Origin: an uncultured Rhodospirillaceae bacterium
GTDB lineage: Bacteria > Pseudomonadota > Alphaproteobacteria > UBA8366
Direction: 5' to 3'
DNA: 52,199 nt
Assembly (NCBI GenBank): GCA_913043025.1
Contig: CAJWLM010000020.1
Location: 1 to 52,199, forward strand
Below, in pieces: positions 1 through 52,199 of the stretch; positions within the stretch are counted from its first letter, which is position 1, and each line of letters starts with the position of its first letter. A program made the position numbers and the translations under genes. The notes under the pieces are model-generated. The model made no database searches and was not told where the DNA came from. It saw only the letters and a list, made by a program, of their open reading frames with translations.

Positions 1-1
1 T

Positions 2-1579
2 TCTATTGGGTTGTTAAACCGAGGTGAACACGCTGAGATTTCGACGTTAGAGGAGGCGATACATTCCGAGCTTTCGGGAAACGTTATTGATCTTTGCCCA
101 GTAGGAGCATTGACTTCTAAGCCTTATGCATTCACTGCGCGGCCGTGGGAGCTCACCAAAACTGAAAGTATAGACGTCATGGATGCACAGGGATCCAACA
201 TCCGCGTGGATGCCCGTGGAAATGAGGTTCTGCGTGTTCTTCCTCGGTTGCACGAGGAAATTAATGAGGAATGGATATCAGATAAAACACGATTTGCATG
301 TGATGGGCTTTCTCGCCAACGGCTGGATCGTCCATATGTTCGCGGTGAGCATGGGAAGTTAGACCCAGTCGATTGGGGGACAGCATTTTCATCGGTTGCA
401 GAAAAAATAAAATCCTTAGAGGGGAAGAGTATTGCCGCGCTTGCTGGCGATTTGGCATGCATTGAGAGTATGTTCGCACTTAAGGAGTTAATGCGTTCGC
501 TTGGTTGCCCTAATCTTGATTGCCGTCAAGATGGTGCAAAGCTGTCAGCGAAAGATCGCGCGGGATACATTTTTAATTCTGGTATTGCCGGACTTGATGA
601 AGCTGACTCTTTGCTGCTGATTGGAACAAACCCTCGTGTTGAGGCATCAGTGCTCAATGCTCGTATTCGTCGTAATTGGTTTTCTAGGAGATTGCCGATT
701 GCATTAGTAGGGGAACCTGCCGATTTGACTTATGACTACGAGCATCTGGGCGCTAATCTGGACTCACTTCGTGCTCTCTCTGAAGGTAGGCACCCCTTTG
801 CGAAAGTGCTTTCCGAATCAGAAAAGCCGATGTTGATAATAGGCATGGGCGCATTGACTCGGGCTGATGGGGAAGCCATCCTCGCTATGGCAAAACAAGT
901 TTCTGATGTGCATGATATGGTCACTGATGATTGGAACGGTTTCAACGTACTTCACACAGCTGCGGCACGTGTCGGTGGACTAGACATAGAATTTGTGCCT
1001 GCTAAGGGTGGTAGTGATATCGGTGATATCCAAACCAAGGCGCAGGCAGGCGAAATTGGGCTTGTTTATCTATTGGGTGCCGACGAGGTAGATATGGATG
1101 CGTTTGGCGATGCCTTCATTGTTTACCAAGGCCATCATGGAGATGCCGGCGCCCATAGAGCGGACGTGATATTGCCGGGCGCTGCCTATACTGAAAAACC
1201 CGCTACATATGTGAACACGGAGGGTCGTGTACAGATAGCGGCACGTGCAACATTTCCACCTGGTGAAGCGCGGGAGGATTGGGCAGTAATCCGTGCGTTG
1301 TCTGGGGTTTTGAATCATCCGTTGCCATTCGATACTCTAGATGAACTTAGAGAAAACCTTCGAAAGTCCTACCCCTCAATGTTAGCCCTCAATACTTTGA
1401 CGGCAGCTAAATGGGATGGTTTTAAACCCAAAGAAGGTAAGGTGGATCCAGCACCTTTAACAAATATTGTGTCAAACTTTTATATGACTAATTCTATCAC
1501 AAGGGCCTCAGAAACGATGGCGCAGTGCACTGAGGAGTTAGGCATAAATGCTTTGAAGGCTACGGGAACAAATGGCTGA
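2..1579 (+). CDS. nuoG: NADH-quinone oxidoreductase subunit G (5' partial)
   Basis: Large iron-sulfur subunit of the peripheral arm of respiratory complex I, carrying electrons from FMN towards NuoI. The reading frame is open to the left edge, so the N-terminal ferredoxin-like part with most cluster cysteines lies outside the window; 525 residues are present of roughly 690 usual. Near residue 32 of the fragment the motif [13 protein letters not shown] supplies the last cysteine of one [4Fe-4S] cluster, followed by the conserved [16 protein letters not shown] and [15 protein letters not shown] segments that lead into the degenerate molybdopterin-oxidoreductase fold. The C-terminal part matches the NuoG-specific end. 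The stop overlaps the nuoH start by 8 bp, indicating translational coupling. Confidence 0.97.
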
Positions 1580-2606
1580 ATTTTTCCAATTATATGTGGC
1601 GCCGGTCGCATGGATCATTGGCGGTATTCTGGCGATTACGGTACCTCTTCTTCTTGGCGTGGCGTACCTTACTTTCGCCGAAAGGAAGGTTATTGGGTGG
1701 ATCCAATTGCGGCGTGGACCAAACGTTGTGGGCCCTTTCGGTTTACTCCAGCCTATCGCAGACGGCCTCAAGCTGTTTTTAAAGGAAACTGTTATACCTG
1801 CCAGCGCCAATCGAATTGTGTTTGTACTGGCGCCCATGATTACGTTCATTTTAGCCCTTATAGCTTGGGCGGTTATCCCATTTGGCGAGGGGCTGGTGCT
1901 TGCCGATATCAATGTTGGCGTGCTCTACCTTTTTGCGATTTCCTCTCTCGGTGTCTACGGCATCATTATGGCCGGATGGGCGTCTAATTCAAAATACGCT
2001 TTTCTAGGTGCGCTGCGCTCCGCCGCGCAGATGGTTTCTTACGAAGTTTCAATTGGATTCGTGATAATAACGGTATTGCTTGCTGTTGGCTCACTTAATC
2101 TAAGTGACATTGTAATGGCTCAGAATGGTGGAATTTTACATTGGCATTTTTTGCCTCTGCTACCCATGTTTATTGTTTTTTTTATTTCAGCCCTGGCCGA
2201 AACAAATCGCGCACCGTTTGATTTACCCGAGGCTGAAGCCGAATTAGTTTCTGGGTACAATGTGGAATATTCATCGATGACGTTTGCTATGTTCTTTCTC
2301 GGAGAATACGCCAACATGATACTAATGAGCGGTATGACTGTGGTGTTATTCTTGGGAGGGTGGTTGCCTCCTTTTGACATGCATCCTTTTACTATTATTC
2401 CTGGCCCTATTTGGTTCGTGTTAAAAATCATGGCCGTGCTCTTTCTTTTTTTGTGGGTGCGCGCCACTTTTCCACGTTATCGTTATGATCAGCTAATGCG
2501 CCTCGGCTGGAAAGTTTTTCTTCCTCTCTCATTAGTCTTTGTCGTACTAACCGCTGGCTTTCTCCTTGTTTTTGATTTATTGCCAGTTGCTGGTGGGGGG
2601 AAGTAG
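1572..2606 (+). CDS. nuoH: NADH-quinone oxidoreductase subunit H
   Basis: Membrane subunit of complex I at the junction of the peripheral and membrane arms; it helps form the quinone chamber. The 344-residue product is of normal length and has about eight hydrophobic helices. Family landmarks seen are [16 protein letters not shown] near residues 35-50, [16 protein letters not shown], the loop [20 protein letters not shown] near 215-235, and the late [15 protein letters not shown]. The ATG lies inside the end of nuoG. It is followed by nuoI after only 4 bp. Assignment is certain from these motifs and the nuo gene order. Confidence 0.98.
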
Positions 2607-2610
2607 TAAA

Positions 2611-3099
2611 ATGTCAATATTTGATCGTGCCGCACGTGGTTTTCTGTTAGTGGAACTTGTCGCTGGCATGTGGCTTACGTTCAAATCTATGTTTAAACCT
2701 AAGCACACCATAAATTATCCCTACGAAAAAGGCCCACTTAGTCCGAGGTTTCGAGGAGAACACGCTCTCAGGAGATATCCCAACGGTGAGGAGAGATGCA
2801 TCGCGTGCAAGCTTTGTGAAGCCGTATGTCCTGCACAGGCCATAACGATTGAGGCAGAGCCCAGGGCGGATGGTTCACGCCGCACCACACGCTATGATAT
2901 AGACATGACTAAATGTATTTATTGTGGTTTCTGCCAAGAGGCTTGTCCAGTTGATGCAATAGTGGAAGGGCCAAATTATGAATTTTCCAAGGAGACGCGC
3001 GAGGAGCTGTTTTACAACAAAGGGAAATTATTAAGGAATGGTGAACGTTGGGAAAGTGAATTAGCCAATAATATAGACCTTGACGCGCCATATAGATAA
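2611..3099 (+). CDS. nuoI: NADH-quinone oxidoreductase subunit I
   Basis: Complex I subunit carrying clusters N6a and N6b, which pass electrons on towards cluster N2 and the quinone site. Two ferredoxin motifs of the form CxxCxxCxxxCP are visible: C63, C66, C69, C73 and C102, C105, C108, C112. The product has 162 residues, normal for alphaproteobacteria. I chose the ATG at 2611 ([11 protein letters not shown]) because it follows a G-rich stretch at 2594-2600; the frame is open further upstream into nuoH, but that extension is not family-like. A 37-bp gap with an AAGGA site precedes nuoJ. Confidence 0.98.
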
Positions 3100-3136
3100 A
3101 GAAGTTTCGGCACTCAACTAAAGGATATCAGCTTTC

Positions 3137-3751
3137 ATGATGGTGCAAGCAATAGCTTTTTATGTTTTCGCTGGCGTTACTATCGCTTCGGCGGCCATGG
3201 TGATTGGATCGCGTAATCCTGTGCATTCGGTTCTTTTCTTAATTCTAGCTTTTTTTAATTCTGCTGGTCTCTTTGTTTTAATGGGTGCAGAATTCCTAGC
3301 GATGACGTTGGTGATAGTTTATGTAGGCGCAGTCGCTGTTTTATTCCTTTTTGTTGTTATGATGCTCGACATAAATTTTGTGAAACTCAGGCAAGGATTT
3401 TTGCAATACCTTCCAATCGGTGGATTAATAGGTCTCGTCCTTATTGTAGAGTTATTAATGGTGGTCAGTGGCTGGGTTGTTTCTCCTGCCGGTCTAAAAA
3501 CCGCTGCAATCAACTCTCAGGCCATTGATGGTGTGTCCAATACTTTGGCACTCGGTCGTCTAATATATACTGAATACGTTTACCTTTTTCAGGCCTCTGG
3601 TCTAATTTTATTGATTGCGATGCTCGGAGCTATTGTACTCACTCTGAGGCAGCGTGAAGGCGTAAAAAGGCAACGCATAACGGATCAGCTAGATCGGAAA
3701 CCCGAGGACTCTGTTGAAATTATTGACGTTAAAACGGGTAGCGGGGTTTAG
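3137..3751 (+). CDS. nuoJ: NADH-quinone oxidoreductase subunit J
   Basis: Small hydrophobic subunit of the complex I membrane arm, 204 residues with about five membrane segments. The conserved helix around [20 protein letters not shown] (residues about 50-70), containing the pi-bulge region implicated in coupling, is clear. The C-terminal tail after the last helix is polar and charged ([19 protein letters not shown]). There are tandem ATGs at 3137 and 3140; an AAGGA site at 3121-3125 fits either. It is followed by nuoK after 2 bp. Confidence 0.97.
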
Positions 3752-3753
3752 TT

Positions 3754-4062
3754 ATGGAAATTACACTTGGGCACTATCTAGGGCTTGGAGCTGTGCTTTT
3801 TGCCCTTGGCCTTTTCGGTATTTTCATTAATCGTAAAAACGTAATTATTATTTTGATGTCCATAGAGCTTATGTTGCTCGCTGTTAATATCAATTTTGTT
3901 GCTTTTTCCACGCATCTCCAAAACTTGGTCGGTCAAGTTTTTGCTCTGTTTGTTTTAACTGTAGCTGCTGCAGAGGCGGCAATCGGGCTTGCTATCTTGG
4001 TGGTTTATTATCGGAATCGTGGTTCGATTGCGGTTGAAGATATCAATATGATGAAAGGCTGA
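3754..4062 (+). CDS. nuoK: NADH-quinone oxidoreductase subunit K
   Basis: Smallest membrane subunit of complex I, related to MrpC antiporter subunits. It has 102 residues and three membrane helices, as usual. Two buried glutamates needed for proton transfer in the family are present: E38 (in [17 protein letters not shown]) and E74 (in [17 protein letters not shown]). It lies 2 bp after nuoJ and 6 bp before nuoL, so the genes are co-transcribed and probably co-translated. Confidence 0.98.
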
Positions 4063-4068
4063 TGGTTA

Positions 4069-6024
4069 ATGGAAACTTTAGCCGTTTTTCTTCCGCTACT
4101 AGGGGCAATCTTAGCTGGTTTGTTCGGTTTCGTTTTGCGTGATCGAGGGGCAGTTCTGGTCACGTCATCGTTACTTACAATATCAGCAGTTTTATCATGG
4201 GTGTTATTTTACGACGTGATATGGGGAACGGGGCCCCGCACCGTACATCTATTAAATTGGGTGTCGGTTGATAAATTTATTTTTAATTGGGCACTTCTTA
4301 TTGACCAGTTAACAGTGGTGATGCTCGTTGTAGTGACCACTGTTTCCAGTGTCGTTCACTGGTATTCCATAGGGTATATGCACCACGATAAATCCATACC
4401 CCGTTTCTTTGCCTATCTTAGTTTTTTTACTTTTTTTATGTTGATGTTGGTCACCTCCGATAATTTAATTCAAATGTTTTTTGGTTGGGAGGGTGTCGGG
4501 CTATGCTCCTATTTATTGATTGGTTTTTGGTTTGATAAACCGAGCGCCAATGCCGCTGCGATTAAAGCATTTGTTGTCAACAGAGTGGGCGATTTTGGCT
4601 ATGCGCTCGGTATATTTGGTGTGTTTGTTCTGTTTGGAACTATCCAACTTGATGACATTTTTCTTGCTGCTTCTAGCAAGGCGGAAGCGAAAATAATATT
4701 CCTAGGAATAGAATTCCACGCGATCACAGTCCTTTGTCTCCTCTTGTTTATCGGCGCAATGGGAAAATCAGCCCAACTTGGACTCCATACTTGGTTGCCA
4801 GATGCAATGGAAGGCCCGACACCCGTGTCTGCCCTTATACATGCAGCTACAATGGTAACTGCCGGCGTGTTCATGGTATGTCGTTTATCTCCATTATTTG
4901 AGTACTCTGAAACAGCCCTTGCCGTTGTTGCTGTCGTAGGTGCGTCAACTGCTTTTTTTGCAGCAACCGTTGGGCTCACGCAAAATGATATCAAACGGGT
5001 GATTGCGTATTCAACCTGCTCTCAATTGGGATACATGTTCTTCGCTGCCGGTCTATCTGCCTATGGTGCGGCCATGTTCCACTTGTTCACACATGCTTTT
5101 TTTAAGGCGTTGCTATTTCTCGGGTCTGGTTGTGTCATACACGCCATGTCTGATGAGCAAGATATGCGTAAGATGGGCGGAATTCGCAAGTTGGTACCCA
5201 TCACGTATATTTATATGTGGATCGGCTCCCTAGCGTTGGCTGGAATAGGCATTCCCGGGTTGGGTGGATTTGCTGGTTTCCATTCAAAGGATATAATTCT
5301 GGAGTCGGCATGGGCTGCAGATAGCATTTTCGGATATTACTCATTTTGGCTTGGCTTAATTGCGGCTCTAATGACCGCATTTTATTCTTGGAGACTATTA
5401 TTCCTCACTTTTCACGGACAGGCTCGTTGCGACGAACGCACGCTTGCCCATGTTCATGAATCTCCGGCTATTATGTGGGTACCGCTGCTCGTTCTTGCCG
5501 CTGGTGCCGTCGTAGCTGGCTACTTGGGGCACACAGTTTTTGCTGGCGGGGGCGATCAAATGAGGTCATTTTGGGGGGATGCGTTATTTATGCTTCCCAC
5601 TCACACGGCATTAGAAAATGCTCACAAGGTACCTCTGTGGGTAAAAGTGTCTCCGCTTGCTGCAGGTCTCATGGGAATTTCAATTGCTTACATCTTCTAT
5701 ATTCAGAATAATAAGCTCCCGTCAAATTGTGCAGCACGGTTCAAACCACTTTATGAAATATCCTACAATAAATGGTATTTTGATGAACTGTACGACAGAA
5801 TCTTTGTAAAGCCCGCATTTGTCATAGGCCGTTATCTCTGGAAATCTGGTGACGGTGCCGTGATAGATAGGCTTGGTCCTGATGGTCTTGCGATGGTTAC
5901 TTTACGCTTCTCAAGATTGGTTAGTATTTTACAAACTGGGTATGTCTACCACTATGCATTTGCTATGTTGATTGGTCTTGTCGGCCTTGTAAGCTGGTAC
6001 GTCTTTTCAGAATTTTTGCGGTAG
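4069..6024 (+). CDS. nuoL: NADH-quinone oxidoreductase subunit L
   Basis: Largest antiporter-like subunit at the distal end of the complex I membrane arm; it pumps protons and carries the long lateral helix. The 651-residue length is typical. Key channel residues are present: E141 in [18 protein letters not shown] and K233 in [19 protein letters not shown], followed by the [16 protein letters not shown] signature. A run of hydrophobic helices fills the whole protein and a final helix near the C-terminus is consistent with the lateral-helix anchor. The neighbours nuoK and nuoM are 6 and 5 bp away. Confidence 0.98.
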
Positions 6025-6029
6025 GCTTC

Positions 6030-7565
6030 ATGTCGAATTTATATCTGCTCAGTCTAACTATATTCACGCCTTTGGCGGGTGTTTTATTTATTTTGTTGAC
6101 CTACGCGTTGCGTGAAGACCAGGAGGCCGCAGCTAATAGTGCACGTTGGATTGCTTTGTGGGCATCCTTAGCAACATTTGTTGTCTCCCTTTTTCTTTGG
6201 TTAGATTTTGATGCTACAAAAGCGGGCTTTCAGTTTATCGAAAAAGTAGAATGGATATCGTCGCTGGGCATCCATTATTATGTTGGGATTGATGGGATAT
6301 CGTTATTTTTTGTGCTGCTTTCGACCTTCCTGACCCCCATTTGTGTTTTGGCAAGCTGGGCAACAATCCGAAATCATGTTCGGGAATACATGATAGCCTT
6401 TTTAGCATTAGAGACCTTCATGATTGGGGTTTTTTGTGCCCTTGACATGGTATTGTTTTATATTTTCTTTGAGGCGGTTCTTATCCCAATGTTCATCATC
6501 ATTGGTGTGTGGGGTGGCCCACGTCGCGTTTATGCCTCATTCAAGCTCTTTTTATATACATTGCTCGGTTCCGTCCTGATGTTATTAGCCATGCTAGCTA
6601 TCTATATAACTGCAGGCACCACGAGTATTCCGGAGCTTATGACATATGAATTTGATCGTGGTCTTCAGATTTGGCTTTGGCTTGCCTTCTTCGCTTCTTT
6701 TGCTGTTAAAATTCCAATGTGGCCGGTTCATACGTGGCTTCCTGATGCTCATGTTGAAGCTCCTACCGCCGGGTCAGTGATCCTTGCTGGTGTGCTCCTA
6801 AAAATGGGTGGCTATGGGTTTTTGCGATTTTCATTGCCTATGTTTCCACTTGCTTCAGATATTTTCGCGCCGGTTGTTTTTTTACTGAGCATTATAGCTG
6901 TCATATACACCTCGCTTGTCGCATTAGCGCAAGAAGACATGAAAAAGCTAATCGCTTATTCTTCAGTAGCTCACATGGGATTTGTTACCGTTGGGATCTT
7001 TGTTGCCAACCAACAGGGTGTGACGGGCGCAATCATTCAAATGCTTAGTCACGGCATTGTTTCAGCTGCATTATTTTTATGTGTAGGGGTTGTCTATGAC
7101 AGGCGCCATAGTCGTGTTATTGCGGATTATGGTGGGTTGGTCCATCGGATGCCTAAGTATGCAGCCGTGTTTATGATCTTTATGCTTGCGTCGATAGGGT
7201 TGCCAGGCACGAGCGGTTTTGTTGGCGAATTGCTTGTATTACTGGGTGCTTTCAAGTCAAACACTTGGATCGCAGCTTTAATTGCGACGGGTCTTATTTT
7301 AGGTGCAGCATACATGCTTTACCTCTACCGACGCATCATCTTTGGGTTACTTAAAAAAGACGAACTATTGAGCATTGCTGATCTCAATAAAAGAGAACTT
7401 TTGGTCTTTACGCCGTTGGTGTTGGTCGTTCTTTGGATGGGCATTTATCCCACATCTTTTCTGGAGCCCATGGAAATTTCTATCACCAAGTTATTAGCCG
7501 ATTACGATTATGCTCTGGCAAGTTATGAGGCAGCAATCCCAAATAATAACATGGCGTTTCGCTAA
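6030..7565 (+). CDS. nuoM: NADH-quinone oxidoreductase subunit M
   Basis: Second antiporter-like proton-pumping subunit of complex I, 511 residues and about 14 membrane helices. Channel residues expected from the family are visible: E148 ([20 protein letters not shown]) and K227 ([20 protein letters not shown]). The signature [21 protein letters not shown] follows directly. It begins 5 bp after nuoL and ends 12 bp before nuoN, in normal nuo order. Confidence 0.98.
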
Positions 7566-7577
7566 AGGCTTAATTGT

Positions 7578-9026
7578 ATGAATAGTTTTGTTGACCTGCT
7601 TATTTCTTTGCCAGAGCTTTTTTTGGTCTTAACCGCAATGGGAATGATGGTAGCTGGTGTCTACACGTCTGCTGGCAAGGCATACACTTTAATCTCTAAT
7701 GCAGCCGTGCTTAGTCTTTTTGGGGCGATCGGACTTGTACTATTTGCCAAAACAGGGACGACACTCGCTTTTAATGACTTATTTATAAATGACGGTTTTG
7801 CACAATATATAAAAATTATTCTGCTGCTGGCGGCGGCTTTGGTTATTTTAATCGGCGATCGTGCTGTGCGGAAAATTAAAATAGCACATTTTGAGTATCC
7901 TATTCTTATAATCTTTGCGACTATTGGCATGATGCTAATGGTTTCGGCCAATGACCTAATGTCGCTCTATGTAGGTTTAGAGTTACAAAGTTTAGCTCTT
8001 TATGTTGTTGCAGCTCTTAATCGAGACTCATTGCGCTCTAGCGAAGCTGGACTTAAGTATTTCGTCTTGGGTGCGTTATCCTCAGGAATGCTTTTGTACG
8101 GCTGTTCCTTGATTTATGGATATGCAGGGACAACAAGTTTCACAGGCCTCGAGACTGCGGTAGCTGGCGCAAGTAATATCTCTTTAGGTTTATTGACTGG
8201 GCTGGTTTTTTTAATTGTCGGCTTAGCCTTTAAAGTGGCGGCTGTCCCTTTCCACATGTGGACGCCAGACGTTTACGAAGGGGCGCCAACACCTGTGACA
8301 GCTTTCTTTGCAGCTGCGCCGAAAGTGGCTTCTATGGCCCTTTTTGTCCGGATAACTATGGGACCGTTCCAGGGCATGGCGGATCAATGGCAACAGATCA
8401 TTATAGTGCTCTCAATCCTTTCCATGGTACTCGCGGCGCTTGCTGCAATAAGTCAAACGAATATAAAGCGCCTTATGGCCTATAGTTCAATTGGCCATGC
8501 GGGTTACGCATTGATTGGTCTGGGGGCAGGTACGAAACAAGGCACGACCGCAATATTAATCTACTTAGCTATTTATATCGTGATGGTTATAGGGACTTTC
8601 GCCTGTATCTTATGCATGAAGAGGAAAGGTAACAGCGTTGAGCAAATCAACGATCTAGCTGGATTAGGCAAATCGCATCCAGCGATAGCTGCAGCTCTAC
8701 TATTGTTTATGTTTTCAATGGCTGGGATACCACCGCTCGCCGGATTTTTCGGTAAACTGTATATTTTTCTTGCTGCGATAGAAGCTGAATTGTATTCGCT
8801 CGCTGTCATCGGCGTTCTGTCTAGTGTAGTTGGCTCGTTCTATTATCTTCGTATAGTTAAGGTTATGTACTTCGATAATTTATCGGACGAACTAGATAGT
8901 GTCACTGGAAAGCGGATCAGTGTGATTATTTCGCTCTGCGCATTGACGATTTTATTATTCTTCCTCAGCCCTTCATTGCTCGTTGATAGTGCGTCTACTG
9001 CGGCGTCCGTCCTTTTTGAAAAATAG
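7578..9026 (+). CDS. nuoN: NADH-quinone oxidoreductase subunit N
   Basis: Third antiporter-like subunit of complex I, next to NuoK in the membrane arm; 482 residues, about 14 helices. Recognisable landmarks are the glutamate helix YVGLELQSLALYVVAALNR, the lysine-bearing KVAAVPFHMWTPDVYEGAPT and the following TAFFAAAPKVAS. It is the last complex I gene; birA starts 1 bp after its stop, so the biotin ligase appears to share the nuo transcript, as in many alphaproteobacteria. Confidence 0.98.
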   Translation: MNSFVDLLISLPELFLVLTAMGMMVAGVYTSAGKAYTLISNAAVLSLFGAIGLVLFAKTGTTLAFNDLFINDGFAQYIKIILLLAAALVILIGDRAVRKIKIAHFEYPILIIFATIGMMLMVSANDLMSLYVGLELQSLALYVVAALNRDSLRSSEAGLKYFVLGALSSGMLLYGCSLIYGYAGTTSFTGLETAVAGASNISLGLLTGLVFLIVGLAFKVAAVPFHMWTPDVYEGAPTPVTAFFAAAPKVASMALFVRITMGPFQGMADQWQQIIIVLSILSMVLAALAAISQTNIKRLMAYSSIGHAGYALIGLGAGTKQGTTAILIYLAIYIVMVIGTFACILCMKRKGNSVEQINDLAGLGKSHPAIAAALLLFMFSMAGIPPLAGFFGKLYIFLAAIEAELYSLAVIGVLSSVVGSFYYLRIVKVMYFDNLSDELDSVTGKRISVIISLCALTILLFFLSPSLLVDSASTAASVLFEK

Positions 9027-9027
9027 T

Positions 9028-9780
9028 ATGGGATTGGTGATGGCCGACTGCAATGGTGGGATTCGTATTCTAAGATACGGGGAACTTGGCTCAACTAATG
9101 AGCAAGCCAAAGCTCTGGTTGAGGCAGGCTTTTCGGAAAGACTGGTTATTAGCAGCGATCACCAAACCGATGCGAGGGGACGTAATGGCAGACAATGGCA
9201 GTCCCTTCGTGGAAATTTAGCATGTAGTATTGTTGTTTGTCCCAGCCTACCTCCTGCACGTCTCAGCGAATTAAGCTTTGTTGCAGCTGTCGCTGTTCAA
9301 CGATGTATTAAAAAATTGATTCCATCCCTCGCGGTGAAAATTAAGTGGCCTAATGATATACTAGTGGAGGGTGCCAAAATATCTGGAATACTTCTTGAAG
9401 TAGCTAACGCTGTTGCCTCTAAACATCCAAGCGTGATAGTCGGTATAGGAGTTAATGTTGCGTTAGCCCCTGATAACTTAAAATATCGTGCTACCTGCAT
9501 GCGTGATTTGGATTGTGGGGTGTCGGGTGATGTGCTTTTGTCTGATTTGATTGAACAATTCTTAGAACTTGAAAATAAATGGGCACAATCCGGCCTCGAC
9601 CCAATCTTGGCTGAATGGCTTGATCATGCAGTTGGTTTGGGTGAAAAAATCTTGGTTCGTACGGGTGAACGCAAATTAGAAGGTGTATTCGAGAATCTTG
9701 ATGAGAAAGGAGCGCTTTTATTACGAGGTGCAGATGGAAAAGTGGATAAAATATCTGCAGGTGACATTTTTATTAGTTAG
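9028..9780 (+). CDS. birA: Biotin--[acetyl-CoA-carboxylase] ligase
   Basis: Attaches biotin, through biotinyl-AMP, to the carboxyl carrier of acetyl-CoA carboxylase. The catalytic core is clear: STNEQAKAL, the adenylate-binding GRNGRQWQS loop, KWPNDILVEGAKISGILLE, and the C-terminal SH3-like domain (GERKLEGVFENLDEKGALLL). There is no N-terminal winged-helix domain, so this is a monofunctional enzyme that does not act as a repressor. I use the ATG at 9028, 1 bp after the nuoN stop; the in-frame ATG at 9040 is an alternative, and the ribosome site is weak for both. Length about 250 residues is normal. Confidence 0.93.
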   Translation: MGLVMADCNGGIRILRYGELGSTNEQAKALVEAGFSERLVISSDHQTDARGRNGRQWQSLRGNLACSIVVCPSLPPARLSELSFVAAVAVQRCIKKLIPSLAVKIKWPNDILVEGAKISGILLEVANAVASKHPSVIVGIGVNVALAPDNLKYRATCMRDLDCGVSGDVLLSDLIEQFLELENKWAQSGLDPILAEWLDHAVGLGEKILVRTGERKLEGVFENLDEKGALLLRGADGKVDKISAGDIFIS

Positions 9781-9789
9781 GACCGTGGT

Positions 9790-10560
9790 ATGCTTCTGAC
9801 AGTTGATTCTGGCAACACCAATGTTGTGTTCGCAGTGTACGATGCCGAAAAACAACGTGCAGCCTGGCGGTGCGGAAATTATCCGAAACGTACTGCTGAT
9901 GAGTACGCTGTATGGTTGTCACAACTTTTCGAGTTGGAGGGGTTGAGTATAGATGAAATAGATGGCGCTATAGTGGGAAGCGTGGTGCCAGAAACAAAAA
10001 TAAATTTAGTTGAACTCTGCTGTCAGCATTTTGGGGGCAGACCTATGCTGGTCGATGACCCAGGCATTAATCTTGGGTTATCGGTTAAAATTGAACGCCC
10101 TGATCACGTTGGCGATGACCGTCTAGCAAATGCAGTCGCTGCGCATGTCCGTTTTGGAGGCCCCCTAATCATTGTCGACTTTGGCACAGCTACAACCTTT
10201 GACGTAATCGACGACGAGGGCAGTTACCTTGGAGGGGTCATCGCGCCTGGTATTAATCTCTCTGTAGAGGCGTTACATCAGGCTGCTGCTCGCCTTCCTC
10301 GAGTGTCTGTCAGCCGTCCAAGCTCTGTTATTGGGAAGGCAACAGTTCCTGCTATGCAATCAGGAATATATTGGGGCTATGTCGGATTGCTAGAAGGCTT
10401 AATTGACCGTATAGCTAAGGAGTATGGTACTTCCTTAAAAGCGGTTGCGACGGGTGGACTAGCATCCTTATTCTTCGATGCAACTAATGCGATTACTGCT
10501 GTTGACAGTGGTATGACAACGCGAGGCCTTGCTGAAATATATCGCCGAAATATCAAATGA
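9790..10560 (+). CDS. coaX: Type III pantothenate kinase
   Basis: Phosphorylates pantothenate in the first step of coenzyme A synthesis. It is the CoaX (type III) enzyme of the acetate/sugar kinase superfamily and not CoaA, shown by the N-terminal phosphate loop DSGNTNVVFAVYD (D6 onward), the central DRLANAVAA and IIVDFGTATTFDVID motifs, and GGVIAPGINLS. Length 256 residues is normal. It sits between birA and rnj, the usual alphaproteobacterial place, and its stop overlaps the rnj start by 4 bp (ATGA). Confidence 0.96.
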   Translation: MLLTVDSGNTNVVFAVYDAEKQRAAWRCGNYPKRTADEYAVWLSQLFELEGLSIDEIDGAIVGSVVPETKINLVELCCQHFGGRPMLVDDPGINLGLSVKIERPDHVGDDRLANAVAAHVRFGGPLIIVDFGTATTFDVIDDEGSYLGGVIAPGINLSVEALHQAAARLPRVSVSRPSSVIGKATVPAMQSGIYWGYVGLLEGLIDRIAKEYGTSLKAVATGGLASLFFDATNAITAVDSGMTTRGLAEIYRRNIK

Positions 10561-12233
10561 ATTCATACAAAAACACCGGCCAGCCGGGACCACAAGAACT
10601 TATTTTTCTAGCACTAGGCGGTGTTGGCGAAATTGGAATGAATTTATACCTTTATGGGCATGATGGCGCATGGTTAATGGTCGATTTGGGCGTTTGCTTT
10701 GGAGAAGATTACATCCCCGGGATAGATGGTGTTATGCCAGACCCCAGTTTTATTAGAGAACGATCGTCAACACTAGCGGGATTGGTTGTTACGCATGGTC
10801 ATGAAGACCATTTAGGAGCCATACAGCATCTTTGGCCTCAGCTTGGTTGCCCGGTTTATGCAACTGGTTTTCCAGCTAGTTTGCTGAGACGGAAATTGAA
10901 TGAAAACAATTTGGACAGTGTGGTGCCACTCAAGGAAATTAAGTGCGGGAGCAGTCTCAGCATCGGGCCGTTTGATATCAAATTAATCACCCTTACACAT
11001 TCGATCCCGGAGCCAAATGGTCTCGTAATTCGAACTAAGGCTGGCACTGTTGTGCACACTGGCGACTGGAAGTTTGACAAAGATCCAGTCATTGGTGGAG
11101 CTAGTGATGTGGCGGAACTTCGTAAAATCGGAGACGAGGGCGTGCTAGCGATGATGTGTGATTCGACTAACGCCCTCGTTAAAGGAGTTTCTGGCTCCGA
11201 GGGAAGCCTTAAAAAGCACTTGCAGCGTTTAATAGGTGGGTGCAAAAATCGTGTCGTAGTTGGATGTTTTGCGTCAAATGTTGCACGGTTTCAAACAATA
11301 GCTGAGGTAGCGGAAGATTGCGGGCGGCACGTTGTATTGCTTGGTAGGTCATTGCATCGAATAAATCAGGTTGCTCGCGAAAATGGGCTTTTCGAACATT
11401 TGGCTGCATTCATACCAGCGGAAAACTCCGGATATTTACCCCGGGATAAGGTGTTATTTATTTGCACCGGATCTCAGGGTGAGCCGCGTGCTGCGTTGGC
11501 TAGATTAGCGCGCGGTGATAACCGTGAGGTAGATCTTGATCCGGGTGATAGCGTTATCTTTTCGAGCAAGGTTATACCAGGAAATGAGGTGGCTGTTGCG
11601 CGATTACAGAACCAATTTATAGCTAAAGGGGTTGATGTTTTTACAGATGGAGAATGGAAAATCCATGTATCAGGACATCCAACGCGAGAAGACTTAGTGA
11701 CAATGTATGAGTATATTCGCCCCCAAATAGCGGTGCCTATACACGGTGAGATGCGTCATTTAGTTGGTCATAGTAAGTTGGCGAAAATGTGTCAGGTGCC
11801 TCATACCGTGATTGCAGTAAATGGCACTATTGTAAAACTCGACCCTACTGGTGCGCATATAATCGATCATGTAGAGACGGGGCGCGTCGGCGTTGACGGC
11901 ACTCGTTTAGTCTCACTTGATGCTGTGCCGATGCGTGAAAGACGAAGATTACAGAGTTCTGGAATAGTTTTTGTGAGCATAGTTTTTGACGAAAACCGGG
12001 AGCTGGCACTCCAACCTTACGTGTCAAGTGCTGGCTTGATAGATGAAATTGTCGATGAAGAAATTCTGATTGATGCAGAGAAACGCGCAGGCGATGTAAT
12101 TTCATCATTAAGTAAAAAAGTTATGTCAAATGAAGGAGCTATAATAGAAGCTGTTAAACGTGAAGTGCGGGCTGTATTTAGAAAAGCAATTGGTAAAAAG
12201 CCGATTATTAAGGTGCATATTTTATCTAACTAA
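10557..12233 (+). CDS. rnj: Ribonuclease J
   Basis: Metallo-beta-lactamase / beta-CASP RNase with 5'-3' exonuclease and endonuclease activity, used in mRNA turnover and rRNA maturation in alphaproteobacteria. The zinc-binding motif THGHEDHLGA has H80, H82, D84 and H85; further family pieces are VVHTGDWKFD, the beta-CASP segment FICTGSQGEPRAAL and the HVSGHPTREDL / PIHGEMRHLVGH histidine motifs. The 558 residues include the C-terminal domain. It overlaps coaX by 4 bp, suggesting translational coupling. Confidence 0.97.
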   Translation: MNSYKNTGQPGPQELIFLALGGVGEIGMNLYLYGHDGAWLMVDLGVCFGEDYIPGIDGVMPDPSFIRERSSTLAGLVVTHGHEDHLGAIQHLWPQLGCPVYATGFPASLLRRKLNENNLDSVVPLKEIKCGSSLSIGPFDIKLITLTHSIPEPNGLVIRTKAGTVVHTGDWKFDKDPVIGGASDVAELRKIGDEGVLAMMCDSTNALVKGVSGSEGSLKKHLQRLIGGCKNRVVVGCFASNVARFQTIAEVAEDCGRHVVLLGRSLHRINQVARENGLFEHLAAFIPAENSGYLPRDKVLFICTGSQGEPRAALARLARGDNREVDLDPGDSVIFSSKVIPGNEVAVARLQNQFIAKGVDVFTDGEWKIHVSGHPTREDLVTMYEYIRPQIAVPIHGEMRHLVGHSKLAKMCQVPHTVIAVNGTIVKLDPTGAHIIDHVETGRVGVDGTRLVSLDAVPMRERRRLQSSGIVFVSIVFDENRELALQPYVSSAGLIDEIVDEEILIDAEKRAGDVISSLSKKVMSNEGAIIEAVKREVRAVFRKAIGKKPIIKVHILSN

Positions 12234-12263
12234 ATCATTGTATCATTGGAGGAATATCAAATA

Positions 12264-12500
12264 ATGGGATGGGTTTCTGGTATTATAGTTTACATCCTAA
12301 TATGGTGGATGGTGTTCTTTTCGATACTGCCATTTGGCAATCATCCTGAGACTAAGCCTGAGGAAGGGCATGCTGAAAGTGCTCCTGCGAAGCCCCGTAT
12401 TGGATTAAAGATGTTGGCCACCACCTGCATTTCAACCGGTCTCTTTGGCGTTGCTTGGTGGATAATCCAGTCTGACCTGATATCTTTTCGGACCCTTTAG
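12264..12500 (+). CDS. Small two-helix membrane protein (DUF1467-like)
   Basis: A 78-residue protein with two membrane helices (IIVYILIWWMVFFSILPFG and LATTCISTGLFGVAWWII) joined by a polar, Glu/Pro-rich linker. The IWW...LPFG pattern and the place between rnj and proS match the alphaproteobacterial DUF1467 family, whose function is unknown. I take the ATG at 12264 because GGAGGA at 12248-12253 is well placed for it; an in-frame TTG at 12246 overlaps that ribosome site. It is the last gene of the nuo-birA-coaX-rnj run. Confidence 0.8.
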   Translation: MGWVSGIIVYILIWWMVFFSILPFGNHPETKPEEGHAESAPAKPRIGLKMLATTCISTGLFGVAWWIIQSDLISFRTL

Positions 12501-12505
12501 CTAAT

Positions 12506-12537
12506 AAAAAAAAAGACGGGGCTCTAAGGCTCCCGTC
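12506..12537 (-). terminator. Intrinsic-type terminator reading leftwards
   Basis: On the minus strand a GC-rich hairpin (outer stem GACGGG/CCCGTC, one bulged base, inner GC/GC pairs, six-base loop, 12515-12537) is followed at once by nine T residues (plus-strand A-run 12506-12514). That is the shape of a Rho-independent terminator for a transcript coming from the right, but no minus-strand gene is visible there. On the plus strand the hairpin lies 15 bp after the DUF1467-like gene and lacks a T-tract, so it might still act as a 3' end hairpin for the nuo run. Confidence 0.55.
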
Positions 12538-12540
12538 CCA

Positions 12541-13032
12541 ATAAATTTGCTCTCTGTTGACTGCGAAGTTACGATTCAAGTATCGATCTACGCTTTTTAG
12601 TCCTCCCTGACCGTAGCCCTTCTTAATTGCACACTTTTATATCATTAATTGCACACTTTTATATCATTATTTCAGATATTAAGTAAGAACCTTTTTGAAG
12701 CTTGTCATTAGTTTTTAACGCTAACAGATCAGATTTTTTAACAGAAACATCAAAGTGCAGTGAAGCGAGGAAGCTTTAAGAGAGTGGTTTTTTGGTTCCG
12801 TGTGCACAAACTAATGTATTCAACTCTTGATGATATGCATTTCCAACGGTATCGTTATCAGAATTCGTTTAGGCTTCCACATAAGAAAACATGGCTCGAT
12901 CAAAATATAAATCCATCAGGGGCAGCGGCAATCACAAATAACCATCAATTATTAAAAAAGCCTTATGTTCACCTGAGGAGTTTCCATTCAACGATAACAG
13001 GGTTGGCCGGCAAGGTGAGTAAAAGGCTGAAT
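12541..13032. other. Long non-coding stretch before the secreted hypothetical gene
   Basis: About 490 bp without a credible gene. It contains the tandem repeat at 12623-12666. On the minus strand, weak stems can be drawn from CTACG/CGTAG (12588-12592 with 12612-12616) and CGAT/ATCG (12572-12585) in front of the leftward terminator. A weak sigma70-like match for the downstream gene is TTGATG (12827-12832), 17-bp spacer, TATCGT (12850-12855). An open plus-strand frame runs from a GTG at 12760 into the next gene, but its translation has no protein-like character, so I treat it as untranslated. Confidence 0.5.
12623..12666. repeat. Perfect 22-bp tandem repeat, two copies
   Basis: Two identical, directly adjacent copies (12623-12644 and 12645-12666), each starting TTAATTGCACAC and ending TTTTATATCA, with three more matching bases after the second copy. 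The unit is AT-rich and not palindromic. It lies in the non-coding stretch between the leftward terminator and the secreted hypothetical gene. It could be a simple duplication, a pair of protein-binding sites or part of a promoter. Confidence 0.9.
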
Positions 13033-13521
13033 ATGTTAAAACAAAATGTTGGTATACTTGGAATTTTGGTATGTCTAAGTGCCGGAGCATTTGCCGATGG
13101 CATGATAAATCCGTTTGAGTCAAAAAAAACTATTAACAGCAACCATCAAACAAAAGATAAAGCCCAAGCAGAAAAGAAGGTCACAAGTGTCAGCTTCGAT
13201 GCGAAAGATTGTGCCCGCCTTGTGCAGCATCAGCCAAGAAATGACGTAAATTATAAGTCAGGGGTCGATGCTTATGGAAAACAGGTTGTGGGAGCGGAAC
13301 TCGGTGGTGGGCAAAAGTTGAGACTCCCATCTACTATCGAATTTCCAATAGCATTTAACCCCTTAAAGGGGGCGGCCGCTTCTCGTTTTGGCGAGACAAC
13401 AGCCGGCGTTGGAAAGGTAAAATACGATATTTCAAAAAATACATTTACTTTCAATGGCCAGGCAATGAATGACAAGGCGATTGCAAACTTGGCGAGTAGA
13501 TGCCGGGCGGTGGGTCGTTAA
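13033..13521 (+). CDS. Secreted protein of unknown function
   Basis: A 162-residue protein with a clear signal peptide: basic start (MLKQN), hydrophobic core (VGILGILVCLSAG) and a likely cut after AFA. The mature part begins with a Lys/Asn/Gln-rich linker, then a compact domain with CARLVQHQPRNDVNY, GVDAYGKQVVGAELGGG, a beta-rich segment KLRLPSTIEFPIAF and VGKVKYD.SKNTFTFNGQAM, ending near SRCRAVGR. Two cysteines bracket the domain and might pair. I recall similar unnamed periplasmic proteins in alphaproteobacteria but cannot name a family. AAAAGG upstream supports the ATG at 13033; an in-frame GTG at 13015 would only lengthen the basic n-region. Confidence 0.75.
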   Translation: MLKQNVGILGILVCLSAGAFADGMINPFESKKTINSNHQTKDKAQAEKKVTSVSFDAKDCARLVQHQPRNDVNYKSGVDAYGKQVVGAELGGGQKLRLPSTIEFPIAFNPLKGAAASRFGETTAGVGKVKYDISKNTFTFNGQAMNDKAIANLASRCRAVGR

Positions 13522-13612
13522 CTATGCGTTTATTCTAAATACATGATGTAAAAATTATCTCTGCTATTTTTTCATTATATTTCAGTTGAATTCTCTTAGA
13601 GGTGGAGGCGAA

Positions 13613-14956
13613 ATGAGAATAAACCCTAGTCATGCCGTTAGGATGTCTAAGTACTTCCTGCCTGTACTGAGGGAAACACCCCAAGAAGCACAAACATTAT
13701 CGCACAGGTACATGTTGCGAGCTGGAATGATCCGTCAAGCTAGTGCAGGCATTTATTCCTGGCTTCCCCTTGGTTTTAGGGTACTTAAGAAAATCGAACA
13801 GATAGTTCGTGAGGAACAGGATCGTGCCGGTGCGCAGGAACTACTGATGCCTACTATTCAGCCATCCGAGATTTGGAAAAAATCTGGTCGATACGAAGAC
13901 TATGGCAAGGAAATGCTTCGGGTCAAAGATCGGCACAACCGTGAAATGTTATATGGACCAACAAACGAGGAATTGATAACTGAGATATTTGGCAATGATT
14001 TGCGAAGTTATCGTGATGTTCCAAAGATTCTTTACCATATTCAGTGGAAATTTCGTGATGAAGTCCGCCCACGGTATGGCGTTATGCGCGGGCGTGAGTT
14101 CTACATGAAAGACGCTTATTCCTTCGATATTTCGCCTGAGGCGGGCCGTCTGTCCTATAACAAGATGTTTGTGTCTTATTTACGTTCATTTGCGCGAATG
14201 GGGCTCAAAGCAATACCAATGAAAGCTGATGCTGGTCCCATCGGGGGCAATCTTAGTCATGAATTTATAATCTTAGCAGAGACTGGAGAAAGTGAAGTAT
14301 TTTGTCATTCAGACTATATCGATTTGGATGCACTGAAAGACGAAGCAGAATACGACGGAGATTTGCAGCCAATTATTGATCGGTGGACAAAGCGCTACGC
14401 TGCTACAGATGAAATTCATGACGAAGAGAAATTTCACCGCGAGGTGCCGGTAAATAGGAGGGTCTGCGCAAGAGGCATAGAAATCGGACATATTTTTTTC
14501 TTCGGGACAAAATATTCTGAGGCTCTTGGCGCCATTGTTGATTTAGCTGATGGTGGAGAGAAAGCTCTTGAGATGGGGTCTTACGGTATTGGTATCTCAA
14601 GACTGGTAGGTGGTATTATAGAAGCGAGTCATGACGCAAATGGAATCATCTGGCCGGAGAGTGTGGCGCCTTTTCATGTAGGGCTAGTAAATTTGCGGCA
14701 AGGTGATGGAGCTTGTGATAAAGTTGCGGAGTCCATCTTCAGTAAGGTTGCTTCACTTGGTAGCGATATTATCTATGATGATCGCACAGAACGGGCTGGT
14801 GCAAAATTTGCCACAATGGATCTAATTGGTGTTCCTTATCAGGTGATCATTGGTCCAAAAGTTGTAGAGCGAAATGTCATTGAGGTTAAGAATCGTAAAA
14901 CTGGTAAAAGTGAAGAAATGTCGCACGATGCCTTCTTTAACCTTCTTAAGGCGTAG
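13613..14956 (+). CDS. proS: Prolyl-tRNA synthetase (short alphaproteobacterial type)
   Basis: Charges tRNA-Pro. The class II core is present: [21 protein letters not shown], motif 2 around [21 protein letters not shown] and motif 3 [16 protein letters not shown], then a C-terminal anticodon-binding domain (VGLVNLRQG...[10 protein letters not shown]). At about 447 residues it lacks the large editing insertion of the E. coli enzyme, as is usual in alphaproteobacteria. I chose the ATG at 13613 because GGTGGAGG (13601-13608) lies just upstream; homologues begin close to the internal ATG at 13643 (MSKYFLP), which has no ribosome site. lolC follows after 2 bp. Confidence 0.95.
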
Positions 14957-14958
14957 AT

Positions 14959-16203
14959 ATGTTTAGTGCATTCGAACGTCTCGTGGCTTTTCGCTACCTC
15001 CGCTCAAGGCGTCAGGAGGGTTTTATTTCCGTTGTAACATGGTTTTCACTGCTTGGAATTATGCTTGGCGTTGCCACGTTGATCATTGTGATGTCCGTGA
15101 TGAATGGTTTTCGCGAGCAACTTCTAAGCCGAATAGTTGGGGTAAATGGGCATGTTGAGGTAGTAAGTCCAAGCCGTGTACTGAGCGATTATGATGCTCT
15201 CGTAAAACTCGTCAAATCAGTTGATGGGGTTCTTACAGCTACTCCAGTTGTTCAAGGGCAAGTACTAGCGTCCACTCCAAGTCGCTCCTCTGGCGCGTTG
15301 GTGCGGGGTCTTTCTTATGAGAGCATTATGCAGCGTCCTATTCTATCGAATAGTATCCTTAAAGGATCGCTGAATAGTTTTAAAAATGGGTCAAGGATTC
15401 TGATCGGTTCGCGTTTCGCTCGTCGTTTTAATCTTAATGTAGGATCCAAAATAAAACTTATATCTCCTCAAAGCACGAACACGGCAATGGGCCCTGTGCC
15501 GCGCACCAAAACGTTTCGTGTGGGTGGTATTTTTCGCGTGGGAATGAGCGAATATGACAGTAATTTTATTTACATGCCAATAAAGGTGGCTCAACTTTTC
15601 TTTCGACACAAGGAAACCGTTTCGAAAATTGAGGTCATCACAGAAAATGCTGATTTAGCAGATGAATACCGCAAGATTATAGATCAAAAACTTTGGCCAG
15701 TAGCCCGGTCACTGAGTTGGCAGCAAGTGAACTCGAGTTTTTTTGAGGCTCTTAAAGTTGAGCGTAATGTTATGTTCTTAATTTTAAGTCTCATTATTCT
15801 GGTTGCGGCATTTAATGTTATTTCTAGCCAAGTTATGCTCGTAAACGACAAACGCAAGGGGATAGCTATACTTCGAACGATGGGCGCAACGAGACAAATG
15901 ATACTGCGTATTTTCTTTATGACTGGAGCCAGTGTTGGCGTCGTAGGTACATTGCTTGGTGGGGTATTGGGTTTGCTTTTTACGTTAAATATAGAAGTTA
16001 TAAGGCAATTTTTACAATCCCTTCTCAACACTGAGTTGTTTCCTGCGGAGATTTATTTTCTCTCAAAAATGCCCTCAAAAATTGATAACATGGAAGTCGC
16101 CTCAGTTTTGATTATGGCTTTGGCGCTCTCGTTGCTAGCATCTATCTATCCCTCTTGGAAAGCGGCGCGTTTGGATCCAATCGAGGCGCTTCGATATGAA
16201 TAG
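14959..16203 (+). CDS. lolC: Lipoprotein-releasing ABC transporter permease (LolC/LolE family)
   Basis: Inner-membrane permease that, with LolD, releases lipoproteins for transfer to the outer membrane. The 414-residue protein starts with the family motif [24 protein letters not shown], has a first membrane helix ([22 protein letters not shown]), a large periplasmic domain and three C-terminal helices, with the FtsX-like [22 protein letters not shown] loop and a [18 protein letters not shown] end. Only one permease gene is present here, so it probably forms a homodimer, as in many alphaproteobacteria. It overlaps lolD by 8 bp. Confidence 0.95.
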
Positions 16204-16882
16204 TAAACTCCTTGAGCTTCGTGCTATCCATCGTAGCTTCAAGCAGCCTGCCAAGAATCTAAGTGTCTTGGAAGATTTATCCCTTAGCGTAGGCGCGGGG
16301 GAGGCTGTAGCTTTGGTTGGTCAATCCGGATCCGGAAAGTCAACACTTTTGCATATTGCTGGCCTCTTAGAGCGACCGACCTCAGGGGAGGTTAAACTAA
16401 CAGGTCTAGATTGTGGCAAAATTAGCGATCGTGAACGCACTGCGATAAGGCGTAATCATGTCGGATTTGTTTACCAATATCACCATCTGATGCCAGAATT
16501 TTCGTCTCTTGAGAATATCATGATTCCTCAAATGATGGCTGGTGTTAGTAGAAAAATTGCAACCGAGCATGCGGCCCATCTTTTAAATTCGGTAGGCCTG
16601 ACTGAGCGCCGCGATCATCGTCCGGCAAAACTTTCTGGAGGGGAGCAGCAACGTGTCGCTTTTGCCCGAGCTCTTGCAAATGAGCCACAAATGCTTCTTG
16701 CTGATGAACCCACCGGTAATCTTGATGCTGAAACAGCTGAAAGTGTTTTTATTCTATTGCAGCGTTTGATCAGCGATAATGGGTTAGCCGCCCTTATTGC
16801 AACCCACAACCCGGAGTTGGCGAATAGGCTTGACCGACGTCTGCTATTGAAAAAGGGTAAGGTCATCGACCAAAACTCCTGA
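16196..16882 (+). CDS. lolD: Lipoprotein-releasing ABC transporter ATP-binding protein
   Basis: ATPase driving lipoprotein release by the LolCD complex. All ABC motifs are visible in 228 residues: Walker [10 protein letters not shown] (about 42-50), Q-loop [18 protein letters not shown], signature [15 protein letters not shown], Walker [13 protein letters not shown] and the switch histidine in IATHNPELA. The start overlaps the end of lolC, so the two are translationally coupled. A 110-bp gap then separates it from dnaE. Confidence 0.96.
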
Positions 16883-16943
16883 GTCGTTATTTCCTCTACT
16901 TGTATTATTTACATGGTGACCGTAACTCCCTAATAAGTTTGAA

Positions 16944-16972
16944 TTAAACAAGCATCTAAGCAAGTTTATAAA
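16944..16972 (+). promoter_or_regulatory. Possible sigma70 promoter of dnaE
   Basis: In the 110-bp gap before dnaE, TATAAA (16967-16972) resembles a -10 box and lies 17 bp after TTAAAC (16944-16949), a poor -35 match. A start site near 16979 would give a leader of only about 14 bases. This is a pattern match only; dnaE may also be read through from lolD. Confidence 0.3.
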
Positions 16973-16992
16973 TTTCGTGCATACATTGAAGT

Positions 16993-19900
16993 ATGGGACA
17001 CGCTGGATTCATCCATTTACGAATTCATTCAGCCTATTCACTTTCGGAAGGTGCGCTGAAAATAGGTACAATCGCAGAGTTGTGCGAGCGTTTCGATATG
17101 CCAGCGGCAGCTATAACAGACACCAATAATTTATTCGGAGCGTTAGAATTTTCGCTGTCATTAAGAGAAGCCGGTGTGCAGCCAATTATAGGTTGTCAGA
17201 TAACTCTCTTACGGGAGGATAATTCTGGCGAAGTATCACGGGCTCCGGGAGATCAGTTAATACTGCTCGTGCAATCTGAAATCGGGTACAGTAACCTCCT
17301 TAAACTCTCAAGCGCAGCATATCTTGGAGATGAGGCCCTACAGTCAGTTGAAGTAAGTTATTCAGATCTTGAGGCACACTCCGAAGGATTAATAGCCCTT
17401 TCTGGCGGTCCAGCCGGTCCTGTCGGGCGCATGCTTGCCGAAGGCCAGGATGATGCGGCCCTTCTTTGTCTCAATAAGTTGAATATGATTTTCCCAGAGC
17501 GGTTTTACATCGAGCTTATGCGGCATGGTCGTGATATTGAAACTCAAATCGAAGAGAGCTTAATCAATCTCGCCTATCAAAATAGCATACCGTTAGTCGC
17601 AACTAACGAAGTTTTCTTTGCTAAAAAGGAGATGCACGCCGCACATGATGCGCTGATATGTATTGCGGCTGGAGCAACAATCGATCAAGAAAACAGACGT
17701 CGCGAAACACCGGAGCACTATTTCAAATCTGCGGCAGAAATGAAAGCATTATTCGCAGATATTCCAGAAGCAATTGATAATACTGTAGTTGTTGCGCAGC
17801 GTTGTGCGTTCGTACCTGAAGTCCGAGACCCAATCTTGCCTCTCTATCCTGAATTAGGCGGGAGAACGGAAATGGAAGTACTCAGGGAAATGGCGGGCAA
17901 GGGGCTTTCCAATCGTCTAAGAAGGGTAGGTTCTGAGCACTCGAAAACAGAATATATGGATAGGCTTGAATTCGAGCTCCAAACAATTGAGAGCATGGGA
18001 TACGCGGGCTATTTTTTAATCGTTGCAGATTTTATCCAATGGGCAAAGGACCAAAACATTCCAGTGGGCCCGGGGCGAGGTTCAGGGGCAGGTTCTGTAG
18101 TAGCATGGGCACTGACAATCACTGATCTTGACCCACTACGGTGGGGTCTACTTTTTGAACGGTTTCTCAATCCTGAGCGAATTTCAATGCCTGATTTTGA
18201 CATTGATTTTTGTAAAAATCGTCGGGACGAGGTTATCGGATATGTTCAGCAGGTTTACGGCCGCGATAAAGTTGCACAGATAATAACCTTTGGAAAGCTT
18301 GAGGCGCGGGCGGCTCTTCGTGACGTGGGGCGTGTTATGGGAATGCCATACGGTCAAGTGGATCAAATTTGTAAGCTAGTTCCTTATAATCCGGCGAAAC
18401 CCATCGGATTAGAAAAAGCTATCGGAAGTGAGCCGGCGCTTCAGGAATTAATTAAGAAAGAGGAGGTAGTGGCTCAGCTTTTTGATGTGGCTAAAAAGTT
18501 AGAAGGGCTTTATCGGCATGCATCAACACATGCGGCGGGGGTGGTAATAAGCGATAGACCCTTAGATGAGTTGGTGCCATTATATCGCGACCCCCGTTCG
18601 GACATGCCAGTAACTCAGTTCAACATGAAATACGTGGAAATGGCAGGGCTCGTTAAATTTGATTTTCTTGGGCTAAAAACTTTGACTGTACTATCAGAGT
18701 CTCAAGAATTACTCAAAAAACGCGATGTAAATATAGACTTTGAAACGATGTTGTTGGATGACAAAGTCACCTATGAGATGTTTTGCCGGGGAGATACAAC
18801 AGGTGTTTTTCAGCTAGAATCAAGCGGAATGAAGGATGTGATACGTAAGCTTGAGCCTGATAGGTTCGAGGATATTATTGCGCTTGTTTCTCTTTACCGT
18901 CCCGGGCCTATGGATAATATCCCAAGCTATATTGCGCGGAAGCATGACCGCGAAAAAGCCGACTTCATGCATCCATTGATTGAAGACATTCTCAAAGAGA
19001 CTTACGGGATAATGATCTACCAGGAACAAGTTATGCAGATAGCCCAGGAGCTCTCCGGCTACACGCTTGGTGGTGCAGACTTATTGCGGCGCGCAATGGG
19101 AAAAAAAATTCAAGCTGAAATGGATGCTCAACGGAAAGCATTTATAGACGGGGCGTTGAACAACAAGGTTGACCGCGGTGTGGCTGGTCATATTTTTGAG
19201 CAAGTCAATAAATTTGCAGGATACGGTTTTAATAAGTCACATGCGGCTGCGTACGCGCTGGTAGCATATCAGACCGGGTTTTTAAAAGCTAACTACCCGG
19301 TCGAATTTATGGCAGCATCAATGTCATTGGACATGGCAAATACGGATAAACTCAATGCATTTCGTGTTGAGCTGGATCGACTTGGCATCAAGCTTTTACC
19401 CCCTGATGTAAATAGGTCTGCACCTAATTTTTCTGTAGAGGTGCAGGGTAGCGGTGAGCTCGCAGTTCGTTATGCTCTTGGAGCTCTCAAAAACGTCGGT
19501 GTTGAGGCAATGAGGTTGCTGGTTGAGGAGCGTGAAACAAACGGACCTTTTGAACATATATTTGATTTTGCAAATCGTCTTGACGTACAGATTATAAATA
19601 AGCGGCAAACGGAAAATCTTACCCGCGCAGGTGCATTCGACGCACTTAATCCCAACAGGAGGCAAATTTTTCAAGCTATCGAAATTTTGTTAAGTTATGC
19701 TGGGCTTGCTCAGAATGAGCGGGAAAGTAATCAAACTAGTCTTTTCGGTGATATAGGCCAAGATGCTTTGCCACCGCTTCCTGATGTTGCCGATTGGGGT
19801 AGCCAGGAACGCCTGCAACAAGAATTTGCTGCCATAGGATTTTATCTTTCAGCGCATCCTCTTGAAGCATATGCAAATACCTTCAAACGACTCAAAGTTG

Positions 19901-20418
19901 TAAGCTGGAAAGACGTCACCACAGGCAATGCTCGAGGCACAGTATTACGTTTAGCGGGGATAGTCGTCGGAAAACGTATTATTAACGGCAAACGCGGTAA
20001 AATTGCTTTTGTACAAATGTCGGATATTAGTGGAATTTACGAAATAACAGTATTTTCCGAAGTATTGACCAGCTGTTATGAACTTTTGGATGGTGGTGTG
20101 CCTATAATTGTGCATGCTGGGGTGCAAAAAAATGGTGACGACTTCCGTGTTACCGCTACACGGATTGAGGCGTTGGATGAGGCAGCGTCAACGGCCGCCG
20201 TAGGCCTCCAAGTTTTCCTGCAAGATGAGACGCCAATAGAGACGTTAAGCTTATTTATTAAAGAACACGGCGCAAAGGGAAATGGTCGGATTTCATTGAT
20301 GCTTGATCTACCTGAGCAGGATGTTGAAATAGACATTAAAGACCGCTTCCAAATTACTCCAGAGTTTCGTTCTGCGGTAAAGTCAATTGCCGGAGTGATC
20401 GACGTGCGTGATATTTGA
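16993..20418 (+). CDS. dnaE: DNA polymerase III subunit alpha
   Basis: Catalytic subunit of the replicative DNA polymerase; 1141 residues, normal for DnaE. The N-terminal PHP domain opens with FIHLRIHSAYSLSEGALKI. The polymerase palm carries GPGRGSGAGSVVAWAL and PDFDIDFCKNRRDEVI, whose D401 and D403 fall at the same numbers as the catalytic aspartates of E. coli; the third is in VKFDFLGLKTL. The fingers and helix-hairpin-helix parts (GYGFNKSHAAAYALVAYQT, then INKRQTENLTRAGAFD) are followed by an OB-fold domain (GTVLRLAGIVVGKR). The ribosome site is weak. It stands after lolD, the usual alphaproteobacterial arrangement. Confidence 0.98.
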   Translation: MGHAGFIHLRIHSAYSLSEGALKIGTIAELCERFDMPAAAITDTNNLFGALEFSLSLREAGVQPIIGCQITLLREDNSGEVSRAPGDQLILLVQSEIGYSNLLKLSSAAYLGDEALQSVEVSYSDLEAHSEGLIALSGGPAGPVGRMLAEGQDDAALLCLNKLNMIFPERFYIELMRHGRDIETQIEESLINLAYQNSIPLVATNEVFFAKKEMHAAHDALICIAAGATIDQENRRRETPEHYFKSAAEMKALFADIPEAIDNTVVVAQRCAFVPEVRDPILPLYPELGGRTEMEVLREMAGKGLSNRLRRVGSEHSKTEYMDRLEFELQTIESMGYAGYFLIVADFIQWAKDQNIPVGPGRGSGAGSVVAWALTITDLDPLRWGLLFERFLNPERISMPDFDIDFCKNRRDEVIGYVQQVYGRDKVAQIITFGKLEARAALRDVGRVMGMPYGQVDQICKLVPYNPAKPIGLEKAIGSEPALQELIKKEEVVAQLFDVAKKLEGLYRHASTHAAGVVISDRPLDELVPLYRDPRSDMPVTQFNMKYVEMAGLVKFDFLGLKTLTVLSESQELLKKRDVNIDFETMLLDDKVTYEMFCRGDTTGVFQLESSGMKDVIRKLEPDRFEDIIALVSLYRPGPMDNIPSYIARKHDREKADFMHPLIEDILKETYGIMIYQEQVMQIAQELSGYTLGGADLLRRAMGKKIQAEMDAQRKAFIDGALNNKVDRGVAGHIFEQVNKFAGYGFNKSHAAAYALVAYQTGFLKANYPVEFMAASMSLDMANTDKLNAFRVELDRLGIKLLPPDVNRSAPNFSVEVQGSGELAVRYALGALKNVGVEAMRLLVEERETNGPFEHIFDFANRLDVQIINKRQTENLTRAGAFDALNPNRRQIFQAIEILLSYAGLAQNERESNQTSLFGDIGQDALPPLPDVADWGSQERLQQEFAAIGFYLSAHPLEAYANTFKRLKVVSWKDVTTGNARGTVLRLAGIVVGKRIINGKRGKIAFVQMSDISGIYEITVFSEVLTSCYELLDGGVPIIVHAGVQKNGDDFRVTATRIEALDEAASTAAVGLQVFLQDETPIETLSLFIKEHGAKGNGRISLMLDLPEQDVEIDIKDRFQITPEFRSAVKSIAGVIDVRDI

Positions 20419-20515
20419 ACGTTGTTGATTTTTCCCTTGCGAATCATCCGCGAAGAAGGTACATCACGCGCCATCAAACACGCGATTAGAATGGTCTTTA
20501 ATTGTAAAGGTCAAT

Positions 20516-20568
20516 CCGGTGCCGGTTTACGTCGGTGACAGATCGCGAAGGTTAGAACCGGAAAAGGA
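20516..20568 (+). promoter_or_regulatory. Possible structured rpsB leader over the ribosome site
   Basis: Just before rpsB, AACCGG (20556-20561) can pair with CCGGTT (20522-20527), or its ACCGG part with CCGGT (20516-20520), giving two mutually exclusive hairpins. The right arm ends 2 bases before the AAGGA ribosome site (20564-20568). In E. coli, S2 represses rpsB-tsf through the rpsB leader; whether this leader does the same is inference. Confidence 0.35.
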
Positions 20569-20576
20569 ACATTACA

Positions 20577-21512
20577 ATGGCAATGCCAACTTTTACTATG
20601 CGTCAGCTTTTGGAAGCAGGCGTCCACTTCGGCCATACTACCCGTCGATGGAACCCACGCATGGCGCCGTACCTATTCGGGCAGCGCAACGGTATTCACA
20701 TCATTGATCTTGAGCAGACTGTCCCAATGCTCCACCGAGCGTTGGCGCAAGTGCGAGAAGTTGCACAGAATAGAGGACGGGTTCTTTTTGTCGGCACCAA
20801 ACGCCAAGCTACAGATATTGTGAAAGAGGCAGCCACCCGGTGCGCGCAAAACTTTGTAAACCATAGGTGGTTGGGCGGAATGCTCACAAACTGGAAAACT
20901 ATTTCCAATTCTATTCGACGCTTAAAACAATTGGAGGAATTGCTTAAAGAAGAGAATGTGGGCCTCACCAAGAAAGAACTTCTTGGCCTTCAGCGTGAGC
21001 GCGATAAGCTTGACAGAGCGCTTGGTGGAATTAAGGAAATGGCAGGCCTGCCAGATATAATTGTAGTTATAGATACCAATAAAGAATCTATTGCGATACA
21101 GGAAGCCCGAAAACTCTCTATACCCACAATTGCAATACTTGATAGCAATTCCGATCCAGAGGGGATCACAACCCCCGTGCCTGGTAATGATGACGCTATG
21201 CGCGCCATTGCGCTTTACTGTAATCTCCTAGCTGATGCAGTTCTGGATGGATTACAAGCCGGGTTGATCGGTTCTGAGTCGGAACAAGAAGTAATCCCGG
21301 GTGCCGTAGAAGGTGCACCTCAAGGAAATAAAGAGGCCGGGTCAGAGAAAGAGGTCGAATCCAAAATAGAGTCAGTAGCGGATGAAAAGAATGATGTGGC
21401 GGAGAGACCACAGAAGCCGGTTTTAGACAATGAAAAACAGGATGCGCAGGCCACCTCAGAAGATAAAGACGAAAATGAACCTTCATCGGCGGAAGTCGGC
21501 TCAGCGAAGTAA
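20577..21512 (+). CDS. rpsB: 30S ribosomal protein S2 with acidic C-terminal tail
   Basis: Structural protein of the small ribosomal subunit, bound on the solvent side near S1. The start [27 protein letters not shown] and the later [36 protein letters not shown] and [21 protein letters not shown] segments are diagnostic. The core ends near residue 235; a further 70 or so residues form a low-complexity, Glu/Lys/Asp-rich tail without hydrophobic core, longer than the usual end of the protein. AAGGA at 20564-20568 supports the ATG. It is followed by tsf after 53 bp, the standard rpsB-tsf pair. Confidence 0.98.
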
Positions 21513-21565
21513 AAAAATATTAGCCTAAAATTGAATAACGTCAGTAAAACTAGGAAGGAATGATG

Positions 21566-22492
21566 ATGGCGACGATAAGCGCAGGTCTCGTCAAAGAGCT
21601 AAGAGATAAAACTGGCGCGGGCATGATGGATTGCAAAAAAGCGCTAAAAGAGACCAATGCAGATATCGAAGAGGCTATAGACTGGCTCCGCACGAAGGGT
21701 TTGGCCGCTGCTGCCAAGAAATCCGGGCGCGTTGCCTCTGAAGGGCTTGTTGGAATTGCCTCAAAAGGTACAAAAGGATCAATAATTGAGGTAAATTCAG
21801 AAACAGATTTTGTATCAAGGAACGGAGAATTTCAGAGCCTGGTGCGCAATGTGGCCGAAGTCACCCTCGATACTGCTGGCGATATTTCTGAGATTAGCGG
21901 CTCGATATACCCTGAGACCCAACGGACGGTTCAGGAGGAAATCACCCACCAAATTGCGACTATTGGAGAGAATATATCGCTTCGCAGGGCTCAAACGTTA
22001 AGCGTGACTAATGGAATTATTGCGACCTATGTACATAGCGCGCTTGCCGAGGGGTTGGGTAAGATTGGTGTTTTGTTGGCGCTGGAGTCAGAGGGCGATA
22101 GAAAAAAACTCGCGTCACTAGGAAAACAGCTTGCTATGCATGTGGCAGCCGCACGGCCTGAATGGATTTCAAAGGATGATGTGTCTGCTGATGATCAAGA
22201 GCGGGAGCGTAAAGTACTGCGTGAACAGGCGTCTGATACTGGCAAGACGCCGGATATAATAGAAAAGATGGTAGATGGTCGCATGCGAAAGTTCTACGAA
22301 GAGGTTTGTTTATTAGAACAAACGTATGTGATTGATAACGAAACTAAGATATCGAAGGTATTGGAAGGCGCAATAAAAGACATTGGTGCCGAAATAGCGA
22401 TTAAGGGTTTTATCTGTTATGGTCTGGGCGAGGGAATAGTAAAAGAGGCCAGTGATTTTGCAGCTGAAGTTGCTGCAACCGCCGGAGCGTAG
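21566..22492 (+). CDS. tsf: Elongation factor Ts
   Basis: Nucleotide exchange factor that regenerates EF-Tu-GTP. The N-terminal UBA-like domain has the signature LRDKTGAGMMDCKKALKE, and the core contains SETDFVSRNGEFQSLV and AMHVAAARPEWIS. Length about 308 residues is normal. Three ATGs run in tandem (21560, 21563, 21566); AGGAAGGA at 21552-21559 abuts the first two, so the third, giving MATISAGLVKEL, is the best spaced start. Confidence 0.97.
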   Translation: MATISAGLVKELRDKTGAGMMDCKKALKETNADIEEAIDWLRTKGLAAAAKKSGRVASEGLVGIASKGTKGSIIEVNSETDFVSRNGEFQSLVRNVAEVTLDTAGDISEISGSIYPETQRTVQEEITHQIATIGENISLRRAQTLSVTNGIIATYVHSALAEGLGKIGVLLALESEGDRKKLASLGKQLAMHVAAARPEWISKDDVSADDQERERKVLREQASDTGKTPDIIEKMVDGRMRKFYEEVCLLEQTYVIDNETKISKVLEGAIKDIGAEIAIKGFICYGLGEGIVKEASDFAAEVAATAGA

Positions 22493-22536
22493 ACCAAGGT
22501 TAACTAAACCACATGCACGCAGGAGCTGCTCCCAAT

Positions 22537-23256
22537 ATGGCTAGCAACAAACCTATGTATAACCGCGTGCTTCTGAAGATTTCTGGTGAAGCGCTTATGG
22601 CAGATCGTGAATTTGGTCTGGATCCTGCGATGGTTTCCCAAGTGGCAACCGAGATAAAATCAGTCAGCTCTCTTGGTGTAGAGGTCTGCCTCGTAATAGG
22701 TGGTGGTAACATTTTCAGGGGAGTGTCTGTATCGGCAGAAGGAATGGAGCGGGCATCTGCTGATTATATGGGTATGCTGGCAACAGTGATGAATGCGTTA
22801 GCCGTTCAAAGTGCTCTTGAATTGGCTGGAGTAGCTACGCGTGTGCAATCTGCAATACCCATGAATGCAGTATGTGAGCCCTACATCCGTCGACGGGCTG
22901 CACGACACATGGAAAAAGGTAGGGTTGTTATTTTTGCAGCCGGTACCGGTAATCCTTACTTCACTACCGATACAGCTGCTGCATTACGCGCTTCAGAGAT
23001 GGAATGCGGCGCTTTGCTCAAAGCTACTAAGGTAGATGGTGTATACGAGGCTGACCCCCTACTTGATCCTGATGCTGAACGTTATGATACACTCAGTTAT
23101 ATGGATGTGCTATCGCGTGACCTTAAAGTTATGGATGCTGCTGCAATATCATTAGCGCGGGAGAATTCTATACCAATAATTGTTTTTTCAATAAATGAGA
23201 AAGATGGGTTTGCGAATGTTATTAAGGGTAATGGTCGTTTTACGCTGATTTCTTGA
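22537..23256 (+). CDS. pyrH: UMP kinase
   Basis: Phosphorylates UMP to UDP in pyrimidine nucleotide synthesis; a hexameric amino-acid-kinase-fold enzyme unlike eukaryotic UMP kinases. Motifs are [77 protein letters not shown] and [14 protein letters not shown] prefer the ATG at 22537 ([10 protein letters not shown], about 239 residues), which matches family length and has AGGAG upstream; an ATG at 22513 would add eight residues. It sits in the canonical tsf-pyrH-frr order. Confidence 0.96.
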
Positions 23257-23269
23257 GCGAGGGGATACC

Positions 23270-23833
23270 GTGGCTGATAATAGTTTTGACATTGCAGATT
23301 TCGAGCGGCGCATGGATGGCGCTTTGAGTTCGCTTGGGAGAGAATTCGGTGGCTTGAGGACGGGCCGAGCGAGCACGGCTTTGCTTGAACCCCTGAATGT
23401 AGACGCGTACGGAAGTAAAATGCCCATAGATCAAGTAGGTACAATTAATATCCCCGAAGCGCGCCTCCTCACTGTTCAGGTATGGGATAAAAGTATGGTA
23501 GCTGCCGTAGAAAAATGTATCAGAGAATCTGATCTCGGCCTCAACCCACAAACTGAGGGACAATTGATCCGTATAGTCATTCCGGATTTAAGTGAGGAGA
23601 GGAGGGTAGAAATTAAGAAGATTGCTGCCAAGTATGCAGAACAAGCTCGCATTGCCGTGAGAAATGTCCGTCGTGATGGAATGGATGATCTTAAAAAGGC
23701 AGAAAGGGACGGCGCCATGTCACAAGACGATCAGCGCATATGGGCTGATGAACTACAAGAAATGACCAACAAGCATGTCAAGAAAATAGATGAAGCGCTT
23801 ACCCAAAAAGAAGCTGAGATCATGCAAGTTTAG
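23270..23833 (+). CDS. frr: Ribosome recycling factor
   Basis: Splits post-termination ribosomes together with EF-G. The product has 187 residues and shows [56 protein letters not shown] and [15 protein letters not shown], covering both the helical bundle and the beta domain. It begins with GTG at 23270, with GAGGGG well placed upstream and no better start nearby. It follows pyrH after 13 bp. Confidence 0.97.
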
Positions 23834-23848
23834 GATTTGCTTATAATC

Positions 23849-24574
23849 ATGGACGAAGGATTTAAAGACACTCCCAAGCACGTCGCGATAGTAATGGACG
23901 GTAATGGTCGTTGGGCAAAAGCGCGCAGTCTACCCCGCCTTGAGGGACACAGGAAAGGTGTGGAGGCAGCACGGCGAGCAGTAACGTTTGCCTCGGACTC
24001 GGGTATCGGGTTTTTGACCTTGTTCAGTTTTTCATCTGAAAATTGGAATCGATCACCGCGAGAGATCAATGATTTAATGGGGCTTCTTAGTTGGTATCTG
24101 CGCTCTGAAACTGCGGAGCTTCATAAAAATAATGTTCGTTTGAAAGTTATAGGGGATAGGGGGCGTCTCACAAATGATATTATTGATCTTATCGAGCATG
24201 CTGAGAATACGATGGAAGAGAATTCTGGTCTCACTCTGATTCTTGCCCTTAGTTATGGTGGCCGGCAGGATATAGTATCAGCTGCACGAGTGTTAGCGCG
24301 TCAAGTTGCTGATGGGGCACTTGCAAATGATGCGATTGACGAAGCTCTCTTTGCAAAATACCTGACAACCGGCGGAATTCCTGATCCCGACTTGCTGATC
24401 CGAACAAGCGGAGAGCAGCGGATAAGTAACTTTCTCATTTGGCAACTAGCTTATACTGAATTTGTGTTTTCCGATGTCTTATGGCCCGACTTTCAGGTGA
24501 AACACTTCAGAGAAGCTATTGACGAATATCGCCGCAGAGATCGTCGTTATGGCGCAACAATCGACAGTCGTTAA
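23849..24574 (+). CDS. uppS: Undecaprenyl diphosphate synthase
   Basis: Cis-prenyltransferase that extends farnesyl diphosphate to the C55 lipid carrier used for peptidoglycan and other surface polymers. The active-site motif VAIVMDGNGRWAKAR places the catalytic D17; other motifs are GHRKGVEAARR, LTLFSFSSENWNR, LALSYGGRQDIV and DLLIRTSGEQRISNFLIWQLAYTE. I use the ATG at 23849 (MDEGFKDTPKH, 241 residues); an in-frame TTG at 23837 has no ribosome site. It overlaps cdsA by 26 bp. Confidence 0.96.
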   Translation: MDEGFKDTPKHVAIVMDGNGRWAKARSLPRLEGHRKGVEAARRAVTFASDSGIGFLTLFSFSSENWNRSPREINDLMGLLSWYLRSETAELHKNNVRLKVIGDRGRLTNDIIDLIEHAENTMEENSGLTLILALSYGGRQDIVSAARVLARQVADGALANDAIDEALFAKYLTTGGIPDPDLLIRTSGEQRISNFLIWQLAYTEFVFSDVLWPDFQVKHFREAIDEYRRRDRRYGATIDSR

Positions 24575-25379
24575 AACTCAAAAGCTTTTCAGACGGACCG
24601 TCTCCGCAATGACGTTATTAGTCATCGCGGGACTTGCAGTTTGGCTCGGCGGAGTAGTGCTTAATTGCTTCCTTTTTTTACTATCTTCTCTGCTGATATG
24701 GGAGTGGTTCTGCTTGGTAAGGGTGTTCGCAAAGCTTGTGCGCCTTTTTTTGAGTACAATGCTCTCATTGGGCGTTGTTATAGCCGGCAGTATGCTTGCG
24801 GCAGAACTGCAAGCCGCATTGATCGGCTGTGTGTTGCTCGCTGGGCAGGTTTTTGCATTTTGGAAGCATGGTAGATTTGGCCTCGTAGTCGGATTAGGGC
24901 CTGCATTGATTGTGGCAACAATTATGGCGGCGATCTACTTGCGGAAGTTACCTGAATTCGGATTAGAGATGATTTGTTGGGTAATTTTGGTTGTTTCAGC
25001 AATGGATATTGGTGGCTTCTTTCTTGGTAAAACCATTGGTGGACCGCGCCTCGCTCCAAATATTAGCCCTAATAAAACGTATTCTGGCCTTCTCGGGGGA
25101 ATGTTAGTCGGGGGGCTTGCAAGCACAGGAGTAGCTCATCTGGCAGGAGACGCCGAAACTTTGACTTTTTTTGCCTTGGGGGCTGGGCTAGCATTTGTAT
25201 CTCAGGCGGGGGACTTGTTGGAATCATCGTGGAAACGTTATTTTAATGTTAAAGACTCCAGTTCATTGTTGCCTGGGCATGGAGGTTTCTTGGATCGGTT
25301 CGACGGATACTTGACCGCGTTGCCAATCGTAGCGCTAATGACTTTCATACTAGGTAGGAGCCCATTTTTATGGCCGTGA
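24549..25379 (+). CDS. cdsA: Phosphatidate cytidylyltransferase
   Basis: Makes CDP-diacylglycerol from phosphatidate and CTP, the branch point of phospholipid synthesis. It is an integral membrane protein of 276 residues with about eight helices. The C-terminal signature is complete: DIGGFFLGKTIGG, APNISPNKTYSGLLGG, then FVSQAGDLLESSWKRYFNVKDSS and LPGHGGFLDRFDGYL. The ATG at 24549 lies within the end of uppS. The stop overlaps the dxr start by 10 bp, so uppS, cdsA and dxr form one coupled unit. Confidence 0.96.
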   Translation: MAQQSTVVKTQKLFRRTVSAMTLLVIAGLAVWLGGVVLNCFLFLLSSLLIWEWFCLVRVFAKLVRLFLSTMLSLGVVIAGSMLAAELQAALIGCVLLAGQVFAFWKHGRFGLVVGLGPALIVATIMAAIYLRKLPEFGLEMICWVILVVSAMDIGGFFLGKTIGGPRLAPNISPNKTYSGLLGGMLVGGLASTGVAHLAGDAETLTFFALGAGLAFVSQAGDLLESSWKRYFNVKDSSSLLPGHGGFLDRFDGYLTALPIVALMTFILGRSPFLWP

Positions 25380-26581
25380 AAAATGAAAAAGCAGAGGTGG
25401 TTAGCTCTAGTGAACCGCGGCGCGTTACAATACTAGGCTCTACTGGGTCGGTAGGTTGTCAAACGATAGATATTATTCAACGAAATTCTCGTGCTTATAA
25501 GGTGGAAGCGCTTACTGCAGGATCAAACGTAAAACTGGTAGCTGCGCAAGCAAAAGAGTTGAAGCCATCGTTTGTGGCAGTCGCAAATCCAGAGGTTTAT
25601 AGCGAATTAAAAGATTACTTATCGGGAGAAAATATTGAGGTTGCCTGTGGCCCCGATGCTGTTGTCGAAGCAGCAGCACGAGATGCTGAATGGGTAATGG
25701 CATCCATAGTTGGGGCTGCGGGCCTTAAACCTACATTAGCCGCCGTGGAACGCGGAGCGACAGTGGCATTTGCAAATAAGGAGTGCTTAGTTTGTGCAGG
25801 TGAGCTGATGATGGCGGAAATAGATCGCTATGGAGCTACTCTTATACCGGTAGATTCAGAGCATAATGCAATTTTTCAAGTTTTTGATTTCGATAATAAA
25901 AAGGGGATTGAAAAACTCATATTGACCGCCTCTGGTGGCCCGTTTCGTAATTGGACTTCTGAAGAAATGAAACGTGCTAGTCCAGCAGAAGCTGTGGCTC
26001 ATCCGAATTGGGATATGGGAGCAAAGATATCAGTAGATTCTGCCACAATGATGAATAAAGGGCTTGAGGTAATCGAAGCCTATCATCTTTTTGGTCTTAA
26101 CGAAGACAAAATTGATGTTGTAGTCCATCCCCAGTCGGTTATTCATAGCATGGTTTCGTATGTTGATGGATCCGTTCTTGCGCAGCTTGGCACGCCTGAC
26201 ATGCGCACTCCAATAGCTTACGCTCTTGGTTTTCCCGACCGCGTTGAAACACCTTGTGATCGGCTTAACTGGCAGAAACTCATGACGCTAACATTTGAGG
26301 CGCCCGATCCCGAACGGTTTCCTGCACTCAGAATTGCTCGTGAAGCACTCAATGAGGGCGGAAGCGCACCGATTGTTATGAATGCTGCCAACGAAATTGC
26401 TGTTGCACACTTTCTTCAAAACAAGATAGGATTCATGGATATTCCTGCCGTCGTAGAAAATTCGTTAGCAAATTTTGATCATTGTCGACCACAATCGTTA
26501 TCGGAGGTTCATGTGCTTGACAGTGAGGCTAGAAGGGTTGCAATGACAATAATAACTACCATGTCAAAAAGAAACAAATAA
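25370..26581 (+). CDS. dxr: 1-deoxy-D-xylulose 5-phosphate reductoisomerase
   Basis: Second enzyme of the MEP isoprenoid pathway, turning DXP into MEP with NADPH. After a short N-terminal extension, the NADPH-binding motif VTILGSTGSVGCQTIDII is clear, followed by FANKECLVCAGELMM, the metal and substrate loop VDSEHNAIFQ, LTASGGPFRNW and VDSATMMNKGLEVIEAYHLFG. Its 403 residues are normal. AGGAG at 25355-25359 precedes the ATG. Its position beside uppS links precursor supply to prenyl carrier synthesis. Confidence 0.97.
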   Translation: MAVKNEKAEVVSSSEPRRVTILGSTGSVGCQTIDIIQRNSRAYKVEALTAGSNVKLVAAQAKELKPSFVAVANPEVYSELKDYLSGENIEVACGPDAVVEAAARDAEWVMASIVGAAGLKPTLAAVERGATVAFANKECLVCAGELMMAEIDRYGATLIPVDSEHNAIFQVFDFDNKKGIEKLILTASGGPFRNWTSEEMKRASPAEAVAHPNWDMGAKISVDSATMMNKGLEVIEAYHLFGLNEDKIDVVVHPQSVIHSMVSYVDGSVLAQLGTPDMRTPIAYALGFPDRVETPCDRLNWQKLMTLTFEAPDPERFPALRIAREALNEGGSAPIVMNAANEIAVAHFLQNKIGFMDIPAVVENSLANFDHCRPQSLSEVHVLDSEARRVAMTIITTMSKRNK

Positions 26582-26591
26582 AGAGAACGTG

Positions 26592-27689
26592 ATGGAATTT
26601 GTGTATACTTATATTCTTCCCTTTTTGGCGCTTCTTACAATACTCGTGTTCGTCCACGAACTCGGTCATTATTTAGTTGCAAAACGTAACGGAGTGAAAA
26701 TCGAAGTTTTTTCAGTTGGATTCGGGCCAGAGCTGTTCGGTTGGACTGACAAAGCGCTGACACGTTGGAAATTTAGCGTAATTCCGCTTGGCGGCTATGT
26801 TAAAATGTTTGGAGAGGGTGACCATTCCGGCGGGGGGAAATCTAATACCCCCCTCACCGACGAAGAAAAAAGGCACTCATTTTCACACAAAACGTTGGGT
26901 CAACGGGCTGCAATAGTTTTTGCCGGTCCCGCCGCAAATTTTTTATTCGCAATTGTTGTTTTGGTTGCTTTATTTATGACAGTTGGGCAGCCTTATACGC
27001 CGGCTGAGGTGGGTTCTGTAAAGGCTAAGAGTGCAGCCGACGCTGCTGGTCTTAAAGCAGGGGATAAGTTTCTTGAAATTAACGGTAACGAGATATATCG
27101 CTTTGAGGATGTACAACAAATAGTGAGATTGGCAGCGGGTGAAAGATTGCAACTACTTGTTGATCGTTCTGGGCAAGAAATCGTACTTTACGCCACCCCC
27201 GAAACAGCAGAGCTGAAAGATAGGTCTGGTAATACGCATAAGATCGGAATGCTTGGTATTAGTCGCCAAGGCGTATCGTATGTCCGCCACGGACCGGGTA
27301 AAGCGGTTTGGCAAGCATTGCGGGAGTGCGTCCAGTTAACGTTGGGTACCTTCAAAGCTATTGGTCAAATGGTGGAGGGTACGCGTAGTGTAGATGAGTT
27401 AGGCGGTCCTGTGCGTATTGGCCAAATGTCCGGTGATTTTGCAAAATCAGGATTTATAGCTTTCGTATGGTTTATGGCTTTGCTTTCTATAAATTTGGGG
27501 CTTATTAACTTGTTTCCTATCCCCATGTTAGACGGAGGGCACCTGTTCTTTTATGGCGTCGAAGCTATAATACGCAGGCCCATAAATGGCCGTATTCAAG
27601 AATATAGTTTTAGAATTGGTATGGCATTGATACTTGGTTTCATGGTATTTGTTACCTTAAATGATATTAAATCTATATTTAATGTTTGA
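26592..27689 (+). CDS. rseP: RIP metalloprotease (site-2 protease family)
   Basis: Intramembrane zinc protease that cleaves membrane-bound anti-sigma factors and leftover signal peptides. The zinc motif HELGH is at residues 22-26 in the first helix, followed by the VGFGPELFGW and IPLGGYVKMFGEGD loops; a single PDZ domain spans roughly 125-200, and the third zinc ligand lies in FPIPMLDGGHLFFY. With about 365 residues and one PDZ domain it is the shorter alphaproteobacterial form. The start is the ATG at 26592; a GTG directly in front of it is in frame but not needed. It stands just upstream of bamA, the usual place. Confidence 0.95.
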   Translation: MEFVYTYILPFLALLTILVFVHELGHYLVAKRNGVKIEVFSVGFGPELFGWTDKALTRWKFSVIPLGGYVKMFGEGDHSGGGKSNTPLTDEEKRHSFSHKTLGQRAAIVFAGPAANFLFAIVVLVALFMTVGQPYTPAEVGSVKAKSAADAAGLKAGDKFLEINGNEIYRFEDVQQIVRLAAGERLQLLVDRSGQEIVLYATPETAELKDRSGNTHKIGMLGISRQGVSYVRHGPGKAVWQALRECVQLTLGTFKAIGQMVEGTRSVDELGGPVRIGQMSGDFAKSGFIAFVWFMALLSINLGLINLFPIPMLDGGHLFFYGVEAIIRRPINGRIQEYSFRIGMALILGFMVFVTLNDIKSIFNV

Positions 27690-27737
27690 GTTAACAAGAA
27701 AAACGTCCTAATACTTAACAAATTGTAGAAGGTTGAC

Positions 27738-30125
27738 TTGCGAGTGTTTAGAGTATTAGGCGCTTCATTTATTGTTGTGGCCATTCTCGGAGCGTTTGCG
27801 ACAAATTCGCATGCGCAAGGGGTAGGGTCATCAACAGTGGCACCAATTATTGTGCCGCCAATGCCGCAAGGCGGGGTAGGACCTTCATCTGAGCCTGCTC
27901 CGCGTGGTGTCACGAATGCGCCTGATCGCTCCGTGGCAGGAATAAAAGAAATCATCGTTGAAGGCACTCGGCGCATCGATCCAGCTACCGTCCTGTCTTA
28001 CATGACGGTAAGGCCAGGAGACTCTTTTTCACCTGAGCCTATCAACCGGTCGTTAAAAAAATTGTATGGCACAGGTCTTTTCCGTGACGTTACTATTAAC
28101 AAGGAAGGGCCGAACTTAGTAATTCGTGTAGTCGAAAATCCGGTAATCAATCGCATTGCTTTCGAGGGCAACAAGGAGCTTGAAAATGACGCGTTGAATG
28201 TAGAGATCCAGCTTCGTCCACGCGTAGTATTTACCAGGACTCGCGTCCAACAGGATGTTGAACGTTTGTTAAAATTATACCGTCGTAGCGGTTACTTCGG
28301 TGCAGTAGTCGAACCAAAGGTTATTCAGCTAGAGCAAAACCGAGTTGATCTTGTGTTTGAAATAAATGAAGGTGCTGAAACTGGTATTAGTCAGATATCA
28401 TTCATCGGTAATAATGAGTTTTCCGACGGAGCGTTGCAGGAAGTTATACTGACGCGCGTTTCTAGGTGGTACAGATTTTTTTCTAGTTCGGATACGTATG
28501 ATCCTGATCGGTTGACCTTTGACCGGGAGTTGCTCCGGAGATTCTACTTGGAGCATGGCTATGCAGATTTTAGGGTTATATCTGCGGTGGCAGAGCTTGC
28601 TCCTGACAGGACCAACTTCTTTGTTACCTTCACGATTGAGGAGGGAGCGCGTTACAGGTTCGGTGCTATCGATACAGAGTCCAAAATTAATGAAATAGAT
28701 CCAAAAATTCTTAGGCCCTTAACTAAGTCAAAAGAGGGAGATTGGTACGACTCTAAAAAAGTTGAAAGCGATGTTGTTAGAATAACTAATGAGGTAGGCA
28801 ACCGTGGCTTCGCGTTTATAGACGTGCGTCCTATCGTAAACCGTGACAGTAAAAATCGTAAAATAAGTGTAATGTATTCGGTGCAGGAGGGGCCGAAAAC
28901 ATTTGTTGAAAGAATAAATATACGCGGCAATACACGTACCCTCGACCGGGTAATACGTAGGGAGATGCGGCTCGTTGAGGGTGATGCTTTTAATGCGGCG
29001 AAGCTCAGGCGTTCACGTCAACGGATTAACAATTTAGGCTATTTCTCAAATGCAAAAGTAAATAAGAAGCCGGGTTCTGCAAAGGATAAAACCGTTTTAG
29101 AAGTAGATGTGGAAGAGCAATCTACCGGGGAATTAAGTATTGGTGCTGGTTTCTCCACATCGGATGGCCCTCTCGGTGAAATGTCACTGCGTGAACGAAA
29201 CCTTCTTGGACGAGGACAAGATTTAGGCGTAAGTGGTCGTATATCGGCAGTCTCCCAGACCTATAAACTTTCTTTTACAGAACCTTATTTTTTAGACCGG
29301 GAACTGTCTGCCGGCGCTGATATTTTTCGGAACACACGGGACCGGGCGGACCAAAGCGGGTTTGATGAAAAGCGCACTGGCGGAACTTTACGCTTGGGTT
29401 ACAGCATAACTGAAGAGTGGTCGCACGGTATAAGATATCAGCTTGAGCGTCAGGAGTTAACTGGCATTCAGTCTGATGCGTCGCAGTTTATAAAAACCCA
29501 AGAGGGAGAGAAGATTAAGTCCGGAATAGGCCACATACTTACATTCGATACGCGGGATAATCGGCAATCGCCGACAGAGGGTCTTGTTGCTCGCTTGAGC
29601 AATAATTTCGCAGGTTTAGGAGGAGATGTTCGAAATCTCTCTTCCAAAGTCAAAGCGCAATATTACTATCCCTTCGGGAAGCAATGGATAGGCAGTATGT
29701 CCGGCGAGGTGGGTCATATATTCGGTGTTGGTCAGGACGTACGTGTTCTTGACAGGTTAAACCTTGGTGGGGATAGTTTTCGCGGATTTGATACGTCCGG
29801 TGTTGGTCCCCGAGACCGATTAACAGGGGATGCCCTTGGAGGTCTTACACGTGCAGTGGGTACTGCAGAACTCAGGTTTCCACTGGGTTTTCCAGAAGAG
29901 CTTGGTGTGTCGGGTGCGCTTTTCTCTGACATAGGAACAGTATTTGGTACAGAGGAAAATAGCAGTTTAATTGATGATGTTGCAGATCCAAGGGTTACTG
30001 TTGGATTTGGAATTGGTTGGAAGTCACCCCTCGGACCGCTTCGGGTTGATTTCGGGTATCCCATTGTAAAACAAGATTTTGATAAAACAGAGTTCGTTCG
30101 GTTTAGTTTTGGCACGAGGTTTTAG
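27738..30125 (+). CDS. bamA: Outer membrane protein assembly factor BamA
   Basis: Central channel of the BAM complex that inserts beta-barrel proteins into the outer membrane. The 795-residue product has a signal peptide (RVLGASFIVVAILGAFATNSHA), five POTRA domains (about 50-450; for example IKEIIVEGTRRIDPATVLSY) and a 16-strand barrel whose last strand ends in phenylalanine (FVRFSFGTRF). The loop-6 motif appears as SFRGFDTSGVGPRD, corresponding to VRGF. The start appears to be TTG at 27738, five bases after AGAAGG; a GTG at 27744 is the alternative. It sits between rseP and skp. Confidence 0.95.
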   Translation: MRVFRVLGASFIVVAILGAFATNSHAQGVGSSTVAPIIVPPMPQGGVGPSSEPAPRGVTNAPDRSVAGIKEIIVEGTRRIDPATVLSYMTVRPGDSFSPEPINRSLKKLYGTGLFRDVTINKEGPNLVIRVVENPVINRIAFEGNKELENDALNVEIQLRPRVVFTRTRVQQDVERLLKLYRRSGYFGAVVEPKVIQLEQNRVDLVFEINEGAETGISQISFIGNNEFSDGALQEVILTRVSRWYRFFSSSDTYDPDRLTFDRELLRRFYLEHGYADFRVISAVAELAPDRTNFFVTFTIEEGARYRFGAIDTESKINEIDPKILRPLTKSKEGDWYDSKKVESDVVRITNEVGNRGFAFIDVRPIVNRDSKNRKISVMYSVQEGPKTFVERINIRGNTRTLDRVIRREMRLVEGDAFNAAKLRRSRQRINNLGYFSNAKVNKKPGSAKDKTVLEVDVEEQSTGELSIGAGFSTSDGPLGEMSLRERNLLGRGQDLGVSGRISAVSQTYKLSFTEPYFLDRELSAGADIFRNTRDRADQSGFDEKRTGGTLRLGYSITEEWSHGIRYQLERQELTGIQSDASQFIKTQEGEKIKSGIGHILTFDTRDNRQSPTEGLVARLSNNFAGLGGDVRNLSSKVKAQYYYPFGKQWIGSMSGEVGHIFGVGQDVRVLDRLNLGGDSFRGFDTSGVGPRDRLTGDALGGLTRAVGTAELRFPLGFPEELGVSGALFSDIGTVFGTEENSSLIDDVADPRVTVGFGIGWKSPLGPLRVDFGYPIVKQDFDKTEFVRFSFGTRF

Positions 30126-30128
30126 TTC

Positions 30129-30722
30129 GTGGAGACTAGAAGTAATGTTCCGGGTCTTATTGCAGCGGTTTTTTTATTAGCTATTTGCGCCCTCTTTAGT
30201 GCACCGAGTGGGGCGAGTTCGCAGCCCACAAAAGTTGCAGTTGTTGACCATAAGTTGATAACCAGAGACTCAATTGCAGCCAAAGGATTGCGAAACTTAA
30301 TAGAGCAACGTTATCAACGTTATCAAGCCGAGATTAAAGACGCGCAGAACGCTCTAGAAAAAGCTAGTGAGGAACTGAAGCTTCAATCCGCTACTTTGGA
30401 TGCTGATCAGCTTAAAAAACGTCGAGCTGAAATACGCCAACAAGCTACTGAGCTCTCTCGAATTTTGCAGAGTCGAAAAAGTGAGTTAGATCAGTTGTTT
30501 AATCGCGGAATGGCGCAAATTGATGTCGTTTTAAATAAGATTTTGAGGAAAATGGCAAAAGAACGCGGGATTAATATGTTCATTAATGCGACTAAGAGTA
30601 GACGTATAGTTTTATTTATAGACACAAATCTGGTACTGACAAATGAAGCACTGGAAAGATTAGATAAGATGTTGCCCAAGGTTGAATTAGCGGTATCGCC
30701 GCCATCATCCAAAGGGCAGTAA
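30129..30722 (+). CDS. skp: Periplasmic chaperone of the OmpH/Skp family
   Basis: Holds unfolded outer-membrane proteins in the periplasm for delivery to BamA. It has a signal peptide ([22 protein letters not shown]), a short beta segment with [14 protein letters not shown], a long charged helical region (about 60-120, [20 protein letters not shown]) expected to form the coiled-coil arms, and a return strand [18 protein letters not shown]. The start is GTG at 30129, 4 bp after bamA. The protein of 197 residues is of usual size. The family is clear, though sequence conservation in this family is low. Confidence 0.87.
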
Positions 30723-30748
30723 AACGAGAATTGCGTGGGGCGGAGTTT

Positions 30749-31237
30749 ATGAGTAGCAAACCGAGAACGATAGAGCCGTTAGCCGAAAAAAAAACTCATG
30801 ATTTAGATGTTCAATCAATAATGGACCTCATCCCGCATCGTTATCCGTTTTTGCTTATAGACAAGGTTGTTGACGTTGTTGGGGACGAGAGTGCTACCGG
30901 GATAAAGTGTGTTTCGGTTTCAGAGCCTTTTTTTCAAGGTCACTTTCCCGGCCAGCCTATTATGCCCGGGGTGCTGATAGTAGAGGCAATGGCTCAAACT
31001 GCCGGTGTAATAGTAGTGAATAACCTTCCCAACAGTGAGGGGCAACCCGGCGTTTATTTCATGACGATTGAAAATGCACGGTTTAGGCGGCCAGTCGTGC
31101 CTGGTGATACTTTATATTTACATGTCAAAAAAGTACGCCAGAGAGCCAAAGTATGGAAATTTTCCAGTGAGGCAATGGTGGAGGGGCAATTAGCTGCCGA
31201 AGCATCATTCACCGCGATGATCGTAGACGATCGATGA
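30749..31237 (+). CDS. fabZ: 3-hydroxyacyl-[acyl-carrier-protein] dehydratase FabZ
   Basis: Dehydrates 3-hydroxyacyl-ACP in fatty acid elongation; in this cluster it also competes with LpxA for 3-hydroxyacyl-ACP. The hot-dog fold motifs are [14 protein letters not shown] and [23 protein letters not shown], with catalytic H65 and E79. I chose the ATG at 30749 (162 residues) over an in-frame TTG at 30731; a GGGG/GGAG run lies between them. Only 26 bp separate it from skp, so the lpxD gene often found here is absent. It overlaps lpxA by 4 bp (ATGA). Confidence 0.96.
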
Positions 31238-32037
31238 CCATAGAAGTGCACGCTTCTTCGATTATCGAAAAAGGGGCGGAAATAGGGGAAAACGTTAAAA
31301 TAGGACCGTTTTGTCTCATAGGGTCGAGTGCTCTGCTGGGTGATAACTCTTTAATCCACTCGAATGTTGTAATTCAAGGGCAAACTGAAATAGGCTCCAA
31401 TACCGAAATCTTTCCCTTTGCGTCCATAGGACACGCCCCCCAGGACTTAAAATTCAAGGGTGAGGATTCGGTTCTTAGAATTGGAAATAATAATAAAATA
31501 CGGGAATACGTAACTATGAGCCCTGGAACAGAAGGCGGGGGAATGGTTACAAGTGTTGGTGATAATTGCTTGTTTATGGTTGGTGCTCATGTCGCCCATG
31601 ATTGTCATGTGGGGAACAATATAATAATGGCGAATAATGCAACCTTGGCAGGGCACGTTATTCTTGGTGATTTTGCTATTATTGGGGGGTTGTCTGCAGT
31701 GCATCAGTTCGTACGTATTGGCCATCATGCTATGGTAGGTGGAATGACTGGTGTTGAATTTGATGTTATTCCCTTCGGTCAGGTTCAAGGAGATCGGGCC
31801 CATCTTTCCGGCCTCAACTTAGTGGGGTTAAAGCGGAGTAGTTTTAGTAAAGAAAAAATCAATCGGCTACGGGCCGCTTACAGAATGCTTTTTGCTGATG
31901 AAGGGACAGCTAAGGAACGTGTGAAAGATGTCGCAGAAACTTTCGGGCAAGAGCCGGCCGTAATGGAAATAATTGATTTCATAAAAGCTGATTCTCATCG
32001 TGGAGTTACTCAGCCTAAGTCGGGTCATGAAACCTAA
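31234..32037 (+). CDS. lpxA: UDP-N-acetylglucosamine acyltransferase
   Basis: First step of lipid A synthesis: transfers a 3-hydroxyacyl chain from ACP to the 3-OH of UDP-GlcNAc. The N-terminal two-thirds is a left-handed beta-helix of hexapeptide repeats ([14 protein letters not shown] and so on), with the catalytic H122 in [13 protein letters not shown]. The helical C-terminal domain includes [24 protein letters not shown]. Its 267 residues are normal. It overlaps fabZ by 4 bp and lpxI by 11 bp. Confidence 0.97.
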
Positions 32038-32848
32038 GCTAGGGATTGTCGCAGGTGGGGGACTATTACCGCGGCTCGTTGCAGAAACCTGCATTAAGGA
32101 AAAACGCCCTTACCATATTTTGGGTATAAAAGATCATGCTGACCCTAAAGAATTAAAAGGCCATCCTATAGATTGGTGCAGGCTTGGAGCAGCTGGAAAA
32201 GCAATCGATTTAATGCATCGACACCAAATAAAAGAAATTGTAATGACAGGGCCTGTCCGGCGTCCATCGCTGGCAGCAATACGTCCAGACGCTAAGGCAC
32301 TAAAAGTGTTGTTGCAAGCCGGGTCAAAAGCTTTTGGTGACGATGGTATTTTGGTTGCAGTCATTGATGTAATCGAGAGGGAGGGAGTTAAGGTTGTCGG
32401 TGTCGAAACAATTTTACCATGCCTTAAGCCATCAGAAGGGGTCCTAGGCATCCATAAGCCTAACCAGAGGTCGCAGTGTGATATAGAGCGTGGACAAAAT
32501 ATATTAGCGGCACTCAGCCCATTCGACATCGGGCAATCGATAATAATACAACAAGGGATGGTGCTCGGCATTGAGGCTGCAGAGGGTACGGATATGCTCA
32601 TTAAGCGGTCAGGTTTATTACGCGGCGATGGCATAGGTGGTGTTCTAGTAAAACTACCGAAAATAGGACAGGATGAGAGAGTAGACCTACCAACTATCGG
32701 CACAAAAACCGTTGAGCTTGCTAATGCTGCGGGCCTTTCCGGTATTGCTTTACAGGCAGGTGGAGCATTGCTCGTAGAGCTTAATGAAACTATCTCTTAC
32801 GCAGATAAAGCCGGACTTTTCTTAATTGCGTTACCTAAAAATTCGTAA
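32027..32848 (+). CDS. lpxI: UDP-2,3-diacylglucosamine pyrophosphatase LpxI
   Basis: Hydrolyses UDP-2,3-diacylglucosamine to lipid X plus UMP, the role played by LpxH in E. coli. The family (formerly DUF1009) is recognised from the start [52 protein letters not shown] and the C-terminal VKLPKIGQDERVDLPTIG and ALQAGGALLVE. I start at the ATG at 32027 inside the end of lpxA (273 residues); no strong ribosome site is visible, consistent with coupled translation. lpxB follows after 5 bp. Confidence 0.95.
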   Translation: MKPKLGIVAGGGLLPRLVAETCIKEKRPYHILGIKDHADPKELKGHPIDWCRLGAAGKAIDLMHRHQIKEIVMTGPVRRPSLAAIRPDAKALKVLLQAGSKAFGDDGILVAVIDVIEREGVKVVGVETILPCLKPSEGVLGIHKPNQRSQCDIERGQNILAALSPFDIGQSIIIQQGMVLGIEAAEGTDMLIKRSGLLRGDGIGGVLVKLPKIGQDERVDLPTIGTKTVELANAAGLSGIALQAGGALLVELNETISYADKAGLFLIALPKNS

Positions 32849-32853
32849 TTGTA

Positions 32854-34011
32854 ATGAGTGGGCAGTGCAGAAAAATCTTTCTTATTGCTGGGGAGCCCTC
32901 AGGAGATCACCTAGGGGCAAAGCTCATAGAAAAAATACGCGATCAGGCTCCGTGTGAGGTGAAATTTATTGGTATAGGTGGCCCAAAAATGGAGGCCGAG
33001 GGCCTTTTGAGCAAGTTTCCAATGCACGAATTGAGTGTAATGGGGATTGTGGAGGTGCTGCCGCATTTACCCCATATTTTGAGTCGAGTAAGGCAAACTG
33101 TAACTTCGATCATATCTGAAGACCCTGATATTTTGATAACTATCGACTCCCCAGGTTTTTCAAATCAAGTAGTAGCAAGATTGCGTGATCATCGTGCAAT
33201 AAAAGTTCATTACGTAGCACCAACGGTTTGGGCTTGGCGACCTTGGCGCGTCCACAAATATAAGAAGAATTATGATGTGGTCTTAGCATTACTTCCTTTT
33301 GAACCGTCGTTTTTTGAAAAAGTTGGGTTACCATGCCACTTTGTCGGGCACCCAGTCTTAGAATATGGTGCTGATAAGGGTAATGGAATTTTATTTCGGG
33401 AGCGCCATGGCATATCTGCTAAGGCTATCGTGCTTTGTATTCTACCCGGATCAAGACAGGGTGAAGTGCGCCGTTTGGCTCCTATTTTCGGGAATGTGTT
33501 GAACATTCTGCTCAAACGTGGATATTCTTTTCATGTTTTTATCCCAACAGTTGAAACTGTTGCGGAAACGTTGCCTGATTTCGTAAGAGATTGGCCGGTA
33601 ACGGTAACTATATTAAAAGGTAGCAAAGAGAAATACGATTTGATGGCAGCCTCGAATGCAGCAATCGCCGCTTCTGGTACTGTCTCTTTAGAGTTGGCGC
33701 TTGCAAAGGTGCCAACTATCATAGCTTACAAGGTAGCACCTATTTCCGCTCCTATTTTACGTCTAATGATAAAAGTAAAATTTGCTAATTTAATTAATAT
33801 AATCCTCAACAAGGAAGTTGTGCCGGAACGATTGCAGCATTTTTGCAAGCCAGCAATAATAGCGGATGATTTAGAGCGTCTTCTCGATGACAATGAAAAA
33901 GAAAAACAGATAAATGGGGTTGCTCACGCTTTGAAAAAATTGGGAGTTGGAGGCAAACCGCCTAGTGCTCGCGCAGCCCAAATTATTTTAAAATTGTTAG
34001 CAGATAAATAA
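32854..34011 (+). CDS. lpxB: Lipid-A-disaccharide synthase
   Basis: Glycosyltransferase (GT19) joining lipid X and UDP-2,3-diacylglucosamine into the lipid A disaccharide. Motifs are IFLIAGEPSGDHLGAKLI, VKFIGIGGPKMEAEG, DSPGFSNQVVARLR, HYVAPTVWAWRPWRVHKYKK and ILPGSRQGEVRRLAPIF, with the late ASGTVSLELALAKVPTIIAYK. Its 385 residues are normal. It is the last gene of the long rightward run starting at rpsB, and converges with gltA across 86 bp. Confidence 0.97.
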   Translation: MSGQCRKIFLIAGEPSGDHLGAKLIEKIRDQAPCEVKFIGIGGPKMEAEGLLSKFPMHELSVMGIVEVLPHLPHILSRVRQTVTSIISEDPDILITIDSPGFSNQVVARLRDHRAIKVHYVAPTVWAWRPWRVHKYKKNYDVVLALLPFEPSFFEKVGLPCHFVGHPVLEYGADKGNGILFRERHGISAKAIVLCILPGSRQGEVRRLAPIFGNVLNILLKRGYSFHVFIPTVETVAETLPDFVRDWPVTVTILKGSKEKYDLMAASNAAIAASGTVSLELALAKVPTIIAYKVAPISAPILRLMIKVKFANLINIILNKEVVPERLQHFCKPAIIADDLERLLDDNEKEKQINGVAHALKKLGVGGKPPSARAAQIILKLLADK

Positions 34012-34015
34012 GTGA

Positions 34016-34078
34016 GCTGCTAGCAGCCAGGAAGAGTTCACCTTTAGAAATATCCACCCCGACATGATAAGTCCGGGG
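34016..34078. terminator. Hairpins between convergent lpxB and gltA
   Basis: The gap holds a perfect 12-bp palindrome GCTGCTAGCAGC (34016-34027) and a hairpin CCCCGAC-loop-GTC(C)GGGG (34057-34078, one bulged base, seven-base loop). Neither is followed by a T-tract on either strand, so these may only mark or protect 3' ends of the two converging transcripts. The terminator reading is inferred from position. Confidence 0.35.
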
Positions 34079-34097
34079 CCTCCGCCGGGCTAAGAAA

Positions 34098-35417
34098 TTA
34101 ACGCTTATGAATTGGGATTACAGGGCGTTCTGTAGCACCCGTATAGAGTTGGCGCGGACGACCAAGTTTCTGCACTGGGTCCTCTATCATCTCGTTCCAT
34201 TGTGCGATCCAGCCGATGGTACGTGCTATGGCGAATAAAACTGTAAACATTGTGGTAGGCATTCCAATGGCTTTTAATATTATGCCGGAATAGAAATCCA
34301 CATTGGGAAATAGCTTTTTTTCTATGAAGTAATCATCTTTCAGTGCCATTTCTTCTAATTGAACGGCTATATCCAAAAGCGGCTCATGTTCAATTCCTAA
34401 AGCATCCAATACTTCATGACACGACTCTTGAAGAACTTTGGCTCGTGGGTCATAGTTTTTGTAAACTCGATGGCCAAATCCAAACAGTCGAAACTCATCA
34501 TTTGGATCTTTTGCTTTTTCTACATACTCGGGAATCCTATCAGCATTGCCTATCTCGGCTAGCATATTCAGTACGGCTTCATTGGCTCCACCGTGTGCTG
34601 GGCCCCAAAGAGCTGCAATACCAGCAGCAACGCTGGCGAACGGATTTGCTCCAGTCGAACCTGCTAAACGGACCGTCGAAGTCGAAGCATTCTGTTCATG
34701 ATCCGCGTGCAAAAGAAATATACGGTCCATTGCTTTTGCAATGACAGGATTGACTTTGTACTCCTCAGCAGGAACCGCAAACATCATATGGAGAAAATTC
34801 TCTGCATAATTGAGATCATTGCGCGGGTATATAAATGGTTGGCCGATGGAATATTTGTATGCCATCGCACCTATAGTAGGCATTTTTGCAACCAATCTGT
34901 GTGCGGTTACAGTCCGCTGTTTTGGATCAAGGATGTCTATTGAATCAGGATAAAAAGCTGAAAGAGCGCCTACAACACCGCACATTATTGCCATCGGATG
35001 CGCGCCACGTCGAAAACCGTCGTAAAACTTCTTAAGCTGCTCGTGCACCATGGAATGCTCGGTGATGATACGCACAAAATCTTGTTTTTGCTTACTATCT
35101 GGTAAATCATCATTCAAAAGCATGTAACAAAGTTCCATGTAATCACTTTGCTTTGCTAAGTCTTCTATTAAATAACCCCGGTGCATAAGAATACCTTGTT
35201 CACCATCAATGAAGGTCATTTTGGACTCACAGGCTCCAGTGCACGTATAGCCGGGATCATAGGTAAAATAGCCTGTTTCTTTGTACAGCGCGCCAATATC
35301 GAACACTTTTGGGCCGGTAGCTCCCGGCAAAAGCGGAAAATCAACAGTTTTACCGGTGCTGTGGTCAGTTAACGTAATGTATTCGTTTGCGCCGTCCGAG
35401 GCCGGTGATTTTGGCAT
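34098..35417 (-). CDS. gltA: Citrate synthase
   Basis: Condenses oxaloacetate and acetyl-CoA at the entry of the TCA cycle. The 439-residue protein is the hexameric Gram-negative type, with an N-terminal beta domain ([19 protein letters not shown]) before the common core. Visible motifs are [50 protein letters not shown], the active-site [17 protein letters not shown] and the catalytic aspartate region [16 protein letters not shown]. It has its own promoter 86 bp upstream of the ATG and lies after gltX. Confidence 0.98.
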
Positions 35418-35502
35418 GTCAGCCCATCCCTGATTTTGTTCTTATAAATAAAGCTTAAGTTGACTAGCACATTTTGCTAACACTTAACACCTGTTGCACT
35501 GC

Positions 35503-35531
35503 AGTATAACCTGCTCTGACAAACATCGCAA
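35503..35531 (-). promoter_or_regulatory. Sigma70-type promoter of gltA
   Basis: On the minus strand TTGCGA (35526-35531) and TATACT (35503-35508) are separated by exactly 17 bp: four of six and five of six matches to the sigma70 consensus boxes. Transcription would begin near 35496, giving a leader of about 80 bases before the gltA ATG at 35417. It is the clearest plain sigma70 match in the window outside lexA. Confidence 0.55.
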
Positions 35532-35567
35532 TTACAGTCGAGAGAACAATTTTTATGATACAGTATG

Positions 35568-36965
35568 TCATTTGACATTCTTTAACCTCGAGGCTACCTC
35601 TTCACGGCCAAGTGCAACAACAACTTCGAAGATACCAGGAGAAGCCAAGGATCCAGTTAAAGCGACGCGCAAGGGTTTTGCAACATCGGCTAGCTTTACT
35701 CCGTGGGCCTCGGCAAAAGAACGAACACACTTCTCCGTTCGGTCCAAATCCCAATCCTCAATCTCATTGAGAGTTAAACTAAGAGATCTCAATAGTTTTT
35801 TGGAGTCTGGTCCGAGGCAGTTTGCAGCCTTTTTATCTTTGACGGGATAAGCTGGCGGAATAACTAAAAATAACGCATCATTGAACATTTCTTTGAGATT
35901 TTTTGCACGCTTCTTGAGAGCCGGAAGCAAGAGCAAAAGGCGTTCAACGAATAATTTTTCATCGATGTCTTTATGGCCTCTGGCAAACTCAATGATCAGT
36001 TGTACTAGTTTTTCATCTTCGCATTCAGAAATATAATGTTTGTTGACACTGTCTAGGCGATCAAAATCGAAACGTGATGGTCCTTTATTGATACTTGAGA
36101 GTTTAAACCATGCTATAGCATTCTTGGTCGAAATTAATTCATGATCCTTGTGTGACCAACCGAGGCGTAGCAAATAATTACGGACCGCTTCAGGCAAATA
36201 CCCCATCTCCTTGTATGCCTCGACACCAAGCGCGCCATGTCGCTTCGATAACTTTTGGCCGTCCTGTCCATGTATTAACGGAATGTGCGCATATTCTGGA
36301 GGTTTCCAATTTAACGCTTGATATAGATGATACTGTCGAAATGCATTATTCAGATGATCATCTCCACGTATTATATGTGTGACTTCCATATCGTGATCGT
36401 CTACGACGACCGAATGCATATAAGTTGGAGTGCCGTCAGATCGCAGGAGAATAAAGTCATCAAGCTCTTCATTGTTCACACTGACTGCGCCCTGGACCTT
36501 GTCATTGATGGTTGTTACTCCTCCAAGCGGCATCTTGATCCTGACTACAGGGCTTATATCACTGGGATGGTCAGCTGGATCTCTGTCGCGCCAGCGCCTG
36601 TCATATGAATTGGTTGTTCTGGAAGCTCTCGCTTTGGTTCGCATTTCGGATAACTCTTCAGATGAGCAATAGCAACGATAAGCTTTGTTCTCTGCGAGAA
36701 GTTTTTCCGCTGCCGCGACATGAAGGTTGCGCCTGCTGGATTGAAAAATCGTTTCTCCATCATTTTCCAGCCCTAACCATGTTAGACTATCTATTATTGC
36801 ATTGATTGCAGGTTTGGTAGAGCGTTTAGCATCAGTATCCTCTATTCTCAACTTGTATTGGCCACCGTGGTGTCGCGCAAATAGCCAATTGAATAATGCG
36901 GTACGTGCGCCACCTATATGTAAGTAGCCAGTGGGTGAGGGAGCAAATCGGGTTACAACGTTCAT
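35568..36965 (-). CDS. gltX: Glutamyl-tRNA synthetase
   Basis: Class I enzyme that attaches glutamate to its tRNA. The HIGH region is APSPTGYLHIGGARTALFNW (residues 9-27) and the KMSKS loop appears as KLSKR at 238-242. Also seen are LRIEDTD, the SSEELSEMRTKARAS insert, and the ITHIIRGDDHL-type motif (VTHIIRGDDHLNNAFRQ). Length 465 residues is normal. Alphaproteobacteria often have two gltX-type genes, so this copy might prefer tRNA-Gln or tRNA-Glu; that cannot be judged here. It lies between lexA and gltA, with 152 bp on the lexA side. Confidence 0.96.
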   Translation of the reverse strand: MNVVTRFAPSPTGYLHIGGARTALFNWLFARHHGGQYKLRIEDTDAKRSTKPAINAIIDSLTWLGLENDGETIFQSSRRNLHVAAAEKLLAENKAYRCYCSSEELSEMRTKARASRTTNSYDRRWRDRDPADHPSDISPVVRIKMPLGGVTTINDKVQGAVSVNNEELDDFILLRSDGTPTYMHSVVVDDHDMEVTHIIRGDDHLNNAFRQYHLYQALNWKPPEYAHIPLIHGQDGQKLSKRHGALGVEAYKEMGYLPEAVRNYLLRLGWSHKDHELISTKNAIAWFKLSSINKGPSRFDFDRLDSVNKHYISECEDEKLVQLIIEFARGHKDIDEKLFVERLLLLLPALKKRAKNLKEMFNDALFLVIPPAYPVKDKKAANCLGPDSKKLLRSLSLTLNEIEDWDLDRTEKCVRSFAEAHGVKLADVAKPLRVALTGSLASPGIFEVVVALGREEVASRLKNVK

Positions 36966-37117
36966 TTTTATTCAAACCAATTTGCATTTCTGGAAATACA
37001 ATAAAATCACATGCTTCTTTTCTAAAACAACAATAGTTAGTCCTACAGCCATGCAGAATGCACTGGTTCATGCATCCGACCGGCTAACATTATCCAAAAT
37101 GTAATTTCGTTAGAATA

Positions 37118-37813
37118 CTAATAACTTCTCATTAACCCAACAAGTTTGCCTTGGACCGTTACTCTATCCGGGCCAAAGATTCGAGTTTCGAATTCTTTAT
37201 TGGCTGGTTCCAATGCGATTGAGTCGCCTTTGCGCCTAAGTCGCTTCAGCGTGGCTTCACTTTCGTCAATAAGGGCAACTACTATATTCCCGCTCTCCGC
37301 GGTGTCGCAATACTCGATGATAACCGTATCACCATCAAAAATACCTGCCTCAATCATTGATTCTCCCTCAACTTCTAATGTGTAGTGCTTGCCAGAGGAT
37401 AGTATTGATGTCGGCACCCCAATCTGGGCAGTCTCGTCGCGAAGCGCTTCAATAGGTGTTCCGGCTGCAATCTTCCCATAGCAAGGTAAACTGATAGCGT
37501 CTGCCTCAATAACCGGCATTCCCGGACGCCCAAGGGGCTGATCATTACTAATTACAGTTGGGTTAAAACCTTTATGTTTTGGCTTTTCTCCGGGCACATT
37601 TTCAGGCAATCGAACGACTTCGAGCGCACGCGCCTTATGAGGTAAGCGGCGTATGAATCCACGTTCTTCTAAGCCAGTAACCAGGCGGTGTATCCCGGAT
37701 TTTGATTTTAGCTGTAATTTCTCTTTCATTTCGTCAAAAGAGGGCGGAATACCATCCTTGAGAAGACAATCTTGAATATACATCAACAAATCGTATTGTT
37801 TTCGAGTTAGCAT
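37118..37813 (-). CDS. lexA: LexA repressor
   Basis: Repressor of the SOS DNA-damage regulon, inactivated by RecA-stimulated self-cleavage. An N-terminal winged helix (about 1-65, [40 protein letters not shown]) binds DNA. The S24 peptidase domain shows the cleavage site A117-G118 in [10 protein letters not shown], the nucleophile S152 in [14 protein letters not shown] and the general base K190 in SEATLKRLR. Its 231 residues include a longer inter-domain linker, typical of alphaproteobacteria. A LexA box on its promoter indicates autoregulation. Confidence 0.98.
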
Positions 37814-37946
37814 TTCATAACACCCATCTAGTCAACCATATAAAAAATTAAACGGTTCTTGTATATGCGCCAGTAAAAATCTACTCCAACCAAGTATTCA
37901 CTTCGTCTTTACAGTTAAGCTCAACGCCGGCGCTGACAAAAAATAC

Positions 37947-37961
37947 GAACAAAACGGAAAC
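37947..37961 (-). promoter_or_regulatory. Second, degenerate LexA-box-like site
   Basis: GAACAAAACGGAAAC on the plus strand (GTTTCCGTTTTGTTC on the transcribed side) has the GAAC-N7-GAAC spacing with one base off in the second half-site. It lies just downstream of the predicted lexA start point, where a bound repressor could add to repression. This is a pattern match only. Confidence 0.4.
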
Positions 37962-37971
37962 TTACAGATAT

Positions 37972-37986
37972 GTTCTATTAAAGTTC
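37972..37986 (-). promoter_or_regulatory. LexA (SOS) box of lexA
   Basis: GTTCTATTAAAGTTC is an exact fit to GTTC-N7-GTTC, the direct-repeat SOS box known for alphaproteobacterial LexA. It covers the -10 hexamer and the adjacent part of the spacer of the predicted lexA promoter, so LexA bound here would block RNA polymerase. It lies 159 bp from the lexA start codon and 45 bp beyond the moeA stop. Confidence 0.85.
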
Positions 37987-38000
37987 GCGAATCGGGTCAA
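37972..38000 (-). promoter_or_regulatory. Sigma70 promoter of lexA
   Basis: Reading leftwards, TTGACC (37995-38000; five of six consensus bases) and TAGAAC (37972-37977; four of six) stand 17 bp apart. Start would be near 37965, leaving a leader of about 150 bases before lexA. One LexA half-site is the GAAC of the -10 box itself. It gives lexA its own transcript, separate from the trp-moa genes upstream. Confidence 0.7.
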
Positions 38001-38030
38001 GTAGAACTTTAAATTATAAATGAATTTTTT

Positions 38031-39242
38031 TTAAAATCCCGCTAGAATTGAAGGCATGCGAAGAATTTCTACGGAAGTTCCTGCGGATACACCGGGTGCC
38101 AACGGTTTGCGCACAATAAAGCAATCGGATCGTGCAAGTGACAACATCATAGAGCTATCTTGGATAGGAAATGGTGTTACTTCCATTACTCCATTTTTAT
38201 TTTTGTTTAGTCTACCACGGATATAGTCTTCCCTCTTGCCATTTTTGCGGAGAGCTTCAGTCACCTTAACAGTTTCAAGAGAACCGACAGAAGTTTGCAA
38301 GCCTAGTTGTGCTTCTATCGCTGGTTTGAGAAATATTAATGCGCAAACCATTGTCGAGACCGGGTTTCCTGGCAGTCCAAGCAGAGGTGTGCCGCTAAAG
38401 TTCCCAAATATAAGTGGTTTGCCAGGTCTCATAGCAATTTTCCAGAAGTCAACATCAAGTCCTATTCCGCCAAGAACCTCCTGAATGAGATCGTGATCTC
38501 CAACTGATGCCCCACCTGTAGTTACAAGCAGATCAATACCCTTGGCGCCTTCGGCTATGCGTGAGAGAGTTTCACGATTATCCGGTGCAATACCCAAAAG
38601 TACAGGATCGCCACCAAACGCACGAACTGCAGCGGCAAGGCCAGTTGAATTAGCGCTAACTATCTGATTTGGACCTAGTTTATCACCCGGCATCACTATC
38701 TCATCACCAGTCGATAATATGCCAACGCGCGGTCGTTGTCTGACCATAACCCACGGAATATTCATAGCTGCTATCAAACCGGCATCGCGAGCAGTAAGTA
38801 ATTTTCCAGGCTCTAGGAGTATATCACCTTCGCTGAAATCAAGGCCAGCAGATCGAATATGCCGTTCTGGTTCAATTCCCTTTATAATGACACTATCGTC
38901 TGCGGCCGTTGTGTCCTCTTGAATGACAATAGTGTCAGCGCCCATTGGAACTGGCGCGCCAGTAAAAATTCTTACCGCTTCGCCTGAGTTGAGAATTTCA
39001 GAGTAACTCCCGCCAGCATGTGCAGTGCCAACAACCTGTAGAGTAACAGGCACAGAGGAGATATCCCTCGCGCATACTGCGTAGCCATCCATCGCCGACA
39101 CATCAAACGGGGGCTGAGTTCTTCGCGATTTCAATTCTTCAGCAAGGACACGGCCGAATACATCACTCACGCTCACCTCTATCGAGGTCGTACGTTCCAT
39201 CGTTTTTGTAATTCTTGCTCTGGCATCAGCTACCGTTAACAT
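38031..39242 (-). CDS. moeA: Molybdopterin molybdenumtransferase MoeA
   Basis: Inserts molybdate into adenylylated molybdopterin to complete the molybdenum cofactor. The N-terminal part has RTQPPFDVSAMDGYAV; the central MoCF-like domain has VGILSTGDEIVMPGD, NSTGLAAAVRAFGGDP and TTGGASVGDHDLIQEVL; then MRPGKPLIFG, LLGLPGNPVSTMVCALIF and the C-terminal beta domain. Its 403 residues are normal. The start shares one base with the moaC stop (TAATG). It is the last gene of the trpG-trpD-trpC-moaC-moeA run. Confidence 0.97.
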   Translation of the reverse strand: MLTVADARARITKTMERTTSIEVSVSDVFGRVLAEELKSRRTQPPFDVSAMDGYAVCARDISSVPVTLQVVGTAHAGGSYSEILNSGEAVRIFTGAPVPMGADTIVIQEDTTAADDSVIIKGIEPERHIRSAGLDFSEGDILLEPGKLLTARDAGLIAAMNIPWVMVRQRPRVGILSTGDEIVMPGDKLGPNQIVSANSTGLAAAVRAFGGDPVLLGIAPDNRETLSRIAEGAKGIDLLVTTGGASVGDHDLIQEVLGGIGLDVDFWKIAMRPGKPLIFGNFSGTPLLGLPGNPVSTMVCALIFLKPAIEAQLGLQTSVGSLETVKVTEALRKNGKREDYIRGRLNKNKNGVMEVTPFPIQDSSMMLSLARSDCFIVRKPLAPGVSAGTSVEILRMPSILAGF

Positions 39243-39718
39243 TATTGAATCTCAATATCGCCCGATTGCCCACCAGTTTTGCTAATGAGCCGAATGTCCG
39301 ATATCAGCATATGTCGGTCAACGGCTTTACACATGTCGTAGATAGTAAGGGTCGCCACGCTGACAGCAGTTAATGCCTCCATTTCAACCCCCGTCTGAGC
39401 TCTTAAGCCACACTTTGCAATGACTTCGATTGAATTGCTTTCTTTATTAAGATTGAAGTCAACAGAGATGCTTGTAAGTGCCAAAGGATGACAAAGTGGA
39501 ATAAGGTCATGTGTTTTCTTAGCTGCCATAATGCCAGCTAATCGTGCAGTGCTCAGAACATCTCCTTTCTTTGCGCCGCCAGATTCTACCAATTCTATGG
39601 TGTTGGATGTCATATTAATTGAACCACGGGCTATAGCTGTCCTATGAGTTAACTTTTTCTCAGTCACATCTACCATTGATGCTTTTCCATCATCATTTAT
39701 ATGGGTCAATTTCGGCAT
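39242..39718 (-). CDS. moaC: Cyclic pyranopterin monophosphate synthase MoaC
   Basis: Forms cyclic pyranopterin monophosphate from the 3',8-cyclo-GTP made by MoaA, the first stage of molybdopterin synthesis. The 158 residues contain MVDVTEKKLTHRTAIARG, the catalytic AAKKTHDLIPLCHPLALTSI and GVEMEALTAVSVATLTIYDMCKAVD. It lies 8 bp after trpC and overlaps moeA by one base. No moaA is seen in the window. Confidence 0.97.
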   Translation of the reverse strand: MPKLTHINDDGKASMVDVTEKKLTHRTAIARGSINMTSNTIELVESGGAKKGDVLSTARLAGIMAAKKTHDLIPLCHPLALTSISVDFNLNKESNSIEVIAKCGLRAQTGVEMEALTAVSVATLTIYDMCKAVDRHMLISDIRLISKTGGQSGDIEIQ

Positions 39719-39726
39719 AGGTTTTC

Positions 39727-40536
39727 CTAGTTACCAATAGGCTTTTTTGTATCCAGTAAACGCAATGTCGCTGTCTCTATATCCTCTTGCCTCATGAGTG
39801 ACTCTCCGATTAAAAAACAATTTGCACCAACATCGGACATTCGAGCTAAATCATCCGAACTAAAAAGACCACTTTCACTGATCAAAAGCTTATCGGGTCC
39901 TATGCTTTTAGAAAGCTCGATTGTAGTGTTTATGTCCACCCTTAACGTTTTTAAATTTCGATTATTTATCCCAATGAGTGGCGAGGATAGTCTTACGGTT
40001 CGATCAAGCTCCATAGCGTTATGAACCTCGATTAAAACTGCCATGCCTAAATCATGAGCTAGGGCCTCAAGCGATATGGCCTCACTATCACTCAGCGCCG
40101 CCATAATTAGCAAAATACAATCCGCTCCCAGTGCTCTTGATTCGTATATCTGAAAGGGATCAAGCATGAAGTCTTTTCGAAGAACGGGTAGCTTTATTGC
40201 ATTACGTGCATCGATCAAAAACTCATCAGCACCCTGAAAAAAAGGCTCGTCTGTTAGAACTGATAAACACGCAGCTCCACCTGCCTCGTATGCTTTTGCT
40301 ATGGCCGAAGGATTGAAGTTTGCCCGTATAACGCCTTTACTAGGAGATGCTTTTTTTATTTCCGCAATAAGTCCGTATTTCCCCGCTTGTCGGCAAGCTT
40401 TGAGTGCTGCGGTGAAATCTCGCACTGCCAATCCATCTTTGGCTCGGGAAATAATTTCTGACATTGACATCATATTTTTTCGGTCTCGAACTTCACTGCG
40501 TTTAACTTTACAGATATTTTGTAAAATATCAGGCAT
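39727..40536 (-). CDS. trpC: Indole-3-glycerol phosphate synthase
   Basis: TIM-barrel enzyme of tryptophan synthesis, closing the indole ring of CdRP. Motifs are LIAEIKKASPSKGVIR, YEAGGAACLSVLTDEPFFQG, LPVLRKDFMLDPFQIYESRALGAD (catalytic lysines and glutamate), IGINNRNLKTLRVD and LLISESGLFS. At 269 residues it is a stand-alone enzyme, not fused to TrpF. The start shares a base with the trpD stop (TAATG). Confidence 0.97.
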   Translation of the reverse strand: MPDILQNICKVKRSEVRDRKNMMSMSEIISRAKDGLAVRDFTAALKACRQAGKYGLIAEIKKASPSKGVIRANFNPSAIAKAYEAGGAACLSVLTDEPFFQGADEFLIDARNAIKLPVLRKDFMLDPFQIYESRALGADCILLIMAALSDSEAISLEALAHDLGMAVLIEVHNAMELDRTVRLSSPLIGINNRNLKTLRVDINTTIELSKSIGPDKLLISESGLFSSDDLARMSDVGANCFLIGESLMRQEDIETATLRLLDTKKPIGN

Positions 40537-41552
40537 TATGATTGGCCCATATTAATCAATAGATTTGTTAAGGCATCTTTTGCCTGGCCCGAGTCAATTG
40601 AATCGGCTGCCACTTCTACACCTTCTTTGAGGTTTGCTGCTTTTTCCGCTACAACAAGGGCCGCAGACGAGTTGAAAAGAACAATGTCTCTATATGGTCC
40701 TTTAGCTCCCTCAAGTAGGTCTCTTATTGCTTGTGCGTTTTCTTCTGGAGATCCTCCCTTTAAATTATCTATGTTAGTAAGTGGGAGACCTGCGTCACGT
40801 GGGCCAATCTCTGACGTGCTAATGTTACCGTCGGCCAGCTGTGCAATTTGACTTGTGCCCGTTGTTGTAAGTTCATCCATGCCGTCATTGCCATGAACAA
40901 CCCAGGCCCTCCTAATGCCAAGACCCGAGAGTGTCTCTGCCATTGGAACTAACCATTTTAAGTCGTATGTACCTACCAACAAATATTTAACTGATGCCGG
41001 ATTACACATCGGCCCCAAAATATTGAATATCGTTCTTATACCAATCTCAGCGCGGGTCGGACCGACGTGTTTCATCGCGCTATGGTAAATAGGGGCCATT
41101 AAAAATCCAATTTTCGCTTCAACAATTGATTTTTCTACGCGTTCTTTCTTAGCTTCGAGATCGACCCCCAACGCAGCGAGAACATCGGCTGCTCCCGAAA
41201 GGGATGAGAATGCGCGATTGCCGTGTTTAGCCACTGGAACGCCTGTGCCCGCTACGACCAACGCTGTTGCTGTAGATATATTGAAGGTACCGTGCGTATC
41301 GCCTCCAGTGCCGACTATGTCTATCGCGTCACTCGGAGCATTGACGTGTATCATTTTTTTTCTCATTGCCTCAGCCGCTCCAATAATTTCCTCGACTGTC
41401 TCGCCCCTTAAACGTAATGCAGAGAGAAATGCAGATATTTGAGCTGGCGTGGCGTCACCAGACATCATGATATCAAAAGCTTTGCTTGCCTCATTCTTGC
41501 TTAACGTTTTGTTTCCGAAAACTTTGACTATGTATTGTTTAAGGTTCTGCAT
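40536..41552 (-). CDS. trpD: Anthranilate phosphoribosyltransferase
   Basis: Transfers phosphoribosyl from PRPP to anthranilate. The PRPP-binding motif is DIVGTGGDTHGTFNISTAT, followed by VPVAKHGNRAFSSLSGAADVL, the RAEIGIRTIFNILGPMCNPA loop and WVVHGNDGMDELTTTG. Its 338 residues are normal. It lies 10 bp after trpG and overlaps trpC by one base. There is no fusion to the TrpG domain, unlike E. coli. Confidence 0.97.
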   Translation of the reverse strand: MQNLKQYIVKVFGNKTLSKNEASKAFDIMMSGDATPAQISAFLSALRLRGETVEEIIGAAEAMRKKMIHVNAPSDAIDIVGTGGDTHGTFNISTATALVVAGTGVPVAKHGNRAFSSLSGAADVLAALGVDLEAKKERVEKSIVEAKIGFLMAPIYHSAMKHVGPTRAEIGIRTIFNILGPMCNPASVKYLLVGTYDLKWLVPMAETLSGLGIRRAWVVHGNDGMDELTTTGTSQIAQLADGNISTSEIGPRDAGLPLTNIDNLKGGSPEENAQAIRDLLEGAKGPYRDIVLFNSSAALVVAEKAANLKEGVEVAADSIDSGQAKDALTNLLINMGQS

Positions 41553-41562
41553 TAAATGCTGC

Positions 41563-42141
41563 TCACTTTTTTTCGGTAGTCATATCAATGAAATTTTTCA
41601 GCAATTTGTGTCCATATTCTGAAGCTATGCTTTCTGGATGAAACTGCACACCAATAAGAGTGTGTTCTTTATGTTCTATTCCCATAATTAGACCATTATC
41701 AGCTTCTGCAGTGACATTTAAGCTATCCGGCAAGGTATCACGTTCGATCAATAAGGAGTGATAACGGGTTGATTTGAAGGGGGAGGGAATGCCAGCAAAA
41801 ACTCCAAGGCCTGTGTGGTTCACATCACTAACTTTTCCGTGCATTGGTGCCGGTGCGCGCACAATTTTAGCACCGAACGCTTGCCCTATAGATTGATGGC
41901 CTAGGCACACCCCTAACACAGGTATGCATCCTGCAGCTTTTCTGATGAGTTCAACGCTTATACCAGCGCTTTCTGGACCACATGGGCCAGGAGATATTAC
42001 GATACCTTCAGGCTCTAAGTTTAAAGCATCGTCAACTGTCAAGCTATCATTGCGTTTAACCAAAACTTCCGCGTCTAATTCTCCCATAAAATGAAGTAGA
42101 TTGTACGTAAAGCTGTCATAGTTATCTATCAGAAGAAACAT
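41563..42141 (-). CDS. trpG: Anthranilate synthase glutaminase component
   Basis: Class I glutamine amidotransferase that supplies ammonia to TrpE. The triad is visible: C79 in [17 protein letters not shown]168 and E170 in [11 protein letters not shown]; the N-terminal [13 protein letters not shown] and the [14 protein letters not shown] oxyanion region are typical. The 192 residues form a stand-alone subunit. It may also serve p-aminobenzoate synthesis, since no separate pabA is seen. It heads the trpG-trpD-trpC-moaC-moeA run; its partner trpE lies beyond an inverted gene. Confidence 0.96.
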
Positions 42142-42582
42142 TTTAAATTTTTTCTCGTCTTCGTTGCCGTCGTGAATATGGGTGTATTTTAGTTAAAAGT
42201 TCTAATATGGGGCATTTAAAATGAGAACGCTATTCCCAAACGACTAAAAAAACTCCCAGGACAATAATTTCTATGATGAATACATAAAGTGCATGAGTAA
42301 CGACTTCGGTTTTTTCACAGACTCCGGAAAAGCTTTTTTAAAAAATATAGCTCTGTCATCACAATATTTTTGGATCTCTGACATTACCATTCCTGTTGTT
42401 AAAACATCAAAGCTTCTAAAAAAGACCATTATTAGTAGGCCAGCGTATTTAAATTTTTCATGTAATATAGACTTTAGAAAAAAAACTCTCGAGTTCGTAT
42501 AATTAATTTTCAATACTATTTTGCGCTCATCTAGAATTGTTAATAATGTTTTACCAACTCCTCCATAACGGAAAGATACCAA
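42142..42582. other. Divergent intergenic region, trpG / polysaccharide deacetylase
   Basis: About 440 bp, AT-rich, between two genes reading away from each other, so it should hold two promoters, yet I see no strong -35/-10 pair on either strand and no trp leader peptide with tryptophan codons. Open frames exist on both strands (plus 42293-42502; minus ending at 42271), but neither has a good ribosome site, and the minus one has to run into the deacetylase gene. I treat it as non-coding, with low certainty. Confidence 0.4.
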
Positions 42583-43749
42583 TTGTCCCGGCGTAGCAAA
42601 CCCAAATCGAAAATCAAAACGCGGTCGACAAAAAAAGCAAAATCGAAGCATTTTTTGAAGCGCACTCTACATAGCATGGTTCATTCAATGATTGGATCAG
42701 TGTTATTGCGCAATATACTTGGAGTTTTCATTATTTTTTTATTTGGCATGTTTTTCGGTGCTTTTTTGTTTAAGCCGACGCAAACAGAAAATAAAATCTC
42801 AGCAAGCCAAAAACAATTGGAAAATTACAGCGTTCCAGTAACGGTTATCGATAATAGTGGTGGCGAACCGGTAAGATCCTCGTACAAAGATTTAACTAAA
42901 AAAAAATCTCATATAAGACAAAAGATACCGTCGCATACTCTGTCGAAAATACCGACTTCTGATAAGCTCTCCCATTCCCGAACAAAGAAGGTAGACCTGA
43001 ATTCAGAAAAAATAACATTGGCGTGGCGGATACATGCAGCGCGATCAGCAGGAAATACGGGCGATAAACCCGCCATAGCGATCGTTCTGGATGATCTTGG
43101 GGTAAATCAACTTCTTACTGAGCAAGCCATAGGGTTGCCTCCACCCCTGACACTCGCTCTAATTCCATACGGAAAAAATCTTCACCAACATGCTGCCACA
43201 GCGCGTGGACGTGGGCATGAACTCCTTGTACACTTGCCTATGGAACCCATTGATGCAGGCACAAACCCGGGTAAAAATGCTCTTCTAACAAGCTTAAGCG
43301 CCGCGGAGTTACGACACCGAGTTTCCTGGAACCTTAGCCAATTCAAAGGTTTTGTAGGCGTCAACAATCATATGGGCAGCAAGTTTACAGCATGGTACCC
43401 TGGTATGACAATTGTCATGCAGGTATTGAAAAGACGGGGTTTATTGTTCCTGGATTCTAAGACAACTACAAAAACACGCGGACAATTTCTTGCCATGAAA
43501 CTAGGGGTTCCCCATGCTGTTCGCGATGTTTTTTTGGATAACAAGATTGATAAAAAGGCAATCCAAAAACAGCTGGCGCAGCTTGAAGTAGTGGCAAAAA
43601 CAAACGGTACAGCGATTGGGATTGGGCATCCCTACAATACGACTATTTCGGAATTGCAGACTTGGATACCGGCTGCAAAAAAACGTGGGTTTGTTTTTAT
43701 TTCAGTTGCAGCTGCTGTGCGCCGACGGCTTTCCAAAAGCACCCGCTAG
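42583..43749 (+). CDS. Divergent polysaccharide deacetylase family protein
   Basis: Member of the divergent polysaccharide deacetylase family (YibQ/COG2861), likely periplasmic and membrane-anchored; the substrate is unknown. A very basic cytosolic N-terminus (SRRSKPKSKIKTRSTKK) precedes one membrane helix (ILGVFIIFLFGMFFGAFLF, about 45-63), then a linker and the catalytic fold: AIAIVLDDLGVNQLLTEQA, ELLVHLPMEPID, GVNNHMGSKFTA, LLFLDSKTTTKTRG, VRDVFLDN and AIGIGHPYNTTISELQ. The start appears to be TTG at 42583, with GGAAAG seven bases upstream. It points opposite to the trp genes on both sides. Confidence 0.88.
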   Translation: MSRRSKPKSKIKTRSTKKAKSKHFLKRTLHSMVHSMIGSVLLRNILGVFIIFLFGMFFGAFLFKPTQTENKISASQKQLENYSVPVTVIDNSGGEPVRSSYKDLTKKKSHIRQKIPSHTLSKIPTSDKLSHSRTKKVDLNSEKITLAWRIHAARSAGNTGDKPAIAIVLDDLGVNQLLTEQAIGLPPPLTLALIPYGKNLHQHAATARGRGHELLVHLPMEPIDAGTNPGKNALLTSLSAAELRHRVSWNLSQFKGFVGVNNHMGSKFTAWYPGMTIVMQVLKRRGLLFLDSKTTTKTRGQFLAMKLGVPHAVRDVFLDNKIDKKAIQKQLAQLEVVAKTNGTAIGIGHPYNTTISELQTWIPAAKKRGFVFISVAAAVRRRLSKSTR

Positions 43750-43758
43750 AGGTTTTAG

Positions 43759-45285
43759 TTAAACCGTATCGTTTATATTTTTAGCAGCCTGGACGGCCCT
43801 TATGATAGCCTGCGCCTTATTGCAGCTCTCCTCATACTCTAGTTCTGGATTGCTATCGGCCACTACTCCACCACCAGCTTGTACGTACACTGTTCCGTCT
43901 TTTATGACAGCCGTTCGCAATGCGATACAAGTATCCATATCGCCATCAGCCCCAAAATATCCTATGCAACCGGCATAAATACCGCGTTTTTCAGTTTCCA
44001 ACTCATCAATAATTTCCATCGCTCTTATTTTTGGCGCGCCGGAAACAGTGCCGGCTGGGAAACCAGCTACCAATGCTGATAGCGCATCATATTCTTTTTT
44101 GATAATCCCTATTACATTTGAAACGATATGCATGACATGACTGTAATATTCCACAGTGAATTTCTCAGTCACGGTAACGCTTCCGGTTTTTGATATGCGG
44201 CCAACATCATTCCGTCCTAAATCGAGCAACATTAGGTGTTCTGCTAATTCTTTCGGGTCCCCTAACAGGTCATTTTTCAACACCTTGTCTTCGGCTGGAC
44301 ATTTTCCGCGAGGTCGAGTTCCTGCAATGGGTCGTATTGTTACTGTGTCATCTCGCAATCTCACAAGTATTTCTGGGCTAGACCCAACAACAGAAAAATT
44401 TACAAAGTTAAGCAAAAACAGGTAGGGAGAGGGGTTTAGGCGACGCAAAGCACGATACAATTCCAGAGGAGGAAGATCAAATGACGACTTAAAACGTTGG
44501 CTTACGACTACTTGGAATGCATCGCCGGCGCGTATGTACTCTTGCGCTTGTTTTACCATCTTACAGAAATCTGCTTTAGACATATTGGCCGTGAATTCAC
44601 AGGCTTCTTGGTTTTTGGAAGGAATACGGGGCGGGTGAGATGGGGCAGCTAAATTTTGCCAAATTAGAGCAACACGACCCTTTGCTTCTTCAAGGGCATC
44701 TTTACCCGATAGGTTAGCTGTAGGACGAATCGGAGTAACAACTGTGATGGTGTCATCTATATTATCAAAAACTGCAATTACGGTGGGTCTCACAAATATA
44801 CCTGATGGTAGACCTAGAGGGTCACTATTGTTGTCCGGTAAATGCTCCATTAATCGCACCATGTCATAACTCATATAACCAACAAGTCCTGCTGCCATAG
44901 GTGGCAATCCCGAAGGCATCTCGATTTCAGATTCATCGAGGAGTGAACGCAATGAAGTCAGGCTGTCTTTATCGCATGGTTCAAAAATCATGGGTTTGTC
45001 GCCCTGTGGAGATCTGCAAACTTCAGCTTTCTCGTCAAAGCAACGCCAGATCAAATCGGGGGCAAGGCCTATAAACGAGTAACGGCCACGTATTTTACCG
45101 CCTTCAACGGATTCTAAGAGGAAACTGTAGGGCTCATCAGTCGCTAGTTTGAGCATTGCTGAAATTGGTGTTTCCACGTCGGCTACCCGCCCCTCCCAAT
45201 AGACTTGTGGAGTGGCAGTCTCATACGCCTCGAGAATTGTTGACGAATTAGGGGGTGTCACCAAATGCTCCGCTGTCATCTTCAT
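43759..45285 (-). CDS. trpE: Anthranilate synthase component I
   Basis: Turns chorismate into anthranilate with ammonia from TrpG, the committed step of tryptophan synthesis. N-terminal feedback region: FLLESVEGGKIRGRYSFIGL, where the LLES motif binds tryptophan in relatives. Catalytic part: RAGDAFQVVVSQRF, NPSPYLFLLNF, IRPIAGTRPRGK, LLDLGRNDVGRIS, AGFPAGTVSGAPKIRAMEII and VQAGGGVVADSNPE. Length about 508 residues. The start is uncertain: TTG 45294, ATG 45285, ATG 45279 and GTG 45261 are all in frame and all lie inside the end of ppiD, so translation is probably coupled. I use 45285. No TrpG fusion. Confidence 0.95.
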   Translation of the reverse strand: MKMTAEHLVTPPNSSTILEAYETATPQVYWEGRVADVETPISAMLKLATDEPYSFLLESVEGGKIRGRYSFIGLAPDLIWRCFDEKAEVCRSPQGDKPMIFEPCDKDSLTSLRSLLDESEIEMPSGLPPMAAGLVGYMSYDMVRLMEHLPDNNSDPLGLPSGIFVRPTVIAVFDNIDDTITVVTPIRPTANLSGKDALEEAKGRVALIWQNLAAPSHPPRIPSKNQEACEFTANMSKADFCKMVKQAQEYIRAGDAFQVVVSQRFKSSFDLPPLELYRALRRLNPSPYLFLLNFVNFSVVGSSPEILVRLRDDTVTIRPIAGTRPRGKCPAEDKVLKNDLLGDPKELAEHLMLLDLGRNDVGRISKTGSVTVTEKFTVEYYSHVMHIVSNVIGIIKKEYDALSALVAGFPAGTVSGAPKIRAMEIIDELETEKRGIYAGCIGYFGADGDMDTCIALRTAVIKDGTVYVQAGGGVVADSNPELEYEESCNKAQAIIRAVQAAKNINDTV

Positions 45286-47137
45286 TGCTGTCAAAAAATT
45301 GCTTTAAAGCCCCCTTGTTAACAGACACATTATTTTTTTCTCTTATAGCTGATTGAAACTGTGAAAGTATATCTGAGACCATCGATATTTTGACTTCGTT
45401 TTTGAGTGCATTGATTGCCTTTTTATCAACCCGTCCATCCAATGATGTCACTCGAGTAAGTGATGCAACAAAGTATTCGCCGTTTCCCCTACTAAAACTA
45501 GCCTTACCTTGAGCTTTTAGTTTGAAAAGTTTTGTAATTAAATCGCTAGGTATCCCCTCTACCCGATCAAAGCGGTTCGTGGGGCCGATATTAAAAACTT
45601 TTGCCCCTATCGAAGATGCCACGCGAGAAATAGCGTCACCATCATTAATTTTATTGGACAAATTTTCTGCTTTCATCCTTGCGAGGTCAATTTGTTTTGC
45701 CTTATTCCACGCAATTCGCACTCGTTCTTTGACACGCTGCAACGGGATAACGGATGATTTTTTTATTTTGTTAACACGGAGTACAAAAAATCCGCCTGCT
45801 GCAGTCTCCGTCATAAATGTGTCTTGCCCTTCTGCAGCATTAAATAGGGTTCTTAAAAAAGGCTTACCGGGAATATTGGCTACTATTTGTCCATTTTCGT
45901 CTCGCCCACCTTGGTCGATGTTCATGATCCGTCGAGTATCTAAACCTTGTTCGGCGGCAGCTTCTTCGATGGCGAGCCCTTTACCAAGCGAGTCTTCGAG
46001 CGAATTTGATATTCGAATTACATCCTCAAGTGCCTGATCTTGGCGGGCTTCTCGAGCTAATTCTGCCTTAACTTCTGAAAATAGTTTCACTCGCTCTGGC
46101 AAAACATCATCGATTTTTAAAATACGATACCCAAATTCATCCTTTACAGGATTGGAAACTTTACCTTTACCTAAACGAAAAACCTCTTTTGCCAGAGCGT
46201 TAGGTAGATCCTCTCGTGACACGGAGCCAAGCTGTGTCGTTTTTTTATCCTGACCAGCAACTAATTCCGCAACAGAATCAAAATCTAAACCTTTTTCTAT
46301 TTTTGCGCGAGCACGATCCGCTTCCTTCTGCGTTTCGAACAGTATTTGCGAGACTTTTCTTTTTTCAGCTTGCGTAAAATCAGATATTCTACCTTGATAT
46401 ATTTGTTTGAGATCCGCCTCATTGAGCTTAATTGTTTGTGCTATTTTCGCAGGATCAATATGAACGATTACCAAGTTTCGGTATTCTGGCGATGTGAAAA
46501 GTTTAGAGTTTTCACTATGAAATTTAATTAGATCTGATTCTTTAGGTTTTGGCACAACATTCTTGGCCACCGAAACCTTAAAAACTGAAGCGCTTCTTTG
46601 TTCTGCCTGCCATTTATAAAGGTAATTTAACAACTTCTTGGGGCCTGCAGCTCCAGCAGAAAAGCTTTCAATCATCTGCATACGCGGTATTTCCACACGC
46701 CGAGCGGCCTCATACTCCTGCAGTGTGTAGCCATTATCGCGTAACAGTTGATCAAATTGGACGGAGCCGATTTGGCCGAATCGATCTCGTATATCACGCT
46801 CAATAGCACTTGTCGCAACGGTTAAACCGAGTTTTTCGGCTGCCAAGTCATATACGCTGGCATCAACCGCCCGTTCAATCACACTTTCAAGAACGCCAAA
46901 TTTTCGCGCCTGCTCTTCGTTTATTCCGCGCTTGCGAAGAGTGTCAATCTGCCGACGGTACTGCCGTTCTATAGTTTTAGCTGTAATTTCACTGTCACCA
47001 ACTTCGGCTATCACATTCTGAACCGCGCCTTGACCAAAAAAATCGGTAGTACCCCACAATGCAAAACTCAGAATAAGAACGCCAAAAAGTAGATAGACAA
47101 GGATCTTGGCGATGCCATCTCGAATGTTCTGCAACAT
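45248..47137 (-). CDS. ppiD: Membrane-anchored peptidyl-prolyl isomerase (PpiD/SurA-like)
   Basis: Inner-membrane periplasmic folding factor. The 629-residue protein has an N-terminal helix (ILVYLLFGVLILSFALWG, about 12-30), a SurA-like chaperone domain (EVGDSEITAKTIERQYRRQID), and a parvulin-type PPIase domain around residues 245-345 (KRKVSQILFETQKEADRARAKIEKGLDFDSVAEL, FGYRILKIDDV), then a second helical part. It resembles PpiD, which helps proteins leaving the Sec channel. It precedes trpE on the same strand and is divergent from tpiA across 171 bp. Confidence 0.92.
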   Translation of the reverse strand: MLQNIRDGIAKILVYLLFGVLILSFALWGTTDFFGQGAVQNVIAEVGDSEITAKTIERQYRRQIDTLRKRGINEEQARKFGVLESVIERAVDASVYDLAAEKLGLTVATSAIERDIRDRFGQIGSVQFDQLLRDNGYTLQEYEAARRVEIPRMQMIESFSAGAAGPKKLLNYLYKWQAEQRSASVFKVSVAKNVVPKPKESDLIKFHSENSKLFTSPEYRNLVIVHIDPAKIAQTIKLNEADLKQIYQGRISDFTQAEKRKVSQILFETQKEADRARAKIEKGLDFDSVAELVAGQDKKTTQLGSVSREDLPNALAKEVFRLGKGKVSNPVKDEFGYRILKIDDVLPERVKLFSEVKAELAREARQDQALEDVIRISNSLEDSLGKGLAIEEAAAEQGLDTRRIMNIDQGGRDENGQIVANIPGKPFLRTLFNAAEGQDTFMTETAAGGFFVLRVNKIKKSSVIPLQRVKERVRIAWNKAKQIDLARMKAENLSNKINDGDAISRVASSIGAKVFNIGPTNRFDRVEGIPSDLITKLFKLKAQGKASFSRGNGEYFVASLTRVTSLDGRVDKKAINALKNEVKISMVSDILSQFQSAIREKNNVSVNKGALKQFFDSNEDDSGAFGDTP

Positions 47138-47159
47138 TTTTTAAACCCTTCAAATACAG

Positions 47160-47184
47160 TTGATCATATAACCGAATTGATCAT
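47160..47184. repeat. TTGATCAT direct repeat in the ppiD/tpiA divergent gap
   Basis: TTGATCAT occurs at 47160-47167 and 47177-47184, 17 bp apart, each containing the palindrome TGATCA; a shorter TTGAT follows at about 47192. Both promoters (leftward ppiD, rightward tpiA) must lie in this 171-bp gap. An operator is possible, but the motif is short and chance is a fair explanation. Confidence 0.35.
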
Positions 47185-47308
47185 TTCGGGATTGATAACC
47201 TGCGACGGTTATTACAACAAGCGTATTCGGTTCAATAACAAGCCTATATCGGTTAATATAGCTGTATCGTGGTTTTTCACAAAATCTAACAAAGAGAAGC
47301 TTTGAAAT

Positions 47309-48064
47309 ATGAAACCAAACCGCCGCCCCCTAATAGCTGGTAATTGGAAGATGAACCTCAATAGCTCCACTGCTGAAAAACTCGCTATTGAGGTGGCTGC
47401 TCAAGCCGATAAATTTGACTTGGATATTCTCTTGTGTCCGCCTTCAATATACTTAGAGAGGGTAGGTAAGGCTATAAATACTAGCACTATTCACCTTGGA
47501 GCACAGGATTGTCATGGAAATCCAAACGGCGCCCATACGGGAGATATCAGTCCCCCGATGCTGCGAGACGTTGGCTGTGAATACACAATAGTGGGGCATT
47601 CGGAACGAAGAGCCGATCATGTTGAAACGAATCAAATTGTTGCTGCTAAGGCAGAGTCTGCATGGGCGGCAGGGATTACATCAATCATTTGTGTTGGTGA
47701 AACTGATGATGAACGTTCGTCTGGCGCGGCACTGAATTCAGTATCAGCTCAAATACATAGTTCAGTACCTGATGGGGCTGACGCTAAAAACACCGTTATT
47801 GCCTACGAACCTATTTGGGCAATCGGCAGTGGTAAAACGCCGACAACAACTGAGGTTGCCCAAATGCATGGGGCTATACGTGGGTTTTTAAAGCAGCTAG
47901 TTGGTGAAAAGTCGGCTCAAGGTATTCGCATAATCTACGGAGGATCTTTGAAAGCAAATAACGCCAGACCGCTAATGGCGCTTGCTGACGTTGATGGTGG
48001 TTTAATTGGTGGTGCGAGCCTCACCGCACTGGAGTTTATAGCGATTGCTGAATCTTGCCTCTAG
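47309..48064 (+). CDS. tpiA: Triosephosphate isomerase
   Basis: Interconverts dihydroxyacetone phosphate and glyceraldehyde 3-phosphate in glycolysis and gluconeogenesis. Catalytic residues are K14 (GNWKMN), H97 (IVGHSERR) and E167 (AYEPIWAIGSGK), with the phosphate-binding IIYGGSLKANNA and GGLIGGASL at the end. Its 251 residues are normal. It starts a rightward run tpiA-secG-pyrG-kdsA-eno common in alphaproteobacteria. Confidence 0.98.
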   Translation: MKPNRRPLIAGNWKMNLNSSTAEKLAIEVAAQADKFDLDILLCPPSIYLERVGKAINTSTIHLGAQDCHGNPNGAHTGDISPPMLRDVGCEYTIVGHSERRADHVETNQIVAAKAESAWAAGITSIICVGETDDERSSGAALNSVSAQIHSSVPDGADAKNTVIAYEPIWAIGSGKTPTTTEVAQMHGAIRGFLKQLVGEKSAQGIRIIYGGSLKANNARPLMALADVDGGLIGGASLTALEFIAIAESCL

Positions 48065-48165
48065 CCACAGCGCGTAATGTTGGCTAAACAAGCACATCCG
48101 ATCCCTAATGTTTTGTTGTTCACGTAGAGGGTATCTGTCTTTTAAGCGGCTTCCATGGAGTGGAA

Positions 48166-48492
48166 ATGGAACAAATTATTTTAGTTATACATTTGCTTTT
48201 GGCTATAGGGTTGGTTGTGACCGTTTTGATGCAAAAAAGCGAGGGTGGTGCATTAGGAATTGGGGGAAGCGGAGGTGCGCTGGTCAGCGTGCGAGGATCT
48301 GCTAATTTTCTTACTCGTGCAACCGCTATTATGGCTGGTTCTTTCATAGCGACAAGTCTAACTTTAGCTATACTTGCCGGAAGTCATAATAAAAGTAATA
48401 TAAACTTAGGTGAGCCTAATGCGGGAAGTGAGCGCAGTGCCCCGGCAACACCAAATACCAAGAAGTCTCCCACAGTGCCTTTATCAAAATAA
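48166..48492 (+). CDS. secG: Preprotein translocase subunit SecG
   Basis: Small subunit of the SecYEG protein-export channel. Two helices are clear (IILVIHLLLAIGLVVTVLMQ and ATAIMAGSFIATSLTLAILAG), joined by the family loop KSEGGALGIGGSGG. The C-terminal tail is low complexity and polar. I use the ATG at 48166, which has GGAG five bases upstream, over an in-frame GTG at 48160 that overlaps that site. About 108 residues, normal length. It sits between tpiA and pyrG as usual. Confidence 0.95.
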   Translation: MEQIILVIHLLLAIGLVVTVLMQKSEGGALGIGGSGGALVSVRGSANFLTRATAIMAGSFIATSLTLAILAGSHNKSNINLGEPNAGSERSAPATPNTKKSPTVPLSK

Positions 48493-48549
48493 CAAATGGC
48501 GAAGCGATCATATTTTGCTGCTGATAGGGGATCTGGTCAAATTGGTTAA

Positions 48550-50192
<1,643 letters not shown>

Positions 50193-50193
<1 letters not shown>

Positions 50194-51020
50194 TGAAAAA
50201 GCCTCGTCATGTGCAAGTAGGAAATTGCAGGCTTGGAAATGATCTTCCTCTCACAATAATAGCTGGCCCCTGTGTAATGGAAAGTCGAGCTCATGCTCTT
50301 GAAATGAGCTCCTCTATAAAAAAAGTGACCGATAGTATCGGTTTGAATTTTATTTACAAAACTTCTTTCGATAAGGCTAATCGGACTTCAATAAAAAGCC
50401 CTCGAGGGGTAGGGCTTGAAGAGGCCTTGCCGATTTTTTCTGAGATTCGAGAAACGTTGGGATGCCCAATATTAACCGACATTCATGATGCGGGTCAGTG
50501 CTCATCAGTTGCAAAGGCTGTTGATATTCTTCAAATACCAGCATTTCTCTGCCGGCAGACGGATCTCCTAGAGGCTGCTGGGCAAACTGGGAAATGCATT
50601 AACGTGAAAAAGGGACAATTCTTAGCACCATGGGATATGGAAAATGTTGCTGCAAAACTCACAGCAGTAGGGAATGATAATGTACTCCTGTGTGAAAGAG
50701 GAGCAAGCTTTGGATATAACACTTTGGTCTCAGATATGCGGTCTCTTCCAATCATGGCTAGTCTCGGCTTCCCTGTAGTATATGACGCTACTCACTCTGT
50801 TCAGCAGCCGGGAGGTCGGGGCGAACGATCGGGTGGTGATAGAGATATGGTGCCACATCTTGCCAGAGCGGCTGTAGCAGTAGGTGTTGCTGCTGTATTT
50901 ATCGAGACACATCAGGATCCTGATAATGCTCCATCAGACGGCCCCAACATGGTAGAGTTGGCAAAACTTTCGTCGCTTCTCACAAAGTTACATGAGATAG
51001 ATGGGATAGTAAAAAAATAA
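50193..51020 (+). CDS. kdsA: 3-deoxy-8-phosphooctulonate synthase (metal-dependent class)
   Basis: Condenses phosphoenolpyruvate with arabinose 5-phosphate to KDO 8-phosphate for the LPS inner core. The motif IAGPCVMES has C27 where the E. coli metal-independent enzyme has asparagine; H201 (DATHSVQ), E239 (FIETHQDP) and D249 (APSDGPNM) complete the metal site, so this should be the metal-dependent class. Also seen are YKTSFDKANRTS and the GGRGERSGGDRDMV loop. Its 275 residues are normal. It is coupled to pyrG (TAATG) and supplies the same LPS pathway as the lpx genes. Confidence 0.97.
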
Positions 51021-51068
51021 ATTTCAATAAGCGTCTGTTTCTTCACAACTAAGTTAAAGTCGAGGTAA

Positions 51069-52199
<1,131 letters not shown>

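Follow-up and report, generated by a model that had tools for sequence, protein, structure and literature searches.

A lexA promoter overlapped by a LexA box and followed by a second, facing LexA-like box in an uncultured alphaproteobacterium and its relatives

The lexA gene of an uncultured Rhodospirillaceae bacterium is located on contig CAJWLM010000020.1 of assembly GCA_913043025.1, whose positions 1 to 52,199 were analyzed; this whole stretch of 52,199 nucleotides is referred to as the window. The encoded protein exhibits the Pfam domains LexA_DNA_bind and Peptidase_S24, both above the cut-off, and moeA is found upstream on the same strand. The features of the lexA region are the following:

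37118-37813, minus strand: lexA, 231 amino acids (open reading frame and Pfam).
37814-37965, minus strand: predicted 5' leader of lexA, about 150 nt, with a putative transcript start.
37947-37961, minus strand: box 2, a second LexA-like box GTTTCCGTTTTGTTC (GTTT-N7-GTTC), recovered by the two-box pattern, the box model and the facing-pair test.
37972-37977, minus strand: -10 hexamer TAGAAC, whose last four bases form the second half-site of box 1.
37972-37986, minus strand: box 1, an exact LexA box (GAAC-N7-GAAC), based on sequence and conservation.
37995-38000, minus strand: -35 hexamer TTGACC, read directly, with the TTGA spacing kept in relatives.
38031-39242, minus strand as lexA: moeA, the gene upstream of lexA (open reading frame and Pfam).

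The first-pass annotation had proposed a promoter TTGACC-N17-TAGAAC that reads leftwards into lexA, and this is correct to the base, with a spacer of 17 bp between the two hexamers (37994-37978). Box 1, which by direct reading is GTTCTATTAAAGTTC on the plus strand and GAACTTTAATAGAAC on the minus strand, is located about 160 bp upstream of the lexA ATG and covers part of this spacer together with the -10 hexamer. It is an exact GTTC-N7-GTTC direct repeat and thus an SOS box of the alphaproteobacterial type. The proposed overlay of an SOS box on the -10 element, with one half-site being the promoter box itself, was likewise confirmed, as TAGAAC closes the GAAC-N7-GAAC repeat and the arrangement is conserved in the order and beyond. 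The operator had been described as a single box, however, and while box 1 stands, the facing second box at 37947-37961 was overlooked. The box type agrees with the earlier taxonomic call, as it fits an alphaproteobacterium; the nearest named lexA is that of Rhodospirillaceae bacterium SP3966 (94% identity).

A sigma-70 promoter scan did not return TTGACC-N17-TAGAAC, because the scan requires a T at the last position of the -10 hexamer. According to the excerpted text of a study on alphaproteobacterial sigma-70 promoters, most of those analyzed lack a T at this position (-7; PMC8407463). A structured or known RNA leader of lexA was considered and dropped, based on the RNA fold z-score of the 5' leader (-0.38, no unusual folding) and the absence of any Rfam family at gathering threshold in 37600-38300. 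Positions 37978-38012 of the window, across the lexA promoter, contain a 9-bp inverted repeat, TTAAAGTTC...GAACTTTAA, but it is absent outside the genus (L034 and beyond) and was rejected as a functional element.

The bare GTTC-N7-GTTC pattern is not enriched and occurs at or below the level expected by chance. The window contains one match versus 1.36 expected, and the 3.08-Mb genome contains 56 versus about 80, when the expectation for the window is scaled up; the reversed-pattern control yielded 113 matches in the same genome. Motif frequency was accordingly discarded as a test of box 1, and the weight therefore rests on the position and the conservation of this box. Among the 56 exact genomic sites, 48 of the 55 outside lexA overlap open reading frames of at least 90 amino acids. 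Four of the seven remaining sites precede recA, imuA or nrdA (two of them at nrdA), and the other three are located before fliF, between a panE-like and a glyoxalase gene, and at a place with no open reading frame nearby.

Conservation of the promoter and box 1 was investigated in 59 lexA loci, comprising 30 from the order (including the window) and 29 further ones from the class, which were identified by protein similarity rather than by the motif and represent the lexA genes closest to that of the window. An exact box ending in TAGAAC is present in 51 of them, and all 51 exhibit a TTGA in front of it, at a distance of N17 in 47 and N18 in four cases. The overlap with the promoter and its maintenance in relatives place box 1 among the alphaproteobacterial LexA operators, and it is this conservation that marks it as a probably genuine site despite the chance-level motif count. 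Four loci from a single genus of the order (L055-L058) carry TTGACA-N17-TAGTCC instead and have lost the -10 half-site of box 1; other GTTC/GAAC elements are found upstream in these lexA promoters, and a facing box pair is absent there. Locus L053 contains an extra box upstream, the true promoter box being the next one. The lexA gene of L102, a metagenome assembly whose record is titled Rhizobium sp. Q54, has an operator of the window type and not of the rhizobial type, and this assembly is possibly mislabelled or mixed.

Box 2 is located 10 bp downstream of box 1, just past the predicted transcript start, in the opposite orientation, and it differs from the consensus by one base in its first half-site. 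A search for the strict two-box pattern GAAC-N7-GAAC-N(7-11)-GTT-N8-GTTC gave a single match in the genome under study and matches in 33 of the 43 genomes of the order, while the reversed control was absent from all 43; in the class the pattern was found in 145 of 385 genomes and the reversed pattern in 12. Its association with lexA is evident from the two-box loci examined, 30 per search: 27 of those from the order and 29 of those from the class lie at most 400 bp upstream of lexA; loci L183, L184, L201 and L217 do not lie upstream of this gene. lexA is present in 291 of the 385 class genomes. Among the class matches listed, 149 lexA places in 148 genomes comprise 103 with a listed two-box site upstream, and the other 46 divide into six with an exact two-box site, 14 with one mismatch, eight with two, 16 with a single exact box and two with none. 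For these 149 listed places the totals thus amount to 109 exact sites, 123 within one mismatch and 26 places without a pair at that tolerance; the two-mismatch class was left uncounted because the Markov control destroys box 1 and thereby flatters this class.

The resemblance of box 2 to a LexA site was recovered independently of lexA. A weight matrix trained on 55 boxes of recA, imuA and nrdA (22 distinct), with lexA excluded, ranks box 2, in facing orientation, first among the non-overlapping sites in 50 of the 51 lexA promoters, compared with an expectation of about 1.4% per locus. Box 2 even outscores box 1 in the window (16.6 versus 11.4 bits), which is partly due to the A-rich spacers of the training boxes. 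A uniform facing-pair test, which tolerated one mismatch in each box and required a gap of 6 to 12, detected the pair at 25 of the 30 lexA loci from the order, 28 of the 29 from the class and 76 of 80 named, mostly rhizobial, ones, i.e. at 129 of 139 in all, while the control pair in the same orientation was found at none of the 139. Most loci of the order and class sets have a gap of 9 or 10, and a gap of 11 was observed for 64 of the 76 named, mostly rhizobial, pairs. Gaps of 9 to 11 place the two boxes 24-26 bp apart from centre to centre, corresponding to 2.3-2.5 turns of DNA. By site resemblance, the lexA promoter thus carries two LexA-like sites and qualifies as a putative double operator.

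The two halves of box 2 are conserved to a different extent. In 53 pairs from protein-found loci the second half-site is always GTTC, whereas the first one is GTTT in 42, GTTG in nine and GTTC in two. The opposite is observed in the 76 named, mostly rhizobial, pairs, in which the first half-site is GTTC in 67 and the second one GTTT in 65. A single-box structure of rhizobial lexA had been considered and was overturned, as the second box is present there with the other half-site off consensus; the lexA operator of L105 (Ensifer) is of this rhizobial form. Either half of box 2 can accordingly be the weak one, but both are seldom perfect: this applies to two of the 53 protein-found pairs and not to the genome under study. 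We read this as selection that probably maintained box 2 as a weaker or spacing-dependent second site. The off-consensus trend may also reflect a bias of motif choice, since the test was capped at one mismatch per box.

The comparison with further SOS genes was informative about both the box and the pair. An absence of the same box from other SOS genes had been named in the first-pass annotation as evidence against the operator, but exact boxes are present before recA (C6:141995; TIGR02012 above cut-off), before a probable imuA (C4:180718) and, in two copies 64 bp apart, before nrdA (C1:66051-66065 and 66130-66144; L002, L003). The identification of imuA is based on an ImuA match below the curated cut-off (54.8 versus 150 bits) together with a gene for an IMS-domain protein 50-odd bases downstream. 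The expected occurrence of GTTC-N7-GTTC upstream of SOS genes therefore holds for recA and the probable imuA, but not for uvrA, where no box within one mismatch was detected in 600 bp of upstream sequence; at dinB no exact box was found, and the sole match, with one mismatch, is located immediately in front of the start of the domain. Exact boxes are also present in relatives, namely at 24 of 28 recA loci (one of them an unusual site), 18 of 22 imuA loci and 14 of 21 nrdA loci, and the distribution at nrdA suggests that ribonucleotide reductase belongs to the SOS genes of this group. The facing pair, in contrast, is absent from all 28 recA, 19 imuA and 21 nrdA loci of the order that were investigated, with one mismatch tolerated in each box.

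The recA promoters of the order provide a parallel. An exact box GAACAAAAAWAGAAC is present in 23 of 28 loci (L237-L264), and, as in the lexA pair, a second site follows 10 bp further on (GAAC-N7-GTAC, in all 20 loci with room for it). Unlike at lexA, the second box has the same orientation as the first one (25 of 28). The -10 element of recA probably falls on the last half-site of this second box, so that the promoter may account for part of the conservation of the box. No such promoter explanation offers itself for box 2 of lexA, which lies past the -10 element.

A further box, GTTCTNTAAATGTTC, was observed directly before a TATAAT and the start of a protein of about 90 amino acids with CxxC pairs (C16:32499-32513 in the genome under study; region 1469-1810 of L074; L390 and L391). 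Box and gene are present in all three genomes of the genus, and a search of 26 further genomes did not reveal the gene. It is a candidate for a genus-specific SOS gene.

The two boxes with their spacing, orientation, conservation and specificity for lexA are observed, and they make it highly likely that lexA has its own promoter with a facing two-box operator, through which LexA represses its own gene. LexA binding, the start site, the repression and the share of each box in it are predictions from the sequence. RNA polymerase would use TTGACC-N17-TAGAAC and start near 37965. LexA would bind box 1 across part of the spacer and the -10 hexamer and, in the opposite orientation, box 2 across about the first 4-19 transcribed bases, and the two dimers would block the lexA promoter. 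They would occupy roughly opposite faces of the DNA, because the centre-to-centre distance of 24-26 bp corresponds to 2.3-2.5 turns. Upon DNA damage, RecA would trigger the self-cleavage of LexA, which would thus leave the promoter; lexA would then be made again and the response would be shut off. Solved LexA structures match the protein of the window mostly over its C-terminal half, and apart from 3k2z, which is matched over two stretches, the best matches start no earlier than residue 98. The DNA-binding half is thus poorly matched, and the matches offer no close template for the reading of direct repeats by such a LexA. A more far-reaching conjecture, which we consider conceivable but rather doubtful, is an old operator code that is specific for lexA and consists of facing direct-repeat boxes about 2.3-2.5 turns apart with the second one a base off consensus. 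As recA shows the same spacing with the same orientation, the orientation and not the sequence of the boxes would set the response of the promoter, and LexA would act as a cooperating pair of dimers, unlike in E. coli.

The two-box operator can be questioned with regard to box 2. Box 1 might be the only LexA operator, with box 2 being a conserved, early-transcribed sequence, e.g. for start-site choice or promoter escape, that resembles a box. Its position downstream of the -10 element and its deviation from the consensus by one base are compatible with such a role, and excerpts of a study on E. coli report that the effect is negligible when one strong operator takes the place of the double operator (PMC7440846). 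However, box 2 resembles the boxes of unrelated SOS genes, being the best second site in 50 of 51 promoters, and a facing pair is missing at the recA, imuA and nrdA loci. Its half-sites moreover differ between the two lexA groups, with GTTT-N7-GTTC in 51 of 53 protein-found pairs (GTTG counted) and GTTC-N7-GTTT in 65 of 76 named ones, a pattern that is more readily explained by a LexA site than by an invariant start-site sequence. We therefore regard a purely transcriptional role of box 2 as unlikely. A chance match over an ordinary promoter, with lexA lacking autoregulation in this organism, would be in line with the frequency of GTTC-N7-GTTC at or below chance in window and genome, but it is extremely improbable in view of the conservation, the fixed geometry and the lexA specificity of promoter and boxes.

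A different question is whether the promoter is the main source of lexA transcripts. The first-pass annotation regarded lexA as uncoupled from the trp-moa genes upstream, which was not borne out: no terminator-like site was detected in 37700-38200, around the gap between moeA and lexA, and read-through from moeA into lexA is hence possible. The location of moeA upstream of lexA in 52 of the 59 loci is also in agreement with a transcription of lexA mainly from trp-moa-moeA, with its own promoter playing a minor role. The seven loci without moeA upstream nevertheless all keep the promoter and the two-box operator, which supports the view that the promoter serves lexA by itself, and the spacing between -35 and -10 is constrained to N17 or N18. 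Predominant read-through appears unlikely, and we retain an autoregulated lexA promoter with two facing boxes as the preferred reading.

It is textbook knowledge that lexA is autoregulated through a LexA box. The motif GTTC-N7-GTTC is given as SOS box for Alphaproteobacteria (PMC8565304, PMC3323433) and for Caulobacter (PMC12700426, PMC9578287) in the excerpts of these sources, and phylogenetic footprinting of alphaproteobacterial lexA promoters revealed AAC-N8-AAC in 24 of 26 cases (PMC2248561, excerpt with Table 5). The excerpts on the alphaproteobacterial SOS box describe one box, whereas lexA of the window exhibits a facing pair with a nearly fixed gap. Within the literature searched, which was represented by such excerpts, we found no description of a second, facing LexA box in front of lexA in Alphaproteobacteria, and an earlier one may exist, e.g. 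in classical studies of the recA and uvrA operators in Rhodobacter, Rhizobium and Paracoccus. Autoregulation via box 1 is hence of a known kind, and the facing pair across distant alphaproteobacterial groups is apparently new within this literature. This pair suggests that LexA occupancy at lexA and recA is underestimated when the search is restricted to single GTTC-N7-GTTC boxes.

A close known equivalent is the lexA promoter of E. coli, which, according to the excerpts, also has two LexA operators, while most SOS promoters have one (PMC7440846, PMC2994835). The boxes of E. coli are palindromes, whereas each box described here is a direct repeat and the boxes face each other; palindromic CTGT-N8-ACAG boxes are absent from lexA of the window, which carries GAAC/GTTC direct repeats. 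Its operator would therefore work like that of E. coli without being a member of the same type. No evidence for cooperativity was found for the E. coli double operator, and its role was called unclear by the authors in the excerpted text (PMC7440846). The present finding may be of importance because distant alphaproteobacterial groups maintain a facing, slightly weakened second box at lexA, using a box chemistry unlike that of E. coli, and a comparison of these two independently coded double operators could test the role of the one in E. coli.
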